Positions 1 to 64,000 of a DNA stretch of 64,000 nucleotides are shown one piece after another (within the stretch, counting starts at the first letter, position 1; every line of letters begins with the position of its first letter). Location: contig NZ_JARKMR010000001.1 of assembly GCF_029350975.1 (NCBI RefSeq), positions 1,302,001 through 1,366,000 of the forward strand, written 5' to 3'. Under the pieces are notes generated by a model, which saw only the letters and a list, made by a program, of their open reading frames with translations, made no database searches and was not told the DNA's origin. Source of the DNA: Maribacter zhoushanensis. Its GTDB lineage: Bacteria; Bacteroidota; Bacteroidia; Flavobacteriales; Flavobacteriaceae. The translations under genes and the position numbers were made by a program.

Positions 1-3000
1 TCTGCACCTGAACAACTAACTTCAATAGGAGTTGCGGTGAAATCTGGACGAACAGCTGCGGGTATGGTCACCGTAAATGTTCTAAAACAATTTGTAGAAG
101 CGGTACCAATATCATATACATTGACAGTATAATCTGTATCAATAGTATTGTCCGGAACGCCTACTGGTACATTCATTGCACCACCTGTAAGAGTTTGGCG
201 TGTTACTACATCTGTTAATGAGCTGTCAAGAATTTCGAACTCATAATTCCCAGAGCCTGAAATACCTTCAATAGCTATTTCAGCCTCAAAACCAGCATCA
301 CAACCAGGTGCCTTATCTAAATTAGCAGAAGCCTGTAGAGTAGGGTGTACCACTATATTAGTATCTTCTGTACAACCTGTAGCGTCTTTTATAAATATAG
401 TATAGCTGCCAGCTGCTACGGTATTGTAAACTCCGCCATTATTTTGGTATGTACTACCGCCATCAATGGAATAAAGAATAGTTCCTGTACCTGTAGCATC
501 TATAGTAACTGATGCATTTGTATCACAATTTGCAATGACCACATCATCAATAGTTGGTGCGGCTGTAAAGCTCATAGTAACATCATTAAGAGGATACGAA
601 CAACCATATTGATCCTCTACATTAACCGTATATGTTCCTGCAGGAGAACCTGCTGGTATTTCTATAGGGTTATCACCTGTTGCTGTAATAGTAGAGAAAG
701 TTGCAGGACCTGTAATAGTATAGAAGTAAGTACCTCCACCGCCTTGAGTATTTTCGATCAGTATTAATCCAGGATTTTCACATGAAATATCTTGCTCGGA
801 TTTAGCGACTCCTGTAATAATATCCAATTCATCTAGAATAGCATTTTCACTGGCACTGATACATTGTTGATTATCAGCGTCGTCTATTTGCGTTACTTGA
901 ATATAGTATTCATTAGCGGAAAGGCCACTTACGGTAATAGTATTACTGTAGGCTACAAAACCTGCACTTTGATCAATAATGTTATTATCGGTATCAAATA
1001 AGGTCCATTCCATTCTATTTTCTGTCAATCCATCTTCATCAACTATTGTGTATGTAATTTCACCGTTGTTCGCTAAATTACAAGAAGGATTAATTTCTGG
1101 TGTAATAGTCATTGGTAGACCCCCGGCAATTTCATTTACGTTTACCGTACTTTGTCTTATACAGGTTGAAGGGGTGTTGTTGTCCCTAACATAGAATACA
1201 TAAGTTCTACCTGGTATTAAATTAGTGAATTCATACATACCATGACCTGCAGTAACTGCTGTACCATCCAAATGGAAACTTCCTCCAGCATACCAAGTAG
1301 CTGTGCTTTCATCAAAGTTCGATGGGTCATTTGAAAAAGCATATTCATAACCAGGTACACCTTCACCACCTTGAACCTTAACTTTTAATTCATCACAGTT
1401 CTCTACAACCGATGATGTAGTAATATCTAAATCATCTAATGGATAAGGTATTATTTCTCTTGGTAAATCTGTTTGACAAATTACATTGCCACTACCGTCT
1501 ATTGTTCTAAGCGATGGGAAAACTTCATCACCAGATGTAAGTCCGGTTCTGAAACTAGTTCCTGTCTGCCAAGTACTACCGCCATCTTCACTATATTCAA
1601 TTGTTCCTGCTAGACCAGTGGTAACATTTGTGAAATCGAATCCAAAATCGGTATCGGTTCCACTACAGTCACTGGCATAGGCTAAAACAATGTCAGCTGT
1701 AAGTTCTGCTGGTGCTGTAATAGTAACAGTTTCCGTTTCTGAACATCCTGCTTCGTCTGTAATAATAACGTCATATTCACCAGGTGCCAGGTTATAGTAA
1801 GTTTTAGTAGTTCCCACTACATTATTTTGTACTTGATCTGGTGTACCGTTAGTAACATCTACCAATCTATAATCGAAAGGAGAAAGTCCGTCGTTAATAG
1901 TTACTTCAATAGTACCGGTGCCATCATGACAATCTGGGTCTGTGGCTACAGCAGTTATATCTAGTACCGGATTTGCGGCAACGGTCTCTGTAACCATTGT
2001 TTGGCAGGCATCCGTACCATTTGCTTTGTCTCTTACGTAGATATCATAATCACCTATATTGGCTAGTGCTACTGTTGTTGAATTACTAGCTGCGAAATCA
2101 GCATCGGTTACCGTATTTCCAGAAGGAATAAATGCGTACATGAAATTATTGTCTCCGCCAGAAGCTGTTGCCGTTAAGCTACCATCTGCACATAAACTTG
2201 CATTTACAGCGACAACACTAAGTGAAATTGTTGGAGCTATTGTTATTGATTGAATAGCTGAAGCACAACCGTATTGGTCATTTACTTCAACATCATAGGT
2301 TCCTTCAGATAAATTATTGAAGGTATATGCTACGTCTGTAATAGTAGATGGTGTTTGCCATGCTCCGCCATTAATTCTAAATGAATAATTACCATTACCA
2401 TCAGTTACCGTAGCGGTTACCGTACCGTTGCTTAGACCATCATAACATTGTGTAGCTGTTAGATCAAAAGCTATGGTATCTGGTTGAACTACATTTACTG
2501 TTGTTGTTGAAATAACTTCACAGTTATTCTGATCTCTAACCCTAACATGGTAATTACCAGCTGGTACGTTCAAGAACTGTGGTGAGTTACTAAAAGCTCT
2601 AACTACAGTATTATCTGTTAATTCTAATTGGTACTCGTAACCAGGTGTGCCTTCAGCTGCAGAAGCCTGCAAAGTGGCACCAGTATTAAAACAAGTGAAT
2701 TCTGCATTTTGTTGAAGATCAGCAGTTAATGCATTTGGTGATGTCAACGTTGCTGAAGTCGCTGAGGTTGCCGTACATGAATTATCGTCAATTTTTTCGA
2801 CCATAACTGTATATGTACCATCGGCAAGCGCTAAAGGTGTCGTAATTGGAGATGTAGTTTCCGTAATCCAAGTTGCTCCATTATCAATAGAATATTGATA
2901 ACCTACAGTGGTGTCAAAATTAGAAACCTCAAAACGAATACTACCATTATCGCTACCGTTACAAGTAGGGTCGGTACTACCTAAAATGGCTACTTCAAAA

Positions 3001-6000
3001 GTTTTTCCTGTTTCAACAATTACTGAAATATCTTGTGTTTGTTCACATAACTCCGGAGTTTGTGATGCCTGAATATCATCTAAAACCAAGAAGTTACCAT
3101 TGTCGCTATTAAGATTGGTACGTAATACAACCCCAACAGCGGTATTTGCACCTGGATCAATAGTAACTGTTCTTAAATGCCAGTCATCTGCATTGTTATT
3201 TTGAGGAATAGCTGCTGTTGCCTGACTACTAATTACATTACCAGAACCATCAACCAATTCTACCAATATTTCTGGGTCGTTACCAGAGGCATTGTCAATT
3301 AATATGTTGTAGGCGTAAAATGAGATTGTTATTTCTTGATTGGCAAGTGCTTCTAATCCTGTTCTTGACCATAGAATATTGTTATCTCCGGCTGAGGTAC
3401 TAACCCCAATTGCCATAAACCTACCATCGGTTATGCCAGAATGATCATTAGGACTTCTCCAAGATACATTTGGGTTGGTTATTCTATTCGTAACCGCATA
3501 TTCAGCATTTACCAAAATTCCTGCAGGACCTAAATTACAGTCCGTATCTGTGCCATCTTGTGGTTCGTAGCAATATCCTGCCCCAATTTCAGCAATCTGT
3601 GTGGTAACACCGGCTCCGAAATCTTCATAGAATAAAGTGCTTTGATCCGCAGCTATTAAACTTGTATAGCCAACAGTAATTGTCTGTGTACCTGAAGCAA
3701 CATTATTGAATACATTACTATCTAGTGGTGAGTTGTCAGTACCGTTTAATTTATAACTATATGTAAAGTCTGCAGTGTTAGAAGGGGTAATCGTTACTAC
3801 GCCGTCCCCATCACATTCATAAGTTATTGCATTCGTGAAAGTAGGGTCTATAGCAGCTGTAGGTACGATAATTTCTAAAGGTGTTTCACAACCTAAAGCA
3901 TCTTTTATAGCTAATTGATATGTACCAGGTGTTAAACGTTGCTCGTCAACTGAAGAGAACGTGCTACCGCCATCAAAACTATATTCATATGGAGCTTGAC
4001 CACCACTACCATTTAATATCTTCACTAAAGCAGTTGGAGTTGCCGCACCAGATGTATCACAAGACGCATCTTCTATAATAGAAGGAGATGCCGTTAAAAG
4101 AAATGGCTGGGTAACTTCATACTCTAAAGTCTCTGTACATGCATTACCTTGGTTACTATTAGAATCCGTTACCGTTATGGTATAAGTTCCGGCAGCTAAA
4201 TTGTTAAAGAAGTTTTCCGTTTGGTACGTTGCGCCACCATCAAGACTGTATTGGTATGGTGCATTACCACCAGATGCGGTAATGGTTAATACAGAAGTAG
4301 CTGAATCTGCACATATAATATCTGTATTTGATGCACTTATGGTAATTGTACCTAAATCTTCCATAGTTACAATGTTTGATAAACCGTAACAACCATTGTC
4401 ATCTCTGATTACGAATACATAATCACCATCTTCATTAGGTATATATGTAGAAGAAGTATCATATCCGAATAGGAATGTTGGATTAGATGTAAATTCAGAA
4501 TCAGGAATTGTTGTTTCGTCAGCATATGGTGCTACACCATCTTTACTATAGATAGCAAATTCGTATCCTGTTGTACCACCTGTGGCAACTAAGTCTATTA
4601 CACCCGCAGTACAGGTAATATTATCCTGATTTGTTGCTGTTAACCTTAGTTCAGGAATTTCGTCTACGGTGATAGTTTTTTCGTCACTACAACCATCTGT
4701 TGTAGTTGTTACGATTACGTAATCATCTGCTGAAAGACCAGTAAATGTATGCGTATTGTCAGAGGAAAGTAAATAATTAGTTACCAAGGCTCCTTTACCA
4801 CCGCTACCGTTATCAAAATAAAGCTCATAGCTATATTCTGGTGAAACGTTCAATGCCTGTATAGAAATTGTTCCTGCATCTGTACAATCAAATGGAGTTG
4901 AACTGATCGTTGTCTCAAAAATTCTTTCAGCAATACCTATTTCTTCGGTTTCGAATACACAACTGTTCTCAATTGGTGCACCTGTTGTAGGGTTTAGTTG
5001 TGTTATCTGTACTTTGTAAGTACCGCTAGTTGCAATAGCAAAGTTTGGACCTTGAACAGCGCTAAATGGCACGGCTATAGTATTGTTTTCTACATCATAT
5101 AATTGATAACCATAACCCGGACCTAAATCTATAACTCTAATAGAACCTTCTGTATCACAAATGATGTCTGAAGAATCTGGCTCAGGAATATCTAATGTAT
5201 TTTGGTATGCGTTGAAATAGAATCTACTGAAACATCCGCCTTCATAACCTATTACAACTCTGTATTTACCACTTTCGGTTACGGTAAAATTATCTGCATC
5301 TGTTTCTTCGTTCCATGTCCAACCACTAGCTGTATTTGCACAATCATCGCTAACATCACCACAAGTAGCAACGTTACAACTTGCTTCGTCAAGTTTCTCC
5401 CATTTAATGGTTAAAGCATCTGTTATGCCTAATTGAATAAATGCGCTATCAGTATCTCCACAAAGAAAAATGTGTGGCATTGAGCTATTATCGTTAGAAC
5501 AAGTAACGGTTTCTCCTTGAATGTCATTATCAGGATTACTATCACTATTCACTTGATTTAAATAACTAATGATAGGGTTGGTTTGAGTTTCACCATAACG
5601 TTCAACAGTAATTAGTTCAGTATGACTAGCACAGCCAGAGGTTGATGTTTTCTCTACAATGTAGTTTCCTATAGTTGTTACTGTCAATGTGTTTGAAGTA
5701 CCGTCGTCTAAAATAGTATCTCCGGCATCAATAGCACCATCATTATTTGTATCAATTGCCCAAGTATAAGTCTCAAAACCTATTCCGGCAGAAAGTGTAC
5801 CGCTAACACCACAAAGTTCAACCGTACGTGCAACATTACAATTTGCCAGTGCATCAGATACATTGTTGGCCGCTACTTCTAAAGTTGTGGTACATGCACC
5901 TGCAGGGTTACTGCCATCTTCGTCTGAAAAGGTGTTTGTATTCAATGTTCCAGAATAGTTGGCATATGCGTGATTTTCTAGTTGAGAGGCACAAGCCGCT

Positions 6001-9000
6001 GCAAACTCAGAACAGTCGCCTGCAACAGAAACCGTAATTTTAATCTTATACTCTGGGTCATCAATTTCAACCAGTGCATCTGGTATAGAAAAAGTGATAG
6101 TTCTGGTACTTTCTACATAACTACTTGTTACACCAGGGGCATCGTCAATATTTATATCGTTTAAACTTACATTATCAGGTAAAACATTTTTTATAGTAAA
6201 ATTCGTAGCATCATCATCGCCCGTATTCTGAAATCTTAAAACGTAGTTGTATGTATCACCTAAATCTACATCCTCCCCATTAATATCGGTGCCGCCCAAT
6301 AATTCAGAAGTATTGCCTAAAACAATTACTGGAGCAAATACTTGAGTGTAAGATGCTGCATTTACAGTACCATCATTTGGGTCAACTGCAGGAACTCCCG
6401 TTCCATATTCACCACCATCACCACCATCTGTTGCATCATCTTTGTAATATTCGTTGGCATCACTACAACCATTATCATCACTATCTAAGTCTAAATGATC
6501 TGGTAAGCCATCCATATCAGTATCTAGATTTGCACAAAATCCTGAAAATGAAGCTGTATTATAAGATAAAAAGGCAACGTCGGCATTTGAACTAAGTTGT
6601 AATCGAAGATATGCCACATCAGCTAAATTAGCCGCAGGTATACCAAATTCTGACAATTCTACTGTTGCTAAACGATAATCTCTTGTTGTGTTATTATAGA
6701 AAATGCTTCCGTTTGAGTGGTAAATATCTAATCTGTACCTACCTACAACATCGGCAAGTGCTCCGCCACTATAAGCCTGTACTCTTACAGCATTTCCTAG
6801 AGGAGCACCTGTTGCATCATAAAGACTTACAACGTGACCGACACCACTAGGGTCTGCAACTTGAGTTAATAAAATATCTGGTATACCATCGCCAACGTTA
6901 GTAGCTACAATGGGATCTATTTCATAAGTCCATGTATCACCAATGTTAACAATACCAGAACCAAGGTCCAATCCGTTTTGCCCGTGGGTCAACAATGGAT
7001 TTAATGCGTCTGTGGTAGGGTCATTTATAATAGTTAACCCTAAAGCATTATCCTCATTCCCATCATTTAAATTAGATTCAAAGGTTGCTTCACTATAAAT
7101 ATTATTTGAAGGTGTCAAAGCCATCCAGCTAGATTCTGTTGCAGAAATATCCGCAGTTCCATCATTATTGGAGTCTATGCCATCAAATAAACCATTCCCG
7201 TTAGCGTCATAAAGGTCATCGTCTGCAACCCCAGTTGTAAAAGTTGTTCCACCAGTGGTAAATGCCAACAATTCATGTGATAAGGTTGGTAATACCGGAT
7301 TTATTGAGCTTGTAGAACTTCTCCAAAAACCTGCGTAATTAGAGAAAATCTCAGTTATTGCAGTACCACCTTGTACAGTGCTTGATGGTGAGGTGAAATT
7401 AACATCACTAGATATGATACACATTTGCTCAACAGCATCATATATACCATCATTATCATCATCTAAATCAACGCTGTCTACAACACCGTCATTGTCAAAA
7501 TCATTATGGACTATAATTCGGGCGGAAGGCTCATCTCTTGTAATATTGGCGTCCGTTTGGTCTTGGGTATTCGTAGCTATATTTACTAGATTGAGTAAAG
7601 GTAAGATGTCAATTTCGTCTGCGGTTACTTCTAGGGTTAAAAATGCTACTTCACCAGGAGCCAAAGTACCAATATTCCAAACACTACCGTTAAAGGTTCC
7701 AGTGATTGTAGTAGCCTGAACTAATGTTAATCCTTCAGGAATGTTATCTGTTACCTGTAAATTTGTAATATCATTAAAGTATAAATTCTCTGCTCTAATA
7801 GTAAATGTTGCAGTTTCACCTTCAGTTATTTCAGATTTATCAACTGTTTTTTTAATTTGAACATCTGGTTCACAATAGAATATTTTAATGGTTTGCGAAT
7901 CATAGGTACAAGGTCCTTTGGTTCCTCTAACATAGTAGTCACCAGCAATTGTTGCCGCATAATCATATGAATTAGCACCAGGGATGGCTACCCCATCAAA
8001 AAACCATTGGTAGGCATCAAAATTGTCATCTGAAGCTTCAAAAATACTTGAGCCAGAAAAACATTCCCCTACAGTTCCACCATTAATTTGTAGTATAACT
8101 TCTGGTACAGTATCAAATCCAGAAAAATAACCTGCAACACCACGAGCGCCGTTAAACCCGAAAAAACCAATAGCCATTGGTCCTGTTGACGTTACGTTAA
8201 TGTCACCATCTAAATTTGGAATGTAGAAAGTTTTCCAGTCATCTGATCCAGCAACCGGGTCAGAAGCGGGTTTAGAAACCTCTACACCATTTTCAAATAC
8301 CTTAACATTGGCATCTGGAGTATTTACAGAAGCAATAATGGTTAAACCACCAGTAACATCAGTACCGGCCATGTTTCTAATGTCTGGAATATTGTCCATT
8401 ACATCTGGTAATAAACAGTTTACCGGTGCAACAAAATTTAGACCTTGAGTGTAGTTCGCAGTTGCTCCTGCTAAACTTTGATATGCATATACATCTTTGG
8501 AAGTTGTTACATACATATTTGCACCAGCAGTATTACTTGAATAATTGCTACTTGGTATTTTAAAATATTCACCATTATCTATGGTTGCAATTGCTGTAGT
8601 ATTGCCATTTACAAATATTTGGGTGTTGTCTGCAGTACCAATTACTAAAGGAAATTCCGTAAGTCCGCTAGTAGAACCATTACCTCTAATGAATACATAT
8701 TCTTTTCCTAATTTATTGATGGGAACTGGTTGGTCTATACCGGCATCTCTATGGCTTTGTCCGTCTTGACTACCAAAGTTCATAGACCCGTTACTTATTA
8801 CAATATCTTTTGTCGCTACAATAGAGGCCCCGATCCACCCATCTTCATGAGCTTGTGAATAGCTAGTGCCTATATATGTTTCATATACAAAAGATTCGTT
8901 GGCGTTAAGTGTTATTGTGTGTGAGTTAGCAGTTATCCCCGCTCTATCATTACCGACCCTGAATTCGCAATCGGGATCATAACCTGATAATACTACCGTG

Positions 9001-9530
9001 GTATTATCTTCTGTAGCCATAATACCTAATGTATTCGATTTTGATGAATGTGTACCTTTGTTAGGAACACCGCCCCACTTAAAATTAGTACCCATTGCCT
9101 GTCTACCCTTGGCTGTTAAAGATGCCGCTTGAGAGCCAGAGTTACCTCTGTAGTTGACATAAAACTTTTCTCCACCTGCAGAAACAAAACGTAAACCACT
9201 ATTGGTAAGTACTGTACCAGTGTTAGCGTTAGTTACAAGTGTAATATTGTTATCACCATTTGCCAAGGTCCATAATCCCGGGTTAAGTCTATCTATTGTA
9301 AATGTTTGTACAATTGTGTTAGAAGTACCTTGGTACGCGTAAACGTTGAAAGGTGTGGTTTCTGGAGTAGACAAATGAATAGCTTGGTTCTGAATAGCTG
9401 CATTGTTTTGACCTTGCTTCATTGGAGGTAAATAATGAAGGTCGCTCAATTGTGCAGATCCTAAGAAGGAGCTCAATGCTATTAGAAAAAACAGTAAGAA
9501 TTTAATTTTCGATTTAATCTGAGTAATCAT
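1..9530 (-). CDS. Giant secreted SprB-type adhesin (partial, C-terminus outside window)
   Basis: The reading frame is open from ATG at 9530 to the window edge, giving at least 3176 residues; the C-terminus is missing. A signal peptide (residues 1-25, ending GSA-Q) is followed by a region like the IgGFc-binding N-terminal domain (about 60-430). Next come a DUF11-like domain (about 555-640), two acidic thrombospondin type 3-like calcium-binding stretches (about 677-700 and 1000-1020), and a second DUF11-like domain (about 1077-1160). From about 1210 to the edge there are many SprB-like repeats with the pattern YxYSxDGG..., GxYTVxVxD, GC. A jelly-roll-like insert starting YEDFGAGV sits near 1965-2155. 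Such proteins are exported by the type IX system and anchored at the cell surface, where they act in gliding or adhesion. The sorting domain would lie outside the window. Function is inferred from domains. Confidence 0.9.
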   Translation of the reverse strand, partial: MITQIKSKIKFLLFFLIALSSFLGSAQLSDLHYLPPMKQGQNNAAIQNQAIHLSTPETTPFNVYAYQGTSNTIVQTFTIDRLNPGLWTLANGDNNITLVTNANTGTVLTNSGLRFVSAGGEKFYVNYRGNSGSQAASLTAKGRQAMGTNFKWGGVPNKGTHSSKSNTLGIMATEDNTTVVLSGYDPDCEFRVGNDRAGITANSHTITLNANESFVYETYIGTSYSQAHEDGWIGASIVATKDIVISNGSMNFGSQDGQSHRDAGIDQPVPINKLGKEYVFIRGNGSTSGLTEFPLVIGTADNTQIFVNGNTTAIATIDNGEYFKIPSSNYSSNTAGANMYVTTSKDVYAYQSLAGATANYTQGLNFVAPVNCLLPDVMDNIPDIRNMAGTDVTGGLTIIASVNTPDANVKVFENGVEVSKPASDPVAGSDDWKTFYIPNLDGDINVTSTGPMAIGFFGFNGARGVAGYFSGFDTVPEVILQINGGTVGECFSGSSIFEASDDNFDAYQWFFDGVAIPGANSYDYAATIAGDYYVRGTKGPCTYDSQTIKIFYCEPDVQIKKTVDKSEITEGETATFTIRAENLYFNDITNLQVTDNIPEGLTLVQATTITGTFNGSVWNIGTLAPGEVAFLTLEVTADEIDILPLLNLVNIATNTQDQTDANITRDEPSARIIVHNDFDNDGVVDSVDLDDDNDGIYDAVEQMCIISSDVNFTSPSSTVQGGTAITEIFSNYAGFWRSSTSSINPVLPTLSHELLAFTTGGTTFTTGVADDDLYDANGNGLFDGIDSNNDGTADISATESSWMALTPSNNIYSEATFESNLNDGNEDNALGLTIINDPTTDALNPLLTHGQNGLDLGSGIVNIGDTWTYEIDPIVATNVGDGIPDILLTQVADPSGVGHVVSLYDATGAPLGNAVRVQAYSGGALADVVGRYRLDIYHSNGSIFYNNTTRDYRLATVELSEFGIPAANLADVAYLRLQLSSNADVAFLSYNTASFSGFCANLDTDMDGLPDHLDLDSDDNGCSDANEYYKDDATDGGDGGEYGTGVPAVDPNDGTVNAASYTQVFAPVIVLGNTSELLGGTDINGEDVDLGDTYNYVLRFQNTGDDDATNFTIKNVLPDNVSLNDINIDDAPGVTSSYVESTRTITFSIPDALVEIDDPEYKIKITVSVAGDCSEFAAACASQLENHAYANYSGTLNTNTFSDEDGSNPAGACTTTLEVAANNVSDALANCNVARTVELCGVSGTLSAGIGFETYTWAIDTNNDGAIDAGDTILDDGTSNTLTVTTIGNYIVEKTSTSGCASHTELITVERYGETQTNPIISYLNQVNSDSNPDNDIQGETVTCSNDNSSMPHIFLCGDTDSAFIQLGITDALTIKWEKLDEASCNVATCGDVSDDCANTASGWTWNEETDADNFTVTESGKYRVVIGYEGGCFSRFYFNAYQNTLDIPEPDSSDIICDTEGSIRVIDLGPGYGYQLYDVENNTIAVPFSAVQGPNFAIATSGTYKVQITQLNPTTGAPIENSCVFETEEIGIAERIFETTISSTPFDCTDAGTISIQALNVSPEYSYELYFDNGSGGKGALVTNYLLSSDNTHTFTGLSADDYVIVTTTTDGCSDEKTITVDEIPELRLTATNQDNITCTAGVIDLVATGGTTGYEFAIYSKDGVAPYADETTIPDSEFTSNPTFLFGYDTSSTYIPNEDGDYVFVIRDDNGCYGLSNIVTMEDLGTITISASNTDIICADSATSVLTITASGGNAPYQYSLDGGATYQTENFFNNLAAGTYTITVTDSNSNQGNACTETLEYEVTQPFLLTASPSIIEDASCDTSGAATPTALVKILNGSGGQAPYEYSFDGGSTFSSVDEQRLTPGTYQLAIKDALGCETPLEIIVPTAAIDPTFTNAITYECDGDGVVTITPSNTADFTYSYKLNGTDNSPLDSNVFNNVASGTQTITVGYTSLIAADQSTLFYEDFGAGVTTQIAEIGAGYCYEPQDGTDTDCNLGPAGILVNAEYAVTNRITNPNVSWRSPNDHSGITDGRFMAIGVSTSAGDNNILWSRTGLEALANQEITISFYAYNILIDNASGNDPEILVELVDGSGNVISSQATAAIPQNNNADDWHLRTVTIDPGANTAVGVVLRTNLNSDNGNFLVLDDIQASQTPELCEQTQDISVIVETGKTFEVAILGSTDPTCNGSDNGSIRFEVSNFDTTVGYQYSIDNGATWITETTSPITTPLALADGTYTVMVEKIDDNSCTATSATSATLTSPNALTADLQQNAEFTCFNTGATLQASAAEGTPGYEYQLELTDNTVVRAFSNSPQFLNVPAGNYHVRVRDQNNCEVISTTTVNVVQPDTIAFDLTATQCYDGLSNGTVTATVTDGNGNYSFRINGGAWQTPSTITDVAYTFNNLSEGTYDVEVNDQYGCASAIQSITIAPTISLSVVAVNASLCADGSLTATASGGDNNFMYAFIPSGNTVTDADFAASNSTTVALANIGDYDIYVRDKANGTDACQTMVTETVAANPVLDITAVATDPDCHDGTGTIEVTINDGLSPFDYRLVDVTNGTPDQVQNNVVGTTKTYYNLAPGEYDVIITDEAGCSETETVTITAPAELTADIVLAYASDCSGTDTDFGFDFTNVTTGLAGTIEYSEDGGSTWQTGTSFRTGLTSGDEVFPSLRTIDGSGNVICQTDLPREIIPYPLDDLDITTSSVVENCDELKVKVQGGEGVPGYEYAFSNDPSNFDESTATWYAGGSFHLDGTAVTAGHGMYEFTNLIPGRTYVFYVRDNNTPSTCIRQSTVNVNEIAGGLPMTITPEINPSCNLANNGEITYTIVDEDGLTENRMEWTLFDTDNNIIDQSAGFVAYSNTITVSGLSANEYYIQVTQIDDADNQQCISASENAILDELDIITGVAKSEQDISCENPGLILIENTQGGGGTYFYTITGPATFSTITATGDNPIEIPAGSPAGTYTVNVEDQYGCSYPLNDVTMSFTAAPTIDDVVIANCDTNASVTIDATGTGTILYSIDGGSTYQNNGGVYNTVAAGSYTIFIKDATGCTEDTNIVVHPTLQASANLDKAPGCDAGFEAEIAIEGISGSGNYEFEILDSSLTDVVTRQTLTGGAMNVPVGVPDNTIDTDYTVNVYDIGTASTNCFRTFTVTIPAAVRPDFTATPIEVSCSGA

Positions 9531-9679
9531 CGGTATGGTTTCAAGTAGTACTAAAACAAATAAAGCAAGCTTTTAGCTCTTGGCTAAAAAAATGTTGTAT
9601 AAGTGCGATTTATGTTACTGTAGGTGTAAATTCTATATGCTTGATGATTTAAATTAGGCTTAATTGTTTATTTTGGAAG

Positions 9680-9687
9680 TAAATTTG
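9680..9687 (+). promoter_or_regulatory. Bacteroidota -7 promoter element (TAAATTTG)
   Basis: TAAATTTG matches TAnnTTTG and ends 4 bases before the ATG at 9692. Transcription would start almost at the start codon, giving a near-leaderless mRNA. No convincing -33 TTG was seen at the usual spacing. Confidence 0.5.
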
Positions 9688-9691
9688 TAGC

Positions 9692-10780
9692 ATGTCAGAA
9701 GAAAGATTAATGTCGAAAAAAAAACCTGCTTACCCGGTAAGTGAGGCTTTGGACGGCTATTTGGAACATTATAGCAGAAAGATTGAAATACCTATTTTTT
9801 ACGACGATTTGCTGAGGTTCGCAGGATCTGTTGTAGTGTATGATAAAAATGATGAAGATACCCTTTGGGTGCGTGCATATTATTCTGAATTTGATAGGAA
9901 AGAAATTGATGATAGTTTAAAGAAAGTCTATTCTATTTTACATTCTGATGGTAGTGATAATATTCATCAATATTTAAATGTAGATGCCGTTGATTTTTGC
10001 ACATTTGGTAACTCCAAACCTTTTAGAATTAAAGTCAGGAATATATTAAATGACAATTTCACCTATTTCTACATTAAAAAGACCGATGCTTCTCGTATTT
10101 ATGGGTTAGAATTAGAGCATATGCTTTCGCCCTACAACCTTAACTTCTTAGTATATAAGGATACCTTGATCGAAGAGCATATTGCTGGTATACCTGGTGA
10201 TGAATTTATAAAACATAATTTACCTAAATGTACACCAAGGGAAAAAGCGCAGTTGGCAAAAGAGTTTGTTAAGTTCAATGAGCGTTGCATGATTCGTTTG
10301 TTGGGAGATATGCGTTCGTATAACTATGTAATTGTGCCTACGCATGATTTTGATCACGTAGTGTATAAAATACGTGCCATAGATTTTGATCAACAATGTT
10401 TTGAGGGAAAACTAAAAGTATACAGACCTCAGTTTTTTAAGGAAAACTACCAAATGGTAGAATTGGTTCGTAAAAAATTAACCCACGATTCTGTTGATCA
10501 ATATAAACTGGAAGAACGCTCTATGGTAGCCAAAAGAATTTTAAGTTCTGGTAATAGAATTAAGAAATTACGGGCTATTTGTAAAACCGATGAAATTTCT
10601 ACTCCACAAAACATAACTATGTTAAGAGAGCAGATAGAGGTACTTACCATGGATATGGATTTCCAAAACTGCAAAACCATGGGAGAGGTCTTGGATTTAG
10701 CTTTAAATTTTGTACGAAGAAATTATGAAGATGTCAGTCTAAAACAAATTATAGAACATAATATTAAAATTAATAGCTAG
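9692..10780 (+). CDS. Conserved hypothetical protein with kinase-like residue layout
   Basis: This 362-residue soluble protein has no signal peptide or membrane segment. I do not recognise a named family. Its middle part follows the order of a protein-kinase-like or aminoglycoside-phosphotransferase-like fold: lysines K129/K130 in a strand-like stretch (FYIKK), glutamates E140/E142, a hinge-like EEHIAGIPGD (161-170), then LGDMRSYN with D206 and N211, and IDFD with D231 and D233. The first 100 residues are unlike a known domain. It is transcribed divergently from the giant adhesin and ends at a shared hairpin terminator. The start is supported by the TAnnTTTG box just upstream. Phosphotransfer activity is inference only. 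Confidence 0.85.
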   Translation: MSEERLMSKKKPAYPVSEALDGYLEHYSRKIEIPIFYDDLLRFAGSVVVYDKNDEDTLWVRAYYSEFDRKEIDDSLKKVYSILHSDGSDNIHQYLNVDAVDFCTFGNSKPFRIKVRNILNDNFTYFYIKKTDASRIYGLELEHMLSPYNLNFLVYKDTLIEEHIAGIPGDEFIKHNLPKCTPREKAQLAKEFVKFNERCMIRLLGDMRSYNYVIVPTHDFDHVVYKIRAIDFDQQCFEGKLKVYRPQFFKENYQMVELVRKKLTHDSVDQYKLEERSMVAKRILSSGNRIKKLRAICKTDEISTPQNITMLREQIEVLTMDMDFQNCKTMGEVLDLALNFVRRNYEDVSLKQIIEHNIKINS

Positions 10781-10805
10781 ATTATCTTCAGTAGATTATA
10801 GCAAT

Positions 10806-10844
10806 AAAAAGCCCGATTTTCAAATTTTGAAAATCGGGCTTTTT
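10806..10844. terminator. Bidirectional hairpin terminator
   Basis: A 19-bp perfect inverted repeat (AAAAAGCCCGATTTTCAAA and its complement, separated by one base) lies between two convergent genes. The A run and T run at its ends let it act on both strands. Confidence 0.9.
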
Positions 10845-10874
10845 ATTTACCTATTTAAGCTATCTATAATTTTA

Positions 10875-11933
10875 CTAGCTCTTCTGTTCTTTATTAAAGT
10901 ACACTAGGTAGTAATACATTTGTCTTTCTTCATCCCATCCTTTTTCTACAAACTTCTCTGCGGATTCTGGGTTAATGAAATCCATTTTAATTTGAATGTT
11001 AGTATCTAGATTAATAACGTTCTTTATTTTTTTACGTGCATCTGAAACTGCTTTGTTTGCAATATCAAAAGTAGATACATCTTCAATACTAAACTTAGGT
11101 CCTTTTTCTGTTTTATAATGTTTAAACTCAGGTATCAACTCTGGGTTTTCCATTACTTCGTTCAAAAACGTAGACTCTTCAAAAGCATCATTTTTTGCAA
11201 AATGGTTTACTGCACGGTTCATGAATAAAACTTCTTGCTGCTTGTCTTCTGCTGGTAAAACAACCTCTTTGGCAAAATCTTGACAAAATTTTAAATAGTT
11301 TTTTGTTTTAAAGTTATCATCTGAAAGTGGTTCAATACCTAAAAAGTTTTCTATCCAATACTTTGTGTCGTATTTATTGCTATCTACAGAAAGTATCTTG
11401 TAACCCTCTTCTTTTTCTACGTTGAAAATTAAGCACCCTTTATCTAATTTATTGATATTGATACCTTGTTGAATTACGATATCTAAATTGCTGTTCTTTT
11501 CTTCGAATTGAATAAAATCATGTTTTAACTCGCTTTTAAATATGCCTATAGCGTCTACTTTTTTGTTATCTAAAAGTAAGCCGGATAGATATGCAACATA
11601 AACCTCACCACTTTTAATATGTGGATGGTTAGATTGTTCAAATAATAACGATGCTACTTTCTTAGAATTTAAATGAGCCTTAGAAGGATCTTCAAAAACT
11701 TCACTTACAATTTTGTGTAATTCATTGAATTCAACATCAACTTCATTAGCAAGTTTATAGTAGTTTTCTTCTTTTTCTCTGAATGGTTTAAAAAAGTATT
11801 CTTTTAATAGACCTGTTGTTTCATCATTAAGTCTAAAAGGCTCTTCTGAAAGAAAAACACCTTCATTCTTATTTTTGTTACCAACTCTATGTATAGAAAT
11901 ACTTTCAATTTGAGTAGCATATAAGTTAATCAT
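10875..11933 (-). CDS. Nucleoid-associated protein (NdpA/YejK family)
   Basis: At 352 residues this matches the 37-kDa nucleoid-associated protein family in length and in its start (MINLYATQIESISIHRVGNK), followed by a long charged alpha/beta region. In E. coli the YejK protein associates with the nucleoid, but its precise role is poorly defined. There is no signal peptide or membrane segment, so it acts in the cytoplasm. It stands alone, convergent with the kinase-like gene and separated by 150 bp from the next minus-strand gene upstream. The family assignment comes from pattern recognition and is fairly secure; the cellular role is not. Confidence 0.8.
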   Translation of the reverse strand: MINLYATQIESISIHRVGNKNKNEGVFLSEEPFRLNDETTGLLKEYFFKPFREKEENYYKLANEVDVEFNELHKIVSEVFEDPSKAHLNSKKVASLLFEQSNHPHIKSGEVYVAYLSGLLLDNKKVDAIGIFKSELKHDFIQFEEKNSNLDIVIQQGININKLDKGCLIFNVEKEEGYKILSVDSNKYDTKYWIENFLGIEPLSDDNFKTKNYLKFCQDFAKEVVLPAEDKQQEVLFMNRAVNHFAKNDAFEESTFLNEVMENPELIPEFKHYKTEKGPKFSIEDVSTFDIANKAVSDARKKIKNVINLDTNIQIKMDFINPESAEKFVEKGWDEERQMYYYLVYFNKEQKS

Positions 11934-12083
11934 AAAATGTTCTAAATTAAATGGTTAGTAAGCGAAAAAAATATTATTTACTCGATAATCGAGATTTAAA
12001 TGCTTCGACGTTAGCGCCGAATCATAAATTATGTTTTTAATTGGATACCTAGATGGTTTGTAGCCTGGGTCAATTACTAAAAT

Positions 12084-12581
12084 TTAGTTCCAATTTTCAT
12101 CGAAATCTAAATCGTCGTAATTATCAAAGGTATCATCAAAGTCAAAGGCACTATTCTCTGCTTCAAAGTTTTTCTCTGGTGGCGTTTCTGGTAATTCGCC
12201 AAATGTAAACAGTACATTAGGGTAAGAACGACCATCTTCGTTTTCTTGAATATCTGCAAGTTCAACGAAAAACGTCCACATGTTCATGAAATCATAAACG
12301 TAGATTAATTTTGGGTTGTTTTCGGTCATGACATCCTCTAAAAAGGTTTCGTTCATTAACCTAACATCAGAGCCAGATTCACTCATGTCAAAAAGAGCAA
12401 TCTCCTCGTCTTGTTTCCATTCCTCATCACATGTATAAAAAGACGCCATTTCATTACCCAAGAAGCCAAATGCTTGCGTAATGGCATTATGGAATTCTTC
12501 TAATGAATTGTGGGATTCAATCTCTAAATCTCTGAAAATATCTTCTTCAGCGTCTAGAATTACACGAATTTTATAAATCAT
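12084..12581 (-). CDS. pRiA4b ORF-3-like protein
   Basis: This 165-residue protein begins MIYKIRVILDAEEDIFRDLEI and continues with the SLEEFHNAITQAFGF pattern and the later YVYDFMNMWTF pattern seen in the plasmid pRiA4b ORF-3 / IS1096 passenger-like family. The last 30 residues are very acidic (about half Asp or Glu) with aromatic residues. The family has no established biochemical role. Despite the name there is no sign of a mobile element here. A TAACTTTG promoter box lies 22 bp upstream, inside the end of the heme A synthase gene, so this gene can be transcribed on its own. Confidence 0.75.
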   Translation of the reverse strand: MIYKIRVILDAEEDIFRDLEIESHNSLEEFHNAITQAFGFLGNEMASFYTCDEEWKQDEEIALFDMSESGSDVRLMNETFLEDVMTENNPKLIYVYDFMNMWTFFVELADIQENEDGRSYPNVLFTFGELPETPPEKNFEAENSAFDFDDTFDNYDDLDFDENWN

Positions 12582-12602
12582 ACCTTAATTTTTGCGGGTC
12601 GG

Positions 12603-12610
12603 CAAAGTTA
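12603..12610 (-). promoter_or_regulatory. Bacteroidota -7 element (TAACTTTG)
   Basis: TAACTTTG on the minus strand lies 21 bases before the ATG at 12581 and overlaps the last codon of the upstream heme A synthase gene. Confidence 0.45.
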
Positions 12611-13642
12611 CGAAGTTTTGGAGTCTTTTCTAGGCATTAATGCATCTAAAAGTATATAGAACTGAACACCAAAAAGAATAGACGCCAATACAAGATGTAA
12701 CGGCTGACTGGCAAAAGGGAAATCTAAATAGTTCATAGCTATACCGGTAAATACGACCACTAGTAATAAAAACAAGACCCAGTACACTTTAAAGTGACCA
12801 AGATCCAGTTTGGTTATTCTATATGCCAAGAAAGAATTTACTAAAATTACAAGTATTGAAAATGATCGGTGAACATAAAATAATAGCTCAGGATTTTGCA
12901 ACCAGTTACCTTTAGCTGCATATCCGTAAATGTCTACCTGTTCATCTACAAACTGGCGTACCTGTGTTCCCATGGCTATTTGAACAAGGGTCATACCCAA
13001 AGCTATAATACTAATGTTCAATACAACCTTATCATATTTAATGCGCTTATTTTCATTATTGGCCATGTAAATAATATAAAGCAACATTGCAACGATAACC
13101 AATGCCATAAGCATATGAACCGTAATCTTTGCAGGTTCTAAAACTGAATAGACAACAGTGGCACCTAGCCAAGCTTGAAAAACCATGCCAAAAACCACTA
13201 ACCATGATAGTATAGGTATGCGCTTTTTCTTCTTCCAGAATTTAATGGAGATAACGGCTAGTATTAAGGTAGCAAGTCCTGCTAAAACTCCAAAAAGTCT
13301 GTTTATATACTCAATCCATGTATGCCATGGGTTAAATTCAGCATAGTCATGTTTAGTATATAGATCCCAATTATCTGCATTAAAAGCATCTTTGGTGGTG
13401 AAAGATTCTTTAGAAACCTGTAATGTTTCCCTATAGATAATTACTTGACCTTTCTCAAACAAACGATTTGGTTGCCATTGTATTTCTTTAACCTCTGTAG
13501 GTGGAATGTAGTAGCCAAAACATTTAGGCCAATCTGGACAACCCATGCCGCTGCCTGTCATTCTTACAACAGCACCGGCAACAATCACTAAATAAACTAA
13601 GACCAAAGATACTTTGGCAACTTTTCTAAATGTAATATCCAT
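12608..13642 (-). CDS. ctaA: Heme A synthase (COX15/CtaA family)
   Basis: This membrane enzyme oxidises heme O to heme A for cytochrome oxidase. The 344-residue protein has about eight hydrophobic segments. The N-terminal GAVVRMTGSGMGCPDWPKC motif is typical, and histidines conserved in the family occur in KITVHM, YVHRS and QPLHL. A roughly 60-residue loop (about 44-105) separates the first two membrane segments. The usual ExxHR motif reads EYINR, so Asn114 stands where most relatives have histidine. It is preceded by 14 bp and the cca gene, and may be cotranscribed with it. Heme O synthase is not in this window. Confidence 0.9.
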   Translation of the reverse strand: MDITFRKVAKVSLVLVYLVIVAGAVVRMTGSGMGCPDWPKCFGYYIPPTEVKEIQWQPNRLFEKGQVIIYRETLQVSKESFTTKDAFNADNWDLYTKHDYAEFNPWHTWIEYINRLFGVLAGLATLILAVISIKFWKKKKRIPILSWLVVFGMVFQAWLGATVVYSVLEPAKITVHMLMALVIVAMLLYIIYMANNENKRIKYDKVVLNISIIALGMTLVQIAMGTQVRQFVDEQVDIYGYAAKGNWLQNPELLFYVHRSFSILVILVNSFLAYRITKLDLGHFKVYWVLFLLLVVVFTGIAMNYLDFPFASQPLHLVLASILFGVQFYILLDALMPRKDSKTS

Positions 13643-13656
13643 ATATACTATGCATG

Positions 13657-15081
13657 CTATTTTGTACTCTGTAGACCCAATTCTGCACCTTTAAGATACA
13701 TAAATTCTTGAGCCGCTTTGTATTCATTAGGGATTTCTCCTTCTAAAATGGCTTCTTTAATTGCCTCCTTTATAATACCAATTTCTTTGGAAGGTTTTAA
13801 CGCAAAAGTTTCCATTATCTCTTCACCGCTAATAGGTGGTTGAAAATTTCTAACATGATCACGAGCTTCTACTTCTTCAATCTTTTTACGGACAATTTTG
13901 AAGTTTTGATGGTATTTGCGCTGTTTCTTCGGATTTTTGGTAGTGATATCTGCCTCGCATAAAGTCATTAAATCTTCTACATTGTCACCGGCATCAAAAA
14001 CGAGTCTACGTACCGCTGAATCTGTAACATAATCCTCTGAAAGTATAATAGGTCTTGAACTCATTAATACCATTTTTTGAACAAATTTCATTTTCTCGTT
14101 CAATGGCATTCGTAGACGCTTGAATAATTTAAAGACCATTTTTGATCCTACGAATTCATGTCCGTGAAATGTCCAACCAATTTTTTTATGGAATCTTTTA
14201 GTAGGCGCTTTACCAATATCGTGTAAAAGAGCGGCCCAACGCAACCAAAGGTCATCTGTAGCTTCAGATATATTATCTACAACCTCTAAGGTGTGCCAGA
14301 AGTTGTCTTTATGCTTTTGTCCTTCAATTTCTTCTATACCTTGTAAAGCAGTAAGTTCTGGAAGAATATATTCTAATAATTCTGTTTTATGTAGTAACGA
14401 AAAACCTAAAGAAGGCTTTTTGCACAGCATAATCTTATGAAGTTCGTCTAAAATTCGTTCGTTAGAAACAATTTTTAAGCGTTCTTTATTTTCTGTAATT
14501 GCTTGTAAAGAGGGTAGTGCTATCTGAAAATCTAACTGTGTTGCAAAACGTATTGCCCTCATCATACGCAGTGGGTCATCTGAATACGTAACACCTGGTT
14601 CTAAAGGTGTTTTAATTATCTTGTTCTCTAAGTCGGCAATACCGTTAAAAGGATCTAGTAGCTCACCATAGTTATTTTGGTTTAATGATAAAGCCAAAGC
14701 ATTTATGGTAAAATCCCTTCTTTTTTGGTCATCCTCTAAAGTGCCGTCTTCTACTATGGGTTTACGACTATCTCTGTTATAACTCTCTTTACGAGCACCA
14801 ACAAATTCAAGCTCAATGCCATCACTTTTAATCATGGCGGTACCAAAATTCTTGAAGACAGAAACTTGTGGTTTGCCTTCTAATTTAGATGCTACTTTTT
14901 CAGCTAAAGCAATGCCACTGCCAATGGCAACTACATCTATATCTTTTGGTATGTTACGTTTTAAAAAATAGTCTCTTACAAAACCACCTATAACATAGCA
15001 ATCTACAGAAAGTTCTTCTGCAGCTTCTGAAATAATCTTGAAAATTGGGTTGTTTAAAGCGTCTGTATAGCTCTCTTGCAT
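13657..15081 (-). CDS. cca: CCA tRNA nucleotidyltransferase with HD domain
   Basis: It adds or repairs the CCA end of tRNAs. The 474-residue protein starts with the class II nucleotidyltransferase fold ([12 protein letters not shown], then DIDVV with the metal-binding aspartates, and [11 protein letters not shown]). The RNA-binding region follows ([12 protein letters not shown], about 170), and then an HD phosphohydrolase domain (LLHDIGK, about 285-290). It lies 4 bp after the threonylcarbamoyladenylate synthase gene on the same strand, so the two tRNA-maturation genes are probably cotranscribed. The HD domain is common in Bacteroidota members of the family. Confidence 0.93.
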
Positions 15082-15085
15082 GTTC

Positions 15086-15658
15086 TTAATCTCGAATAAT
15101 CTTCACCGTACCGTCATTAGCTAATCTAATAATTGATGAGGCGGAGCTATTCTGTTTCTCACGATGCAAATTTACCACATAGTCTACACCTTTTAAAATG
15201 GCTGAATCTATATTTTGGAAAGATTTTGGAGTGCCCTGACCAGAAATGTTTGCAGAAGTAGAAACAATTGGCTTTTTAAACTTGCCGATCATGTATTTGC
15301 AAAATTTATCAGAAGCTACTCTTAAGGCCAAGGTATTATCTTCTGCTATTAAGTTTTTTGCCACCCCACGAGGTTTGTCGAATATTATGGTTGTAGGTTT
15401 TGTTGACAAATCTATAATATCATAAGCAAGGTCAGATACTTTCTCCACATGCTTTTCAAGCATGGCATCATTGGCTACTAAACATATTAAAGCTTTACTG
15501 TCTTCTCTTTGTTTTAGTCGAAACACTTTTTGAACAGCTGCTTCATTGGTAGCATCACAACCAATACCCCAAACCGTATCGGTGGGGTAGAGTATGAGTC
15601 CGCCATTTTCTAGAACTTCTATGCATTTATTGATTTCAGCATTAAAATCGGCACTCAT
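15086..15658 (-). CDS. tsaC: L-threonylcarbamoyladenylate synthase (Sua5/YciO/YrdC family)
   Basis: It makes threonylcarbamoyl-AMP from threonine, bicarbonate and ATP, the first step of t6A modification at position 37 of ANN-decoding tRNAs. The 190-residue protein is a single YrdC domain with the motifs [13 protein letters not shown] (about 22-34), KxRxxSKAL-like [12 protein letters not shown] and STSANISG (about 137). It lacks the extra C-terminal Sua5 domain, so it is the short TsaC-like form. Its first base is the last base of the upstream NeuB-like gene, which indicates translational coupling with the sugar genes. The symbol is by function class; orthology to E. coli tsaC is not proven. 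Confidence 0.88.
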
Positions 15659-16527
15659 TATTTCTGATATTTTAATTTTTTTCGTTGAACCGCTTCTATG
15701 TCCAAAATGTCTTTTTCTTTATAGTTTAGGGCTTCATAGGTAGCTTTTAAGTCTCTACATAGTTTTCTTAACCCCATAGGTTCTAAAGAGGCAGCATGAT
15801 CGGTACCTTTCCAAGTCCTGTCCAATGTAAAGTGCCTTTCAATAATATGTGCACCTAAAGTATAGGCTGCAACATCTATGGCGATACCAAGATGATGTCC
15901 AGAAAAGCCAATACTTTTAACCTGTTGTCCATATTCTTCTTTAAGCTTTAATATGTCTAAAAGACAAACATCTTTAAATGGAACAGGATAACCTGATGTG
16001 CAATTGTAAACGACTAAATCTTTTGCCCGATCGTGTTTTGCGAAAAAATCAACTATTATCTTAATTTCATTTTTTGTGGTCATACCGGTTGAGATATGAA
16101 TTTCACCATTATAGTTTTCACATAACCAGCCTAACATCTCAAAATTATTATTACATGCAGACGGAATTTTAATAAAATCAGGGTTAATACTTGTAATCTC
16201 TTTTGCAGAGGTAGTTTCCCATACAGAGGTAGAATAAGTGATACCTATCTCTTCACAATAATTTTTCAACTCTTCGTGTTGTGCAACGTCAAATTCTAAA
16301 AACTCACGATGCGCACCATAAGTATCGCCATAAGAATTTATAGGGTTGGGGTGAGGCTCATTGTACTGAGCTTCAGTAAGTAAATCTCTATTGTTTCTTT
16401 TTTGAAATTTAACTGCGTCTGCATTACCAAAAATTTTTGCCATGCTTATTAATTCTTTGGCTATTTGCATGTCACCCTTATGGTTACATCCTATTTCGGC
16501 AATTATGTATGGTTTTTTATATATCAT
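15658..16527 (-). CDS. neuB: NeuB-like nonulosonate (sialic or KDN-type) synthase lacking the SAF domain
   Basis: NeuB enzymes condense phosphoenolpyruvate with an N-acylmannosamine (or its 6-phosphate, or mannose 6-phosphate) to form a nine-carbon nonulosonic acid. The motifs AEIGCNHKGD, DAVKFQKRN, KIPSACNNN, ISTGMTT, NCTSGYP, GFSGHH and HFTLDRTWKGTDHAASLEP are all present, so the TIM barrel is complete. The protein is only 289 residues and stops after the IEAVQRKKL linker, where typical members (about 340-350 residues) continue into an antifreeze-like SAF domain. It overlaps the upstream CMP-sugar synthetase gene by one base. The exact substrate cannot be told from sequence. Confidence 0.88.
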   Translation of the reverse strand: MIYKKPYIIAEIGCNHKGDMQIAKELISMAKIFGNADAVKFQKRNNRDLLTEAQYNEPHPNPINSYGDTYGAHREFLEFDVAQHEELKNYCEEIGITYSTSVWETTSAKEITSINPDFIKIPSACNNNFEMLGWLCENYNGEIHISTGMTTKNEIKIIVDFFAKHDRAKDLVVYNCTSGYPVPFKDVCLLDILKLKEEYGQQVKSIGFSGHHLGIAIDVAAYTLGAHIIERHFTLDRTWKGTDHAASLEPMGLRKLCRDLKATYEALNYKEKDILDIEAVQRKKLKYQK

Positions 16528-17690
16528 TAAAATCTTAAATTATAATTCATAATAAATTCGATAGCTTCTCTAATAGCACCTTCGGCAGAATTTTTACTCA
16601 GTACTACGTCTGAATGGAATTTAATTGTTTTGGTGGCATTTGCAGGGCAAAATGACCATCCTACCCTGAGCATGTTACTTAAATCGTTGACATCATCGCC
16701 AATGTATGCAATTTCATTAATTGCTATATTTTGTTCAACACATATATTCTCTAAAAAAGAAAATTTGTCTTTGACCCCTAAATATACATTTTCAATTTTC
16801 AGTTTCTTCATTCGTTGGGCAACTACCTCAGAGTTTTCAGAGGTCATTACCATTACTTTTACATCATTTTGGCGAAGAATCTCTAGTCCCATACCATCAC
16901 GCATATCAAATATTTTAGAGAACTCGCCGGTTTTATTGAACGTAACACGACCGTCTGTAAATACACCATCTACATCTAAAACAATATATCTTATTCTTTT
17001 TGAAGATTTCTGAGCTTTAAAATTGGATGTTTTTAATTGTTCAATAATTTTCCAATCTGTTTCAGAGTCAATTTCTACTAAAGTGTCTTCATGCATTTCT
17101 ATAAGACCAATATTACCGCTCAACCTATTTTTAGATGCGATCAGATTATCTTTTTTTGTGCAATAAACAGCTCCGTTTTCTATTAAGAGTCCATTAAAAT
17201 CTTGTCTTCTAGGTCTATTCTTGAAATCATAGTTTAAAGGTTTTCCTTCATCAGACCAAATAAACCTATGTGTTCTTACTACACTTAGTACAGCGTCTAA
17301 TTTCTCAGAATTAAGTTTATTGATAGCCGCGTCAATATCTTCCCTTTTCGTTAGTGGAGAAGTTGCTTGTAGAAGGCAAAAAATATCAAACTTATTGGTG
17401 TGTTTTGTGCAAAACTCCAAAATAGCATCTTCAGTAGAAGAGCTATCTTCAGCATTTTCTGCAGACCTTAAAACTGCTTTAACCTTATTTGACCATTTAA
17501 AATGTAAGTCTACATAATCTATAATTTCTTGGTCATCTGTAAAAATGAAAACTTCATCTAATTTAGAAAAAATTGCTTCGGTTAAAACCCATGTAAATAG
17601 TGGTCTTCCTAAAAGCTTTTTTTTGTTCTTGTTACGTATTCCTTTAGAGTTTTTTCTAAGTGGAATAAATCCGATACATTTTGGTGACAT
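16527..17690 (-). CDS. neuA: CMP-nonulosonate cytidylyltransferase fused to a KdsC-like HAD phosphatase
   Basis: Residues 1-220 form an acylneuraminate cytidylyltransferase: PLRKNSKGIRNKN (11-22), LLQATSPLT (107-114), RPRRQD (159-164) and ENGAVYCT (171-178). This domain activates a sialic-type acid with CTP. Residues 233-387 form a HAD-superfamily domain of the KdsC type, with the catalytic DVDGVFTDG (D239 and D241), MTSEN and GDDVNDL. Vertebrate CMP-sialate synthetase has the same two-domain layout, although its HAD domain is not thought to be an active phosphatase there; here the key aspartates are present. A phosphatase would be needed if the NeuB partner makes a 9-phosphate. It overlaps neuB by one base and follows the sialyltransferase-like gene by 9 bp. 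Confidence 0.9.
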   Translation of the reverse strand: MSPKCIGFIPLRKNSKGIRNKNKKKLLGRPLFTWVLTEAIFSKLDEVFIFTDDQEIIDYVDLHFKWSNKVKAVLRSAENAEDSSSTEDAILEFCTKHTNKFDIFCLLQATSPLTKREDIDAAINKLNSEKLDAVLSVVRTHRFIWSDEGKPLNYDFKNRPRRQDFNGLLIENGAVYCTKKDNLIASKNRLSGNIGLIEMHEDTLVEIDSETDWKIIEQLKTSNFKAQKSSKRIRYIVLDVDGVFTDGRVTFNKTGEFSKIFDMRDGMGLEILRQNDVKVMVMTSENSEVVAQRMKKLKIENVYLGVKDKFSFLENICVEQNIAINEIAYIGDDVNDLSNMLRVGWSFCPANATKTIKFHSDVVLSKNSAEGAIREAIEFIMNYNLRF

Positions 17691-17699
17691 AAATAGTCT

Positions 17700-18746
17700 C
17701 TATTTTTTCTCTAAGACCATATTTTGAATCAGGTCTTTCGTAGATTGGGATGTGAATTTATCTAAATATTCTTTACCTAAAAAGAAATGTTCCTTAACAA
17801 TTTCTAGATTTGATAGTGCCGTAGAAAAAAGGGTGTAACCTTGCTCAAAATAAAAGCCATCTTTTAAGGCTAGTATTTCTATTGGAAATAGTCCTGGTAA
17901 AACAATAATATCTTTAAAATGGTCTTCATACTTGGTCTTTTCACGAGGATGCGTTTTTAATATGACATTTAAATGAGAAGGTACTTTTGAAATAAGATCT
18001 CTGTACATATTTATTTTTACCTCTTCGTCTTTTACAATACCATCTTCAGATATAGGTTGGGTTAAAATGAGCGCATTATTTTTATTGTCAAGCTTAAAGT
18101 TATCATACGATAGAAATATTTCAAAAATATCTTTTTTCGTTTTTTCATCTAATTTGGCTACCTCTTTTTCAATATTAAGTTCAACTGCTTTACTTCGTAA
18201 TTGTAATGGTAATTTATCTGGAAATTGTGCAAATAATTTGACAATCTCTTTATCATAGCCACTACCTATTAGCGTTTTTGTGATATTACTTTTAAATATT
18301 TTCTCAAATTTACTAGGCCCTTTGCCATATGTTCTGGCTCCATCTTCGATCATGTTTAATCCAATATGCCCAAATTCATATAGAAAATAACTTTGAGAAG
18401 AATTTGTATCGCAAAGGTAGATATCGGAATTCATTATGAAGTTTTTCTTTTTCTTCAGTATCGGATGTTTCTCTTCCAAATAGGGCACTAAAGAATTCTT
18501 TCTGTTAAATGTGTAATTCAATTTTCCAAGATCATTTACATGCTCTCTTCGTCTAGAAAGAATATGAACTTTGGTGAAAAATGATTTTTCTAAGTTGGGT
18601 ATTAGAGTTTCTATAAAAGGGGTGCTTTCAATTAAAAACAGTAAATTTTCATCGCTACTGTTTAATGAATCTTCCTTACCTCTTAAAAGATGTATGATAG
18701 AAAGGTATAAATGGTAAATGGTAGAACCAACATAAGTTCGATTCAT
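17700..18746 (-). CDS. Putative sialyltransferase-like glycosyltransferase
   Basis: This 348-residue protein has no clear family name by eye. It carries the two short signatures shared by bacterial sialyltransferases of GT-B type (families GT38, GT52 and GT80): an acidic D/E-D/E-G motif (E134-D135-G136 in NMIEDGARTY) and an HP motif (H266-P267 in ILKTHPREK). A Ser/Thr pair follows in YTLFSTALS (about 305). It is the first gene of the run leading into the CMP-sialate synthetase and NeuB genes, which supports transfer of the activated sugar to a surface glycan. A TAGTTTTG promoter box lies 32 bp upstream. Acceptor and linkage are unknown. Confidence 0.7.
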   Translation of the reverse strand: MNRTYVGSTIYHLYLSIIHLLRGKEDSLNSSDENLLFLIESTPFIETLIPNLEKSFFTKVHILSRRREHVNDLGKLNYTFNRKNSLVPYLEEKHPILKKKKNFIMNSDIYLCDTNSSQSYFLYEFGHIGLNMIEDGARTYGKGPSKFEKIFKSNITKTLIGSGYDKEIVKLFAQFPDKLPLQLRSKAVELNIEKEVAKLDEKTKKDIFEIFLSYDNFKLDNKNNALILTQPISEDGIVKDEEVKINMYRDLISKVPSHLNVILKTHPREKTKYEDHFKDIIVLPGLFPIEILALKDGFYFEQGYTLFSTALSNLEIVKEHFFLGKEYLDKFTSQSTKDLIQNMVLEKK

Positions 18747-18778
18747 ATAACTTAGGGAATTTTAAAAAGCATGAAGTT

Positions 18779-18786
18779 CAAAACTA
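18779..18786 (-). promoter_or_regulatory. Promoter of the nonulosonate operon (TAGTTTTG)
   Basis: TAGTTTTG on the minus strand matches TAnnTTTG, with a TTG (complement of CAA at 18803-18805) about 16 bp further upstream. This fits the Bacteroidota -33/-7 pair. It would drive the sialyltransferase-like, neuA, neuB, tsaC and cca run. Confidence 0.55.
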
Positions 18787-18958
18787 CGTTGGTAAAAATA
18801 GTCAAATTAAAAATAAACTTTAATAATAAGCTTACGGCTATAATTTTGACAAAAGCTAAGATGTAATTTTTTTAATTGTACTATTTAGGGTAGTAGTCTG
18901 CTATTATATAGGACTTTTGTGAAGTTATTGATTTTTCCGTTGTGCTTTTTTGTAGGAA

Positions 18959-19789
18959 TTATAGAAATGTATTTGATGTAATACTAAAATGGTCAGTAAT
19001 GGCTAACCATTGAGTTTTGTTTTTGTCACCGCCAATGTTAGATTTTTTAAGAGAATGTTTTTGAGACCCTATAATAGGAATGGGGGACTTGGTTTTATTC
19101 TCTGCCTGTATAGAAATTGTACCTTTTAAAATAGCCATAGCTTTAAACCAAAGGTCATCTGCTTTTGGGGCTAATTCTAAAAATAGTTCAACATTGGTGA
19201 CCTCTTCTGAAAGCGATTTTGGAGGATATAAAACACCTTCTGCACCAATTGGTATTACCGCAGTTTCATTAAACTTTAAGTTGTCATCAAAAACCCAACG
19301 CTTATAAGATTGTAATTCCCCGTTCTTATTATAGGTTATATACCTAGTTTGGTTAGCGATAATCTTAGAAGGCTTTAACTTGTGTTCTTGATATATTAAC
19401 CTGAGCCAGTTCTTTCTGTATATCATATCATCATCGCATGTAATAATAATATCATTGGGGTAAAGCTTTAAACTATGAATAAGCTTTCTATGAGAACAGG
19501 TTAAATCTGAATACATGATTTCAAACAAACTACTTTCTAAAGTCTTAAGTTTTTTTGGAATTTCATTTTTCAAAGATTTATGCAGCCATAAAACAATTTT
19601 CTTTGGTCTTACGTCCTGGTTTAAAAGACTCCTTATGGTTATATGTAGTGTACTCAGCCTTGAAGGAATAGATGTTAAAGAGACTATTACAGGTATTTCT
19701 TCCTTAGATTCAGATACCATACTATCAGAAGAAAGTGCTAAAAGTTTAGCCGAATTGTAAATTGATACAGGAATTTCTTTTAACTTCAT
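18959..19789 (-). CDS. GT-A type glycosyltransferase, family 2-like
   Basis: This 276-residue soluble protein has a nucleotide-sugar transferase pattern: IPVIVSLTSIPSRLSTL near residue 32, IRSLLNQDVRPKKIVLWL (about 52-69), and a metal-binding CDDDMIY (about 118-124). PADDLWFKA-like PKADDLWFKA (about 208-217) is consistent with the catalytic-base region. It resembles a poorly characterised glycosyltransferase group with an SLTSIPxR start. It lies 212 bp upstream of the sialyltransferase-like gene on the same strand. A TATCTTTG box sits about 50 bp before its start, so it has its own promoter. Sugar donor and acceptor cannot be told. Confidence 0.75.
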   Translation of the reverse strand: MKLKEIPVSIYNSAKLLALSSDSMVSESKEEIPVIVSLTSIPSRLSTLHITIRSLLNQDVRPKKIVLWLHKSLKNEIPKKLKTLESSLFEIMYSDLTCSHRKLIHSLKLYPNDIIITCDDDMIYRKNWLRLIYQEHKLKPSKIIANQTRYITYNKNGELQSYKRWVFDDNLKFNETAVIPIGAEGVLYPPKSLSEEVTNVELFLELAPKADDLWFKAMAILKGTISIQAENKTKSPIPIIGSQKHSLKKSNIGGDKNKTQWLAITDHFSITSNTFL

Positions 19790-19839
19790 TTTACAATGCT
19801 GTAATTTGCCTCTTTATTAAGAGACCGTCTTTTCTAGCT

Positions 19840-19847
19840 CAAAGATA
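19840..19847 (-). promoter_or_regulatory. Bacteroidota -7 element (TATCTTTG)
   Basis: TATCTTTG on the minus strand lies 50 bases before the ATG at 19789. It is back to back with the plus-strand element at 19861 in a divergent promoter region. Confidence 0.45.
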
Positions 19848-19860
19848 GATAAGAGTTTTA

Positions 19861-19868
19861 TATTTTTG
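19861..19868 (+). promoter_or_regulatory. Bacteroidota -7 element (TATTTTTG)
   Basis: TATTTTTG matches TAnnTTTG and lies 19 bases before the ATG at 19888. This makes the ATG a better start than the TTG at 19876. Confidence 0.5.
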
Positions 19869-19887
19869 CAGTAATTTGAAACGTAGC

Positions 19888-20706
19888 ATGGAGATTCCTA
19901 AAATTAGTATCATTGTTAGTACATATAATGCCGAAGCGTGGCTAAAGAAGGTACTTTGGGGCTTTGAGCAACAGATATTCAAAGATTTTGAGGTTGTTAT
20001 TGCAGATGATGGGTCTAAAGCACCAACAAAAGAGTTGCTTGCAGAAATGGCAGAAAAAGTGCATTACCCAATTGTGCATGTTTGGCAAGAAGATGATGGT
20101 TTTCAGAAATCAAGAATACTGAACAAAGCGGTTTCGGCTTGTTCAGCGGATTATATTATCATGACCGATGGTGACTGTATACCTCGCGAAGATTTTGTTC
20201 AGGTACATTATATCAATAAAGAGCCAGGTTATTTCATTTCTGGTGGATATTATATGCTACCTATGAATATCTCTAAAATGATAACTCTAGACGATATTGA
20301 AAATCAACGATGTTTTAATATTCAATGGCTAAAGGATAAAGGAATACCGCAAACATTTAAGAATAATAAATTAACTGCACGTGGTATTATTTCAAAGGTA
20401 TTGAATTGGGTTACACCAACCAATGCAAGCTGGAACGGTCATAATTCCTCTGGTTGGAAAAAAGATATTGAAAACGTAAACGGTTTTGATGAGCGTATGC
20501 AGTATGGCGGTCAAGATAGAGAGCTGGGCGAACGTTTGTTCAATTTTGGTATAAAGTCAAAGCAGTTAAGATATAGTGCTGTTTGCGTGCATTTAGATCA
20601 TAAAAGAGGATATAAAACTCCAGAGTCTATTGCAAAAAATGTGGGAATTAGAAATGCTACTAAAAAGGAAAAAAGTGTGTGGACACACTATGGCATAACC
20701 AAGTAA
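19888..20706 (+). CDS. Family 2 glycosyltransferase with galactosyltransferase-like C-terminal region
   Basis: The 272-residue protein begins MEIPKISIIVSTYNAEAWL, the standard GT2 start. The metal site is DGDCIP (about 95) and the motif VNGFDERMQYGGQDRELGERL (about 205-225) matches the C-terminal region shared with family 7 galactosyltransferases and chondroitin-polymerase-like enzymes. There is no membrane segment. I chose ATG 19888 over TTG 19876 because of the promoter spacing. Its last 19 bases overlap the end of the convergent gene at 20688. It belongs to the surface-glycan region; the sugar is unknown. Confidence 0.85.
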   Translation: MEIPKISIIVSTYNAEAWLKKVLWGFEQQIFKDFEVVIADDGSKAPTKELLAEMAEKVHYPIVHVWQEDDGFQKSRILNKAVSACSADYIIMTDGDCIPREDFVQVHYINKEPGYFISGGYYMLPMNISKMITLDDIENQRCFNIQWLKDKGIPQTFKNNKLTARGIISKVLNWVTPTNASWNGHNSSGWKKDIENVNGFDERMQYGGQDRELGERLFNFGIKSKQLRYSAVCVHLDHKRGYKTPESIAKNVGIRNATKKEKSVWTHYGITK

Positions 20707-21482
20707 TACACCAATTCATTTTTCTGCTCCAATCTTTTTAATTCTTTGTAGCGTTCCAAAACACCCAAAGCATTTAAATAACAAATAGTAAAGCCTTTTT
20801 TGCCATCTAGTATACCAAGGCGTAAGATGTAGTGGTTAAAAAACTTCCAGCCGGTTTTTAAAATCATCATTACATAGCTGAACTTCTTTTCTTTATAAAA
20901 TGATTCAATAGCTTTTAAACGGCCATACTTCAACATTTTACTTTTATAGTCTTCGTAGTTCTTGTAGCAGTAATGTGTCAATTTTTCTTTAAGAATGCCA
21001 GATGCTCCATCAACGTCCAATGTTTCATGTACAATCTTGCAATCGGAAAATACAGCTTTACTTTTTCTGAAAAGACGATAGTTTTTATCTGTTTGCCATC
21101 CACTGAAATTCAATTTTTCATTTTTGAACATGAATTGGCGGTAAAACCAGAAAGCTGCTATTTCAGTATCACTAGATACTGTTTCCGTGATTTCATTTTG
21201 TAAAGCATCTGAAACAATTTCATCTGCATCTAAAAATAAGACCCAGTCGTTTTTAGCTTGTTTTAAAGCAAAAGATTTTTGAGCTGTAAAATTCTCGAAA
21301 GGATTTTGAATGACTTTTACTTTAGGGTGTTCCTTTAAATATTCATAGGTTCCGTCAGTACTAAAAGAATCAACTACAATAATTTCATCGGCAAAAGAAA
21401 CAGACTCAATACACTTTTCAATGTAGCCCATTTCATTATACGTAATTACTAATGCGGTAAGTTGTTCTTTTTTGGTAATCAT
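20688..21482 (-). CDS. Family 2 glycosyltransferase (WaaE/KdtX-like)
   Basis: The 264-residue protein reads ALVITYNEMGYIEKCIESV, then DEIIVVDSFSTDGT, and LFLDADEIVS (about 87-96), which are GT2 motifs. The DADE and the later FSGWQTDKNYRLFRK region resemble the LPS core beta-1,4-glucosyltransferase (WaaE/KdtX) group found beside LPS genes. ATG 21482 is preferred over TTG 21491; a TAACTTTG box lies at 21521. Its 3' end overlaps the convergent glycosyltransferase by 19 bp. A lipid A-core or surface polysaccharide role is inferred from family and context. Confidence 0.83.
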   Translation of the reverse strand: MITKKEQLTALVITYNEMGYIEKCIESVSFADEIIVVDSFSTDGTYEYLKEHPKVKVIQNPFENFTAQKSFALKQAKNDWVLFLDADEIVSDALQNEITETVSSDTEIAAFWFYRQFMFKNEKLNFSGWQTDKNYRLFRKSKAVFSDCKIVHETLDVDGASGILKEKLTHYCYKNYEDYKSKMLKYGRLKAIESFYKEKKFSYVMMILKTGWKFFNHYILRLGILDGKKGFTICYLNALGVLERYKELKRLEQKNELVYYLVMP

Positions 21483-21520
21483 ACTTTCCAATTTGATAGG
21501 TTTGCTCTAATCGGAGCGAA

Positions 21521-21528
21521 CAAAGTTA
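21521..21528 (-). promoter_or_regulatory. Bacteroidota -7 element (TAACTTTG)
   Basis: TAACTTTG on the minus strand lies about 38 bases before the ATG at 21482. Confidence 0.4.
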
Positions 21529-21641
21529 TAACAAAAAAAGAATTAAAAAATTGTGTTAAGAAGTAAATTTCTTACACAGATGAAATCCAAAATTACAACT
21601 AGGTTCAGTCTATAAGAGGGGGTATTATTGAAAGGTTGCGT

Positions 21642-22754
21642 TTAATTATCAAAAAGTTTTTTTGTTTTTGCTAACGCCGCCCCAATAACTTGGTGCATGT
21701 CATAATACTTGTATTCGGCAAGTCTGCCGCCAAAGATTACTAAGTCGTTGGAAGCCTTCTTTTTATACTGTGCATATCTATTGTTGTTCTTGTCGTCATT
21801 GATTGGGTAATACGGTTCTAAGTTGGTTGAAGCTTCTAAAGGATATTCTTTTGTTATGACCGTTTTGTTCTGCTGACCAAACTCAAAATGCTTATGTTCT
21901 AAAATTCTTGTATAGGGTATTTTTGCTTCAGTATAATTTACTACGGCGTTACCTTGATAGTTGTCTATATCTAAAATTTCATGTTCAAAACGTAATCCTC
22001 TATATTCTAATTTACCAAATTCATAATTATAGTATTCATCAATTTTACCCGTAAAAACTATTTTCTTGGCCATTTTATCAAGAGATTCTTTATCCTTGAA
22101 GTAGTTGACGCCAAGTTGAACATCTATACCTTCAAGTAATGCACCAGAGAGTTCATTATATCCTCCTTTTGGTATGCCTTGGTAGCTATCGTTAAAATAA
22201 TTATTGTCGAATGTAAACCTTAATGGTAAGCGTTTTATAATGAATGCCGGTAGTTCTGTGGCTTTTCTTCCCCATTGTTTTTCCGTATACCCTTTTATTA
22301 GCTTAAAATAAATATCTTCTCCAACAAGAGAAAGTGCTTGTTCCTCTAAATTTTGTGGTTGATTTTTTTGATATATTTTACTTTGTTCTTCAATGATGGA
22401 TTTAGCTTCTGCCGGAGTCTTTACTCCCCATAATTGATAAAAAGTATTCATATTAAAGGGTAAATTGTATAATTTACCATTGTGGTTGGCAACCGGTGAA
22501 TTTGTATATCTGTTAAAAGGGACAAAATCATTTACATAGTCCCATATGTTCTTGTCATTTGTATGAAAAATATGTGCGCCATAAGCATGAACATTAATGT
22601 CTTCTATCTTCTTACAATAAGTATTACCACCTATGTGTTCTCTCTTATCTACTACTAAGCAAGTTTTTCCTCTTCTTTTAGCTTCATGGGCAAATACTGC
22701 ACCATATAGTCCTGCCCCTACAATAAGAAAATCATACATTTTGGTTGATTTCAT
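21642..22754 (-). CDS. glf: UDP-galactopyranose mutase
   Basis: This flavoenzyme interconverts UDP-galactopyranose and UDP-galactofuranose in the cytoplasm. The 370-residue protein has the FAD-binding FLIVGAGLYGAVFAHEA near its start, then KREHIGGNTY, HIFHTND and YTEKQWGRKATELPA (about 157-171). The C-terminal GGRLAEYKYYDMHQVIGAAL is typical of the family. Length is normal for bacterial enzymes. A TATCTTTG box lies 17 bp upstream. The divergent gene at 22895 looks like a galactofuranosyltransferase, so product and user are side by side. Confidence 0.95.
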   Translation of the reverse strand: MKSTKMYDFLIVGAGLYGAVFAHEAKRRGKTCLVVDKREHIGGNTYCKKIEDINVHAYGAHIFHTNDKNIWDYVNDFVPFNRYTNSPVANHNGKLYNLPFNMNTFYQLWGVKTPAEAKSIIEEQSKIYQKNQPQNLEEQALSLVGEDIYFKLIKGYTEKQWGRKATELPAFIIKRLPLRFTFDNNYFNDSYQGIPKGGYNELSGALLEGIDVQLGVNYFKDKESLDKMAKKIVFTGKIDEYYNYEFGKLEYRGLRFEHEILDIDNYQGNAVVNYTEAKIPYTRILEHKHFEFGQQNKTVITKEYPLEASTNLEPYYPINDDKNNNRYAQYKKKASNDLVIFGGRLAEYKYYDMHQVIGAALAKTKKLFDN

Positions 22755-22771
22755 TTTTCAAATTTAAAACC

Positions 22772-22779
22772 CAAAGATA
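22772..22779 (-). promoter_or_regulatory. Bacteroidota -7 element of glf (TATCTTTG)
   Basis: TATCTTTG on the minus strand lies 17 bases before the ATG at 22754, giving a short leader of roughly a dozen bases. Confidence 0.5.
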
Positions 22780-22894
22780 CTGTTTGATATCTAAATTAGT
22801 TGGTGTAAAAATTTCACAAAAGTTTGGACTTTAAATCTCTGTTTCTGTTTTAAAATAGTTAAAATTGCAGACCGAATAGCGTAAATAAAACTAT

Positions 22895-23929
22895 ATGAAT
22901 TCAAATAATCTCTACTTTATTTCTAGAAATTATAAATTTTCAAAGAATGCAGCTTCTAAGCCTAAGATGGATTGTGAAACGGTTCTTGAAAAAAATGGAT
23001 TCAAGAATTTAGGCTTTAAGCAAAGTAACCATCCTAGTTCTGCATTAGGGGCTGTAATTAGTTTTTTCGGTATAACAAAAGGGTTAATAAGGTTGCCAAG
23101 AAAGTCAGTGTTTTGTATGCAATATCCTTTAAGTAAGTTTTTTGGCTATATCACCAACATTGTTGCTTTAAAGAAATGTACGTTAATTATTATCATACAC
23201 GATGTGAAATTTTTAATGGGGAAGTCGAAAGATTTGAAAGGTGAAATGGCAAAATTTAATAAAGCCGATTTTATCATCATACATAATGAATCTATGAAAA
23301 AGTGGTTTCAAGAGAATGGTTGTACGGCACAATTAGTAAGTTTAGAGTTATTTGATTATATACATTCAAGTAATAAACACGCAACAATTAACACTCCATA
23401 TGATGTGGTCTTTGCAGGTGGATTAGGAAAAGAAAAAAGTGAATTTCTATATAGTATGGATAGCCTTAATCCATCAAATTATAAATTGAAATTGTATGGT
23501 AATGGTTTCAATGCTGCAGATGCGGAAAAAACGAATTCTATTCTCGATTATCAAGGTGTTTTTTCACCAGATGAAGTAATTGATAAAATAGAAGGATCAT
23601 TTGGTTTAATTTGGAACGGTAATGCCTTAAATGAGTGTTCAGGAGATTTCGGTAAATATCTTTTATATAATAATCCGCATAAGACATCTTTATATCTCTT
23701 ATGCGGATTACCGGTAATTGTTTGGAAAAAAGCTGCTATTGCTAAATTCATAGAAAAAGAACAAATAGGTATAACCTTAAATTCTTTAGATGAACTTGAT
23801 GCTGTTCTAGCAAACCTAGATTCAAATGATTATGCTAAAATGATATCTAATGTAGAAAAGGTAAAGACAAAAGTTGCTACTGGTCATTACCTTTCTCAAG
23901 CTATCGGCAAAGTAATTGAATTGGTTTAA
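22895..23929 (+). CDS. Galactofuranosyltransferase-like sugar transferase
   Basis: This 344-residue GT-B-like protein has LIIIIHDVKFLMG (about 96-108), IIHNESMKKWFQENG (about 128-142) and YDVVFAGGLGKEKS. The C-terminal block has SGDFGKYLLYNNPHKTSLYL then LCGLPVIVWKKAAIAKFI. This last block, with YNNPHKTSLYL and GLPVIV, is characteristic of the group that includes WbbI-type beta-1,6-galactofuranosyltransferases. Divergent placement from the UDP-galactopyranose mutase gene supports UDP-galactofuranose as donor. No signal peptide is visible. Donor assignment is inference; the fold assignment is firmer. Confidence 0.8.
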   Translation: MNSNNLYFISRNYKFSKNAASKPKMDCETVLEKNGFKNLGFKQSNHPSSALGAVISFFGITKGLIRLPRKSVFCMQYPLSKFFGYITNIVALKKCTLIIIIHDVKFLMGKSKDLKGEMAKFNKADFIIIHNESMKKWFQENGCTAQLVSLELFDYIHSSNKHATINTPYDVVFAGGLGKEKSEFLYSMDSLNPSNYKLKLYGNGFNAADAEKTNSILDYQGVFSPDEVIDKIEGSFGLIWNGNALNECSGDFGKYLLYNNPHKTSLYLLCGLPVIVWKKAAIAKFIEKEQIGITLNSLDELDAVLANLDSNDYAKMISNVEKVKTKVATGHYLSQAIGKVIELV

Positions 23930-23932
23930 TAT

Positions 23933-24754
23933 TTAAACCGCTACATCATACTCTCTAAGTGCATCGTTCAAAGAAGTCTTTTTGTTCGTGCTTTCCTTTC
24001 TTTTTCCAATAATCAATGCACATGGTACCTGAAATTCGCCAGCTGGGAATTTTTTGGTGTAACTACCAGGTATCACTACTGATCGTGCAGGTACAACACC
24101 TTTTGTTTCTACGGGAGTTTCGCCTGTAACATCAATTATTTTAGTACTCATTGTTAATACTACATTAGCACCTAAAACAGCTTCTTTTTCAACTCTAACA
24201 CCTTCAACAACTATACAGCGAGAACCAATAAAAGCTCCATCTTCTATGATAACTGGTGAAGCTTGCAAGGGTTCAAGAACACCGCCAATGCCAACACCGC
24301 CACTAAGGTGAACGTTTTTGCCAATTTGTGCACAACTGCCTACAGTTGCCCAAGTATCTACCATTGTACCTTCATCTACATAGGCGCCAATATTTACATA
24401 GCTAGGCATTAAAATAGTACCTGCAGAAATAAATGCTCCATGTCTTGCAACAGCATTTGGTACAACACGAATTCCTTTTTCCTTGTATCCTCTCTTTAAC
24501 GGCATTTTATCATGGTACTCAAAAATCCCTGCTTCTAAAGTTTCCATTTTTTGAATAGGGAAATACATTACTACTGCTTTCTTTACCCATTCATTGATCT
24601 GCCATCCGTCTGCTGTTGGCTCGGCGCATCTTAATTCTCCTAAATCTAAAAGGTTTACAACTTCTCTTATGCTATCTTGGGTAGCAGACTCTTTTAAAAG
24701 GTCTCTATTGTCCCATGCTTTTTCTATTTGAGCTCTTAATTCTGTCATTTTCAT
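23933..24754 (-). CDS. dapD: 2,3,4,5-tetrahydropyridine-2,6-dicarboxylate N-succinyltransferase
   Basis: It succinylates tetrahydrodipicolinate in the succinylase branch of lysine and diaminopimelate synthesis. The 273-residue length is typical. The alpha-helical N-terminal region (to about 100) is followed by a left-handed beta-helix of hexapeptide repeats, with VPNAVARHGAFI, PSYVNIGAYVDEGTMVDTWA, GVLEPLQASPVIIED and GSRCIVVEGVRV, then a C-terminal GSYTKKFPAGEFQVPCA. A TATATTTG box lies 11 bp before the ATG. It converges on the galactofuranosyltransferase-like gene with a 3-bp gap. Confidence 0.95.
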   Translation of the reverse strand: MKMTELRAQIEKAWDNRDLLKESATQDSIREVVNLLDLGELRCAEPTADGWQINEWVKKAVVMYFPIQKMETLEAGIFEYHDKMPLKRGYKEKGIRVVPNAVARHGAFISAGTILMPSYVNIGAYVDEGTMVDTWATVGSCAQIGKNVHLSGGVGIGGVLEPLQASPVIIEDGAFIGSRCIVVEGVRVEKEAVLGANVVLTMSTKIIDVTGETPVETKGVVPARSVVIPGSYTKKFPAGEFQVPCALIIGKRKESTNKKTSLNDALREYDVAV

Positions 24755-24764
24755 AAAATTTTCT

Positions 24765-24772
24765 CAAATATA
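24765..24772 (-). promoter_or_regulatory. Bacteroidota -7 element of dapD (TATATTTG)
   Basis: TATATTTG on the minus strand ends 10 bases before the dapD ATG, so the leader is only a few bases. Confidence 0.5.
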
Positions 24773-24826
24773 AGTTGAAGTACAGTAATTACCCGAGCGC
24801 AAGGGCACATATAACAAATTATCCTT

Positions 24827-24834
24827 TATTTTTG
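24827..24834 (+). promoter_or_regulatory. Bacteroidota -7 element of ruvX-def (TATTTTTG)
   Basis: TATTTTTG lies 13 bases before the TTG start at 24848 and would serve ruvX and the abutting def gene. Confidence 0.5.
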
Positions 24835-24847
24835 CCAAAAATTTAGT

Positions 24848-25258
24848 TTGGGAAAGATTCTTGCAATTGACTATGGGGAAAAACGTATTGGACTAGCAGT
24901 TACCGATGATATGAAAATGATAGCATTTGGTTTAACTACTGTCAATACTCCTGAAATCTTTACATATTTATCTGACTATATTCCTCGCGAAAATGTTGAT
25001 GTTATAGTAGTAGGTGAACCCAAGCAAATGGATAATACCGCTTCTGAATCTGAAGTGCATATTGCACCATTTTTAGTAAAATTGGCAGAGAAATTTCCAA
25101 CAATTCCCATTAAAAGGCATGATGAGCGTTTTACATCTAAAATGGCTTTTCAAACAATGTTAGATAGCGGGTTGAAGAAGAAACAAAGAAAGAACAAGGC
25201 ACTTATAGACGAAATCAGTGCAACGATTATTTTACAAGATTTTTTAAAAACAGTATAA
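24848..25258 (+). CDS. ruvX: Putative pre-16S rRNA nuclease / Holliday junction resolvase (YqgF)
   Basis: The 136-residue protein has the RNase H-like fold of the YqgF family: ILAIDYGEKRIGLAVTD (with D and the K-R pair) at the start, VVGEPKQMDNTASE (about 56-69), RHDERFTSKMA (about 96-106) and LIDEISATIILQDFL at the end. Family members act in 16S rRNA 5' end maturation and were also proposed as Holliday junction resolvases. The start codon is TTG, fixed by the conserved N-terminus. The stop is immediately followed by the def ATG, so the two genes form an operon. Confidence 0.93.
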   Translation: MGKILAIDYGEKRIGLAVTDDMKMIAFGLTTVNTPEIFTYLSDYIPRENVDVIVVGEPKQMDNTASESEVHIAPFLVKLAEKFPTIPIKRHDERFTSKMAFQTMLDSGLKKKQRKNKALIDEISATIILQDFLKTV

Positions 25259-25849
25259 ATGATTTTACCCATTATTGCGTACGGTGATCCCGTATTAAGA
25301 AAAGTAGCGGATGATATTGATAAAGATTATCCAAAACTGAATGATTTGATTGCTAACATGTGGGAAACCATGTATAATGCTAGTGGTGTAGGTCTTGCTG
25401 CTCCACAAATAGGGCTACCAATTCGTATATTTTTAGTTGATACTACCCCTTTTTCAGGTGATGAGGATTTAACTGAAGATGAGCAAAAACAATTAGATGG
25501 TTTTAAACGAGTTTTTATCAATGCTACCATTGAAGAAGAAACTGGTGATGAATGGGCATTTAATGAAGGTTGCCTTAGTATACCAGATGTTCGCGAAGAT
25601 ATAAGTAGAAAAGGTACTATTAAAATTACTTATTTAGATGAGAATTTTAAAGAGCACGTAGAAACTTTTGATGGTCTTTTGGCTCGCGTTATTCAACATG
25701 AATATGATCATATAGAAGGAGTGTTGTTTACAGATAAATTATCAGCTTTAAAAAAGAGAATGTTAAAGGGTAGATTAACCAATATTTCTAAAGGAAAGAT
25801 AAACGTAGACTATCGTATGAAATTTCCTGCGATGAAAAAAGGACGTTAA
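25259..25849 (+). CDS. def: Peptide deformylase
   Basis: It removes the formyl group from the N-terminal methionine of new proteins. The 196-residue protein has all three metal and active-site motifs: GVGLAAPQIG (about 42-51), EGCLSIP (about 103-109) and HEYDHIEGVLF (about 144-154, HExxH type). An insertion around residues 65-75 (PFSGDEDLTEDEQKQ) is common in Bacteroidota deformylases. It abuts ruvX with no gap and is followed by the DUF5606 gene 62 bp later. Confidence 0.95.
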   Translation: MILPIIAYGDPVLRKVADDIDKDYPKLNDLIANMWETMYNASGVGLAAPQIGLPIRIFLVDTTPFSGDEDLTEDEQKQLDGFKRVFINATIEEETGDEWAFNEGCLSIPDVREDISRKGTIKITYLDENFKEHVETFDGLLARVIQHEYDHIEGVLFTDKLSALKKRMLKGRLTNISKGKINVDYRMKFPAMKKGR

Positions 25850-25911
25850 AATGCCTTTATTATTAATAGAAAAGTGTAATATTTGTCCACTTTAAAATTT
25901 TAAAAGAGTTT

Positions 25912-26340
25912 ATGGGGTTAGAGAAAATTTTATCCGTTGCAGGAAAACCAGGTTTGTACAAACTAATTACACAAACCAGAACTGGCTTTGTTGCAGAGTC
26001 TTTATTAGACGGTAAAAGAATTACGGTAAGTTTACGTAGTAGTGTTAGTGTATTGTCTGAGATTGCAATTTATACCTTAGAAGAAGAAGTGCCGTTAAGA
26101 GATGTATTTAAAAAGATACAGGAAAAGGAAAATGGTGGTAAAACATCTATAGGGCACAAAGAAGAGAAAATTAAATTAGAAGAATACTTTTTTGAGGTAT
26201 TACCAAACTATGACGAAGATCGTGTGTATGTGAGTGATATTAAAAAAGTAATTCAGTGGTACAATATATTAACTGATAATAATATAACTGATTTTTCTGC
26301 TGAAGAGGTAGAAACTGAAGAAGCCGCTGGCGAAGAATAG
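25912..26340 (+). CDS. DUF5606 domain protein
   Basis: This 142-residue soluble protein opens with LEKILSVAGKPGLYKLITQTRTGFVAESL, the characteristic start of DUF5606, a Bacteroidota family without known function. A second conserved block (KLEEYFFEVLPNYDEDRVYVSDIKK) covers about 95-120. The C-terminal 20 residues are acidic (EEVETEEAAGEE). It follows def on the same strand and ends at a strong terminator, so it may belong to the ruvX-def transcript. Confidence 0.88.
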   Translation: MGLEKILSVAGKPGLYKLITQTRTGFVAESLLDGKRITVSLRSSVSVLSEIAIYTLEEEVPLRDVFKKIQEKENGGKTSIGHKEEKIKLEEYFFEVLPNYDEDRVYVSDIKKVIQWYNILTDNNITDFSAEEVETEEAAGEE

Positions 26341-26363
26341 ATCTTCTTACACAGTATTATATT

Positions 26364-26390
26364 TAAAAAGCCCTTTTTGGGCTTTTTTTT
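26364..26390 (+). terminator. Rho-independent terminator after the DUF5606 gene
   Basis: The hairpin AAAAAGCCC-TTTTT-GGGCTTTTT is followed by more Ts, 24 bp after the stop codon. It closes the ruvX-def-DUF5606 unit. Confidence 0.9.
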
Positions 26391-26560
26391 GTTTAAAACC
26401 TTAAGGTAAAGCGCTTTCTACAAAGCGCTTAAGTTGCTCATCTATAGTTTTTAGTCTTTCACCGACACCTTTCTTTCATACATCATTATTTGATAAAAAT
26501 AAGTTTTATAATGCTGCAAATTTGCGGTAAGAATTATAATACAAACAAAATTTTATTGAT

Positions 26561-27649
26561 ATGAATGTAAGTGATTATGAAATTGAATGTGAATTAAAAA
26601 GTGCTTTTTATGATAAGGCATATTCACCTTTTGTAATTTTAAATAAGGACATGGATTTTGTAGATGTAAATGAAGCAGCTGTTTCTACCATGGGTATTGA
26701 AAAAGAAAGCTTCATTGGTAAGAACATACTAGATGTGTTTCCATATCTAAAGGATACAGAAAGATACGATGCTTACAGAAATGTTATTGACACTGGTGTT
26801 AGTATTGGTTTTGATGAATTGTTGTTCAAAGGTGAATTTGCAGAAAGTAAATTTATGTCCAAAGCTTTTAAAATAGGTAACTATTTAGGTATAACTACAC
26901 TAGATGTTACCCATGTTATAGGTACAATCGAAAAATTAAAGAAAACCCAGGCATCATTAACTAAAGTCAATAAAAATTTAAAAAAGAAGAATCAAGAGTT
27001 AGAAGAATTCTCCTATGTTGCCGCTCATGATTTAAGGGCTCCTCTTACCAACTTAAAGAGTTTAGTTCATATGATGAAGGATGTAAACCCTGCTACCGAT
27101 AGTATGGATCCGCTAGTAGATAAGCTAAGTACGGTTGCTCAAGTAATGTGCGATAAAATTAGAGCTTTGAATATGGTTATTGCTATAAAGTCTAGCTTTA
27201 ATGGTACCAAAGAAGATATTAGTTTCTCAGATGCTATGAGTAATATAAAGAGTATGCATTCTAAAGAAATTATAGAATGTAGAACAATTATAAAAGAAGA
27301 CTTTTCTAGTTGTCCTCAAATACGATATAACCAAGCTCAATTAACGAGTATCTTAGATAGCCTAATGTCTAACTCCTTAAAGTACAGACATCCTAAAAGA
27401 AAATTGAGTATTAAGGTTGAAACCAAGATTGTAAAAGGTAAAACACAGCTAGTTTTTAGGGATAATGGTCTTGGTTTTGATCAAGATTTGTCCGATAAGA
27501 TTTTTACACTGTTTAAACGAATGCATACTCATGTAGACGGGCTGGGTATAGGCTTATATATTACTAACTCTATAATTAATGACAATGGGGGCAGTATACA
27601 GGTAAAAAGTCAAGTAAATAAAGGAACTGAAATAACTATCATATTTTAA
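26561..27649 (+). CDS. PAS-domain sensor histidine kinase (cytoplasmic)
   Basis: The 362-residue protein has no membrane segment. A PAS domain covers about 15-120 (FVILNKDMDFVDVNEAA, GKNILDVFP). A short coiled-coil linker (122-148) leads to the HisKA domain with H156 in SYVAAHDLRAPLTNL, then a HATPase domain with the N box (SLMSNSLKYRHP), G1 (DNGLGFD) and G2 (GLGIGLYI). All catalytic motifs look intact. The next gene, 26 bp downstream, is a single-domain response regulator, its likely partner. The signal sensed is unknown. Confidence 0.92.
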   Translation: MNVSDYEIECELKSAFYDKAYSPFVILNKDMDFVDVNEAAVSTMGIEKESFIGKNILDVFPYLKDTERYDAYRNVIDTGVSIGFDELLFKGEFAESKFMSKAFKIGNYLGITTLDVTHVIGTIEKLKKTQASLTKVNKNLKKKNQELEEFSYVAAHDLRAPLTNLKSLVHMMKDVNPATDSMDPLVDKLSTVAQVMCDKIRALNMVIAIKSSFNGTKEDISFSDAMSNIKSMHSKEIIECRTIIKEDFSSCPQIRYNQAQLTSILDSLMSNSLKYRHPKRKLSIKVETKIVKGKTQLVFRDNGLGFDQDLSDKIFTLFKRMHTHVDGLGIGLYITNSIINDNGGSIQVKSQVNKGTEITIIF

Positions 27650-27675
27650 TATAAACATTAATAAAACTAAATACC

Positions 27676-28062
27676 ATGATCAAAATATTATTAATAGAAG
27701 ATGATGAAGTAACCAACTTCATAGCAAAGACCAACCTTGAGAAATTTGGATATAAAAACATTTCCATAGCATTGAACGGGCAAGAAGGTTTAGAATATTT
27801 GAAAAATAACAACTGTCCAGATGTCATTATCCTTGATATTAACATGCCTGTATTAGATGGGTGGGATTTTTTGGAAGCTACTAAAAAGTTAAACTTTTGT
27901 ACCAATGTACCTGTTATAATAGCAACTTCTTCATCTAGAGAAGATGACGTAGCAAGAGTAAGAACCTTTGAAAATGTAATGGAGTATTTAGAAAAACCAT
28001 TAAACTTTAAAGAATTGAATTCTATAATATCTAAGGTAAATTCAAAATCTGTTGATTCATAA
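27676..28062 (+). CDS. Single-domain response regulator (CheY-like)
   Basis: The 128-residue protein is only a receiver domain: acidic pocket IEDDE (7-11), phospho-acceptor D54 in VIILDINMP, ATSSS at the threonine/serine position, and the EKP lysine near residue 114. It has no output domain, so it probably acts by protein contact or as a phosphate relay. It lies 26 bp after the PAS histidine kinase and ends in a hairpin terminator, making a two-gene operon. Confidence 0.92.
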   Translation: MIKILLIEDDEVTNFIAKTNLEKFGYKNISIALNGQEGLEYLKNNNCPDVIILDINMPVLDGWDFLEATKKLNFCTNVPVIIATSSSREDDVARVRTFENVMEYLEKPLNFKELNSIISKVNSKSVDS

Positions 28063-28098
28063 AAAAGCCTTGATTGATTTCAATCAAAGCTTTTTTTA
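28061..28098. terminator. Hairpin terminator between convergent genes
   Basis: The inverted repeat AAAAAAGC-cTTGATTG and CAATCAAaGC-TTTTTTT starts at the stop codon of the response regulator. Arms allow termination on both strands before the GH20 gene. Confidence 0.85.
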
Positions 28099-28113
28099 GC
28101 GTTTTTTTAAGGA

Positions 28114-29727
28114 TTAATCTTTACTAATGGTTTTGTAAGTGTAATCACTTTTTTTCCAATCTATGAGTTTAGAAGGGTAGTATTTTACGTTCATACGGTC
28201 AAGAAAAGGAGCTTGCTCTGCTAGCCTTTTTTTATAGTTGTCCCAATCTCTATTCTCTTTAATACTCCAACTTAATTCAGAATAACCAATAATTCTAGGA
28301 AAAGCCAAATATTCAAGCTCATCTATATTACTAATTGTTTCAGACCAAAGTGGAGCTTCTACACCTAGAATATTTTCCATAGGAATTCCGTATTCTTCAG
28401 GCGTCCAAATATATGCCGTATCTACAGGTATATATGCTGCCCAATGAAGTCCAAATTTAGATAAGGTGTCATATTCCATATCTAAATAAGCTTTTTTAGC
28501 GGGTGAAACTATGATTTGCATTCCTTTGTCTACCGCTTTTTTAGCATTCTCTTCACTTGCCCACCATTGCGAAATTGAAGTAGAATCTACATTTGCTATA
28601 GCAACTTCATCCCAACCAATCATGCGTTTACCATGCTTCTGTACTATTTTTTCAACCTTATTGATGAAGTATATATAGTCTTTCTTTTTAGTTACATGGC
28701 TTTCATCACCACCAACGTGAAAATAAGGTCCTGGTGTTATGGCAGAAATTTCTCTAACTACATCGTCTATAAAAGTATAGACCGTATCCTTATGAGTGTC
28801 AAATGTGCTGAAACCAACACGCATACCTTCATATAATTTAGGGGTCTTTCCATTTCCGTTAAGGAAGGGATAAGAAACGGATGCCGCATTGGTATGACCG
28901 GGCATATCAATCTCAGGGATAATGGTCATGTATCTTTGCGCTGCATAACGTACAATTTCTTTATAATCTTCTTGAGTGTAAAACCCGCCAGATTCGCCGC
29001 CAACTTCTGTGCTACCGCCAACTTCTGTTAGTTTGGGCCAAGATTTAATTTCAATTCTCCAGCCCTGATCATCACTTAAATGTAGGTGTAAGACATTGAT
29101 TTTATAATATGATAATAGGTCTATATATTTTTTTACATCTTCTACGCTGAAAAAGTGACGCGCCACATCTAACATAGAACCTCTATATGCAAAGTTAGGA
29201 TTGTCAATAATCTTACCTGATGGTACCGGCCATATTTTCTGTAAGGCTAAAGTATCGTTACTTTCTAAGGGTACCAATTGTCTTAGTGTCTGTATACCTC
29301 TAAAAGCACCTTCAGCGGTGTTAGAATTAATGATAATAGAATCTTGATTAATATATAACTGATAAGCCTCTGGCGTTTCTAAATCTGTGCTATCGCTTTG
29401 GTTAATGTAAATTACTCTTTCTACCGTATTGGCGCCTTCAGTGTTTACGGGAATAGTAAGATTAATTTTGTCTTTTAATTTATCTGCTAAAAACGTACCT
29501 ACTTCTTCAAAATCAGTGGCATTTTTAGAAGTGTAGATTGCAGTAAACTGATCTAAGGCAAAAGCGGAATTTGTGGGTATTGTCTTTAAAGGCTTTGGTA
29601 TTAAACTTGCTTTAGACAGGTCTGTCGCCGGCATTGCAATTCGTTCTTTTTTTTCTTCGGTACAAGCTATGAACAGTACTATTAAGCTTGCAAAAAATAG
29701 ACTTCGAATACAAAAGGTCTTTATCAT
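28114..29727 (-). CDS. Beta-N-acetylhexosaminidase lipoprotein (GH20)
   Basis: It removes terminal N-acetylhexosamine from glycans or chitooligosaccharides. The 537-residue protein has a lipoprotein signal (LIVLFIAC, Cys21). A GH20b-like N-terminal domain (about 40-175) precedes the catalytic barrel, with RGSMLDVARHFF (182), LHLHLSDDQGWRIEI, EIDMPGHTNAA, and the catalytic pair D341-E342 in HVGGDESH. Later conserved tryptophans occur in SQWWA and APLWSE. It would be held on the cell envelope facing outward or in the periplasm. It is the last of a closely spaced minus-strand run with the SGNH esterase (5 bp) and the alpha/beta hydrolase. Confidence 0.94.
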   Translation of the reverse strand: MIKTFCIRSLFFASLIVLFIACTEEKKERIAMPATDLSKASLIPKPLKTIPTNSAFALDQFTAIYTSKNATDFEEVGTFLADKLKDKINLTIPVNTEGANTVERVIYINQSDSTDLETPEAYQLYINQDSIIINSNTAEGAFRGIQTLRQLVPLESNDTLALQKIWPVPSGKIIDNPNFAYRGSMLDVARHFFSVEDVKKYIDLLSYYKINVLHLHLSDDQGWRIEIKSWPKLTEVGGSTEVGGESGGFYTQEDYKEIVRYAAQRYMTIIPEIDMPGHTNAASVSYPFLNGNGKTPKLYEGMRVGFSTFDTHKDTVYTFIDDVVREISAITPGPYFHVGGDESHVTKKKDYIYFINKVEKIVQKHGKRMIGWDEVAIANVDSTSISQWWASEENAKKAVDKGMQIIVSPAKKAYLDMEYDTLSKFGLHWAAYIPVDTAYIWTPEEYGIPMENILGVEAPLWSETISNIDELEYLAFPRIIGYSELSWSIKENRDWDNYKKRLAEQAPFLDRMNVKYYPSKLIDWKKSDYTYKTISKD

Positions 29728-29732
29728 GTTAA

Positions 29733-30422
29733 TTAGGGTTGGTTTACTAAATCTTTCATGGCTTCATACCAAATATCGTAACCTTTTTGGTTCATGTGAA
29801 GTCCGTCTTCAATAAATATATCGGTTTTTAACTTTCGTTTGTTCAACATTGGTTTCCAAACGTCTACATAAAATAGATTAGGATCATTTTTTGCAAAACG
29901 GTCCATTTTTCTATTTAACCTTTTATATTTATTTCTGATTTTCCATCGGCTTATACTTGGCTTAGCAGATATTAAAATAACTTGGGTCAATGGATTTTTC
30001 TCTTTTATTCGACGGATGATCTCTGTTGTGGTATCAAGAACACTTTTTGGTCTCTTATTGGACCATAAATCATTATCTCCTTCGTAAATAAATACCTTTT
30101 TTGGATTGTAGGATAATATTAATTCATCCGTAAATAGTAATAGATCTGATGCTTGTGAACCTCCAAAACCACTATTTACAATTTGATGGTTTGGAAACTC
30201 TTCCTCCAATTTGCGCCACAACCGTACGCTTGAACTTCCTGTAAAAACAATGGTCTCTTTACTTGAGTCCCAAATGCTGTCATATTTAGCGGTGATATCT
30301 TTTACCTCGTTTGTAAATACATTTTCTGTTTGTGCAAAGCTTGATAGTGAAACTATCACCGCAAAAAAGGTTAGTATTTCTGTTTTTATTAAGCTATTTG
30401 AAAGAGGTGATATCATAAACAT
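29733..30422 (-). CDS. Secreted SGNH/GDSL-type hydrolase
   Basis: The 229-residue protein has a signal peptide ending SSFAQ (about residue 31). Block I is FTGSSSVRLW, with the nucleophile serine, block II has the NSGFGGSQ glycine, block III is YEGDNDLW with the asparagine, and block V is EDGLHMNQKGY with Asp and His. This is a complete SGNH set. Such enzymes deacetylate sugars or hydrolyse esters. It sits between the GH20 gene (5 bp) and the alpha/beta hydrolase (4 bp), which suggests joint action on an acylated glycan. The substrate is unknown. Confidence 0.9.
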   Translation of the reverse strand: MFMISPLSNSLIKTEILTFFAVIVSLSSFAQTENVFTNEVKDITAKYDSIWDSSKETIVFTGSSSVRLWRKLEEEFPNHQIVNSGFGGSQASDLLLFTDELILSYNPKKVFIYEGDNDLWSNKRPKSVLDTTTEIIRRIKEKNPLTQVILISAKPSISRWKIRNKYKRLNRKMDRFAKNDPNLFYVDVWKPMLNKRKLKTDIFIEDGLHMNQKGYDIWYEAMKDLVNQP

Positions 30423-30426
30423 GTTA

Positions 30427-31302
30427 TTATTTTTTTGCAGCTTCGGTAAATTCTTCCGTCAATGCCCATTCGTGAAATCTAGCTATCCAATTGTCAGAAG
30501 GTAGATTTTGTTTTTTCATTCCAAATCCATGTCCACCTTTAGAGTACATATGCATACCGGTTATCTTGCCGTTTGTTAACCAGGCAGAATATAAATCTGC
30601 ACTTGGTTTAGCCAATCCTAATGGATCATCAGAAGCACAGATTACCAACATTGGCGGTGCATCTTGTGGTACGGTATATTCGCCCATAACTGTCATCCAA
30701 GGATAAACGGGTACTATGAAGTTTGGTTTATTTGCTTCGGTATAGTTAAAAGTAACACCCATGGTAACTGCACCACCTGCTGAAAAGCCCATAAACCCAA
30801 TTTTGTTAGGATCTAATTTTATTTCATTTGCATTTGTTCTTACATAGGTAATTGCGGCAAGACCATCAGCAACAGAAAGTGGTAAGACGGGAGTAACTCG
30901 TTCTCCAATTTTTGCAGGGTTGGTAGCGGCTTCATCCGTAATTTCTTTAATACCATCAATGCCAGTAGGCACTAGTCTGTATTTTAACACAAAAGCGGTT
31001 ATACCTTGTTTGTTAAGCCACTTGGCAACAGCCCTACCTTCACTCTCAATACTTAAGCCATAAAGTCCGCCACCTGGTGCAACAATTACACTAGTTCCGT
31101 TTGGTGTGTCCGCTTCAAAAACTTCTAGTCTAGGTACAGAGACATTGGTGACCACTTCATTTTCCCAAATGTCAGAGTAATATTCTCGTTCTGCTGTAGA
31201 CCATGTTACATTGGCACTTTTTTCATAAGGTAGGTCAACCAATTTTTGGGCAAGTACATTCATAGATATAAAAATACAGGTAAGTAGTATAAGATGCTTC
31301 AT
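30427..31302 (-). CDS. Secreted alpha/beta hydrolase (acetyl-xylan-esterase-like)
   Basis: The 291-residue protein begins MKHLILLTCIFISMNVLAQ, a signal peptide. An upstream in-frame start at 31365 lies inside the aquaporin gene and would ruin the signal peptide, so ATG 31302 is used. Motifs are VIVAPGGGLYGLSIESEG (oxyanion region, about 75-92), the nucleophile elbow GFSAGG (about 175) and the late GGHGFG with the histidine (about 265). This matches esterases often annotated as endo-1,4-beta-xylanase-like or acetyl esterases. It is 10 bp after the aquaporin gene and 4 bp before the SGNH gene. Confidence 0.9.
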   Translation of the reverse strand: MKHLILLTCIFISMNVLAQKLVDLPYEKSANVTWSTAEREYYSDIWENEVVTNVSVPRLEVFEADTPNGTSVIVAPGGGLYGLSIESEGRAVAKWLNKQGITAFVLKYRLVPTGIDGIKEITDEAATNPAKIGERVTPVLPLSVADGLAAITYVRTNANEIKLDPNKIGFMGFSAGGAVTMGVTFNYTEANKPNFIVPVYPWMTVMGEYTVPQDAPPMLVICASDDPLGLAKPSADLYSAWLTNGKITGMHMYSKGGHGFGMKKQNLPSDNWIARFHEWALTEEFTEAAKK

Positions 31303-31312
31303 TTTCTTTATT

Positions 31313-32044
31313 TTATTGCATGGTTTCAATAAACATGTATAAGAGAGCAGCCAAAACCCCGCCAATTATAGGACCAACAATTGGAACCCAAGCATAGCCC
31401 CAATTACTATTTCCTTTATTTTTTATAGGAAGGATGGCATGTAACAAACGCGGACCAAAGTCACGAGCAGGGTTAATGGCGTAACCTGTTGGCCCGCCCA
31501 AACCAAAACCAATACCCATTACTAATAAAGCTACTGGTAGTGCGTCTAAAGAACCTAAAGATACAGCACTGTCGCCCATGCTACCACCGGCAATGTAGAA
31601 TACCCCAAAAACAAGTGCAAAAGCACCGATGATTTCGGTCATCAAGTTCCAGAACGGACTTTTAATTGCTGGTGAAGTGGAGAAGGTTGCTAAAATAGCA
31701 TCGGTATCTTCCGTAGCTTCATATTGTTTTTTATAATTGAGCCATACCAAAAAGTTACCCATCATGGCACCTAAAATTTGCGCTACAACATAGCCCGGTA
31801 CCAATGCCCATGAGAATTTGCCAGCAACGGCAAGCGCAACGGTTACGGCAGGGTTTAAGTGAGCACCACTGGCATCGGCGGAAATAAACACACCTATAAA
31901 TACTGCAATACCCCAGGCTAAAGAAATGCCTGTCCACCCGGCATCGGCTCCTTTTGTTTCTTTTAAAACAATATTGGCAACAATGCCGTTACCGATTAGA
32001 ATTAACATTGCAGTTCCAATAAATTCAAAAATATACGTAATCAT
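31313..32044 (-). CDS. Aquaporin / glycerol facilitator (MIP family)
   Basis: This inner-membrane channel passes water or small polyols. The 243-residue protein has six membrane segments and the two half-helices with NPA motifs: SGAHLNPAVTV (about 60-70) and YAINPARDFGPR (about 189-200). The Asp after the second NPAR and the loop of about 30 residues before it are features of the glycerol-facilitator branch. It heads the run of hydrolases at 28.1-31.3 kb. A polyol released by those enzymes as its cargo is only a guess. Confidence 0.92.
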   Translation of the reverse strand: MITYIFEFIGTAMLILIGNGIVANIVLKETKGADAGWTGISLAWGIAVFIGVFISADASGAHLNPAVTVALAVAGKFSWALVPGYVVAQILGAMMGNFLVWLNYKKQYEATEDTDAILATFSTSPAIKSPFWNLMTEIIGAFALVFGVFYIAGGSMGDSAVSLGSLDALPVALLVMGIGFGLGGPTGYAINPARDFGPRLLHAILPIKNKGNSNWGYAWVPIVGPIIGGVLAALLYMFIETMQ

Positions 32045-32253
32045 AGTTTGGTTGGATTTTAAGTCGTTTAAGATAATTAAAATCGAGGAATTATGAATAT
32101 TTAAAAGGCTTTGTTGTGTTATTGATAATTTATGACGCGGAATTATGTGAATATCAACGCTTCGCGAATTTCATCATCCCACGAATTGAAAGTGATATGC
32201 AGTTTAAATAAATGATAAAGTGAAATTATATGCTCAATAATTAGGTGCTTCTT

Positions 32254-33156
32254 CTAATACCTAACACCATGAACATTCATTTGTAGGGTATATACAGATC
32301 CCATAGCCGTAATAAACAATACGTCCTGATTTTTACCGCCAAAAGTTACATTTGCTGTCCAGTTTTCATGAACAGGTATGTTCTGTAAAAATTCTCCCTT
32401 AGAATTGAAGATGGTCACCCCTTCGCCTGTTAAATAGATATTTCCTTTATTATCTATCGTCATACCATCAGAACCCATATTTGTAAATAGTTTACGATTG
32501 CTTAAGGTTCCATTCTCTTGAACGGAATAAGAATATGTTTTCTTATCGCCAATATCCGCAATGTAAAGTGTTTTACCGTCAGGAGTTCCAATAATGCCAT
32601 TTGGTTGCACAAATTCTGATGCCACTATAGTTACTTCTTTCGTTTCAGGTGCTATGTAGTAAACATTTTTGTCAACGATTTCTGCTTCGGTTCTGGTCCA
32701 ATATTCTCTTTGATAGTAAGGGTCTGTAAAGTAGATGCCTCCTTTTAAGTCTACCCATATATCATTAGGTCCGTTCAGTTTTTTGCCTTCGTAATTAGTT
32801 ATTAAGGTGTCAACTTTACCATTTTTATCAATAAGCCATAACTCATTTTTTTCATCGGCTGCAGCCAGTAGATTTTCATCTTGGTCAAAGTACAAGCCGT
32901 TAGCTCTGCCTGCTGGTTCTTTAAATACACTTAAAGAATTGTCAGTTGCATTCCACTTTATGATTTTATCGTTTGGCTGATCTGTAAAATAGACATTGCC
33001 TTGTTTATCAGAAGCTGGACCTTCTGTAAAACTGTATTCGTTAGAAATTTGAATCAGTATTGCATCATTTTGTATTAATGGTAGTTGCTGTGCTTTACAG
33101 CCAAAAGCAAGTAGTGCTAAGATAAATACACTAAAGAATTTATGGTAGGTTTCCAT
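32254..33156 (-). CDS. SMP-30/gluconolactonase-like lipoprotein
   Basis: The 300-residue protein has a lipoprotein-like signal (ALLAFGCKAQ, Cys20). It is a six-bladed beta-propeller of the SMP-30/gluconolactonase/LRE-like family: FTEGPASDKQGNVYFTDQ near residue 43, GPNDIWVDLKGGIYFTDPYYQ (about 128-148), and PNGIIGTPDGKTLYIADIG. These carry the metal-binding Glu, Asn and Asp pattern of the family. Lactonase activity on sugar lactones is likely. It follows the TIM-barrel gene by 9 bp and lies 209 bp from the aquaporin gene; nothing distinctive was seen in that gap. Confidence 0.9.
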   Translation of the reverse strand: METYHKFFSVFILALLAFGCKAQQLPLIQNDAILIQISNEYSFTEGPASDKQGNVYFTDQPNDKIIKWNATDNSLSVFKEPAGRANGLYFDQDENLLAAADEKNELWLIDKNGKVDTLITNYEGKKLNGPNDIWVDLKGGIYFTDPYYQREYWTRTEAEIVDKNVYYIAPETKEVTIVASEFVQPNGIIGTPDGKTLYIADIGDKKTYSYSVQENGTLSNRKLFTNMGSDGMTIDNKGNIYLTGEGVTIFNSKGEFLQNIPVHENWTANVTFGGKNQDVLFITAMGSVYTLQMNVHGVRY

Positions 33157-33165
33157 TATGTTCGT

Positions 33166-33999
33166 TTATAAGTTCTTTAAGTAATTCATGTTATGTTGCA
33201 TACTCTCAAAAGGCGTATGGGCATATTCCTCTTGTTCAATGTAAATATGTTCTACTCCAGAAAGTTCTTTTAACTTAAGCATTAAAGGTACATCAAGTGC
33301 TCCTTTTCCAAATTCTGTGCTTACTTTTTCATGCATATCCATATCCTTTAAATGCCAAAGCGGGAATCTGCCGGGATATTTCTCAAAGTAATGAAGTGGA
33401 GTTTTACCGGCAACTACTACCCAGCCCAAATCTAGCTCCATATGCACAAGGTCTTTTTCGGTATTATCCATAAGTACATCATAAAGTACTTCTCCGTTTT
33501 CAGATTCAAATTCGTATTCATGATTGTGATAGCCAAATTTTAGACCTCGCTTTTTGCATGCTTCGCCAGCTATATTAAATTGTTCTGCTACTTTCTTGTA
33601 GTTATCTACAGTTTGTCCTGTAGATGGCAATGATGAACATATGAGGTACTCTTGTCCAGAAGCAACGGCGTTTTCCATTGTTTGTTCAAACTCATCATCT
33701 AAGTGTACATGTCCACTGGTTAATGACATGCCCAAAGCTTTGCATGTACTAGCCATTTCTTTAGGTGATAAGCCATAGTAGTATCCTTTATTTGAACCCG
33801 CACTTTCTATCTCTTTAAAACCTAAGCTAGCAATTTGCTCTAAAGTCTTAATTGGATCTGCTAGCATTCCGTCTCTAAAAGAATAAAGCTGCACACCATA
33901 ACCTGAATTGTTGGTTGAGGCCAAACTAACTTTGGGCATAAGTAAGGTGGCGGCACTAAATAGTCCTGCTTTTTTTAAAAAGTGTCTTCGTGTTTTCAT
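33166..33999 (-). CDS. Sugar phosphate isomerase/epimerase-like TIM barrel with Tat-type leader
   Basis: The 277-residue protein belongs to the xylose isomerase-like TIM-barrel family: YGVQLYSFRDGM (about 34), SAGSNKGYYYG, GHVHLDDEF, FGYHNHEYEFE (about 155-165), DLGWVVVAGKTP (about 192) and WHLKDMD. The HNHE and the D and E metal ligands are present. The N-terminus TRRHFLKKAGLFSAATLL fits a twin-arginine signal, so a folded protein would be exported. It precedes the SMP-30 gene by 9 bp, forming a small sugar-processing pair. The substrate is unknown. Confidence 0.88.
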   Translation of the reverse strand: MKTRRHFLKKAGLFSAATLLMPKVSLASTNNSGYGVQLYSFRDGMLADPIKTLEQIASLGFKEIESAGSNKGYYYGLSPKEMASTCKALGMSLTSGHVHLDDEFEQTMENAVASGQEYLICSSLPSTGQTVDNYKKVAEQFNIAGEACKKRGLKFGYHNHEYEFESENGEVLYDVLMDNTEKDLVHMELDLGWVVVAGKTPLHYFEKYPGRFPLWHLKDMDMHEKVSTEFGKGALDVPLMLKLKELSGVEHIYIEQEEYAHTPFESMQHNMNYLKNL

Positions 34000-34135
34000 C
34001 GTTGTGTTGTTGTTGTATTTAGAAAGGTGATTTTATTTTTAATGATTGCTTGAGTGATGCAAAAGATTCTATAATTTTTATGTTTAAATGTACGAAAACA
34101 AAACAGGATTTTTAGCGAGGCAATCTGTGGTTGTG

Positions 34136-34143
34136 TACTTTTG
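34136..34143 (+). promoter_or_regulatory. Bacteroidota -7 element of mazG (TACTTTTG)
   Basis: TACTTTTG matches TAnnTTTG and lies 14 bases before ATG 34158. It overlaps the alternative TTG start at 34131, which argues against that start. Confidence 0.55.
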
Positions 34144-34157
34144 TAAAAACACCATTT

Positions 34158-34934
34158 ATGAATAGCAGAAAGGAACAATTGGAGGCTTTAGATAGATTGT
34201 TGACCATTATGGACGAGTTGCGAGAGCAATGTCCTTGGGATAAAAAACAGACCATGCAATCGTTAAGGCATTTAACTATTGAAGAAACGTATGAGCTAGG
34301 TGATGCTATTTTAGATAACGATCTTAATGAAGTTAAGATGGAATTGGGTGATGTATTGCTACACATTATCTTTTATGCTAAAATTGGCTCAGAAACCAAT
34401 GATTTTGACATTGCGGATGTTGCCAATGCTATATGCGACAAATTAGTGAATAGGCATCCGCATATTTATGGTGATGTTAAGGTTATTGATGCTGAAGACG
34501 TAAAAAGAAACTGGGAACAGATTAAATTAAAAGAAGGCAAAAAGAGTGTTTTAGAAGGTGTACCTAGAAGTTTACCTGCTTTGGTGAAAGCTAATAGAAT
34601 TCAAGACAAGGTGTCCGGTGTTGGTTTTGATTGGGAAGAACCACAACAAGTTTTTGAAAAAGTACAAGAAGAGCTTGGAGAGTTACAAGTTGAAGTTGAA
34701 GCTGGAAATAAGGAGAAAATTGAAGCCGAATTTGGCGATGTTCTTTTTTCTATGATTAATTACGCAAGATTTTTGGGGGTAAATCCTGAAAACGCATTAG
34801 AGCGTACCAATAAGAAATTCATTAAACGCTTTCAGTATCTTGAAACAAAGGCAAAGGAAGTAGGAAAAGATATGAGTGATATGTCTTTAGAAGAAATGGA
34901 TGTGTATTGGAACGAAGCTAAAACTAAAGAATAA
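34158..34934 (+). CDS. mazG: Nucleoside triphosphate pyrophosphohydrolase MazG
   Basis: It hydrolyses (d)NTPs to monophosphates and pyrophosphate, a house-cleaning role. The 258-residue protein has two MazG domains. The first contains CPWDKKQTMQSLRHLTIEETYEL and the metal-binding ExxE...ExxD pattern (EETYELGDAI, ELGDVLLH). The second starts near 145 (VEEELGELQVEV-like QEELGELQVEVEAG, FGDVLFSMINYAR). I start it at ATG 34158 rather than TTG 34131. It converges with a response regulator gene with a 3-bp gap. Confidence 0.93.
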   Translation: MNSRKEQLEALDRLLTIMDELREQCPWDKKQTMQSLRHLTIEETYELGDAILDNDLNEVKMELGDVLLHIIFYAKIGSETNDFDIADVANAICDKLVNRHPHIYGDVKVIDAEDVKRNWEQIKLKEGKKSVLEGVPRSLPALVKANRIQDKVSGVGFDWEEPQQVFEKVQEELGELQVEVEAGNKEKIEAEFGDVLFSMINYARFLGVNPENALERTNKKFIKRFQYLETKAKEVGKDMSDMSLEEMDVYWNEAKTKE

Positions 34935-34937
34935 TTA

Positions 34938-35348
34938 TTACTGTTTTAATTCTATATTCATGATTCTGGCTAAATCTCTGTGTTTAATAGGTTTAATGAA
35001 ATAATCAGATATTTCAGGAAATGTTTTAGCCTGATCAACATCTTCAGCATTAATAGAAGATGTAAGCATTACAATGTTAATTTTCTTATCGATTTTTGGT
35101 GCAATCGCCTTAAAATCCTTAATAAAATCAAAACCGTTTAAAATAGGCATATGTAAATCTAGAAAGATGATGTCTGGCAATTCATCTAAAGAATTGTGAT
35201 TGTCCTGTATTAATTTTAATGGTTGAACTGAATCAGGAAAATCGATAATCTTTGTTACCGCTAATTGATTTAGATAACGCTTTATTACATATTTAGATAT
35301 ATCGTCATCGTCGATAATCCAAACCAATGGATTTTGGTTCATAGTCAA
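34938..35348 (-). CDS. Single-domain response regulator
   Basis: The 136-residue receiver domain has the acidic pocket IIDDDD (11-16), phospho-acceptor D64 in IIFLDLHMPILNGF, the VMLTSS serine/threonine and the FIKPI lysine (about 120). No output domain is attached. Its start (WIIDDDDISKYVIKRYL) is typical of the Bacteroidota family of stand-alone regulators. There is no kinase gene next to it, so its partner lies elsewhere; the kinase at 26561 already has its own receiver. Confidence 0.9.
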   Translation of the reverse strand: MTMNQNPLVWIIDDDDISKYVIKRYLNQLAVTKIIDFPDSVQPLKLIQDNHNSLDELPDIIFLDLHMPILNGFDFIKDFKAIAPKIDKKINIVMLTSSINAEDVDQAKTFPEISDYFIKPIKHRDLARIMNIELKQ

Positions 35349-35667
35349 TGGTGATTGGTGTGTTTAGTATTCATAACGACCGGCTACCACGTATTAGTAT
35401 TTTTTTAGGCTATAGTTTAGTAGATTAATGGTGTACACTATTAAATTTTAAACTTTTAAAGTCATTTGATATGTGCTTAAAATGATGCTTTACAATTTGT
35501 TAGCATTATATTTTACTATTGAAGGCGAAGATTTTTTTTAATTAAATGAAAGTTTGAAATTGAAAAAAGTGTCTTTTAATGAGTTTTACAATATTCATAT
35601 ATCCTTAATTTTACCGAACAGAAATTGTTCAATTAACGGTACCTTTGACAAAATTTTAGTTTAGGTT
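35349..35667. other. Intergenic region with MATE-gene promoter
   Basis: This 319-bp AT-rich divergent intergenic stretch holds no open frame of note. The only element I can support is the TACCTTTG box at 35640-35647. Confidence 0.5.
35640..35647 (+). promoter_or_regulatory. Bacteroidota -7 element (TACCTTTG)
   Basis: TACCTTTG lies 20 bases before the TTG start at 35668 and supports the use of that start codon. Confidence 0.5.
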
Positions 35668-37035
35668 TTGTTTAAGAATTACACCAAAGAATTTCGTTAT
35701 AATATTAAGCTCTCCGTTCCTGTTATTTTAGGAATGTTGGGTCATACTTTTGTACAATTGGCAGACAATATTATGGTGGGTCAATTAGGTACTGCAGAAT
35801 TGGCTGCGGTATCTTTAGGTAATAGTTTTGTTTTTATTGCCATGTCTTTAGGTATAGGATTTTCAACTGCAATTACTCCGTTGGTTGCAGAAGCAGACGG
35901 GGCGGGACTTAAGGAGAATGCAAAAAGTGCTCTAAAACATGGGTTACTATTATGCACTGTTTTAGGTTTGACATTATTTGGACTCATTTTATTGGCAAAA
36001 CCTATTATGTATGCCATGAAACAGCCAATAGAGGTGGTGGAGTTGGCATTGCCTTATTTAGATTTGGTTGCTTTTTCATTGGTGCCATTAATTGTTTTCC
36101 AGGCTTTTAAGCAGTTTTCAGAAGGTTTGTCCCAAACCAAATACCCCATGTATGCTACCATAGTAGCCAATGTTATAAATATTGTTTTAAACTATCTTTT
36201 GATTTTTGGAACTTTTGGCTTTCCGGAAATGGGTATTGTAGGTGCCGCTATTGGTACTCTAGTTTCAAGATTCTTTATGGTAATATACCTTTGGTTTATT
36301 CTTAAAACCAAAGAGAAGTTCAAGTACTATGTCACCGGATTCAATTTTGCAAAAATTGAGAAAGCGGTAATGAAGAAAATTATTGAATTAGGATTTCCTT
36401 CTTCATTACAAATGTTTTTTGAAGTCGGTATTTTCACGTCGGCAGTATGGCTAAGTGGTGTATTAGGTAAGAATGCCCAAGCCGCAAACCAAATAGCATT
36501 GAACTTAAGTAGTATGACCTTTATGTTCGGTATGGGGCTTGGTGTTACTGCCATGATCAGAGTGGGAAACCAAAAAGGCTTGGCTAATTTTAAAGAGTTA
36601 AGGCGTATTGCGCAATCCATATTTTTTCTAACCTTTTTATTGGAAATCCTTTTTGCGGCTTTATTCTTAATAGGTAGACATTGGTTTCCTTCTTTATATT
36701 TAGATATTGAAGATATGACCAACTTTGCCGATAATACCGAAGTGCTGGTTATTGCCGCAGAATTATTATTGGTTGCTGCATTCTTCCAAATTTCTGATGG
36801 AGTACAGGTAGTAGTATTAGGTGCTTTACGTGGTTTGCAAGATGTTAAAATACCAACCTTGATTACATTTATATCATATTGGCTTATAGGTTTTCCCGTT
36901 AGTTATTATTTATGTCTGCATACAGATTTAAAAAGTACAGGAATCTGGATTGGTTTGCTTACAGGACTAACGGCATCGGCTATTATGTTGTATATTCGAT
37001 TTAATTATTTAACTAAAAAACTAATTGCCGCATAA
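35668..37035 (+). CDS. MATE family efflux transporter
   Basis: This inner-membrane protein of 455 residues has about twelve hydrophobic segments. The MATE pattern appears in VPVILGMLGHTFVQLADNIMVGQLG (about 17-41) and again in the second half (LGFPSSLQMFFEVGIF, GVTAMIRVGNQKG). Family members export drugs, cations or metabolites by exchange with protons or sodium. The start codon is TTG; the conserved N-terminus leaves no ATG alternative upstream. The substrate cannot be told. The 75-residue acidic protein gene follows after 54 bp. Confidence 0.92.
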   Translation: MFKNYTKEFRYNIKLSVPVILGMLGHTFVQLADNIMVGQLGTAELAAVSLGNSFVFIAMSLGIGFSTAITPLVAEADGAGLKENAKSALKHGLLLCTVLGLTLFGLILLAKPIMYAMKQPIEVVELALPYLDLVAFSLVPLIVFQAFKQFSEGLSQTKYPMYATIVANVINIVLNYLLIFGTFGFPEMGIVGAAIGTLVSRFFMVIYLWFILKTKEKFKYYVTGFNFAKIEKAVMKKIIELGFPSSLQMFFEVGIFTSAVWLSGVLGKNAQAANQIALNLSSMTFMFGMGLGVTAMIRVGNQKGLANFKELRRIAQSIFFLTFLLEILFAALFLIGRHWFPSLYLDIEDMTNFADNTEVLVIAAELLLVAAFFQISDGVQVVVLGALRGLQDVKIPTLITFISYWLIGFPVSYYLCLHTDLKSTGIWIGLLTGLTASAIMLYIRFNYLTKKLIAA

Positions 37036-37089
37036 AGGTGTTTTAACCAGTATCGGTAGTTTTTTTTCAACTTATAGATTACAATTTTT

Positions 37090-37317
37090 ATGGAATTTCC
37101 AAAATTTTTATTGGGTGATAATACAGATTATCCTACTGCAATATTTGTAGTGCATACAGAGTTTCCAAGGTTTATTATTAACCTGGAAGATGATGAAGTT
37201 GAATGGTTAGAAGAGTTTTCAAAGGAAGATGAAAAAGAATTGGAAGATGAGGCGGAAAACTTGATAAAAGCAGCTACTGCTTTTTATGATCGTGAAGTGT
37301 CTAGATACGAAGATTAA
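37090..37317 (+). CDS. Small acidic conserved hypothetical protein
   Basis: The 75-residue protein starts MEFPKFLLGDNTDYPTAIFV and has a strongly acidic helical second half (EDDEVEWLEEFSKEDEKELE). It has no signal peptide or membrane segment. I do not recognise a function. It lies 5 bp before the PAP2 phosphatase gene, and that gene overlaps the ArnT-like gene, so all three appear cotranscribed. The coding assignment rests on codon pattern, close spacing and a conserved-looking sequence. Confidence 0.75.
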   Translation: MEFPKFLLGDNTDYPTAIFVVHTEFPRFIINLEDDEVEWLEEFSKEDEKELEDEAENLIKAATAFYDREVSRYED

Positions 37318-37322
37318 CTATT

Positions 37323-37892
37323 ATGCTTGAAGAGCTATTACAGGTAGATAAAGACTTTTTCTTATACCTAAACGGACTAGGAACCCCACAATGGGATAAT
37401 TTCTTTCAGTTTGTATCTCATAAATTTAGTGCTATACCGCTGTATCTATTTTTACTTATTGTTTCCTTTCAAAAATATGGAGGTAAAAAAACATTGGTAC
37501 TTTTAGTTTCTGTTGCTTTGTTGATAACGGTTACAGATCAACTGGGTAATTTTTTTAAGTATGGTGTTGCTAGACTAAGACCTTGTCATGACCCCGAAGT
37601 TGAACCTTATATGAGATTGGTAAAGAGCTACTGTGGTGGCAAGTTCGGTTATTTTTCTGCCCATGCATCAAACTCTTTTGCCCTGGCTGTTTTTTTTGGT
37701 AGTATTTTAAAATCGAAAATTAAATACTTAGGAACCTTTTTAGTTCTTTGGGCGGCATTGGTTGCATATAGCAGAGTTTACATTGGTGTGCACTTTCCTC
37801 TTGATATCATTACGGGTGCCGTTATAGGCTCGTTATTCGGCTGGTTGTTTGTAAAGTTATTTATATTTGTACTTCGCAAATTTTCCCTATGA
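37323..37892 (+). CDS. PAP2 family membrane phosphatase
   Basis: The 189-residue integral membrane protein has about five hydrophobic segments and the three phosphatase motifs of the PAP2 superfamily: FKYGVARLRPCH (K and R, about 80-91), FSAHASNSFA (His, about 114) and SRVYIGVHFPLDI (about 150). Such enzymes dephosphorylate undecaprenyl pyrophosphate or other lipid phosphates on the outer face of the inner membrane. It shares the ATGA overlap with the following ArnT-like gene, which uses a polyprenyl-phosphate sugar donor. This makes a role in recycling the lipid carrier plausible. Confidence 0.9.
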   Translation: MLEELLQVDKDFFLYLNGLGTPQWDNFFQFVSHKFSAIPLYLFLLIVSFQKYGGKKTLVLLVSVALLITVTDQLGNFFKYGVARLRPCHDPEVEPYMRLVKSYCGGKFGYFSAHASNSFALAVFFGSILKSKIKYLGTFLVLWAALVAYSRVYIGVHFPLDIITGAVIGSLFGWLFVKLFIFVLRKFSL

Positions 37893-39547
37893 TATCTAAT
37901 CTAAGGTACTGGTTTTTAATAGTTTTAATTTTCTTGGTATACGTTGCAGGTATGTTTGTAACGTTATTTGAAAATGATTCTGCACAATTTTCTGTAATGG
38001 CCATGAGAATGGTGCAAGAAAATGATTTTTTTAGTCTTTTTAAAGGACCAGAAGAGTATTTGGACAAGCCCCACATGCATTATTGGTTGGCAGCGCTATC
38101 ATATAAAATATTTGGTATTCATGATTGGTCTTATCGCATACCTGGAATACTAGCTACATTATTGGCTGCTTATAGTTGTTATGGGCTGGGTAGTTTGCTT
38201 TATAACAAGCATGTGGGTAAACTTTCAGCTTTAATTTTTATGACCGCACAAACTATTGTGTTGGGTGCAATAGACGTTCGTACAGATGCCGTATTAACGG
38301 GTTTCAGCATTTTAGCTATTTGGCAACTTGCTAAGTATATTGAAAAGGGTAGTGTTTCGGCAATTGCAATAGGAGCTTTTGCAGCTGGTATAGCATTTTC
38401 TACAAAGGGGCAGATAGCTCTTTTGGTTATAGGACTACCTATTTTATGTCATTTATTTTATACCGGTAAATGGAGAGCATTTATTAGTTGGAAAGTTTTA
38501 TTGGCACTTTTGGTATTTGCAGTAACAATATCCCCAATGCTGTACGCCTATTACATGCAATTTGATCTGCATCCGGAAAAGGTAATTCGTGGGAAGGACC
38601 ACCGTAGTGGTATATTCTTTATTTTTTGGGAGCAAAGTTTTGAACGACTTAGCGGTGAAGGTATTGGTAAGAACAGTAGCGATTACTTTTTCTTCTTTCA
38701 TACATTTTTATGGGTATTTCTACCTTGGACAATACTAGGTATTACGGCTTTCTACAATAAGATTAAATTGTTTTTTACTCAGAAATTTAAGTTTGTTGAA
38801 GGGTCTGAATTTTTAACTGTTGGTGGTATTACCTTAATATTCATCATCATCAGTTTTGCTCAGTTTAAATTACCACACTATTTAAATATTACTATTCCTT
38901 TATTTGCAGTAATTACAGCGGCATATATTTACAATTTATATAAGCTAAATAAGACTAAGGTTTTAAAATATTTAATGATCGGGCAATACTTTGTACTCAG
39001 TATTGTTTTCATTGCTTCTGCATTAATATGTTTTTATGTATTTAAGCTCAACAGTGTTGTTGCCTACGTATTCTTAATTGTAGCGGCTATTATCATTATT
39101 TATTATGCCTTAAAAAGAGAAGGTGATTACATGAAGTTGGTAACCATTTCTGTTTGCGCATCATTACTTTTAAATGCAGTTTTAAACTTACATTTTTATC
39201 CTAACCTATTAGAATATCAAGGTGGATCTTCAATGTCCAAAGTTGTTGAACAGCAAAATATTCCTGTAGATCGAATCTATAAAGTTGGGAAGGACTATAC
39301 CTGGTCTTTAGATTTTTATAATCAATTTCCCGTTCAAATTACTACGCCAGAGCTTTTAAAAAGTAAGAAAGATGTTTGGGTTTATGTCAACGATGATGAG
39401 ATGGCTATGTTAGAGAAAAAGGGCTTTGATTGGGATGCTCAGCTGTCTGTAGATCAATTTAGAATAACCCGCTTACAAGGTAAATTCCTAAATCCGAATA
39501 CAAGAAAGAAGGTAACCCGTAAAATGCACCTGTTGCATATTTACTAA
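37889..39547 (+). CDS. ArnT-like glycosyltransferase family 39 membrane protein
   Basis: The 552-residue protein has about twelve membrane segments and a short C-terminal soluble part. The first periplasmic loop has NDSAQFSVMAMRM and YLDKPHMHYW (about 59-68), the conserved D-E/K-P-type motif of polyprenyl-phosphate-dependent transferases of the PMT/ArnT family. It would move a sugar from a lipid phosphate carrier onto lipid A, a protein or another acceptor on the periplasmic side. It converges on genes for an ArnC-like polyprenyl-phosphate glycosyltransferase and a flippase-like protein. The acceptor is unknown. Confidence 0.88.
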   Translation: MISNLRYWFLIVLIFLVYVAGMFVTLFENDSAQFSVMAMRMVQENDFFSLFKGPEEYLDKPHMHYWLAALSYKIFGIHDWSYRIPGILATLLAAYSCYGLGSLLYNKHVGKLSALIFMTAQTIVLGAIDVRTDAVLTGFSILAIWQLAKYIEKGSVSAIAIGAFAAGIAFSTKGQIALLVIGLPILCHLFYTGKWRAFISWKVLLALLVFAVTISPMLYAYYMQFDLHPEKVIRGKDHRSGIFFIFWEQSFERLSGEGIGKNSSDYFFFFHTFLWVFLPWTILGITAFYNKIKLFFTQKFKFVEGSEFLTVGGITLIFIIISFAQFKLPHYLNITIPLFAVITAAYIYNLYKLNKTKVLKYLMIGQYFVLSIVFIASALICFYVFKLNSVVAYVFLIVAAIIIIYYALKREGDYMKLVTISVCASLLLNAVLNLHFYPNLLEYQGGSSMSKVVEQQNIPVDRIYKVGKDYTWSLDFYNQFPVQITTPELLKSKKDVWVYVNDDEMAMLEKKGFDWDAQLSVDQFRITRLQGKFLNPNTRKKVTRKMHLLHIY

Positions 39548-39550
39548 AAA

Positions 39551-40441
39551 TTAAGCCGAAGTATTTACAGATGTATTTGCCAATTTTAATTTAATTTTCT
39601 TGAAATGATACAGCACACCTACCAAGGAAACTAAGGCTGTAATTAAAAAGAAGAGTACACTTACCCCAACCGAAATATTTTGGTCTAACCCTAAAAATTC
39701 TGCTCCATAGTAAAAGGTGACTTCACGACTTCCTATTCCCCCCAAGGTTAAAGGAACCACGGCTACAATAGACGATATTAAGAAAATAATGAGATATGAA
39801 ATCTGATTTGTATCGATATTTAAAGCCAATAGTATAAACCAAATACTTACCAATTGTGCCAATTGTACCAATGCAGATAAGGCTGTAGATTTCCAGAAAA
39901 TGGGTAATACATAACTAAAGAATTTCTTGTTCAATAACCAAAAGACTAATACTGATAGGGGTATGGCTGCAATAAACAACCAACGATAACCATTTAATAG
40001 TTCTAGCTCAATAAAAGCGATTAGTGTACACGCGTAAATGAATAATAACAGTAAACCGCCTAATCGATCTAAGACTAAAACACTTACCATTCTTTTGGTT
40101 TTAACATCAAAGGTTTTCTTTAAGATATAACCTTTGTAAGCATCGCCACCAATACCACCAGGTAGGAACAGGTTGTAGAACATACCTAATAAATACAACT
40201 TAAAATTGCTTTTATGAGTAAGCATAATATTAAGTTGATGAAAGTATAGATTAAGGCGTATAGCCCCAATAAATTTAGAAAGTATAAAGAATATGGTAGC
40301 AAAGATTAAGTAAATGGGATTACTCTTAAGCAGTATCTCTTTAATCTCACTAACATTTATCTTGGTGAAAATGAAATAAATTAAAACGGTACTGATCAGT
40401 ACTTTTAATCCGGTGGTTACTTTCTTATTTAACTTCGCCAC
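39551..40441 (-). CDS. Flippase-like membrane protein (LPG synthase TM / UPF0104 family)
   Basis: The 296-residue protein has about eight membrane segments. The pattern NLYLLGMFYNLFLPGGIGGDAYKGYIL-like region (LGMFYNLFLPGGIGGD, about 85-100) and the later VPLTLGGIGSREVTFYYG (about 229-246) are hallmarks of the lysylphosphatidylglycerol synthase transmembrane/UPF0104 family. Its start overlaps the end of the ArnC-like gene by 17 bp, so the two are translationally coupled. A role in flipping the polyprenyl-phosphate sugar is plausible but not shown. Confidence 0.88.
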   Translation of the reverse strand: MAKLNKKVTTGLKVLISTVLIYFIFTKINVSEIKEILLKSNPIYLIFATIFFILSKFIGAIRLNLYFHQLNIMLTHKSNFKLYLLGMFYNLFLPGGIGGDAYKGYILKKTFDVKTKRMVSVLVLDRLGGLLLLFIYACTLIAFIELELLNGYRWLFIAAIPLSVLVFWLLNKKFFSYVLPIFWKSTALSALVQLAQLVSIWFILLALNIDTNQISYLIIFLISSIVAVVPLTLGGIGSREVTFYYGAEFLGLDQNISVGVSVLFFLITALVSLVGVLYHFKKIKLKLANTSVNTSA

Positions 40442-41384
40442 CTACACTTACTTTTTTAATGCGGTACGGTCGTTTGTTCTGAGATTCATAATAAGTACGT
40501 ATTAATAATTCCATTACAATACCTATTGTAAATAATTGAATACCTGCAAAAATGAACATCATACCAACTGTCAATAAAGGTCTTGTGCCAATGTCCTCAC
40601 CAAAACCGAACTTCACGATCATTAGGTATATGTTAATAAAAACACCTACAAGTATCATTAATGAGCCAGAAATACCGAATAGGTGAATTGGGCGTTGAAA
40701 GTATTTACGAATAAAAAGTAAAAGCATCATATCTGCAACTACTTTAAAAACACGTTCTAATCCGTATTTTGAAACCCCTGCATGACGAGCGTGGTGCTTT
40801 ACAGGTACCTGTTTTATTTGCCCACCCTCTAAAAATGCCAATAGGGTAATAAACCTGTGCATTTCTCCGTACAGATTTAAGTCTTTGGCAATATTTTTTG
40901 TAAATACCTTTAAGGCACAACCATTGTCCTTAATATCTAACTTTGTAACACGGCGCACCAAAAAGTTAGCAATTTTAGATGGTATTTTTTTAACCAGGGA
41001 ATCTTTTCGTTTTTGACGAATACCAGTTACTACATCATACTCCTCACTAACGGCATAGGTCAACATTTGTGGAATATCAGACGGGTCGTTCTGTAAATCG
41101 CCATCCATGGTAATAATATATTCGCCTTCGGCATAATCAAAACCTGCAGCCAAGGCTAAACTCTGACCATAATTTTTCTTCAACTCAATTAAGTGGACCT
41201 TTTCATCCTTTAGGGCTTTAACAACCTTTTTAGTCTTGTCCTTAGAAAAATCATCTACATAGATTATCTGATAGTCATATCCTACCAAACTTTCGTGGAT
41301 TTTTTGTGTCAAAAGAGTCACATTATCTTCCTCGTTATATAAAGGGACAACGACCGAAAGAAGGGAAGTGGTAACAGGTTGCAT
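40425..41384 (-). CDS. Polyprenyl-phosphate glycosyltransferase (ArnC/DPM1-like, GT2)
   Basis: The 319-residue protein has an N-terminal GT2 domain: SVVVPLYNEEDNV (9-21), IYVDDFSKDKT (41-51), ITMDGDLQNDP (about 90-100) with the DxD, and GCALKVFTK. Two membrane segments follow (about 225-290). This is the architecture of enzymes that load a sugar onto undecaprenyl phosphate on the cytoplasmic side. A TAACTTTG promoter box lies 23 bp upstream of the ATG. The flippase-like gene overlaps its 3' end, and an ArnT-like transferase is convergent next door. Confidence 0.92.
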   Translation of the reverse strand: MQPVTTSLLSVVVPLYNEEDNVTLLTQKIHESLVGYDYQIIYVDDFSKDKTKKVVKALKDEKVHLIELKKNYGQSLALAAGFDYAEGEYIITMDGDLQNDPSDIPQMLTYAVSEEYDVVTGIRQKRKDSLVKKIPSKIANFLVRRVTKLDIKDNGCALKVFTKNIAKDLNLYGEMHRFITLLAFLEGGQIKQVPVKHHARHAGVSKYGLERVFKVVADMMLLLFIRKYFQRPIHLFGISGSLMILVGVFINIYLMIVKFGFGEDIGTRPLLTVGMMFIFAGIQLFTIGIVMELLIRTYYESQNKRPYRIKKVSVGGEVK

Positions 41385-41406
41385 TGAGTTGTTTTTTAAA
41401 TCGCTG

Positions 41407-41414
41407 CAAAGTTA
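41407..41414 (-). promoter_or_regulatory. Bacteroidota -7 element (TAACTTTG)
   Basis: TAACTTTG on the minus strand lies 22 bases before the ATG at 41384 and would drive the ArnC-like/flippase pair. Confidence 0.5.
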
Positions 41415-41470
41415 TGTTTTTTATCCTTAAGATAATGTACGTGAACGTTAGTAACATCTTAAAGTGTTTA

Positions 41471-42457
41471 CTACTGTTTTATAGCTTTCAAAAGCTTTTC
41501 TGCAGCTAAAAAAGGAGAGGTATTGCCGCTAACAACTTCCTTTTTTAATAACGGTAACATTTCTTTGGTCTTTGGATGATGGTAGAATTCAGATAATAGT
41601 TCTTGCTCTAAATATTGAATCAGCCAATTTTCATTTTGCTGTTGCCTGTTTTTATTGAAGTAACCAGAAGCTTTCATTTTTTTGCAATAGGTGTCAATTA
41701 ATTGCCAAACCTCATTTAAACCCTTATTTTCTAAAGCAGAGCACGTTAAGACTTCTGGTAGCCAGCCATTTTCTTTAGGCGGAAACATATGTAGTGCCCT
41801 TGCAAATTCCATCTTGGCAAGATCAGTACGTTGAATATTATCACCGTCTGCCTTTGTAATTACAATAGCATCGGCCATTTCTATTATGCCTCTCTTTATG
41901 CCCTGTAATTCATCGCCTGCACCGGCTAATTTCAATAATAGAAAGAAATCTACCATATCGTGAACGGCCGTTTCGCTTTGCCCAACCCCAATAGTTTCTA
42001 TTAAAATACAGTTGAAACCTGCGGCTTCCAATATTACAATGCTCTCTCTTGTTTTACGGGTTACGCCACCTAATGAAGATCCAGATGCAGATGGTCTTAT
42101 GTATGCATTTGGGTTTTTGACCAATTCTTCCATTCTGGTCTTATCACCCAATATGCTACCCTTTGTTCTACTGCTAGAAGGGTCCACGGTTAATACGGCA
42201 ACCTTTTTACCTAGGTCCGTAAGCATACCTCCAAATTGTTCTATGAATGTACTTTTGCCTGCACCAGGTACTCCTGTAATACCAATTCTAATAGACTCGT
42301 GTTTCTTTGAAATACAACCGGCAATAATTTCGTTAGCAATAATACGATGCTCTGATTTTGTGCTTTCTACTATGGTAATGGCCTTACTTACAATAGCAAC
42401 ATTATTGGCATAAATGCCTTTAAGAAATTCTGATGTAGTAAGGTTGGCTAAATTCAT
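41471..42457 (-). CDS. meaB: Methylmalonyl-CoA mutase-associated GTPase MeaB
   Basis: This G3E-family GTPase protects and reloads the adenosylcobalamin-dependent methylmalonyl-CoA mutase. The 328-residue protein has the P-loop GVPGAGKSTFIEQFG (about 60-74), switch region DPSSSRTKGSILGDKTRM, the ETIGVGQSE motif (about 155) and the guanine specificity motif ITKADGDN (about 200). The C-terminal dimerisation region is present and the length is typical. The mutase subunits are not in this window. It stands 78 bp before galM without an obvious link. Confidence 0.94.
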   Translation of the reverse strand: MNLANLTTSEFLKGIYANNVAIVSKAITIVESTKSEHRIIANEIIAGCISKKHESIRIGITGVPGAGKSTFIEQFGGMLTDLGKKVAVLTVDPSSSRTKGSILGDKTRMEELVKNPNAYIRPSASGSSLGGVTRKTRESIVILEAAGFNCILIETIGVGQSETAVHDMVDFFLLLKLAGAGDELQGIKRGIIEMADAIVITKADGDNIQRTDLAKMEFARALHMFPPKENGWLPEVLTCSALENKGLNEVWQLIDTYCKKMKASGYFNKNRQQQNENWLIQYLEQELLSEFYHHPKTKEMLPLLKKEVVSGNTSPFLAAEKLLKAIKQ

Positions 42458-42535
42458 TGTAATTGCTTCAATATAATAAAGGCTTTACAGACTCTTTTTG
42501 TAAATAGAAACCATAATGTGGTACACTTTGCCATT

Positions 42536-43450
42536 TTAGCTTTGATCTCCAATATCAAATTTAAAGATAGATATGTTATTATAGATGTCACCCGGTCTTA
42601 AAACACTTTTAGGAAAATCTGGTTGATTAGGTGCATCTGGATAATTCTGGGTTTCAAAACAAATACCTGGAAAATCAGCGGGAGTGTATACTACCAAGGC
42701 TGGTTGATTGGTATATACTTTCATGTTTATACCAGAAGTTTTTGAGTGTATTTCTGCTACTTTCTCATTGCCAATATCTTTTACAAAAATGGTGTCAAAT
42801 CTTTGTAACCCTATTTTTTTAGGTAATAAAAAATCGAACTCCGTTTTTCTAACAGGGATAATATCTCCCGTTGGTAATAGGTTTTCTTTGGTTTCTAATC
42901 TGTACGGGCAGTTTAATTGTAGGTTATATTCGTCTATGTACGGACTATCATCTAATTTAAAATAAGCATGATTGGTTAGGTTGATGACGGTACTTCTATC
43001 CGTTATTCCCTCATAAATGACCTGTAGAGCATTGTTCATTAACTTATAAGTAACGCTAACGCTTAAATTTCCAGGGTATCCTTCCTCTAAATGTTTACTT
43101 GTATAGCTAAGTTTTACAAAAGGTTTATCACTGTTATCTACCTCATCTATGGTCCAATATTTTTGATGAAATCCTTCTTTTCCTCCATGTAGATGTACCC
43201 CGTCTTCATGATGTAAATGATACCTTTCCCTATCTAGAACAAACCCGCCTTCAGAAATTCTTCCTGCATAACGTCCTATACTAGCACCTAAGGCATTGTC
43301 ATCTAATCTATATCTGCTAGGGTGGTTGTAACCAACTACGACATTGGTATATTCGCCATCTGCACCTTTTACAAGTAATTTTTGAATGGTAGCGCCATAA
43401 TCAAGCACCATGAGTGTTAAATAGGCATTGGAAATTGTAACTTGTTTCAA
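42536..43450 (-). CDS. galM: Aldose 1-epimerase (galactose mutarotase)
   Basis: It interconverts alpha and beta anomers of hexoses in the cytoplasm. The 304-residue protein has the conserved YGATIQKLLVKGADG (about 19-33), GRYAGRISEGGF, LHGGKEGFHQKYW, TNHAYFKLDD with the catalytic histidine (about 168-177) and the late CFETQNYPDAPNQPDFP with the catalytic glutamate. There is no signal peptide, unlike many Bacteroidota relatives. It is divergent from the sigma factor gene, with a 104-bp gap that shows no exact TAnnTTTG box. Confidence 0.92.
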   Translation of the reverse strand: MKQVTISNAYLTLMVLDYGATIQKLLVKGADGEYTNVVVGYNHPSRYRLDDNALGASIGRYAGRISEGGFVLDRERYHLHHEDGVHLHGGKEGFHQKYWTIDEVDNSDKPFVKLSYTSKHLEEGYPGNLSVSVTYKLMNNALQVIYEGITDRSTVINLTNHAYFKLDDSPYIDEYNLQLNCPYRLETKENLLPTGDIIPVRKTEFDFLLPKKIGLQRFDTIFVKDIGNEKVAEIHSKTSGINMKVYTNQPALVVYTPADFPGICFETQNYPDAPNQPDFPKSVLRPGDIYNNISIFKFDIGDQS

Positions 43451-43554
43451 AGGGAATATTTAATAGTGTTGTGTAAAAATAAAAATTTTTGCAACATTCT
43501 AATTTTTATGTCGTCCTTATTATAACAACAATCTAAAACCAATCAAATTAATCG

Positions 43555-44100
43555 ATGTTTCAAAGCAATGTCGTAGAGAAATGTAAAGCAAACGACCGGG
43601 CTGCCCAGTTGCAGTTGTACAGGAAGTATTGCGATGGTATGTACGTTGTTGCCATGCGATTTGTAAAAAATGCGGATGATGCTGAAGACGTCTTACAAGA
43701 ATCGTTCATTAAAGCATTTGAAAAGATTCATCAATTTAAAGGAGATGTCACTTTTGGAGCATGGTTAAAACGGATTGTAGTAAACAAGAGTATAGATTTT
43801 TTAAAATCTAAAAAAGACAAAGAGGTTTCTTTAGATGATAGTTATATGCAAGTGGTTGCAGAAGATGATAATTGGAATGTACCATTAACTATAAGTGTAG
43901 AGCAGGTAAGATGTGCCATTAACGAATTACAGGATAAGTATAAATACGTAGTACTAATGTTTTTGGTAGAAGGGTATGATCATCAAGAAATTGCAGAGGT
44001 ATTAGATATATCTGCCTCTGCGTGTAGAACCAGGTTGTCTAGAGGTAAGGGGCATTTAAAAGAATTATTAAAAGGGAAAAAATATGGAACAGGATCTTAG
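43555..44100 (+). CDS. ECF RNA polymerase sigma factor
   Basis: The 181-residue protein has region 2 (YCDGMYVVAMRFVKNADDAEDVLQESFIKAFEKI, about 24-57) and region 4 (LQDKYKYVVLMFLVEGYDHQEIAEVLDISASACRTRLSRGKGHLKE, about 125-170), the two-domain layout of extracytoplasmic-function sigma factors. The next gene overlaps it by 17 bp and looks like an anti-sigma factor, so they form a regulatory pair. The promoter it recognises is not evident from the sequence. Confidence 0.92.
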   Translation: MFQSNVVEKCKANDRAAQLQLYRKYCDGMYVVAMRFVKNADDAEDVLQESFIKAFEKIHQFKGDVTFGAWLKRIVVNKSIDFLKSKKDKEVSLDDSYMQVVAEDDNWNVPLTISVEQVRCAINELQDKYKYVVLMFLVEGYDHQEIAEVLDISASACRTRLSRGKGHLKELLKGKKYGTGS

Positions 44101-44665
44101 GGAAATGTTCAAAAAGGATAAGGAAAAGCAAAAACATACCATTAAAACCGGTCATGAAGAGCGCTTTTTGAAAAAACTTGAAGAATCAATGCCGGCAGAA
44201 CATAAACCTTTAAAAGGTTGGTTAAAGGTTGCGGCATCAGTAGCGGTAATTATAAGTTTGGGCTTAGGTTTTTTATTCTTTACTAATGACAGCAATACTA
44301 CAACAGTGGTTGATGCTACACCTGCAGAGGAACAGAAATCTGAATTTACTTTCGGTGATCTTTCACCAGATTTAAAAAAGGTGGAGAATTATTACGTTGC
44401 CAATATTAATATGGAATTGGCAAAACTAGAAGTATCACCAGATACCAAAGAGTTGATAGATAGTTTTATGGAGCAGCTCAATAATTTAAACTTAGAATAC
44501 AAGACGTTAAATACCGAGCTAAAAGAATTAGGTCCTAATGATCAAACCATTACAGCCCTGATAGAGAATTTACAATTACGATTACAATTATTACAGAAAT
44601 TAAAAAGAAAGTTAAACGAATTAAAATTATCAAAAAATGAACAGATCATTGACAACAGTATCTAA
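44084..44665 (+). CDS. Membrane-anchored putative anti-sigma factor
   Basis: The 193-residue protein has a charged cytoplasmic N-terminus (1-45), one membrane segment (about 46-63: LKVAASVAVIISLGLGFLFF) and an outer, mainly helical domain with coiled-coil character (about 100-190). The layout and its 17-bp overlap with the ECF sigma gene point to an anti-sigma factor, although no zinc-finger motif is present. It overlaps the next gene by 29 bp, so the three genes are translationally coupled. I could not assign it to a named anti-sigma family. Confidence 0.78.
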   Translation: MEQDLREMFKKDKEKQKHTIKTGHEERFLKKLEESMPAEHKPLKGWLKVAASVAVIISLGLGFLFFTNDSNTTTVVDATPAEEQKSEFTFGDLSPDLKKVENYYVANINMELAKLEVSPDTKELIDSFMEQLNNLNLEYKTLNTELKELGPNDQTITALIENLQLRLQLLQKLKRKLNELKLSKNEQIIDNSI

Positions 44666-46088
44666 GCAACTCATCATTGCATTAGGTCTATTAACTTCTA
44701 CGTCATTTTTGGCGCAAGAAGAAAGTAAAACATTTCAAGAACGATTTATTGTGGCAGAAGATGCCGTGGTAAACATCAATACCAGCTATGCCGATATTGA
44801 ATTTGAAACGTGGGATAAGGATGAGGTGGCCATTTCGGCCACCATCACCCTAGAAGGAGCTACTAAAGAAGAAGCGGAAAACTATTTTAAAAATAGCCCC
44901 ATTGAAATATTAGGGAATAGTAAAGAAATCAAGATTTCTTCAAAATCTAAGAATAACGACTTCTTTGCTAGTTTTGATTCCGATGAATTATTCGATCATG
45001 GCGGTATGCGTATAGAAGTGCCGGAAATTGCATCTTTTGTAGTTAGTATACCAGAAATAGCCCCGTTTCCTGAAATGCCACCATTGCCACAAACAGAAGC
45101 CTTTATTTTTGATTATGAGGAATATCAAAAAGATGGTGATAAATACATGAAGAAATGGCAAAAGAATTTTGAAAAGAGTTTTGATAAAAAACATCAAAAA
45201 CGATTAGAAGAATGGGCTGAGCGTATGGAGGAGTATGCAATTAAAGGAAAAAAAACAATTGAGAAGCTAAATGAAGAGCGAGCTGAATTAGTAGAGAAGA
45301 AAACCGAATTACTTGAAAAACGTCACGAAGAATTACAACAAAGACTTGAAGAACTTGAAGAAAAACGCACTCACGCAGAGAAGGGAAGAGAAGAACTACA
45401 ATCTTTTATTAGTACTTCTAGAGTGAATGGAGCAGATGTACCTAACGTATTTTACTTTTCAAATGAAGGGGAGCAAAAGAATTTTAAGATTAAAAAGACC
45501 ATTAAGATTAGCCTACCTAAGTCTACCAGAATAAAAATGGATGTACGACATGGGGAGGTTAAACTAGCTGAAAATACCAAAAACTTGAATGCGAACCTTT
45601 CGCATTCAAGCCTTTGGGCAGTTACCATAGACGGGGAAGAAACTAATGTTTCTGCATCGTACACTCCTGTAAGTGTTCAAAAATGGAACTACGGGCAATT
45701 GAGTACCTCATATTCAGAAGAAATTTCATTGTCAGAGGTAGTACAATTGCAATTGCAGGCAACTTCATCTGATGTAACCATAAACAAATTGTTTAAGAAT
45801 GCTTTTATAAAGAATGATTTTGGCGCAGTACACGTTCTTGAATTGGGGAACGATTTTAATGAGTTGGATATTAGCGTAAAAAATGGCGAGTTAAATGTTG
45901 CCGTACCTAAAGTAGCTACCAGTATTTATGTAAAAGGTAATTCATCTAACTTGAAGCTACCCGCAGGCTTACAAATGGTAGAAACAAAAAACGGTAATAC
46001 AACCATTCATAAAGGGCATCACTTGAAGGCTAATAGTAATCGTTCTATAGTAATAACATCAGATTATAGTGAAGTAGTGCTACAGTAG
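44637..46088 (+). CDS. Secreted DUF4097-like envelope protein with long charged coiled coil
   Basis: The 483-residue protein has a signal peptide (ending SFLAQ, about residue 26). Residues 30-110 (INTSYADIEFETWDKDEVAI) and 290-480 look like the repetitive beta-strand pattern of DUF4097-type adhesin-like domains (IKMDVRHGEVKLAENTKNLNANLSH). Between them, about 170-250, lies a highly charged coiled coil rich in Glu and Lys (ERAELVEKKTELLEKRHEEL). It is the third gene of the overlapping sigma/anti-sigma operon, so it is likely a surface component controlled by that pathway. Biochemical function is unknown. Confidence 0.8.
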   Translation: MNRSLTTVSKQLIIALGLLTSTSFLAQEESKTFQERFIVAEDAVVNINTSYADIEFETWDKDEVAISATITLEGATKEEAENYFKNSPIEILGNSKEIKISSKSKNNDFFASFDSDELFDHGGMRIEVPEIASFVVSIPEIAPFPEMPPLPQTEAFIFDYEEYQKDGDKYMKKWQKNFEKSFDKKHQKRLEEWAERMEEYAIKGKKTIEKLNEERAELVEKKTELLEKRHEELQQRLEELEEKRTHAEKGREELQSFISTSRVNGADVPNVFYFSNEGEQKNFKIKKTIKISLPKSTRIKMDVRHGEVKLAENTKNLNANLSHSSLWAVTIDGEETNVSASYTPVSVQKWNYGQLSTSYSEEISLSEVVQLQLQATSSDVTINKLFKNAFIKNDFGAVHVLELGNDFNELDISVKNGELNVAVPKVATSIYVKGNSSNLKLPAGLQMVETKNGNTTIHKGHHLKANSNRSIVITSDYSEVVLQ

Positions 46089-46823
46089 TTATTTTATCAA
46101 TTGTAATGTTCCAAAAACATTGGCGTCTATCCACCCCATGTTTTTATTTTCTCCTGCTACAAATACAGAACCTATTAAGTTCTCACGCTCTTCACTACTA
46201 TCATTATCTGCATAGGCAAGGGCAAAACCAATTTTCTTATTTTCTTTAAGTACAACCGGTTTTATGCTAGGTTCATCATTATATGCGCCAGGATAAACCT
46301 TTACAAACATTTCCCAATAGGTTGTATTACCTTCCCTTAGATGTTTAGAGGTAATATGATCATTATATAAAGTTGGTTTTTCGTCAACACCAATATCTAC
46401 AACATTACCATCTAGGGCTACATGGTAGGTAAATGCATTATGATTAAACCTGTGCTGACCACCAGAATTATCTTCATCTACGTAAACAATAACACAGTCA
46501 TCGTTCCACCAAAGAGTTAAAGGGTCTTCTGTTTTGTCTAAAATGGTATCATCAACAATTTCTAATAAAATATAGAGTCCGTCTTCGTTCCAAGCAATTT
46601 TGTATCTACCGTTATAATCATCATGGTCAAAAGGTCCACCGATCCAATTTTGATCAATAGGTTTCCAATCAAGTAGATTCCAATAGTTTTCTATGGCTCT
46701 GCCATCTAGGGTAGGGGAATCATTAATATAGGAGACTGGTGTTACTTGAGAATTTTTCTTGTTACTTACTTCTTTACATGACAAAATACCCAAAAGAAGT
46801 AAAAGATAAATAGTCCATTTCAT
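46089..46823 (-). CDS. CBM9-like carbohydrate-binding lipoprotein
   Basis: From ATG 46823 the 244-residue protein has a lipoprotein signal (LLLLLGILSCKE, Cys16); the upstream start at 46856 adds only a non-signal extension. The rest fits the family 9 carbohydrate-binding module-like fold (DOMON-related): YINDSPTLDGRAIENYWN, YKIAWNEDGLYILLEIVDD, DDCVIVYVDEDNSGG, and TYWEMFVKVYPGAY. Such proteins bind sugars on the cell surface. It converges directly with the DUF4097-like gene; their stop codons are adjacent with no spacer. Confidence 0.85.
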   Translation of the reverse strand: MKWTIYLLLLLGILSCKEVSNKKNSQVTPVSYINDSPTLDGRAIENYWNLLDWKPIDQNWIGGPFDHDDYNGRYKIAWNEDGLYILLEIVDDTILDKTEDPLTLWWNDDCVIVYVDEDNSGGQHRFNHNAFTYHVALDGNVVDIGVDEKPTLYNDHITSKHLREGNTTYWEMFVKVYPGAYNDEPSIKPVVLKENKKIGFALAYADNDSSEERENLIGSVFVAGENKNMGWIDANVFGTLQLIK

Positions 46824-46987
46824 AATAAAGAGTTGACTTCTATGATGTAAACACACTATTTTCTTAATTATTGTAAGATAATTAGTACTTTAATTCATAG
46901 GTGAGATAATATACTATTACTCTAACCGGGCAATTACCATATGATGCAAGAGAATTGGTATTCATTAAATTCAACAAAAAATAAAAA

Positions 46988-47009
46988 AAGCGCCCCAAAA
47001 GGGGCGCTT
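46988..47009 (-). terminator. Terminator of msrA
   Basis: The hairpin AAGCGCCCC-AAAA-GGGGCGCTT has a run of Ts after it in the minus-strand direction, 28 bp after the msrA stop. Confidence 0.9.
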
Positions 47010-47036
47010 ATCTATAGAAATTTCTTGGGAGATCTT

Positions 47037-47744
47037 TTAATGGGCACTCTTCTTCAGATAATCTCCAAAGTTTGCTTTAAATCTATTCAATCTCGGTATA
47101 GATACATTTCTTATATATGAGTTGTTAGGATTGTTCTTTTCATAATCTTGATGATATGACTCCGCTTTGTAAAATACAGTATAAGGTACAACTTCTGTGG
47201 TAATTGGGTCGTTATCATACACTTTATTATCAGTAAGTGCCTGTATATAGCTTTCTATGATTTTCTTTTGCTCATCAGTTTTATAAAAAGCAATAGATCG
47301 GTATTGTCTTCCACGATCTGGTCCTTGTCTATTTAACTGTGTAGGGTCATGAGAACCAAAGAATACTTGAACCAACTGGGTAAATGATATTTCATTAGGA
47401 TCATAATATACCTCAACAGCTTCTGCATGGTCTGTTTTTCCATAACCAACTTCTTCGTATGTTGGGTTCTTTTGTTCGCCACCGGCGTAACCTGAGACTA
47501 CTTCTTTAACTCCTTTAACACTTTCAAAAATAGCTTCAACACACCAAAAACATCCGCTGGCAAAATACGCAGTTTCATATTTACTTAATTGTTGCGGACT
47601 CAATTTTACTTCTTCCTCTATTTCTTCATATTGGTTTTCACTCATTTCTGAGTTTTCAGAAATGGTATTTTTCTTGACTTTAGATTGGCAACTAGTAGCA
47701 ATTAGGGTTGCACACGCCAATAAAGTGATTTGTAATAATTTCAT
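47037..47744 (-). CDS. msrA: Peptide-methionine (S)-S-oxide reductase (lipoprotein)
   Basis: It repairs oxidised methionine, reducing the S-sulfoxide. The 235-residue protein has a lipoprotein-like signal (TLIATSCQSK, Cys19), an acidic linker, then the MsrA domain with the catalytic FASGCFWCVEAIF (about 67-79), GYAGGEQKNPTYEEV, HAEAVEVYYDP and FFGSHDPTQLNRQGPDRG. The signal places it in the envelope rather than the cytoplasm. It is monocistronic, with its own terminator. Confidence 0.94.
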   Translation of the reverse strand: MKLLQITLLACATLIATSCQSKVKKNTISENSEMSENQYEEIEEEVKLSPQQLSKYETAYFASGCFWCVEAIFESVKGVKEVVSGYAGGEQKNPTYEEVGYGKTDHAEAVEVYYDPNEISFTQLVQVFFGSHDPTQLNRQGPDRGRQYRSIAFYKTDEQKKIIESYIQALTDNKVYDNDPITTEVVPYTVFYKAESYHQDYEKNNPNNSYIRNVSIPRLNRFKANFGDYLKKSAH

Positions 47745-47833
47745 AACAATTTTCTTTTAGCAATTTGTAGGTAATTTACAAAGACCTTACGAGGAAAACG
47801 GTTAAAAAATGTTAACGACATAAAAGGAAATTA

Positions 47834-47841
47834 TATTTTTG
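47834..47841 (+). promoter_or_regulatory. Bacteroidota -7 element (TATTTTTG)
   Basis: TATTTTTG ends 4 bases before the ATG at 47846, which predicts a leaderless or near-leaderless mRNA. Confidence 0.5.
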
Positions 47842-47845
47842 AGAA

Positions 47846-48529
47846 ATGAACACATTACTAGAAGCTCTTGAGTCTTACTCGGCAGAAACGATATGCATAT
47901 TAGACTCCGCTATTTCTGCAAGTGCATATGTAACTTTAGATATTTCTAAGTCCAACAAAGATTTAATAAATCTGGATATTACAGATTACACCGTTTGTCA
48001 AGCGTATATAGATAATGTACTTAAAAGTAAACAAGGTGTTATCGCCTACGGCGGATATTTAGAGCAGAGAAACTTATATAGTGATAAGAAAGGTTTTACA
48101 TCTGATGCACAACCAATAAGAAATATTCATTTAGGTATGGATTTCTGGCACACTGCAGGTACTAAAGTAATGGTACCTATAGGCGGAAGCGTGCATAGCT
48201 TTAAAAATAATACCACCATTGGTGATTATGGACCAACTATTATTTTAGAACATGTTTTAAATGGTATTACCTTCTATACGTTATACGGACACCTAACCTT
48301 AGAATCATTAGAAGGATTATATGTAGGTAAAGACTTTAAAGCAGGAGAAGTGCTTGCAACTTTGGGTACACCGGATATCAACGTAAACTACGCTCCACAT
48401 CTCCATTTTCAAATTATAAAAGATTTAGAAGGTAATGAAGGTGATTACCCAGGAGTGTGTGCAAAAGCAAGATTATCTTTTTACAAAGAAAATTGCCCCG
48501 ATCCAAATGTGTTATTAAAGTTATTGTAA
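47846..48529 (+). CDS. M23 family metallopeptidase domain protein
   Basis: The 227-residue protein has a LytM/M23 domain in its second half: NIHLGMDFWH (first zinc ligands H and D, about 94-103), YTLYGHLTLE (about 151-160) and APHLHFQI (about 185-192). These are the ligands of lysostaphin-type peptidoglycan endopeptidases. No signal peptide is visible at the N-terminus, which is unusual for a wall hydrolase. The first 75 residues are not recognisable. It is transcribed alone and followed by a repeat-rich 509-bp gap. Confidence 0.88.
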   Translation: MNTLLEALESYSAETICILDSAISASAYVTLDISKSNKDLINLDITDYTVCQAYIDNVLKSKQGVIAYGGYLEQRNLYSDKKGFTSDAQPIRNIHLGMDFWHTAGTKVMVPIGGSVHSFKNNTTIGDYGPTIILEHVLNGITFYTLYGHLTLESLEGLYVGKDFKAGEVLATLGTPDINVNYAPHLHFQIIKDLEGNEGDYPGVCAKARLSFYKENCPDPNVLLKLL

Positions 48530-48536
48530 AGTGAAA

Positions 48537-48806
48537 AGTAGTAAGTACGAAGTCTTAAGTTGGAAATATTGAAAATAGAAAATAGAAAATAGAGTATAGA
48601 GAATAGACTTGTTTGAAGTGCGAGGTACAAAGTATTAAGTACGAAGTAAAAAGTGGAATAAAGAAAATAACGTATGCACTAAAACAAATTATATAGCAAT
48701 TGCTAACGTAATATCTTAGTACTTAATACTAAAAAACGCGAAGCGTTAAAGTAAGCAACCAACAACCAACCTCTATTTTCTCTATTCTATCCTCTCTTTT
48801 TTTTAA
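48537..48806. repeat. Repeat-rich intergenic sequence with inverted AGTATTAAGTAC motif
   Basis: The gap after the M23 gene is built of short related words: AAGTACGAAGT and AAAATAGA on the left, their complements (TCTATTTTCTCTATTCTATCC) on the right. AGTATTAAGTAC (48631-48642) is exactly inverted as GTACTTAATACT (48719-48730). The whole stretch can fold back on itself imperfectly. A related copy lies at 49285-49350. Confidence 0.7.
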
Positions 48807-48811
48807 AAAAC

Positions 48812-48860
48812 TTGAACTTGTACTTGATTTTTAAGTTTGAACTTGCGCTTGATTTTTCGT
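48812..48860 (+). repeat. 25-bp tandem repeat (two copies)
   Basis: Two near-identical units starting TTGAACTTG (48812 and 48837) and ending in CTTGATTTTT follow each other. The second copy runs into the first direct-repeat regulatory motif at 48858. Confidence 0.75.
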
Positions 48861-48919
48861 TTCTCGGTTAACGACATCATTTATCGGTAAGGTGAATTTG
48901 GGGTATATGTCGTTTATCG
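48858..48919 (+). promoter_or_regulatory. LytTR-like direct repeats upstream of small secreted protein gene A
   Basis: Three copies of a 9-bp word lie at 48858 (CGTTTCTCG), 48878 (CATTTATCG) and 48911 (CGTTTATCG). The first two are 20 bp apart. The word fits YNTTYRTCR, with one deviation in the first copy, and also occurs before the two paralogous genes. AlgR, a LytTR-domain regulator, binds the similar CCGTTCGTC. Confidence 0.45.
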
Positions 48920-49038
48920 AAGAGATTTTACACTTAAACTGAACTTCTGTCAAGTAACGAGAATTAGGCGTTTTTCAGCGATCCATCACCTAGTGAAACA
49001 AGGTCTACGGCGTTCTATTATTGTAACAAACGCAAGTC

Positions 49039-49275
49039 ATGAAAACAATAATAGCAACAATCTTTATCATCTTTTTAAGCTTCACGGCACAAGCTCAAAA
49101 CAATACAGCAGATGTAAAAGTCGAAACTATAGAAATGGGTATTGTTACTGAAACTACATTTGAAGTAAAAGAAAGCACTACAACAGAAGTAGCTAGATTA
49201 TATAAATTTAAAAACTCAAGAATTAAAAGAGATTTGAATTTTTTAACGAAAGCTAACAAACCTAAAATGGCTTAG
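49039..49275 (+). CDS. Small secreted basic protein, paralog A
   Basis: The 78-residue protein has a signal peptide (MKTIIATIFIIFLSFTAQA, cleavage before Q20). The mature part is 59 residues, with a variable acidic-to-neutral stretch and a basic C-terminal block VARLYKFKNSRIKRDLNF ending KPKMA. The same block occurs in the genes at 49701 and 58373, always with the pattern (V/A)AR(L/F)(Y/F)K..N(A/S)R(I/V)...L.F.T and a final (L/M)A. I know no family for it. All three share direct repeats upstream. It might be a structural, signalling or antimicrobial peptide; that is open. Confidence 0.85.
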   Translation: MKTIIATIFIIFLSFTAQAQNNTADVKVETIEMGIVTETTFEVKESTTTEVARLYKFKNSRIKRDLNFLTKANKPKMA

Positions 49276-49284
49276 TCTTTTAGT

Positions 49285-49350
49285 AATAAGTAAAAAGTAC
49301 TAAGTACGAAGTATAAAGTTTATAGTGTATATCGGTATTTAGAAAATAGA
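49285..49350. repeat. Second copy of AAGTACGAAGT-type intergenic repeat
   Basis: AAGTACTAAGTACGAAGTA at about 49299 and AGAAAATAGACTT at about 49339 repeat words from the gap at 48.5-48.8 kb. A CT-rich segment with ATCCTCTCAATCCTC follows near 49432, matching the order of the first copy. Confidence 0.55.
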
Positions 49351-49607
49351 CTTCATAATTAATTTTAAGAGTGGATTTAGTTAAGCTATACTGATTTTGT
49401 GTTTAATACCAGACACCGGACAACCAAAATCTATCCTCTCAATCCTCACTTTCAATCTCACTCTTGTAGTCTTCTTATCTAGGATAATGAAAATTTTGTA
49501 AGAAAAAAACATATAAATACGATAAACTGCACAAATTTGCTGTCTAACAGAACAAAATTTTGTAGGAAAACGGACTACAAAAATTGGTAATACATCGAAT
49601 AGCATTC

Positions 49608-49637
49608 TTTTCATCGTAAAAATGATACCTTTTATCG
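49608..49637 (+). promoter_or_regulatory. LytTR-like direct repeats upstream of paralog B
   Basis: TTTTCATCG (49608-49616) and CTTTTATCG (49629-49637) are spaced exactly 21 bp and fit YNTTYRTCG. They end 63 bp before the ATG at 49701. Confidence 0.5.
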
Positions 49638-49700
49638 AATTCAAAATACGTTTACCAACGAGTAGGTGGTTATCTATACACCAAATTTACCTACTTTATT

Positions 49701-49940
49701 ATGCGTACAATTATTTTTTTATTCCTTGTTATCTGTTTGGGAACCAAGTCCCAAGCACAATCGAAGTCACCAGACGCGAAAGTACAGACCATTGTTATGC
49801 CCATGGCAGATGTAACAATTAAGTCTGATGTAAACACTCCCGGTTTCCAAACAGCTGCAAGGTTTTTCAAAATCAAAAATGCAAGGGTTAAACGTGCCTT
49901 ACTTTTTAAGACAAGGGTAAGAACTGTTTCTTTAGCCTAG
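49701..49940 (+). CDS. Small secreted basic protein, paralog B
   Basis: The 79-residue protein has a signal peptide (MRTIIFLFLVICLGTKSQA, cleavage before Q20) and a 60-residue mature part. The C-terminal block AARFFKIKNARVKRALLF and the final VSLA match paralogs at 49039 and 58373. The mature protein is strongly basic, with no cysteine. Its stop overlaps the end of the convergent arylesterase gene by 4 bp. The direct-repeat pair 63 bp upstream suggests control by the same regulator. Function unknown. Confidence 0.85.
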   Translation: MRTIIFLFLVICLGTKSQAQSKSPDAKVQTIVMPMADVTIKSDVNTPGFQTAARFFKIKNARVKRALLFKTRVRTVSLA

Positions 49941-50671
49941 TTTAATTCTTCTACAAGTTTTTCGGTTACCTCTGTTCCCCCTTGAGGTAATACGATAGTT
50001 TTTAAAACATCCCAAACATTTTCGGTAACTATCTTTTGACCTTCTGCAGTAGGGTGAATACCATCTTCCAAGTTCAAGTCAGGAATACCGGCAACACCTT
50101 CTAATAAAAACGGGATCAATTCTATATCATTACTTTTTGCTAATGCAGGATACATCATTTTAAACTGCGAAGCATAATCTGCACCCATATTTGGTGGTAT
50201 TTGCATACCTGCTAAAATAATTTTTGTTTCGGGGTTTTTATCTTTGACCATATCGATCATCGATTGCAAGTTATTCATCGATTCCGTTATAGGTATTCCT
50301 CGCAATCCGTCATTTGCACCTAATTCCAAAACAAAAATATCTACTGACTGATTTAAAACCCAGTCCAGACGATTTAACCCTCCAGAGGTAGTTTCTCCAC
50401 TTAATCCAGAATTGATTACTTTATAATCCAAGCCTAAAGAATCTAATCTTAATTGAATTCTATTAGGGAATCCTTCTTTGGTATCTAAACCATAGGCAGC
50501 AGTAAGACTGTTTCCGTAGAATAAAATAACTTTATCATCTGTTGAAATTGTTTCTTCAGTACTGCTTACATCCTCGGTTTGTGTTTCAGTTTGTTTTTTT
50601 TCTGGTGTTTCTCCACATCCTACCAACAACAACGCCAATAAAAAATAACGAAACTTTAATACTTTCAACAT
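49937..50671 (-). CDS. TesA-like arylesterase/lysophospholipase (SGNH, lipoprotein)
   Basis: The 244-residue protein has a lipoprotein signal (FLLALLLVGCGE, Cys19). SGNH blocks are ILFYGNSLTAAYGL (nucleophile Ser, about 50-63), NSGLSGETTSGG, LELGANDGLRG and DGIHPTAEGQ with Asp and His (about 208-217). It resembles E. coli TesA. The divergent neighbours are an ABC ATPase and a large permease like YbbA and YbbP; in E. coli tesA is also divergent from ybbA-ybbP, so the arrangement is conserved. The lipid or ester substrate is unknown. Confidence 0.9.
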   Translation of the reverse strand: MLKVLKFRYFLLALLLVGCGETPEKKQTETQTEDVSSTEETISTDDKVILFYGNSLTAAYGLDTKEGFPNRIQLRLDSLGLDYKVINSGLSGETTSGGLNRLDWVLNQSVDIFVLELGANDGLRGIPITESMNNLQSMIDMVKDKNPETKIILAGMQIPPNMGADYASQFKMMYPALAKSNDIELIPFLLEGVAGIPDLNLEDGIHPTAEGQKIVTENVWDVLKTIVLPQGGTEVTEKLVEELN

Positions 50672-50733
50672 AGTCTTAACTTATTAGATTCCAAATCATT
50701 TGTTTATTTTGTTGTCTTGTACTAAAATGATTT

Positions 50734-51423
50734 ATGACAAAGATATTAAACGTACGTAATCTAAAGAAAACGTATAACAGCGGATCTAAGAATTTGACAG
50801 TTATTGATGATATTTCTTTTTCTATTGAAGAAGGAGATACTTTTGCTATCGTTGGTCCGTCAGGAAGTGGAAAAACAACATTGTTAGGTCTTTGCGCTGG
50901 ATTAGATGAAATCAACAACGGAGTAATAGAACTTTGCGGTGAAGATTTAAGTAGCTTAAACGAAGACCAACGTGCTTTACTACGAAATGAAAAAGTAGGA
51001 TTTATTTTTCAAGACTTTCAACTACTGCCCACATTAACGGCCTTAGAAAATGTTAGTGTACCCTTAGAGTTACAGGGTGCAACCAATGCTTCTAAAGATG
51101 CAATGGAACTTTTAGACAAGGTAGGTTTAGGTAATCGCCATGATCATTATCCGTCTCAATTATCTGGTGGTGAACAACAGCGGGTAGCCTTGGCACGGGC
51201 ATTTTCAAATAAACCCTCTATTCTTTTTGCCGATGAGCCTACGGGTAATTTAGATGAAGAAACTGGAGAAAAAGTCATTAAACTTTTGTTTGATTTGAAT
51301 AAAGAAATGGGAACTACTTTGGTTATTGTTACCCATGATTTAGAATTGGCAAAGCTGAACAAACATGTATTGCGACTTAAAGGTGGTAAAATAGTAATTA
51401 ACGAAACCACGGCAATATCTTGA
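50734..51423 (+). CDS. ABC transporter ATP-binding protein (YbbA/LolD-like)
   Basis: The 229-residue protein has Walker A GPSGSGKTTLLGL (about 39-51), Q loop FQDFQLL, signature LSGGEQQRVALARA (about 139-152), Walker B ILFADEPTGNLD and the H loop VTHD. This is the MacB/LolD-type ATPase group, which works with FtsX-like permeases. The permease gene starts within its stop codon (TTGA overlap). The pair probably moves or extracts lipids or lipoproteins rather than small solutes, judging by family. Confidence 0.93.
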   Translation: MTKILNVRNLKKTYNSGSKNLTVIDDISFSIEEGDTFAIVGPSGSGKTTLLGLCAGLDEINNGVIELCGEDLSSLNEDQRALLRNEKVGFIFQDFQLLPTLTALENVSVPLELQGATNASKDAMELLDKVGLGNRHDHYPSQLSGGEQQRVALARAFSNKPSILFADEPTGNLDEETGEKVIKLLFDLNKEMGTTLVIVTHDLELAKLNKHVLRLKGGKIVINETTAIS

Positions 51424-53972
51424 GTACAACACAAAGAACATCAAAAGCATCATTTAATTGGTTATTGAAAATGGCTTGGCGTGATGGTAAGGCAAGTGGC
51501 AAGCGCTTGTTACTTTTCATGGCTTCTATTATTTTAGGTATAGCTGCAGTTGTTTCTATTCAATCTTTTAGCGATAATCTGAAAGACAATATTGGTCTCC
51601 AGTCAAAAGCACTTATGGGTGCAGATTTTTTAATTGATAGCAATCAACCTGCAAATGATAGGGTAGCGGCATTAATGGATTCTTTAGGAGGGTATAATGC
51701 AAGAGAAGTCAATTTTGCCTCAATGGCGGCTTTCCCTAAAAGTCTAACTACAAAATTAGTGCAGGTACGTGCCGTTGAAGGTGCTTTTCCTTTTTATGGA
51801 GCATTAGAAACTGAACCTGCCACTGCGGCACAGGAATACTTGGAAAAAGGCGGGGCATTAGTTGATGCTACGGCAATGCTTCAATACAATTTAAAACCTG
51901 GCGATAGTGTAAAACTTGGTAACATTACTTTCCCTATTGTTGGATCCTTGATTACCGCGCCTGGTAGCACAGGTATTGGTGCCACTGCAGCGCCACCTAT
52001 AATTGTGCCTTTTCGCTTTATGGAAGATAGCGGGCTCTTACAGCGTGGTAGTCGTCTAAAGTATAATTATTACTTCAACAATGATAAGGCAGATTTAGAA
52101 ACCCTAAGTAAAGATGTTGATCCGTTATTAGATGCTGAGAACGCTGATATGGATACCCATACCGATACTAGTGAACGCTTAGGTCGTAGATATGATAATG
52201 TAGGTCGTTTTTTAAATTTGGTAGCATTTATAGCGCTGCTCTTAGGGTGCGTTGGTATTGCCAGCTCTGTTCATATTTATATTAAAGAGAAACTTAAAGC
52301 GGTTGCAGTACTCAAATGTTTGGGTGCAACCAGAAAACAGACATTCTTAATTTACTTGATCCAGATTGCTGGCATGGGCTTGTTGGGCGGACTCATAGGT
52401 ACCATTATAGGATTGTTGTTACAACAGACGTTTCCGCTTATACTACAAGAGTTTTTACCATTTCAAGTAGAGATATCTACTTCATTTCAAGCCATATTCG
52501 TTGGGTTGTTACTAGGTGTTTGTATGTCTGTATTATTTGCTTTGTCTCCACTGATACATACATGGTTCGTATCTCCTTTACAGGTATTACGGGTACAAGA
52601 AGATACTGGTAAGAAAGCAAGACCTTATCAAATTTGGGTAATCTTTGCCATAGTGCTCTTTATACTTTTATTCGCTTTTTGGCTATTGGGTAGGTGGGCG
52701 TTCGCATTGAGTTTTGTAGGAGGTATATTGGTGACTTTTTCCATTTTGGCAGGAGTGTCTATTTTATTTATGCGATTGATAAAAAGATATTTCCCTAAAT
52801 CTTGGAGTTTTGCCGCTAGGCAGAGTCTGTTGAATTTATTCAGACCCAATAACCAGACTGTGGTATTAATTTTAGCCATTGGTATTGGTACATTTTTGAT
52901 TAGTACATTATACTTTACAAAAGACTTTCTCCTCGCCAAAACCTCGTTCGACGATAGTGCTGAGAGTCCGAATTTAATTTTATTTGATGTGCAGACAGAT
53001 CAGCGTGATGCCGTGGCTAATACCATAACACCCAAAGGGCTTCCTGTAATAGATAACATACCCATTGTTACCATGCGTTTGGAACGTATAAAGGATAGGA
53101 CTGTAAATGATATTCGATTAGATACTACCACCCGAGTAAACAAGTGGATTTTAAACCATGAGTTTAGAACAACGTATAGAGATTCTATGATTGGTTCAGA
53201 AAAACTCTTGGAAGGGGAGTGGATACCTACCGTAGACCCTAATGCAAAAGTAATTCCTATTTCTTTGTCAGATAATGTTGCCAATGACGCTTTGGTAACT
53301 TTAGGCGATACATTACTTTTTAATGTTCAAGGAAAATTGATGACTACCGTAGTAGGTAATATTCGTCAGGTAGATTGGGCACGCATGCAGCTTAATTTCT
53401 CTATTGTATTTCCAAAGGGCGTGTTAGAGAATGCACCTCAATTTCATGTGGTAACTACCAATGCCCCGGATAAAAAATCATCAGCTGATTTGCAGAGAGA
53501 ATTGGTGAAGAAATTCCCCAATGTATCCATCATAGATTTAAGACAGGTAGTAACCTTGGTCGAAGATATTCTAGATAAAATTTCATGGGTCATATCTTTC
53601 ATGGCGTTCTTTAGTATTCTAACAGGAATCATTGTTTTGATAGGCTCTGTCCGTAATAGTAAATATCAACGTATTCGCGAAAGTGTATTATTAAGAACAC
53701 TTGGTGCCCAGAGTAAACAGATATTGAAAATTAATGCTTTAGAATATTTATTTCTTGGTGTTTTGGGCAGCGGGGTAGGAGTGTTGCTTTCTTTGTTAAG
53801 TAGTTTTTTACTGGCTTATTTTATTTTTGATACTCCGTTTATACCATCTTGGGTTCCGTTTTTGGTGGTGTTGCCGGGTATAACATTATTAGTCTTAACG
53901 ATCGGATTAATGAACAGTAGGGGGGTGTTAAATAGTCCGCCATTACAGGTGTTACGTAAAGAAGGTAATTGA
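51420..53972 (+). CDS. FtsX-like ABC permease (YbbP-like)
   Basis: The 850-residue inner-membrane protein has an N-terminal membrane segment (about 28-47), a periplasmic domain (to about 265), three segments forming the first FtsX unit (about 270-390), further segments (about 405-450), a second large periplasmic domain and a second FtsX unit (about 720-845). This two-unit layout matches YbbP. The start codon is TTG at 51420, overlapping the ATPase stop. Together with the divergent TesA-like gene it forms the conserved tesA-ybbA-ybbP set. Confidence 0.9.
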   Translation: MSTTQRTSKASFNWLLKMAWRDGKASGKRLLLFMASIILGIAAVVSIQSFSDNLKDNIGLQSKALMGADFLIDSNQPANDRVAALMDSLGGYNAREVNFASMAAFPKSLTTKLVQVRAVEGAFPFYGALETEPATAAQEYLEKGGALVDATAMLQYNLKPGDSVKLGNITFPIVGSLITAPGSTGIGATAAPPIIVPFRFMEDSGLLQRGSRLKYNYYFNNDKADLETLSKDVDPLLDAENADMDTHTDTSERLGRRYDNVGRFLNLVAFIALLLGCVGIASSVHIYIKEKLKAVAVLKCLGATRKQTFLIYLIQIAGMGLLGGLIGTIIGLLLQQTFPLILQEFLPFQVEISTSFQAIFVGLLLGVCMSVLFALSPLIHTWFVSPLQVLRVQEDTGKKARPYQIWVIFAIVLFILLFAFWLLGRWAFALSFVGGILVTFSILAGVSILFMRLIKRYFPKSWSFAARQSLLNLFRPNNQTVVLILAIGIGTFLISTLYFTKDFLLAKTSFDDSAESPNLILFDVQTDQRDAVANTITPKGLPVIDNIPIVTMRLERIKDRTVNDIRLDTTTRVNKWILNHEFRTTYRDSMIGSEKLLEGEWIPTVDPNAKVIPISLSDNVANDALVTLGDTLLFNVQGKLMTTVVGNIRQVDWARMQLNFSIVFPKGVLENAPQFHVVTTNAPDKKSSADLQRELVKKFPNVSIIDLRQVVTLVEDILDKISWVISFMAFFSILTGIIVLIGSVRNSKYQRIRESVLLRTLGAQSKQILKINALEYLFLGVLGSGVGVLLSLLSSFLLAYFIFDTPFIPSWVPFLVVLPGITLLVLTIGLMNSRGVLNSPPLQVLRKEGN

Positions 53973-54027
53973 AAAAAATCACTGTAAATACTAATATTTA
54001 CATTTTAACTTTTCTACCTTTAAAAGC

Positions 54028-55689
54028 ATGGGAAAGCAACTATTCTATTTGTTCATTATTTCGTTGTTGGTATGTTCTTGTAAAACCAATAATGTAAAAG
54101 CCGATTTAATAATTACCAATGCCAATATCTGGACCGGTAATTCAGACTTACCAAAAGCTGAGGCAATGGCCATAAAAGCAGATACCATTTTGGCCATTGG
54201 CTCTATAAATGATATTCAAAAGTTTAAAGGCTCAATTACTGATATAAAAGATGTAAGGGGCAAATTCATTACACCAGGGTTTATTGATACTCATGTGCAT
54301 TTATTGATGGGGGGAAATAGCCTATTAAATGTAGCATTAAGAGATGTTGACAGTAAAGAAGAATTCATAAATAAAATAGCATCGTTCGCTAAAGAGATAG
54401 AACCCGGTCAATGGATTGTTGAGGGAAATTGGGACCATACCCTGTGGGGAGGTGAATTACCTAATAAAGATTGGATAGATGAATTTACGGGTAATAACCC
54501 TGTTGCTATTTATAGAATGGACGGTCATATGATTTTAGCTAATTCGGCAGCGTTAAAACTTGCAGGTATTGACGAAAATAGTCCAGAGGTAGAAAATGGT
54601 GAAATTGTAAAAAATGAAGATGGCACACCATCTGGTATTCTTAAGAGTGAAGCCATGTACTTAGTTCTAAATAAAATACCGGAGTTAACAAAAACAGAAA
54701 AGGAAAAGGCGATTAGTGCAGCACAAGATTATTTGATTTCACAAGGGGTGACGACTATTCATGATGTAGATAGTTTGGGCGGTTACGAGATTTTAGAAAA
54801 TATGAATTCCAATAAACTACTTACGGTAAGAGTATACACTGCCAACCCGTTGAGGTATTGGAAAACAATAGCTAAAGATGAAAAAAATTCCAAATGGCTG
54901 AAGAACGGTCTTATGAAAGGCTTTGTTGATGGCTCATTAGGTTCGCATACTGCAGCCTTTAAAGAACCATATTCAGATAAGCCCAATGATAAAGGTTTAT
55001 TCATTGTGGATGAGGATAGTTTAAATACTTGGATTATAAATGCAGATAAAAGGCAATTGCAGATTACTGTTCACGCAATAGGCGATTTAGCCAACAGCAC
55101 CATATTAGATCTCTTTGATAGTGTTGTGGTAAAAAACGGAAAACGAGATAGACGATTAAGAATTGAACATGCTCAACACTTGGCGATAGAGGATATTGAT
55201 AGATTTTCCAAACTTGATGTTATTACAAGTATGCAACCCTATCATGCCATTGATGATGGTAGATGGGCAGAAGAGTTAATTGGACATGAAAGGATAAATA
55301 CTACCTATGCGTTTAAATCGATTTTAGATGCCAACACAACTTTAGTATTTGGTAGTGATTGGCCTGTAGCACCTGCTTCCCCATTATATGGTATATATGC
55401 AGCGGTTACTAGAAGAACCTTAGATGGTAATAATCCTGATGGTTGGGTTCCTGAGCAGAAAATTAATGTGGAACAAGCATTAGCGGCATATACCAAAGAT
55501 GCTGCTTATAGCTCTTTTGATGAAAATGTAAAAGGCACTTTAGAAGCGGGTAAATTAGCAGATTTTGTTATTCTTAATGAAGATATTTTTCAAATTGACC
55601 CTACAACTATTAAAGATGTAAAAGTGCTGGAGACTTATGTAGGCGGTAAAAATATGTTTGTAAATAAGGTAGCTTCTACTAAGTATTAA
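54028..55689 (+). CDS. Amidohydrolase lipoprotein (YtcJ-like)
   Basis: The 553-residue protein has a lipoprotein signal (ISLLVCSCKTN, Cys18). It belongs to the amidohydrolase_3 group: GKFITPGFIDTHVHLLMGG with the HxH metal motif (about 79-91), GSLGSHTAAFKEPYSD, HAIGDLANSTILD (about 352), RIEHAQHL and FGSDWPVAPASPLYGIYAAVTR (about 446). These cover the metal ligands. Related enzymes hydrolyse N-acyl or ring amides; the substrate here is unknown. TACCTTTA near 54016 resembles but does not match the promoter consensus. Confidence 0.92.
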   Translation: MGKQLFYLFIISLLVCSCKTNNVKADLIITNANIWTGNSDLPKAEAMAIKADTILAIGSINDIQKFKGSITDIKDVRGKFITPGFIDTHVHLLMGGNSLLNVALRDVDSKEEFINKIASFAKEIEPGQWIVEGNWDHTLWGGELPNKDWIDEFTGNNPVAIYRMDGHMILANSAALKLAGIDENSPEVENGEIVKNEDGTPSGILKSEAMYLVLNKIPELTKTEKEKAISAAQDYLISQGVTTIHDVDSLGGYEILENMNSNKLLTVRVYTANPLRYWKTIAKDEKNSKWLKNGLMKGFVDGSLGSHTAAFKEPYSDKPNDKGLFIVDEDSLNTWIINADKRQLQITVHAIGDLANSTILDLFDSVVVKNGKRDRRLRIEHAQHLAIEDIDRFSKLDVITSMQPYHAIDDGRWAEELIGHERINTTYAFKSILDANTTLVFGSDWPVAPASPLYGIYAAVTRRTLDGNNPDGWVPEQKINVEQALAAYTKDAAYSSFDENVKGTLEAGKLADFVILNEDIFQIDPTTIKDVKVLETYVGGKNMFVNKVASTKY

Positions 55690-55709
55690 TAGGTATTTAA
55701 TATTAATAT

Positions 55710-56297
55710 TTATTGCTTGTGAGTAGGTTTGCCAATTTTGAGATAATGTATGTATTCTGTATTCGGATCAAGAAATCGAAACAGTTGTGTTCTTATTGTA
55801 GGTAGCTGAAAGTCATTTTTATCATAAACCTCTAATAAAAGCGATGCGTAATCTGAACGCGAAAAGCTTTGTTTTTTAGTAGTTATTTCAGATACTCGCT
55901 GATTGAATAGAATGCTTTTTGGTTGTGCTTTATTTCTATAATGAATCAATGGTACTGTTTTTACAATTTTAGCGAGTTCATAATTATAACGTTTAGCATT
56001 TATCTTTAAAGAATCTCCTAAAGCAAAATCGCTCACTACTTCATAAGTACTATCCTGGCCTATTTTGTTTAGAATTTTTACATAATTTTCGTAAGTGCCA
56101 TCAGCAATAACATTTTTAGTAATTAATTCTTCTTCAAAATTTTCTAATATGCTTAAAAGCGAAGCGTGATATGCAGGGTATTCTTTTTCAATGGCGTCAT
56201 TAATAGCTTCATCGTATGTCATCGTATTTGTTTGGGCGGCTAATACATTAAAAAATAAGAGATATATAAAAAGAAATAGGTACTTGTATAATTTCAT
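55710..56297 (-). CDS. Secreted protein of unknown function
   Basis: The 195-residue protein has a signal peptide (MKLYKYLFLFIYLLFFNVLA, cleavage before AQ). The mature part is alpha-helical in its first half (DEAINDAIEKEYPAYHASLLSILENFEEEL) and mixed after that. There are no cysteines and no recognisable domain. It lies convergent to the amidohydrolase gene and divergent from a small membrane protein gene. I do not recognise it, and the coding call rests on length, signal peptide and codon pattern. Confidence 0.75.
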   Translation of the reverse strand: MKLYKYLFLFIYLLFFNVLAAQTNTMTYDEAINDAIEKEYPAYHASLLSILENFEEELITKNVIADGTYENYVKILNKIGQDSTYEVVSDFALGDSLKINAKRYNYELAKIVKTVPLIHYRNKAQPKSILFNQRVSEITTKKQSFSRSDYASLLLEVYDKNDFQLPTIRTQLFRFLDPNTEYIHYLKIGKPTHKQ

Positions 56298-56394
56298 GAA
56301 GTAAGAATATACTGTTCTATTTGAAATATAGTACTTTATATTGTATTTGATTTTATAACTTTAAGGAATACGTAATTTTAAAAACCATCCAACT

Positions 56395-56613
56395 ATGGAA
56401 ACATCTTCAGATTTCTCATTTGTAATAGGTGCTTGGCAGTCTTTTTTAATCTTAGCGCTTTTAGTTTGGGTATATTGTATTGTTGATGTTTTAAGACATA
56501 AATTCAAAAACGATGGTAAAATCACATGGTTTTTAATTGTTTTATTTCTTCCAGTTTTGGGTTCTATTCTTTATTTGTCTTCAGGAAAAAATAGACGTAT
56601 TTTAAAAGTTTAA
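56395..56613 (+). CDS. PLDc_N-type two-helix membrane protein
   Basis: The 72-residue protein has two membrane segments (about 14-29 and 43-58) separated by a charged loop (DVLRHKFKNDGKITW). The pattern WVYCIVDVLR...ITWFLIVLFLPVLGSILYL is that of the phospholipase D nuclease N-terminal (PLDc_N) family. This family also occurs as stand-alone small proteins; no enzymatic part is present. It is the likely first gene before the helicase, 120 bp upstream, but the helicase has its own promoter box. Confidence 0.85.
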   Translation: METSSDFSFVIGAWQSFLILALLVWVYCIVDVLRHKFKNDGKITWFLIVLFLPVLGSILYLSSGKNRRILKV

Positions 56614-56708
56614 TCTGAGCTCTATTTATAATTCTACATTTTCATAGCTACTTTTATATTAATTACCGATAATTCTCTCACTATACGTGATTTGTCAACT
56701 AATCAGCA

Positions 56709-56716
56709 TAGCTTTG
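56709..56716 (+). promoter_or_regulatory. Bacteroidota -7 element of the helicase gene (TAGCTTTG)
   Basis: TAGCTTTG matches TAnnTTTG and lies 25 bases before ATG 56742. Confidence 0.5.
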
Positions 56717-56741
56717 CAGCTGAAATACAAAAGTGATTGTT

Positions 56742-58097
56742 ATGCCGTTGTTTACCGATTTAAAAATATCTAGAAACTTAGAAAAAGCACTTGATGATCT
56801 AGGTTTTGAAAATACTACTCCCATTCAAGAGAAAGCTTTTCCTATTGTAATGAGTGGTAGTGATGTTGTTGGTATAGCGCAAACAGGTACTGGTAAGACT
56901 TTTGCTTATTTGCTTCCTATTTTAAACACGTTGAAATTTTCTAAAGATATACACCCTAAGGTTATAATTCTTGTACCTACGCGTGAGTTGGTAGTACAGG
57001 TGGTAGAAGAGGCAGAGAAGCTGGCTAAATATTCTGGAACTAGAATTTTAGGTGTGTTTGGTGGTAAAAGTATGTTGCGCCAAAAAGAGGCTTTGGCATT
57101 GGGTACAGATGTATTAGTGGCAACACCTGCTAGACTGTATGATCTTATTCTAACGAAAGCGGTTCAATTAAAACAAGTGAAGAAGCTTGTTATCGATGAG
57201 GTAGATGTAATGTTAGATCTTGGTTTTAGATTTCAACTTGTAAATATTTTTGAACTCTTGCCACAGAAAAGGCAGAACATTATGTTTTCTGCCACGATGA
57301 CCGATGATATTGAATTATTTATTACCGACTTCTTTATAGGTGTTCAAAAAATTGCCATAGCCGTTAGTGGTACTCCTTTAGAGAACATTACGCAATACGG
57401 TTACGCTACTCCTAATTTTTATACAAAAGTGAACCTGTTGGTGAACTTATTACAGAATGTAGAAACCTATCATAAGGTTTTGGTGTTTGTTTCAAGTAAG
57501 CGCAGTGCAGATTTATTGTTCAAAGAATTGGCAGAGTTCTTTAGTGAAGAGATATGTATTATACATTCTAACAAAACGCAAAACTACAGATTACGCTCCA
57601 TTAATCAGTTTGACGAAGGTAAGAACCGAATTTTGGTAACTACAGATGTTATGGCACGTGGATTGGATCTGCAAGAGATATCTCATGTAATAAATTTTGA
57701 TACTCCAGCATATCCTGAAAATTACATGCACCGTATTGGTAGAACCGGTAGGGCAGAGAAAGAGGGTACTTCTATTTTGCTGTTTACAGAAAAAGAAGAA
57801 GAAGCAAAGAATGCCATAGAGGACCTAATGTCACACAAAGTAAATCAACTACCGTTACCTGAGGGAGTTGAAATTGCCACTCAACTTACTTTTGACGAGC
57901 AACCTAAGCATAGAGAGCGTGAAAATCCTTTAAATATAAACGAAGAGGAGCGTGGAGCAAGTTTTCATGAGAAATCTGATAAGAACAAGAAGGAGAATCA
58001 AGGTGGCTCGTACAAGCGTATCATTAAAAAGAAGTACAGTAAACCCAAGACCCGTGGAGATAAGAACTACGGTAAACGTGGTAGAAATAAAAAATAG
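56742..58097 (+). CDS. DEAD-box ATP-dependent RNA helicase
   Basis: The 451-residue protein has the Q motif (FENTTPIQEKAFP), motif I AQTGTGKT (about 48-55), Ia PTREL, Ib TPARL, motif II DEVD (in place of DEAD), motif III SAT, and in the second RecA domain motif V TDVMARGLDL and VI HRIGRTGR. The C-terminal 80 residues are highly basic and charged, a likely RNA-binding tail. Such helicases remodel RNA in ribosome assembly or decay. I prefer ATG 56742 to GTG 56733. Confidence 0.93.
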   Translation: MPLFTDLKISRNLEKALDDLGFENTTPIQEKAFPIVMSGSDVVGIAQTGTGKTFAYLLPILNTLKFSKDIHPKVIILVPTRELVVQVVEEAEKLAKYSGTRILGVFGGKSMLRQKEALALGTDVLVATPARLYDLILTKAVQLKQVKKLVIDEVDVMLDLGFRFQLVNIFELLPQKRQNIMFSATMTDDIELFITDFFIGVQKIAIAVSGTPLENITQYGYATPNFYTKVNLLVNLLQNVETYHKVLVFVSSKRSADLLFKELAEFFSEEICIIHSNKTQNYRLRSINQFDEGKNRILVTTDVMARGLDLQEISHVINFDTPAYPENYMHRIGRTGRAEKEGTSILLFTEKEEEAKNAIEDLMSHKVNQLPLPEGVEIATQLTFDEQPKHRERENPLNINEEERGASFHEKSDKNKKENQGGSYKRIIKKKYSKPKTRGDKNYGKRGRNKK

Positions 58098-58245
58098 GTT
58101 TCATTTATTTCAAATTAATTGATTCTTTATTCTACAAATAGAATGTTCTTTTATGCCCTAGTTTTAGGGGTGTTCTAAATTTTCTACATTTAAAAACATC
58201 GATTAAATACACGTCAAATCGGTATGATGTTTTTAGACTAAAAAC

Positions 58246-58275
58246 CATTCGTCGATACTTTTTGTCTATTCGTCA
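58246..58275 (+). promoter_or_regulatory. LytTR-like direct repeats upstream of paralog C
   Basis: CATTCGTCG (58246-58254) and TATTCGTCA (58267-58275) share ATTCGTC exactly and are 21 bp apart. The first, with its flanking C, reads CCATTCGTC, one base from the AlgR consensus. The pair ends 97 bp before the ATG at 58373. Confidence 0.55.
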
Positions 58276-58372
58276 CAGATTTTTACGCTAGCCGAAAATT
58301 ATAGCAGTTTAGCGAGGGTAAGAGCCATAATTCTCAATCTGAAACTACTTTTATATTGTTCAATATTACAAT

Positions 58373-58630
58373 ATGAAAGCAATATTCACCTTACTAATAG
58401 TCATTTTCGCCGGAGCATTAGCATTGGCACAAACTCCCCTAACAGATGATAAAACTAACACTACTGAAGTGGGTGTTGTTTTGGCTGATAGCTCTGACAA
58501 TACTGGCAACGAAAAAACGATTACAATTACTGATGAAACGTCAGTAGCACGTTTGTACAGATATGCAAATGCTAGAATTAACAAAGAATTAGCGTTCGCT
58601 ACCAAGAAGTCTTACGGTAAATTGGCATAA
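58373..58630 (+). CDS. Small secreted basic protein, paralog C
   Basis: The 85-residue protein has a signal peptide (MKAIFTLLIVIFAGALALA, cleavage before Q20) and a 66-residue mature part. A threonine- and aspartate-rich middle leads to the C-terminal block VARLYRYANARINKELAF, ending GKLA. This matches paralogs at 49039 and 49701, about 9 kb away. A direct-repeat pair lies upstream. A GTGC-type hairpin follows the stop, then a 39-residue membrane peptide gene. Function unknown. Confidence 0.85.
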   Translation: MKAIFTLLIVIFAGALALAQTPLTDDKTNTTEVGVVLADSSDNTGNEKTITITDETSVARLYRYANARINKELAFATKKSYGKLA

Positions 58631-58647
58631 TCTTTGCCCTATACAAC

Positions 58648-58667
58648 AAGGTGCAATTAAGCACCTT
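58648..58667 (+). terminator. Small hairpin after paralog C
   Basis: AAGGTGC (58648-58654) and GCACCTT (58661-58667) form a 7-bp stem with a 6-base loop, 18 bp after the stop of paralog C. The following bases are AT-rich without a clean T run, so it is a weak terminator or attenuator. Confidence 0.4.
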
Positions 58668-58682
58668 ATAAATATTAAAACT

Positions 58683-58802
58683 ATGATGTTACTTTCAATT
58701 TTAATACCAGCAGTTATCGTTATTGCAACTATTGCCTTTACTTCAGAAAATGAAAAAAAAGTACGTCCAATTAAAGTACCTGTAAACAAGCGTAAGTTTT
58801 AA
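58683..58802 (+). CDS. Predicted 39-residue membrane peptide
   Basis: The frame starts with two ATGs and encodes MMLLSILIPAVIVIATIAF, a single membrane span, followed by a short basic tail (EKKVRPIKVPVNKRKF). It lies 52 bp after paralog C on the same strand. Its stop overlaps the last codon of the convergent amidohydrolase gene by 3 bp. The clean hydrophobic-then-basic layout and its position support a real gene, but 39 residues is short and chance cannot be excluded. Confidence 0.5.
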   Translation: MMLLSILIPAVIVIATIAFTSENEKKVRPIKVPVNKRKF

Positions 58803-60388
58803 TTTTTTACGCCAGGCTGCTTAATAGTATAATTACTTTTAGCTTTTGCCTCATCTACTTGGCGTTTTACATCTGCCAGTAGCGCTTTTGAATCATACAC
58901 GATTCCGTCTTTAACGGTGTATTTTACACCACCAACCCGAACCACCTCATTGTCCTCGGTAAGTTTAATAGCTCCCGTACCATACAATACTTTGAAATTT
59001 TGTAGCGGATTTTCTTCTACTATGACAAAGTCTGCCAATTTGCCAATGGTTACCGAACCTAATCTGTCATCCATACCTAATGCCTCTGCACCGTTTAGTG
59101 TAGCAGATTGTATGATTTCTAAAGGATGAAAGCCAGCTTCACGCATTAATTCAAATTCTCTTATATAGGCAAAACCATATAATTGAAAAATAAATCCGGA
59201 ATCTGATCCCGTAGTTACTCTGCCACCTCTATTTTTATATTCATTGATAAAGGTCATCCAAAGCTTATAGTTTTTTCTCCAGGCAACTTCTTGTTCTGTA
59301 CCCCAATCATGCCAGAAAGATCCATGAGATACTTTGCTAGGTTGATAAAACTCCCATAAAGATGGCAATGTGTAGTCTTCATGCCATTCAGCTCTTCTTG
59401 CGCGCTGTAAATCTCTACTGGCCTCATAGATGTTGAAAGTTGGGTCTAAGGTAAAATCAAGTTCCAATAATTCGTTCATTACATTATTCCAATGCTCAGA
59501 ATAGGGTTCAGCAGCTTGTTCCCATAATTTTCCGGCATTCTCAAAGCGATCTTGTTCGTTCTGGTAGTTATAATCCAACGGGAAATCTTGTACCGTTCTA
59601 TCATCGAACAATGCTTCTGGTAAACCGTACCAATGTTCCATAGAGGTTAATCCTGCTCGGGCAGAATGCAAAACATTCCAACGGGCAACACTCATTTGCG
59701 CATGGTGGCAGGCAGAACCTAAACCTAACTTTTTGTTTTCATCTAATGCCGCTGCCATAATTGCGGGTTCTGCTCCAAAAAACTTAATACCATCGGCACC
59801 TTTTTTGGCATTGGCACGTACCCATTCCCTTGCTTGCTCAGGAGTAGAAATAGGAATATCGTTTAGCGGATTAAAAGATTTACTCGTTTGCCCAAAAGCT
59901 GTATAAGAAATAATACGTGGAGCAATGATTTCATTTTTCTCGCTTTTATGCTTTAAATCCATCGCAATATCAATTCCTCTTCCTGCAACTTCACGAACTG
60001 TAGTAACCCCGTGAGCCATCCAAAGTTTAAATACATAATCTGGGTCTGCACCTTGTGAAACACCTCCTATATGTGTGTGCATATCAATAAAACCAGGTAT
60101 TAAATACATCCCGGTACAATCTAGTTCTTTACCACCTGCTTTTAATTGAGGTCTTTTAGAATCATCGATGGCAACACCAGGGTAGCCAACAACTTTTACA
60201 TCTTTAATAATATTGTTCTCTACCACGATGTCTATAGGACCTTGTGGTGGCGCTCCATTACCGTTAATGAGCATAACACCTCTAATGATCAATTGTGAAT
60301 GTGGACCATCACCTTCTAAAGACTGGGCGTTGACAGAAAGCAAGACAGCGAAAGTCAGTGCTGTGGCGAGCAGTAATTTGCGAAACAT
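58799..60388 (-). CDS. Secreted amidohydrolase family protein
   Basis: The 529-residue protein has a signal peptide (FAVLLSVNAQ, about residue 22). The amidohydrolase barrel carries YLIPGFIDMHTHIGG with the HxH metal motif (about 92-106), KFFGAEPAIMAAA (with a lysine, about 203), CHHAQMSVA, and TTGSDSGFIFQLYGFAYIREFELM (about 395). GKLADFVIVEENPL near the end is the usual composite-domain signature. It belongs with imidazolonepropionase-like and dipeptidase-like enzymes; the substrate is unknown. It converges on the 39-residue peptide gene. Confidence 0.9.
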   Translation of the reverse strand: MFRKLLLATALTFAVLLSVNAQSLEGDGPHSQLIIRGVMLINGNGAPPQGPIDIVVENNIIKDVKVVGYPGVAIDDSKRPQLKAGGKELDCTGMYLIPGFIDMHTHIGGVSQGADPDYVFKLWMAHGVTTVREVAGRGIDIAMDLKHKSEKNEIIAPRIISYTAFGQTSKSFNPLNDIPISTPEQAREWVRANAKKGADGIKFFGAEPAIMAAALDENKKLGLGSACHHAQMSVARWNVLHSARAGLTSMEHWYGLPEALFDDRTVQDFPLDYNYQNEQDRFENAGKLWEQAAEPYSEHWNNVMNELLELDFTLDPTFNIYEASRDLQRARRAEWHEDYTLPSLWEFYQPSKVSHGSFWHDWGTEQEVAWRKNYKLWMTFINEYKNRGGRVTTGSDSGFIFQLYGFAYIREFELMREAGFHPLEIIQSATLNGAEALGMDDRLGSVTIGKLADFVIVEENPLQNFKVLYGTGAIKLTEDNEVVRVGGVKYTVKDGIVYDSKALLADVKRQVDEAKAKSNYTIKQPGVKN

Positions 60389-60763
60389 AAAGCGGTTGTT
60401 TGAGTTAGTTACCTTAAATATAACTAAAGCACGATAAAGTGAGGTGACTGCATACCAACTTTTAATTAATTAAATATGGTTAAAGTTTGATTCTCAATAT
60501 AGGATAGTATCATCAGAGAGAACAAATAGTAGAAATAAGGTGAAGCTTTGGATTTTACCAAAATCATAGAGAAAATTAACCTTTCTTCTAAATTGTTGAA
60601 AAAAAATTTATTTTTTGGCACAGTATTTATGATCTGTTGCGGAAAATGTCCGCAGGACTTTTTCGCTTAGTCCCTAACCATTCTATAAAGTTAAGGATTT
60701 CGGTCAGGAAATCCACCGTGAGCAATTGATTATAGGTATTGTTGTGGTTAGTTTTTATTCCAA
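60389..60763. other. Intergenic region before the SUKH gene
   Basis: This 375-bp stretch has no convincing gene. It holds a small hairpin (TGCGGA at 60638 with TCCGCA at 60649, next to GTCCGCAGGAC) and, near its right end, the left arm of the inverted repeat flanking the SUKH gene (60740-60750). Confidence 0.5.
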
Positions 60764-61287
60764 TTAGGTTTCTTCATATAAAGTGTCCAGAACACCTCTG
60801 AAATAAGCTTTAAGATTTTGATGATCTTCTTCTCCAGGAAACCAATTTGCAAATTTCCAATATGTCCATTCGCCACTTTGTGTATCAGGTGGTATTAGTA
60901 GAAAGTATTGCTCCTCATTTATTCCACCAACAACAATGCTTTTTGCAAGTTGCTTGCCAATATATTCAATTTTGTCGTTACTGTAAGCTTCGATTAAAAA
61001 ACCATCAATATTCTTGAAATAGTCAATTTTATCAATTGACTCAAAAGTTGGTTCGATATCATTTGGTGCTGAAAATCCATTTGAGATGGATAAGAACTTT
61101 TTAAAGTCGGATGGGAATTCAATTCCAAGTCGTTTTTCAGTCAGATATATTTCAGTTTCTGAAGCTGGTTTACTTCCTATCCATTTATTTTTAGTCTGCT
61201 CCTGAGTAAACTCAAAATCCGCTAATTCGATTGCTTTCTCCGATATTTGCTTTAGTAGGTTGTCCATCTTTCAAATTAACCACAACA
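60740..61287. repeat. 11-bp inverted repeat bounding the SUKH gene
   Basis: TGTTGTGGTTA at 60740-60750 is exactly inverted as TAACCACAACA at 61277-61287, and the pair encloses only the SUKH gene. Beyond the right arm, CACAAC (61281) and GTTGTG (61304) form a second inverted pair 17 bp apart. This looks like the boundary of a cassette-like unit. Confidence 0.6.
60764..61267 (-). CDS. SMI1/KNR4 (SUKH) family protein
   Basis: The 167-residue protein shows the SUKH pattern: GSKPASETEIYLTEKRLGIEFPSDFKKFLSISNGF region (about 31-65), PTFESIDKIDYF, and SGEWTYWKFANWFPGEEDHQNLKAYF near the end. SUKH proteins are often immunity proteins against toxins of polymorphic secretion systems but occur also as orphan genes. 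No toxin gene is adjacent here. The flanking inverted repeat and isolation suggest a mobile or cassette-borne gene. There is no signal peptide. Confidence 0.82.
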   Translation of the reverse strand: MDNLLKQISEKAIELADFEFTQEQTKNKWIGSKPASETEIYLTEKRLGIEFPSDFKKFLSISNGFSAPNDIEPTFESIDKIDYFKNIDGFLIEAYSNDKIEYIGKQLAKSIVVGGINEEQYFLLIPPDTQSGEWTYWKFANWFPGEEDHQNLKAYFRGVLDTLYEET

Positions 61288-61724
61288 GATTTGTAAATGA
61301 AACGTTGTGCATAAAATAAGCAATTTCATTTTTGATTAGCACAAGCCAAATTTTCTAATTACTTTTCTCTTATAAATTAGCCAAATTTAAAAATTTGGCG
61401 ACCTTATAAATATACACAGACCTTGGCGAAAAGCCCTTGAATCTGGATTGAATATAGGCTTTGTTGTAATCTGTAGCGACACGTTTGAGTAAGCATGTTT
61501 CCATTCCGTTTCCGTATTTATCCGCCCGATTGAATTCCATCTGCGCAACAGTTAGCAATTTTCACAAGTTAAAAAATCAGGGTTGGAATATGGAAATTAT
61601 TTGAGGAGCTATTTTTGCTATCGAAAGCATACTTATAAATTATTATATTTTTTTCATAGACAGTTCTTGCCATTGCGTTTCACTATTCATAGGCTAGCAT
61701 CTGCGCAGAGCAAATATACCTTAG
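61268..61724. other. Degraded repeat-like sequence, no clear gene
   Basis: A 62-codon minus-strand frame (61370-61558) reads like protein (RADKYGNGMETCLLKRVATD) but has no recognisable domain. I suspect the remnant of a dispersed element rather than a gene. A perfect palindrome, GCCAAATTT with AAATTTGGC, lies at 61380-61399 within its end. The rest holds nothing I can support. Confidence 0.4.
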
Positions 61725-62330
61725 CTATTGGCACAATGAATTATAGAGCTCAATAGTTTCATTAAATCGTGCTTCACCAGCATTATAATCACCTTTGTAC
61801 TCCTTTTTAAATGCTTCACATTTTAAAAGAAATGGTTTAATGATGTTATTCATGTTTTTCTTTTTTCTGATGTCATACCAGCCCCCATTAGGCATTTTAA
61901 TAGTGTAATGGTAAGAATCCATTTTGCTTCCACCTTCTTTAAAATCCCCAAACGGACTCCCTGGGGTATATTTTGTTGAAGTCGTAGGCCTATAGGTGTC
62001 ATTTGAATAGGTTTTTATTTTTCCGTCAACGGACCTTAATAAATATCGCACATATTTATCTGGCTTGCTAGGTTTTAAGGGTACTCTATCAATCGAAATC
62101 TCGTTTATGAATAAGGTTGTAACGTTTCTAAGAATTTTCTTTTCCTTTATTTTAATTTCGGTTCCGTCTTCTTTCTTGTAAGTTATATTTTTTAGATAGC
62201 CCTGTGCTGTTCGTGTATAATTTAAATTTTCACAGTGAATTGTATCTTTTTCGACCACATAATAATCTTGGGAATTACTGAAGTTGAAACTCAAAATTCC
62301 AAGTACAAAGAATAGAATTGTTTTTTGCAT
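61725..62330 (-). CDS. Secreted protein of unknown function
   Basis: The 201-residue protein has a signal peptide (MQKTILFFVLGILSFNFSNS, cleavage before QD). The mature part is basic and beta-rich at first (VVEKDTIHCENLNYTRTAQGYLKNITYKKEDGTEI), with a later TIKMPNGGWYDIRKKKNMNNII and a C-terminal helical stretch. Three cysteines are present. The early part resembles the short repeats of Bacteroidota proteins that describe a data type then a value, but I cannot name a family. It lies alone on the minus strand in the accessory tail. Confidence 0.72.
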   Translation of the reverse strand: MQKTILFFVLGILSFNFSNSQDYYVVEKDTIHCENLNYTRTAQGYLKNITYKKEDGTEIKIKEKKILRNVTTLFINEISIDRVPLKPSKPDKYVRYLLRSVDGKIKTYSNDTYRPTTSTKYTPGSPFGDFKEGGSKMDSYHYTIKMPNGGWYDIRKKKNMNNIIKPFLLKCEAFKKEYKGDYNAGEARFNETIELYNSLCQ

Positions 62331-62426
62331 TATTTTTTTAAAATTGGTTAGAGGTTTTTAAAACGAATAAATGAAAATAATGTTGTTCACACTTTTACTT
62401 AGTAATTTGTTTTGGAGCTATTGATT

Positions 62427-62551
62427 ACAACGTGTTTGTATAAGATTAACTGTTTGATTTAAGCACTAAACTTAGCAAATAAATCACAGATAGAAAGTTC
62501 GCGAGGACTTTCGTAAACAAGCTAAAACCAATAATAAATTTTATACGTTGT
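62427..62551. repeat. Spacer bounded by inverted ACAACG / CGTTGT
   Basis: ACAACG (62427-62432) and CGTTGT (62546-62551) are inverted at the two ends of the non-coding spacer between the genes at 61725 and 62541. The right arm runs into the last codons of the latter gene. The same ACAAC/GTTGT words flank the SUKH gene. Confidence 0.4.
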
Positions 62552-62924
62552 TGTGTGTAGTTTGTTTTTTATTGGTAATTGATTTCTTTTTCCCGCGAAA
62601 GAATAAAAATAGATTGATAAACAGCATAATTCCCAAGTATATGGAAAAACCTCCAATTTTATAAGTTAGCTTTTCAATTAATTCTTGATAATTATTAGTT
62701 GTTAATTGAAGTTCTAAAATAAGAAGAGCAAATCCTATATTTAATAAATAGAACCCTGTTTCAAATAATTTATTTGTTGCAAGTGCAATGTCTTCTCGAC
62801 CTTGAAATATGTCTAGCATATATATTCTTCCATTCTTGAATAACGTTTTAGAAACATATAACGTTAGGAGTATTGCTATTGGTAAATAAATTGCATAACC
62901 GATTAAAATTTTTGTAGTGGTCAT
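62541..62924 (-). CDS. Small membrane protein, twin 1 (GbsR-linked)
   Basis: The 127-residue protein has about three membrane segments (6-24, 55-71, 88-108). It is a paralog of the next gene upstream: both begin IGYxIYL, have an F/YNNG or FKNG before a charged loop, then NKL...GYYLLNIG-type (NKLFETGFYLLNIGFALLI) and a final membrane helix. It ends with a basic tail (RGKKKSITNKKQTTHNN). It lies 11 bp after its twin and is likely in one operon with it. The function of this family is unknown to me. Confidence 0.8.
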   Translation of the reverse strand: MTTTKILIGYAIYLPIAILLTLYVSKTLFKNGRIYMLDIFQGREDIALATNKLFETGFYLLNIGFALLILELQLTTNNYQELIEKLTYKIGGFSIYLGIMLFINLFLFFRGKKKSITNKKQTTHNNV

Positions 62925-62935
62925 AATTTTTTAAA

Positions 62936-63280
62936 TTAAGTTAATTTATGAATGAATTTTTTGATTAGATAAATGTTAGAATAATGGAGTATAGAAATAG
63001 TTAGAATTATTATAGATATTTTTTTTGAAATCGTTTCAATCAGTATCAATTCGGTATTAATTTTATTCCATTGGATAATTGTAATTGCTGAGTAGCCAAT
63101 ATTTAATAGATAATACCCGATTAATAATAGTTTGTTTATTTGAATTGATAATTCAATATCCTTTTTCAATAGGTTCTTAATGAATATGTTACCGTTATTG
63201 TAGCATATGTTTCCAACTCGATATATAATAATCGTAGTTAGGGTTAAGTATATTCCATATCCAATGATATTTAAGTTCAT
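62936..63280 (-). CDS. Small membrane protein, twin 2 (GbsR-linked)
   Basis: The 114-residue protein has about three membrane segments. IIGYGIYLTLTTIIIYRVGN, CYNNGNIFIKNLL and NKLLLIGYYLLNIGYSAITII align with the twin gene 11 bp downstream. The length is slightly shorter and there is no basic tail. It follows the GbsR-type regulator by 57 bp, and a palindromic operator at 63296-63319 lies just before its start. Tandem twins under one local regulator suggest a two-component membrane unit, but this is inference. Confidence 0.8.
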   Translation of the reverse strand: MNLNIIGYGIYLTLTTIIIYRVGNICYNNGNIFIKNLLKKDIELSIQINKLLLIGYYLLNIGYSAITIIQWNKINTELILIETISKKISIIILTISILHYSNIYLIKKFIHKLT

Positions 63281-63295
63281 TCACTTTTATTATTG

Positions 63296-63319
63296 AAGTT
63301 TCAGAAATAATTGAAACTT
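63296..63319 (-). promoter_or_regulatory. Palindromic operator before the twin membrane genes
   Basis: AAGTTTCA and TGAAACTT are exact inverted arms separated by 8 bp. The same sequence, with one arm mismatch, lies before the GbsR gene at 63866-63889. The arms fit a dimeric winged-helix regulator. Confidence 0.65.
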
Positions 63320-63337
63320 TGAATTATTTTTTTTTTT

Positions 63338-63841
63338 TTACTTAACAAGTTTTATAATTAATTTACTCAACCAATTTTCCTTGTATTGGGTAACCTTATC
63401 TAAAACATTGTCCGCTTTTAACACAAAGGCATAAAGTTTCTCGGTTTGTTCAATAAATTGTTTTTCAACGTTTGATGAATTCGTTTTAATCGAAGAAACC
63501 TCTTTTAAAATTCTTAATGCAGGTTTAATCTCTCTTTTACTACGTTCTCGCGCAATGGTAACAGCCAATTTATCCAAGTCCTTTTCTGCACTAAAAAACT
63601 CTTTTCTTTCACCAGTTTTTGATTCTTTAAAAACAATACCCCAATCGATAAGAGATCTAATATTCATAGATGCATTTCCTCGTGAAATTTGAAGTTCATC
63701 CATTATCTCTTCTATTGATAATATTTCGGTTGAAATCATTAATAGAGCATGGATTTGTGCCATCGTTTTATTTATTCCCCATTGAGAACCTAGTGCTCCC
63801 CAAGTTTGAATGTATTTTGTTTTAGCTTCTTTAAATTCCAT
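63338..63841 (-). CDS. GbsR/MarR-type transcriptional regulator
   Basis: The 167-residue protein has a winged-helix DNA-binding domain: WGINKTMAQIHALLMISTEILSIEEIMDELQISRGNASMNIRSLIDWGIVFK (about 22-74), followed by the wing (ESKTGERKEFFSAE) and a helical C-terminal dimerisation region. This matches the GbsR subfamily of MarR regulators, known from osmolyte-related control in Bacillus. Its promoter is leaderless (TATATTTG 4 bp before the ATG) and carries a palindromic site, so autorepression is likely. It probably also controls the two downstream membrane genes. Confidence 0.9.
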   Translation of the reverse strand: MEFKEAKTKYIQTWGALGSQWGINKTMAQIHALLMISTEILSIEEIMDELQISRGNASMNIRSLIDWGIVFKESKTGERKEFFSAEKDLDKLAVTIARERSKREIKPALRILKEVSSIKTNSSNVEKQFIEQTEKLYAFVLKADNVLDKVTQYKENWLSKLIIKLVK

Positions 63842-63845
63842 GATT

Positions 63846-63853
63846 CAAATATA
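63846..63853 (-). promoter_or_regulatory. Bacteroidota -7 element of the GbsR-type gene (TATATTTG)
   Basis: TATATTTG on the minus strand ends 4 bases before the ATG at 63841, which predicts a leaderless mRNA. Confidence 0.55.
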
Positions 63854-63865
63854 TAAAAATTATTA

Positions 63866-63889
63866 AACTTTCAGAAATTATTGAAACTT
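63866..63889 (-). promoter_or_regulatory. Palindromic operator at the GbsR-type gene promoter
   Basis: AACTTTCA-N8-TGAAACTT repeats the operator at 63296-63319 with one changed base. It covers the region just upstream of the -7 box, where a bound dimer would block transcription. Confidence 0.65.
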
Positions 63890-64000
63890 TATTTCGTGAA
63901 ATTACACGTTACTTTACTTATCAATATAAAACAAATAACCATCCTTTATCAGTCATGGTTTTACATGTCAAATAAATTTCAGAACTAAATTCTACCTTTT

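What the first reader, a model, noticed from the sequence alone, without database searches (positions are those of the whole stretch)
49039..58630. New family of small secreted basic proteins in three copies
Genes at 49039, 49701 and 58373 encode 78-85-residue proteins with a signal peptide, a variable middle and a conserved basic C-terminal block ((V/A)AR(L/F)(Y/F)K..N(A/S)R) ending in LA or MA. The N- and C-terminal parts are conserved while the middle diverges, as in processed peptides or surface-assembly subunits. I know no described family.
Basis: partly seen in the sequence, partly recalled or inferred. Interest (0 to 1): 0.7.

Follow-up and report, generated by a model that had tools for sequence, protein, structure and literature searches.

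The report
Small secreted proteins with dedicated two-component regulator
Three look-alike genes in this marine bacterium belong to an undescribed family of small exported proteins that seem to be switched on by their own sensor-regulator pair through a row of repeated DNA signals, pointing to a surface-growth or signalling system that can now be tested.

Summary
The three genes (49039, 49701, 58373) are real, under purifying selection, and belong to a family with eight clear copies in this genome. It occurs in 26 of 149 sampled Flavobacteriaceae genomes. No curated family fits. The larger finding lies upstream. In the common types, about 130 bp holding six phased copies of one box (tgCannTTyAtCGA) sit about 50 bp before the gene: in 14 of 14 loci fetched from other genera, and 48 of 50 strong hits in 16 genomes precede a listed member. 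Box and 20-21 bp phase fit published LytTR sites. Of 17 LytTR genes here, one has the box beside it: a response regulator next to a kinase with a predicted periplasmic TPR domain. It is present in 26 of 26 genomes with the family and 4 of 123 without; two control regulators do not track it. The same box precedes T9SS, adhesin-like and lipoprotein-like genes and a 43-46 residue peptide. Most likely these are secreted effectors of a dedicated two-component system for surface growth. Function is inferred; a ligand role for the TPR kinase is open.

The parts
49039..49275 (+). small secreted basic protein, copy 1 (78 aa)
49701..49940 (+). small secreted basic protein, copy 2 (79 aa; MRTII subtype)
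58373..58630 (+). small secreted basic protein, copy 3 (85 aa; MKAIF subtype)
48862..48988 (+). six-box LytTR-type array upstream of copy 1 (own-genome model hit C10:1350862-1350988, E 1.4e-25; this array is one of the 39 in the model)
58196..58318 (+). six-box LytTR-type array upstream of copy 3 (C10:1360196-1360318, E 6e-19; also in the model)
49606..49653 (+). phased boxes upstream of copy 2, found with model R2, which contains no site of the family (E 2.9e-7 in 122 kb; next best E 0.036)
48989..49038 (+). conserved leader between array and ATG, presumably with the promoter; partly palindromic, but no consensus RNA structure found
58683..58802 (+). 39-aa ORF (one hydrophobic stretch, basic C-terminus) behind copy 3; conserved at orthologous places, so perhaps co-transcribed

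Best explanation
The family is a set of Sec-exported small proteins with a signal peptide, a flexible middle and a conserved basic C-terminal helix. They are a main output of one dedicated two-component system: a HisKA_2 histidine kinase with a predicted periplasmic TPR superhelix, and an adjacent response regulator with a LytTR DNA-binding domain. Phosphorylated regulator would bind the six phased boxes upstream of the common-type copies (two reversed at about -174 and -154, four forward at about -121, -101, -81 and -60 from the ATG) and activate a promoter just downstream. In Maribacter it would also act on its own kinase gene. The same boxes precede a T9SS PorP/SprF gene, adhesin-like genes, lipoprotein-like genes, a T9SS-sorted-looking small protein and a 43-46 aa peptide, so the secreted proteins most likely act at the envelope or surface during attached growth. 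Shown by computation: family, conserved arrays, box likeness, phase, co-occurrence, box at the regulator locus. Inferred: binding, activation, self-regulation, cell location and surface role.
For: Family and copy number. Arrays: model R1 gives 50 hits below E 1e-8 in 16 Maribacter genomes; 48 lie 49-56 bp before a listed member and 2 run to contig ends. 14 of 14 loci fetched from other genera carry an array (weakest best hit 6e-10); they share no 60-mers with the named-contig loci L046-L085, and the 16 of their arrays compared are at most 70% identical to any training array. Box identity: a matrix from boxes 1-2 ranks boxes 6, 3, 4 and 5 as the top four + strand positions. Phase 20-21 bp with cores such as ACACTTTAT fits published LytTR sites, 9-bp direct repeats 12 bp apart such as ACATCTTAT-12-ACCTCTTAT (PMC6193735, passages). 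Regulator: of 17 LytTR loci only L097 has phased boxes (23.3; others at most 14.7). At that spot 19 of 25 Maribacter loci have three boxes (score 21 or more), and 18 of 25 exceed all 250 shuffled loci. Co-occurrence: regulator (E 1e-60) in 26 of 26 family-positive and 4 of 123 family-negative genomes; controls (E 1e-50) 20 of 26 and 48 of 123, 4 of 26 and 3 of 123. Regulator identity to ours is 86-95% in 24 of the 25 other family-positive genomes, 79% in the last. Domains and fold.
Against: No binding or expression data. R1 was built from 36 of 51 diverse upstream regions plus three from this genome; the 15 that I left out by eye (other subtypes and some Cellulophaga copies) have weaker or differently laid out boxes. 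The MKSIILL subtype in this genome has no strong array. The matrix from boxes 3-6 puts a non-box place first on the - strand, boxes 2 and 1 next. At the kinase gene the boxes point away from it, about 290 bp before its ATG. In other genera, phased boxes in the regulator loci pass the shuffle maximum in only 3 of 28 loci, so self-regulation is suggested for Maribacter only. The co-occurrence follows related genera and may partly reflect shared descent; no tree was built. The regulator is not linked to the family genes. Of 40 further weak R1 hits fetched, 18 lay wholly in coding DNA, as chance hits would. The surface role rests on genes beside predicted sites, most of them judged by eye; TetR and unclear genes are among them.
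Confidence: 0.55

Rival explanations
1. The secreted proteins, or a fragment of their conserved C-terminus, are the ligand of the periplasmic TPR domain of the kinase, giving an autoinducing or feedback loop: a Gram-negative counterpart of peptide signalling.
For: Kinase N-terminus is a predicted TPR superhelix whose PDB matches include peptide-binding TPRs among many others: LGN complexes, KLC1 with a cargo peptide, a Rap with pheromone. The same box lies at the kinase gene and at the secreted-protein genes. Co-occurrence. C-terminus is the most constrained part. LytTR regulators serve the Agr and Com quorum-sensing pathways (PMC8895600, passages).
Against: C-terminus is conserved across genera, unlike strain-specific pheromones (recalled). 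Eight or nine copies in this genome. Family genes are not beside the kinase. TPR region is only mildly acidic (net -7 over 380 residues). TPR domains bind many things, and the fold matches are generic (query TM-scores up to about 0.46 among the rows shown).
Confidence: 0.2
2. The proteins are periplasmic stress or chaperone-like factors induced by an envelope-stress two-component system, analogous to CpxP or Spy (recalled), perhaps with negative feedback on the kinase.
For: Small, apparently exported and predicted to be controlled by a two-component system whose kinase gene shares the boxes.
Against: No sequence or fold match; the model is one helix plus disorder besides the signal rather than a folded domain.
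Confidence: 0.15
3. The boxes are read by a different regulator; the linked LytTR pair is a bystander sharing the motif.
For: The genome has 17 LytTR genes and LytTR sites resemble each other. AraC-type direct repeats can have a similar period (recalled).
Against: Only this one of 17 LytTR loci carries the boxes, and two control LytTR regulators do not track the family. Only two of the other 16 were tried as controls.
Confidence: 0.15
4. Antimicrobial peptides or bacteriocins with a cationic C-terminal helix.
For: Last 27 residues carry mean net charge +8 over 122 copies; several paralogues; LytTR-family regulators activate bacteriocin genes in Streptococcus mutans (PMC6193735, passages).
Against: Hydrophobic moment barely above shuffled sequence (mean z 0.21; z above 1 in 12% of 122 copies). 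I saw no immunity or export gene recurring beside them; recurrent neighbours look like conserved general genes (by eye).
Confidence: 0.07

Closest known systems
LytTR two-component systems (AgrA, ComE, YpdB type)
   Same: Response_reg plus LytTR domains; direct-repeat boxes at 20-21 bp near the promoter
   Different: Six boxes in one array, two of them reversed; kinase is HisKA_2 with a predicted periplasmic TPR domain; the target is a secreted protein family with no known relatives found
LytTR Regulatory Systems (HdrRM/BrsRM; PMC6193735, passages read)
   Same: Boxes at own locus and at genes of small secreted products
   Different: Here a kinase and a receiver domain, not a membrane inhibitor
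RRNPP peptide signalling (Rap/Phr, NprR, PlcR; PMC10075063, search listing only; details recalled)
   Same: TPR receptor together with small exported proteins
   Different: TPR would be periplasmic and fused to a kinase; genes unlinked; C-terminus conserved across genera; ligand role untested
CpxP/Spy-type periplasmic accessory proteins (recalled)
   Same: Small exported proteins predicted to be induced by a two-component system
   Different: No sequence or fold relation found

Membership tests
LytTR-type regulated promoter | about 9-bp direct repeats separated by 10-13 bp (period about 21) upstream of the -35 region | tested here: met
   Repeat and period met: boxes at 20-21 bp (one 33-bp step between the reversed and forward groups); published rule in PMC6193735 and PMC11347149 (passages). 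The place of the -35 region is only inferred, not tested
LytTR two-component system | response regulator with receiver and LytTR domains next to a histidine kinase | tested here: met
   PF00072 7.2e-21, PF04397 9.7e-18; kinase HisKA_2 1.9e-26
LytTR two-component system | regulator binds the boxes and changes transcription | not testable with these tools
   needs gel shift and deletion mutant
Peptide pheromone (RRNPP/agr-like) | precursor gene adjacent to its receptor gene | tested here: not met
   family on C10, C11 and C14; regulator and kinase on C13
Peptide pheromone (RRNPP/agr-like) | TPR receptor able to bind peptide | tested here: inconclusive
   TPR superhelix predicted, matches to peptide-binding and other TPRs; binding not tested
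Cationic amphipathic antimicrobial peptide | high hydrophobic moment | tested here: not met
   mean z 0.21 over 122 copies
Any curated family in Pfam or NCBIfam | score above curated cut-off | tested here: not met
   window genes only: best Pfam hit DUF3836 14.6 bits against cut-off 25; NCBIfam hits far below cut-off. For the other members of the 41, one search shows only single matches (E 0.0009 to 0.006) and no cut-offs

The most novel reading that the evidence does not exclude
A peptide-based cell-cell or self-sensing circuit in Bacteroidota: Sec-exported small proteins with a strongly conserved basic C-terminus are the ligand of a periplasmic TPR histidine kinase, whose LytTR partner amplifies the ligand genes through six-box arrays and turns on adhesins, T9SS parts and other surface proteins.
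Probability: 0.18. Interest if true: 0.88.

Novelty: new variant of a known kind. Interest (0 to 1): 0.66.

Why it matters
It ties an unnamed secreted protein family, found in 25 genera of the sampled Flavobacteriaceae, to a specific sensor-regulator pair and a readable DNA code, so its function can be tested with one deletion and one gel shift. If the small proteins are also the sensor's ligand, it would be a kind of peptide-signalling circuit that I did not find described for this phylum in my searches of an open library (titles, abstract starts and some passages seen). The predicted regulon also gives a regulatory entry point to adhesion and T9SS genes.

Tried and rejected
Pre-ATG RNA hairpin: palindromic in many copies, but RNAalifold predicted no pairs on 21 chosen sequences; not supported. 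Rfam: nothing in 48700-58700. Antimicrobial peptide: moment not above shuffles. Defence system: no PADLOC match. Neighbouring HisKA_2 kinase (L158:2045-3262) as partner: conserved neighbour, but the whole neighbourhood is conserved; not pursued. Weak R1 hits: of 40 fetched, 18 wholly and 4 partly in coding DNA, 18 outside it. Literature searches for LytTR with Flavobacteria or Maribacter, TPR kinases in Bacteroidetes, a Zobellia secretome and peptide pheromones with LytTR gave no account of this system in the listings; that covers only the open library searched. In PMC7440613 I saw one passage, a table row on LytTr domain counts. Kinase TPR charge as a hint of ligand: only mildly acidic, undecided. 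Weak point of method: the position matrix came from family arrays, and R2 from sites found with R1 or the matrix; but the regulator-kinase sites and the boxes of copy 2 were in no training set when first found.

Full report
Observation. The three ORFs are present as described. They align with 16 invariant columns. For them no Pfam or NCBIfam model reaches its cut-off; across 41 diverse members no Pfam family matches more than one member at E 0.01. A profile of the three finds eight clear copies in the own genome, on contigs C10, C11 and C14, plus a shorter one at E 1.9e-7. All 35 same-genus relatives and the one same-family relative searched have copies at E 1.4e-14 or better; in 23 genomes of other families the best is E 0.00875. 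The genus is Maribacter, judged from record titles of matching contigs; Arenibacter, Cellulophaga, Muriicola, Eudoraea and Croceitalea records also match. With a 41-member profile, 26 of 149 sampled family genomes (own genome included) match at E 1e-6 or better.

Protein. Iterated searching of fetched loci gave 155 hits, of which 125 remained after removing identical coding sequences and those without a suitable Met. One of these (in L010) I judged unrelated by eye and two are incomplete. Pooled dN/dS over 432 pairs of 35 copies is 0.19 in the signal, 0.25 in the middle and 0.07 in the C-terminal part, as rough values. AlphaFold2 gives only the signal helix and a C-terminal helix at residues 44-66 (mean pLDDT 68, pTM 0.24), with no PDB fold match. 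The C-terminal 27 residues average charge +8 over 122 copies, but the helix is not more amphipathic than shuffles.

Upstream arrays. Upstream regions of the distinct copies are strikingly alike. From 51 diverse ones I kept 36 by eye, leaving out 15 of other subtypes or looser layout, and added three of this genome. The alignment of these 39 has consensus TATCGATTAAAnACACnTTnTnTCGnTAAGnTGTTTTTGGnnTnnnnnnCGTTTATCGAnnnTTTTTTACACTTTATCnnAnnTTTTGTCAnnTACCGAAAAATAnGGGnTTTTCAGCGATT. It holds six boxes: two reversed and four forward, 20-21 bp apart except one 33-bp step. A matrix made from the two reversed boxes ranks the four forward boxes as the top four + strand positions; the reverse test ranks boxes 2 and 1 second and third on the - strand, behind a place overlapping box 3. 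So they look like copies of one site. Model R1 finds five strong hits in the own genome, each just before a family gene; the next best is E 0.006. Copy 2 and the MKSIILL copies are not among the five. In 16 Maribacter genomes, 48 of 50 hits below 1e-8 lie 49-56 bp before a listed member, and the other two run to contig ends. Fourteen of 14 loci fetched from other genera carry arrays; these loci share no 60-mers with L046-L085, and the 16 arrays compared are at most 70% identical to any training array.

Which regulator. The box and its spacing match LytTR sites, 9-bp direct repeats 12 bp apart (PMC6193735 and PMC11347149, passages only). The own genome has 17 LytTR genes. Scanning all 17 loci, only L097 has phased boxes (score 23.3; others at most 14.7). 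L097 holds a response regulator with receiver and LytTR domains; the boxes lie between its 3' end and the start of a 656-residue kinase with signal sequence, TPRs and HisKA_2. They point away from the kinase and lie about 290 bp before its ATG. The regulator is 91-98% identical in 24 of 24 other Maribacter genomes searched (one match partial). At this spot 19 of 25 loci carry three boxes scoring 21 or more (no shuffle control for triples), and for pairs 18 of 25 exceed every one of 250 shuffled loci. Beyond the genus only 3 of 28 loci pass that level.

Co-occurrence. In the same 149-genome sample, the regulator (E 1e-60 or better) occurs in 30 genomes, including all 26 with the family. The four extra ones have the four most diverged copies (59-75% identity, against 79-95% in the 25 other family-positive genomes). 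Two other LytTR regulators of this genome, as controls at E 1e-50, occur in 68 genomes (20 of the 26) and 7 genomes (4 of the 26). Shared descent of the clade may contribute; no tree was built.

Regulon. Model R2, built from 15 regulator-kinase sites and 5 other non-family sites, hits the window strongly only at 49606-49653, before copy 2 (E 2.9e-7). In nine genomes it gives 108 hits at E 0.05. I examined 25 of the better ones, besides five regulator-kinase sites: none lies more than 30% in a coding frame; three of them precede family members and one is a further kinase site. In the own genome, 11 of 12 R2 hits lie outside coding frames. Genes behind sites include PorP/SprF (Pfam E 6.8e-72, with look-alikes at four other fetched Maribacter sites), a beta-lactamase-family protein, a 43-46 aa peptide in seven genomes, and, judged by eye only, adhesin-like proteins, lipoproteins, a T9SS-sorted-looking protein and a sugar acyltransferase; the adhesin-like ones tested gave no Pfam match. 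TetR genes and unclear cases also appear, so not every target is a surface gene.

Mechanism. Best reading: a sensor kinase with a periplasmic TPR domain (model of its first 440 residues, pLDDT 85; PDB matches are generic TPRs that include peptide-binding ones) and its LytTR partner switch on the secreted proteins through cooperative six-box arrays, together with surface genes. Whether the secreted proteins are effectors, stress factors or the ligand itself is open; I rank effector first because the C-terminus is conserved across genera and many predicted co-regulated genes look like surface genes.

Extra. Behind copy 3 a 39-aa hydrophobic-basic ORF (58683-58802) is conserved: all 15 copies that I listed, picked by their C-terminal ending, have an ATG-started hydrophobic ORF within 150 bp downstream.

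Noticed in passing
window 58683-58802 (+): Short 39-aa ORF, MMLLSILIPAVIVIATIAFTSENEKKVRPIKVPVNKRKF, conserved behind orthologues of copy 3; a likely co-transcribed membrane microprotein.
   Followed up: partly
L200:1110-1238; also L170, L174, L202, L271, L278, L283: 43-46 aa peptide (MKNKKTFLASIALGVFLLAM...) near a tsaE-like gene (by eye), with the same phased boxes upstream in seven Maribacter genomes.
   Followed up: partly
window 49487-49570: Upstream of copy 2: inverted repeat of the type TTTTGTAGGAAAA...CTACAAAAA, seen also before some other MRTII-type copies; perhaps a second regulator's site.
   Followed up: no
L158:2045-3262 (-): Membrane HisKA_2 kinase conserved near the family locus in several genera; no link shown beyond conserved gene order.
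   Followed up: partly
L061, L063, L306 and L307: Several closely similar copies of the small-protein gene in a row, suggesting frequent recent duplication.
   Followed up: no
G000:C10:534777-534950 (L009): Short ORF matching only the C-terminal part of the family (E 1.9e-7); possible degenerate or separate C-terminal module.
   Followed up: no
window 43555-46088 (+): ECF-type sigma factor, a probable anti-sigma protein and a third exported-looking protein in a row (by eye), conserved upstream of the family locus in 23-24 of the loci compared.
   Followed up: no
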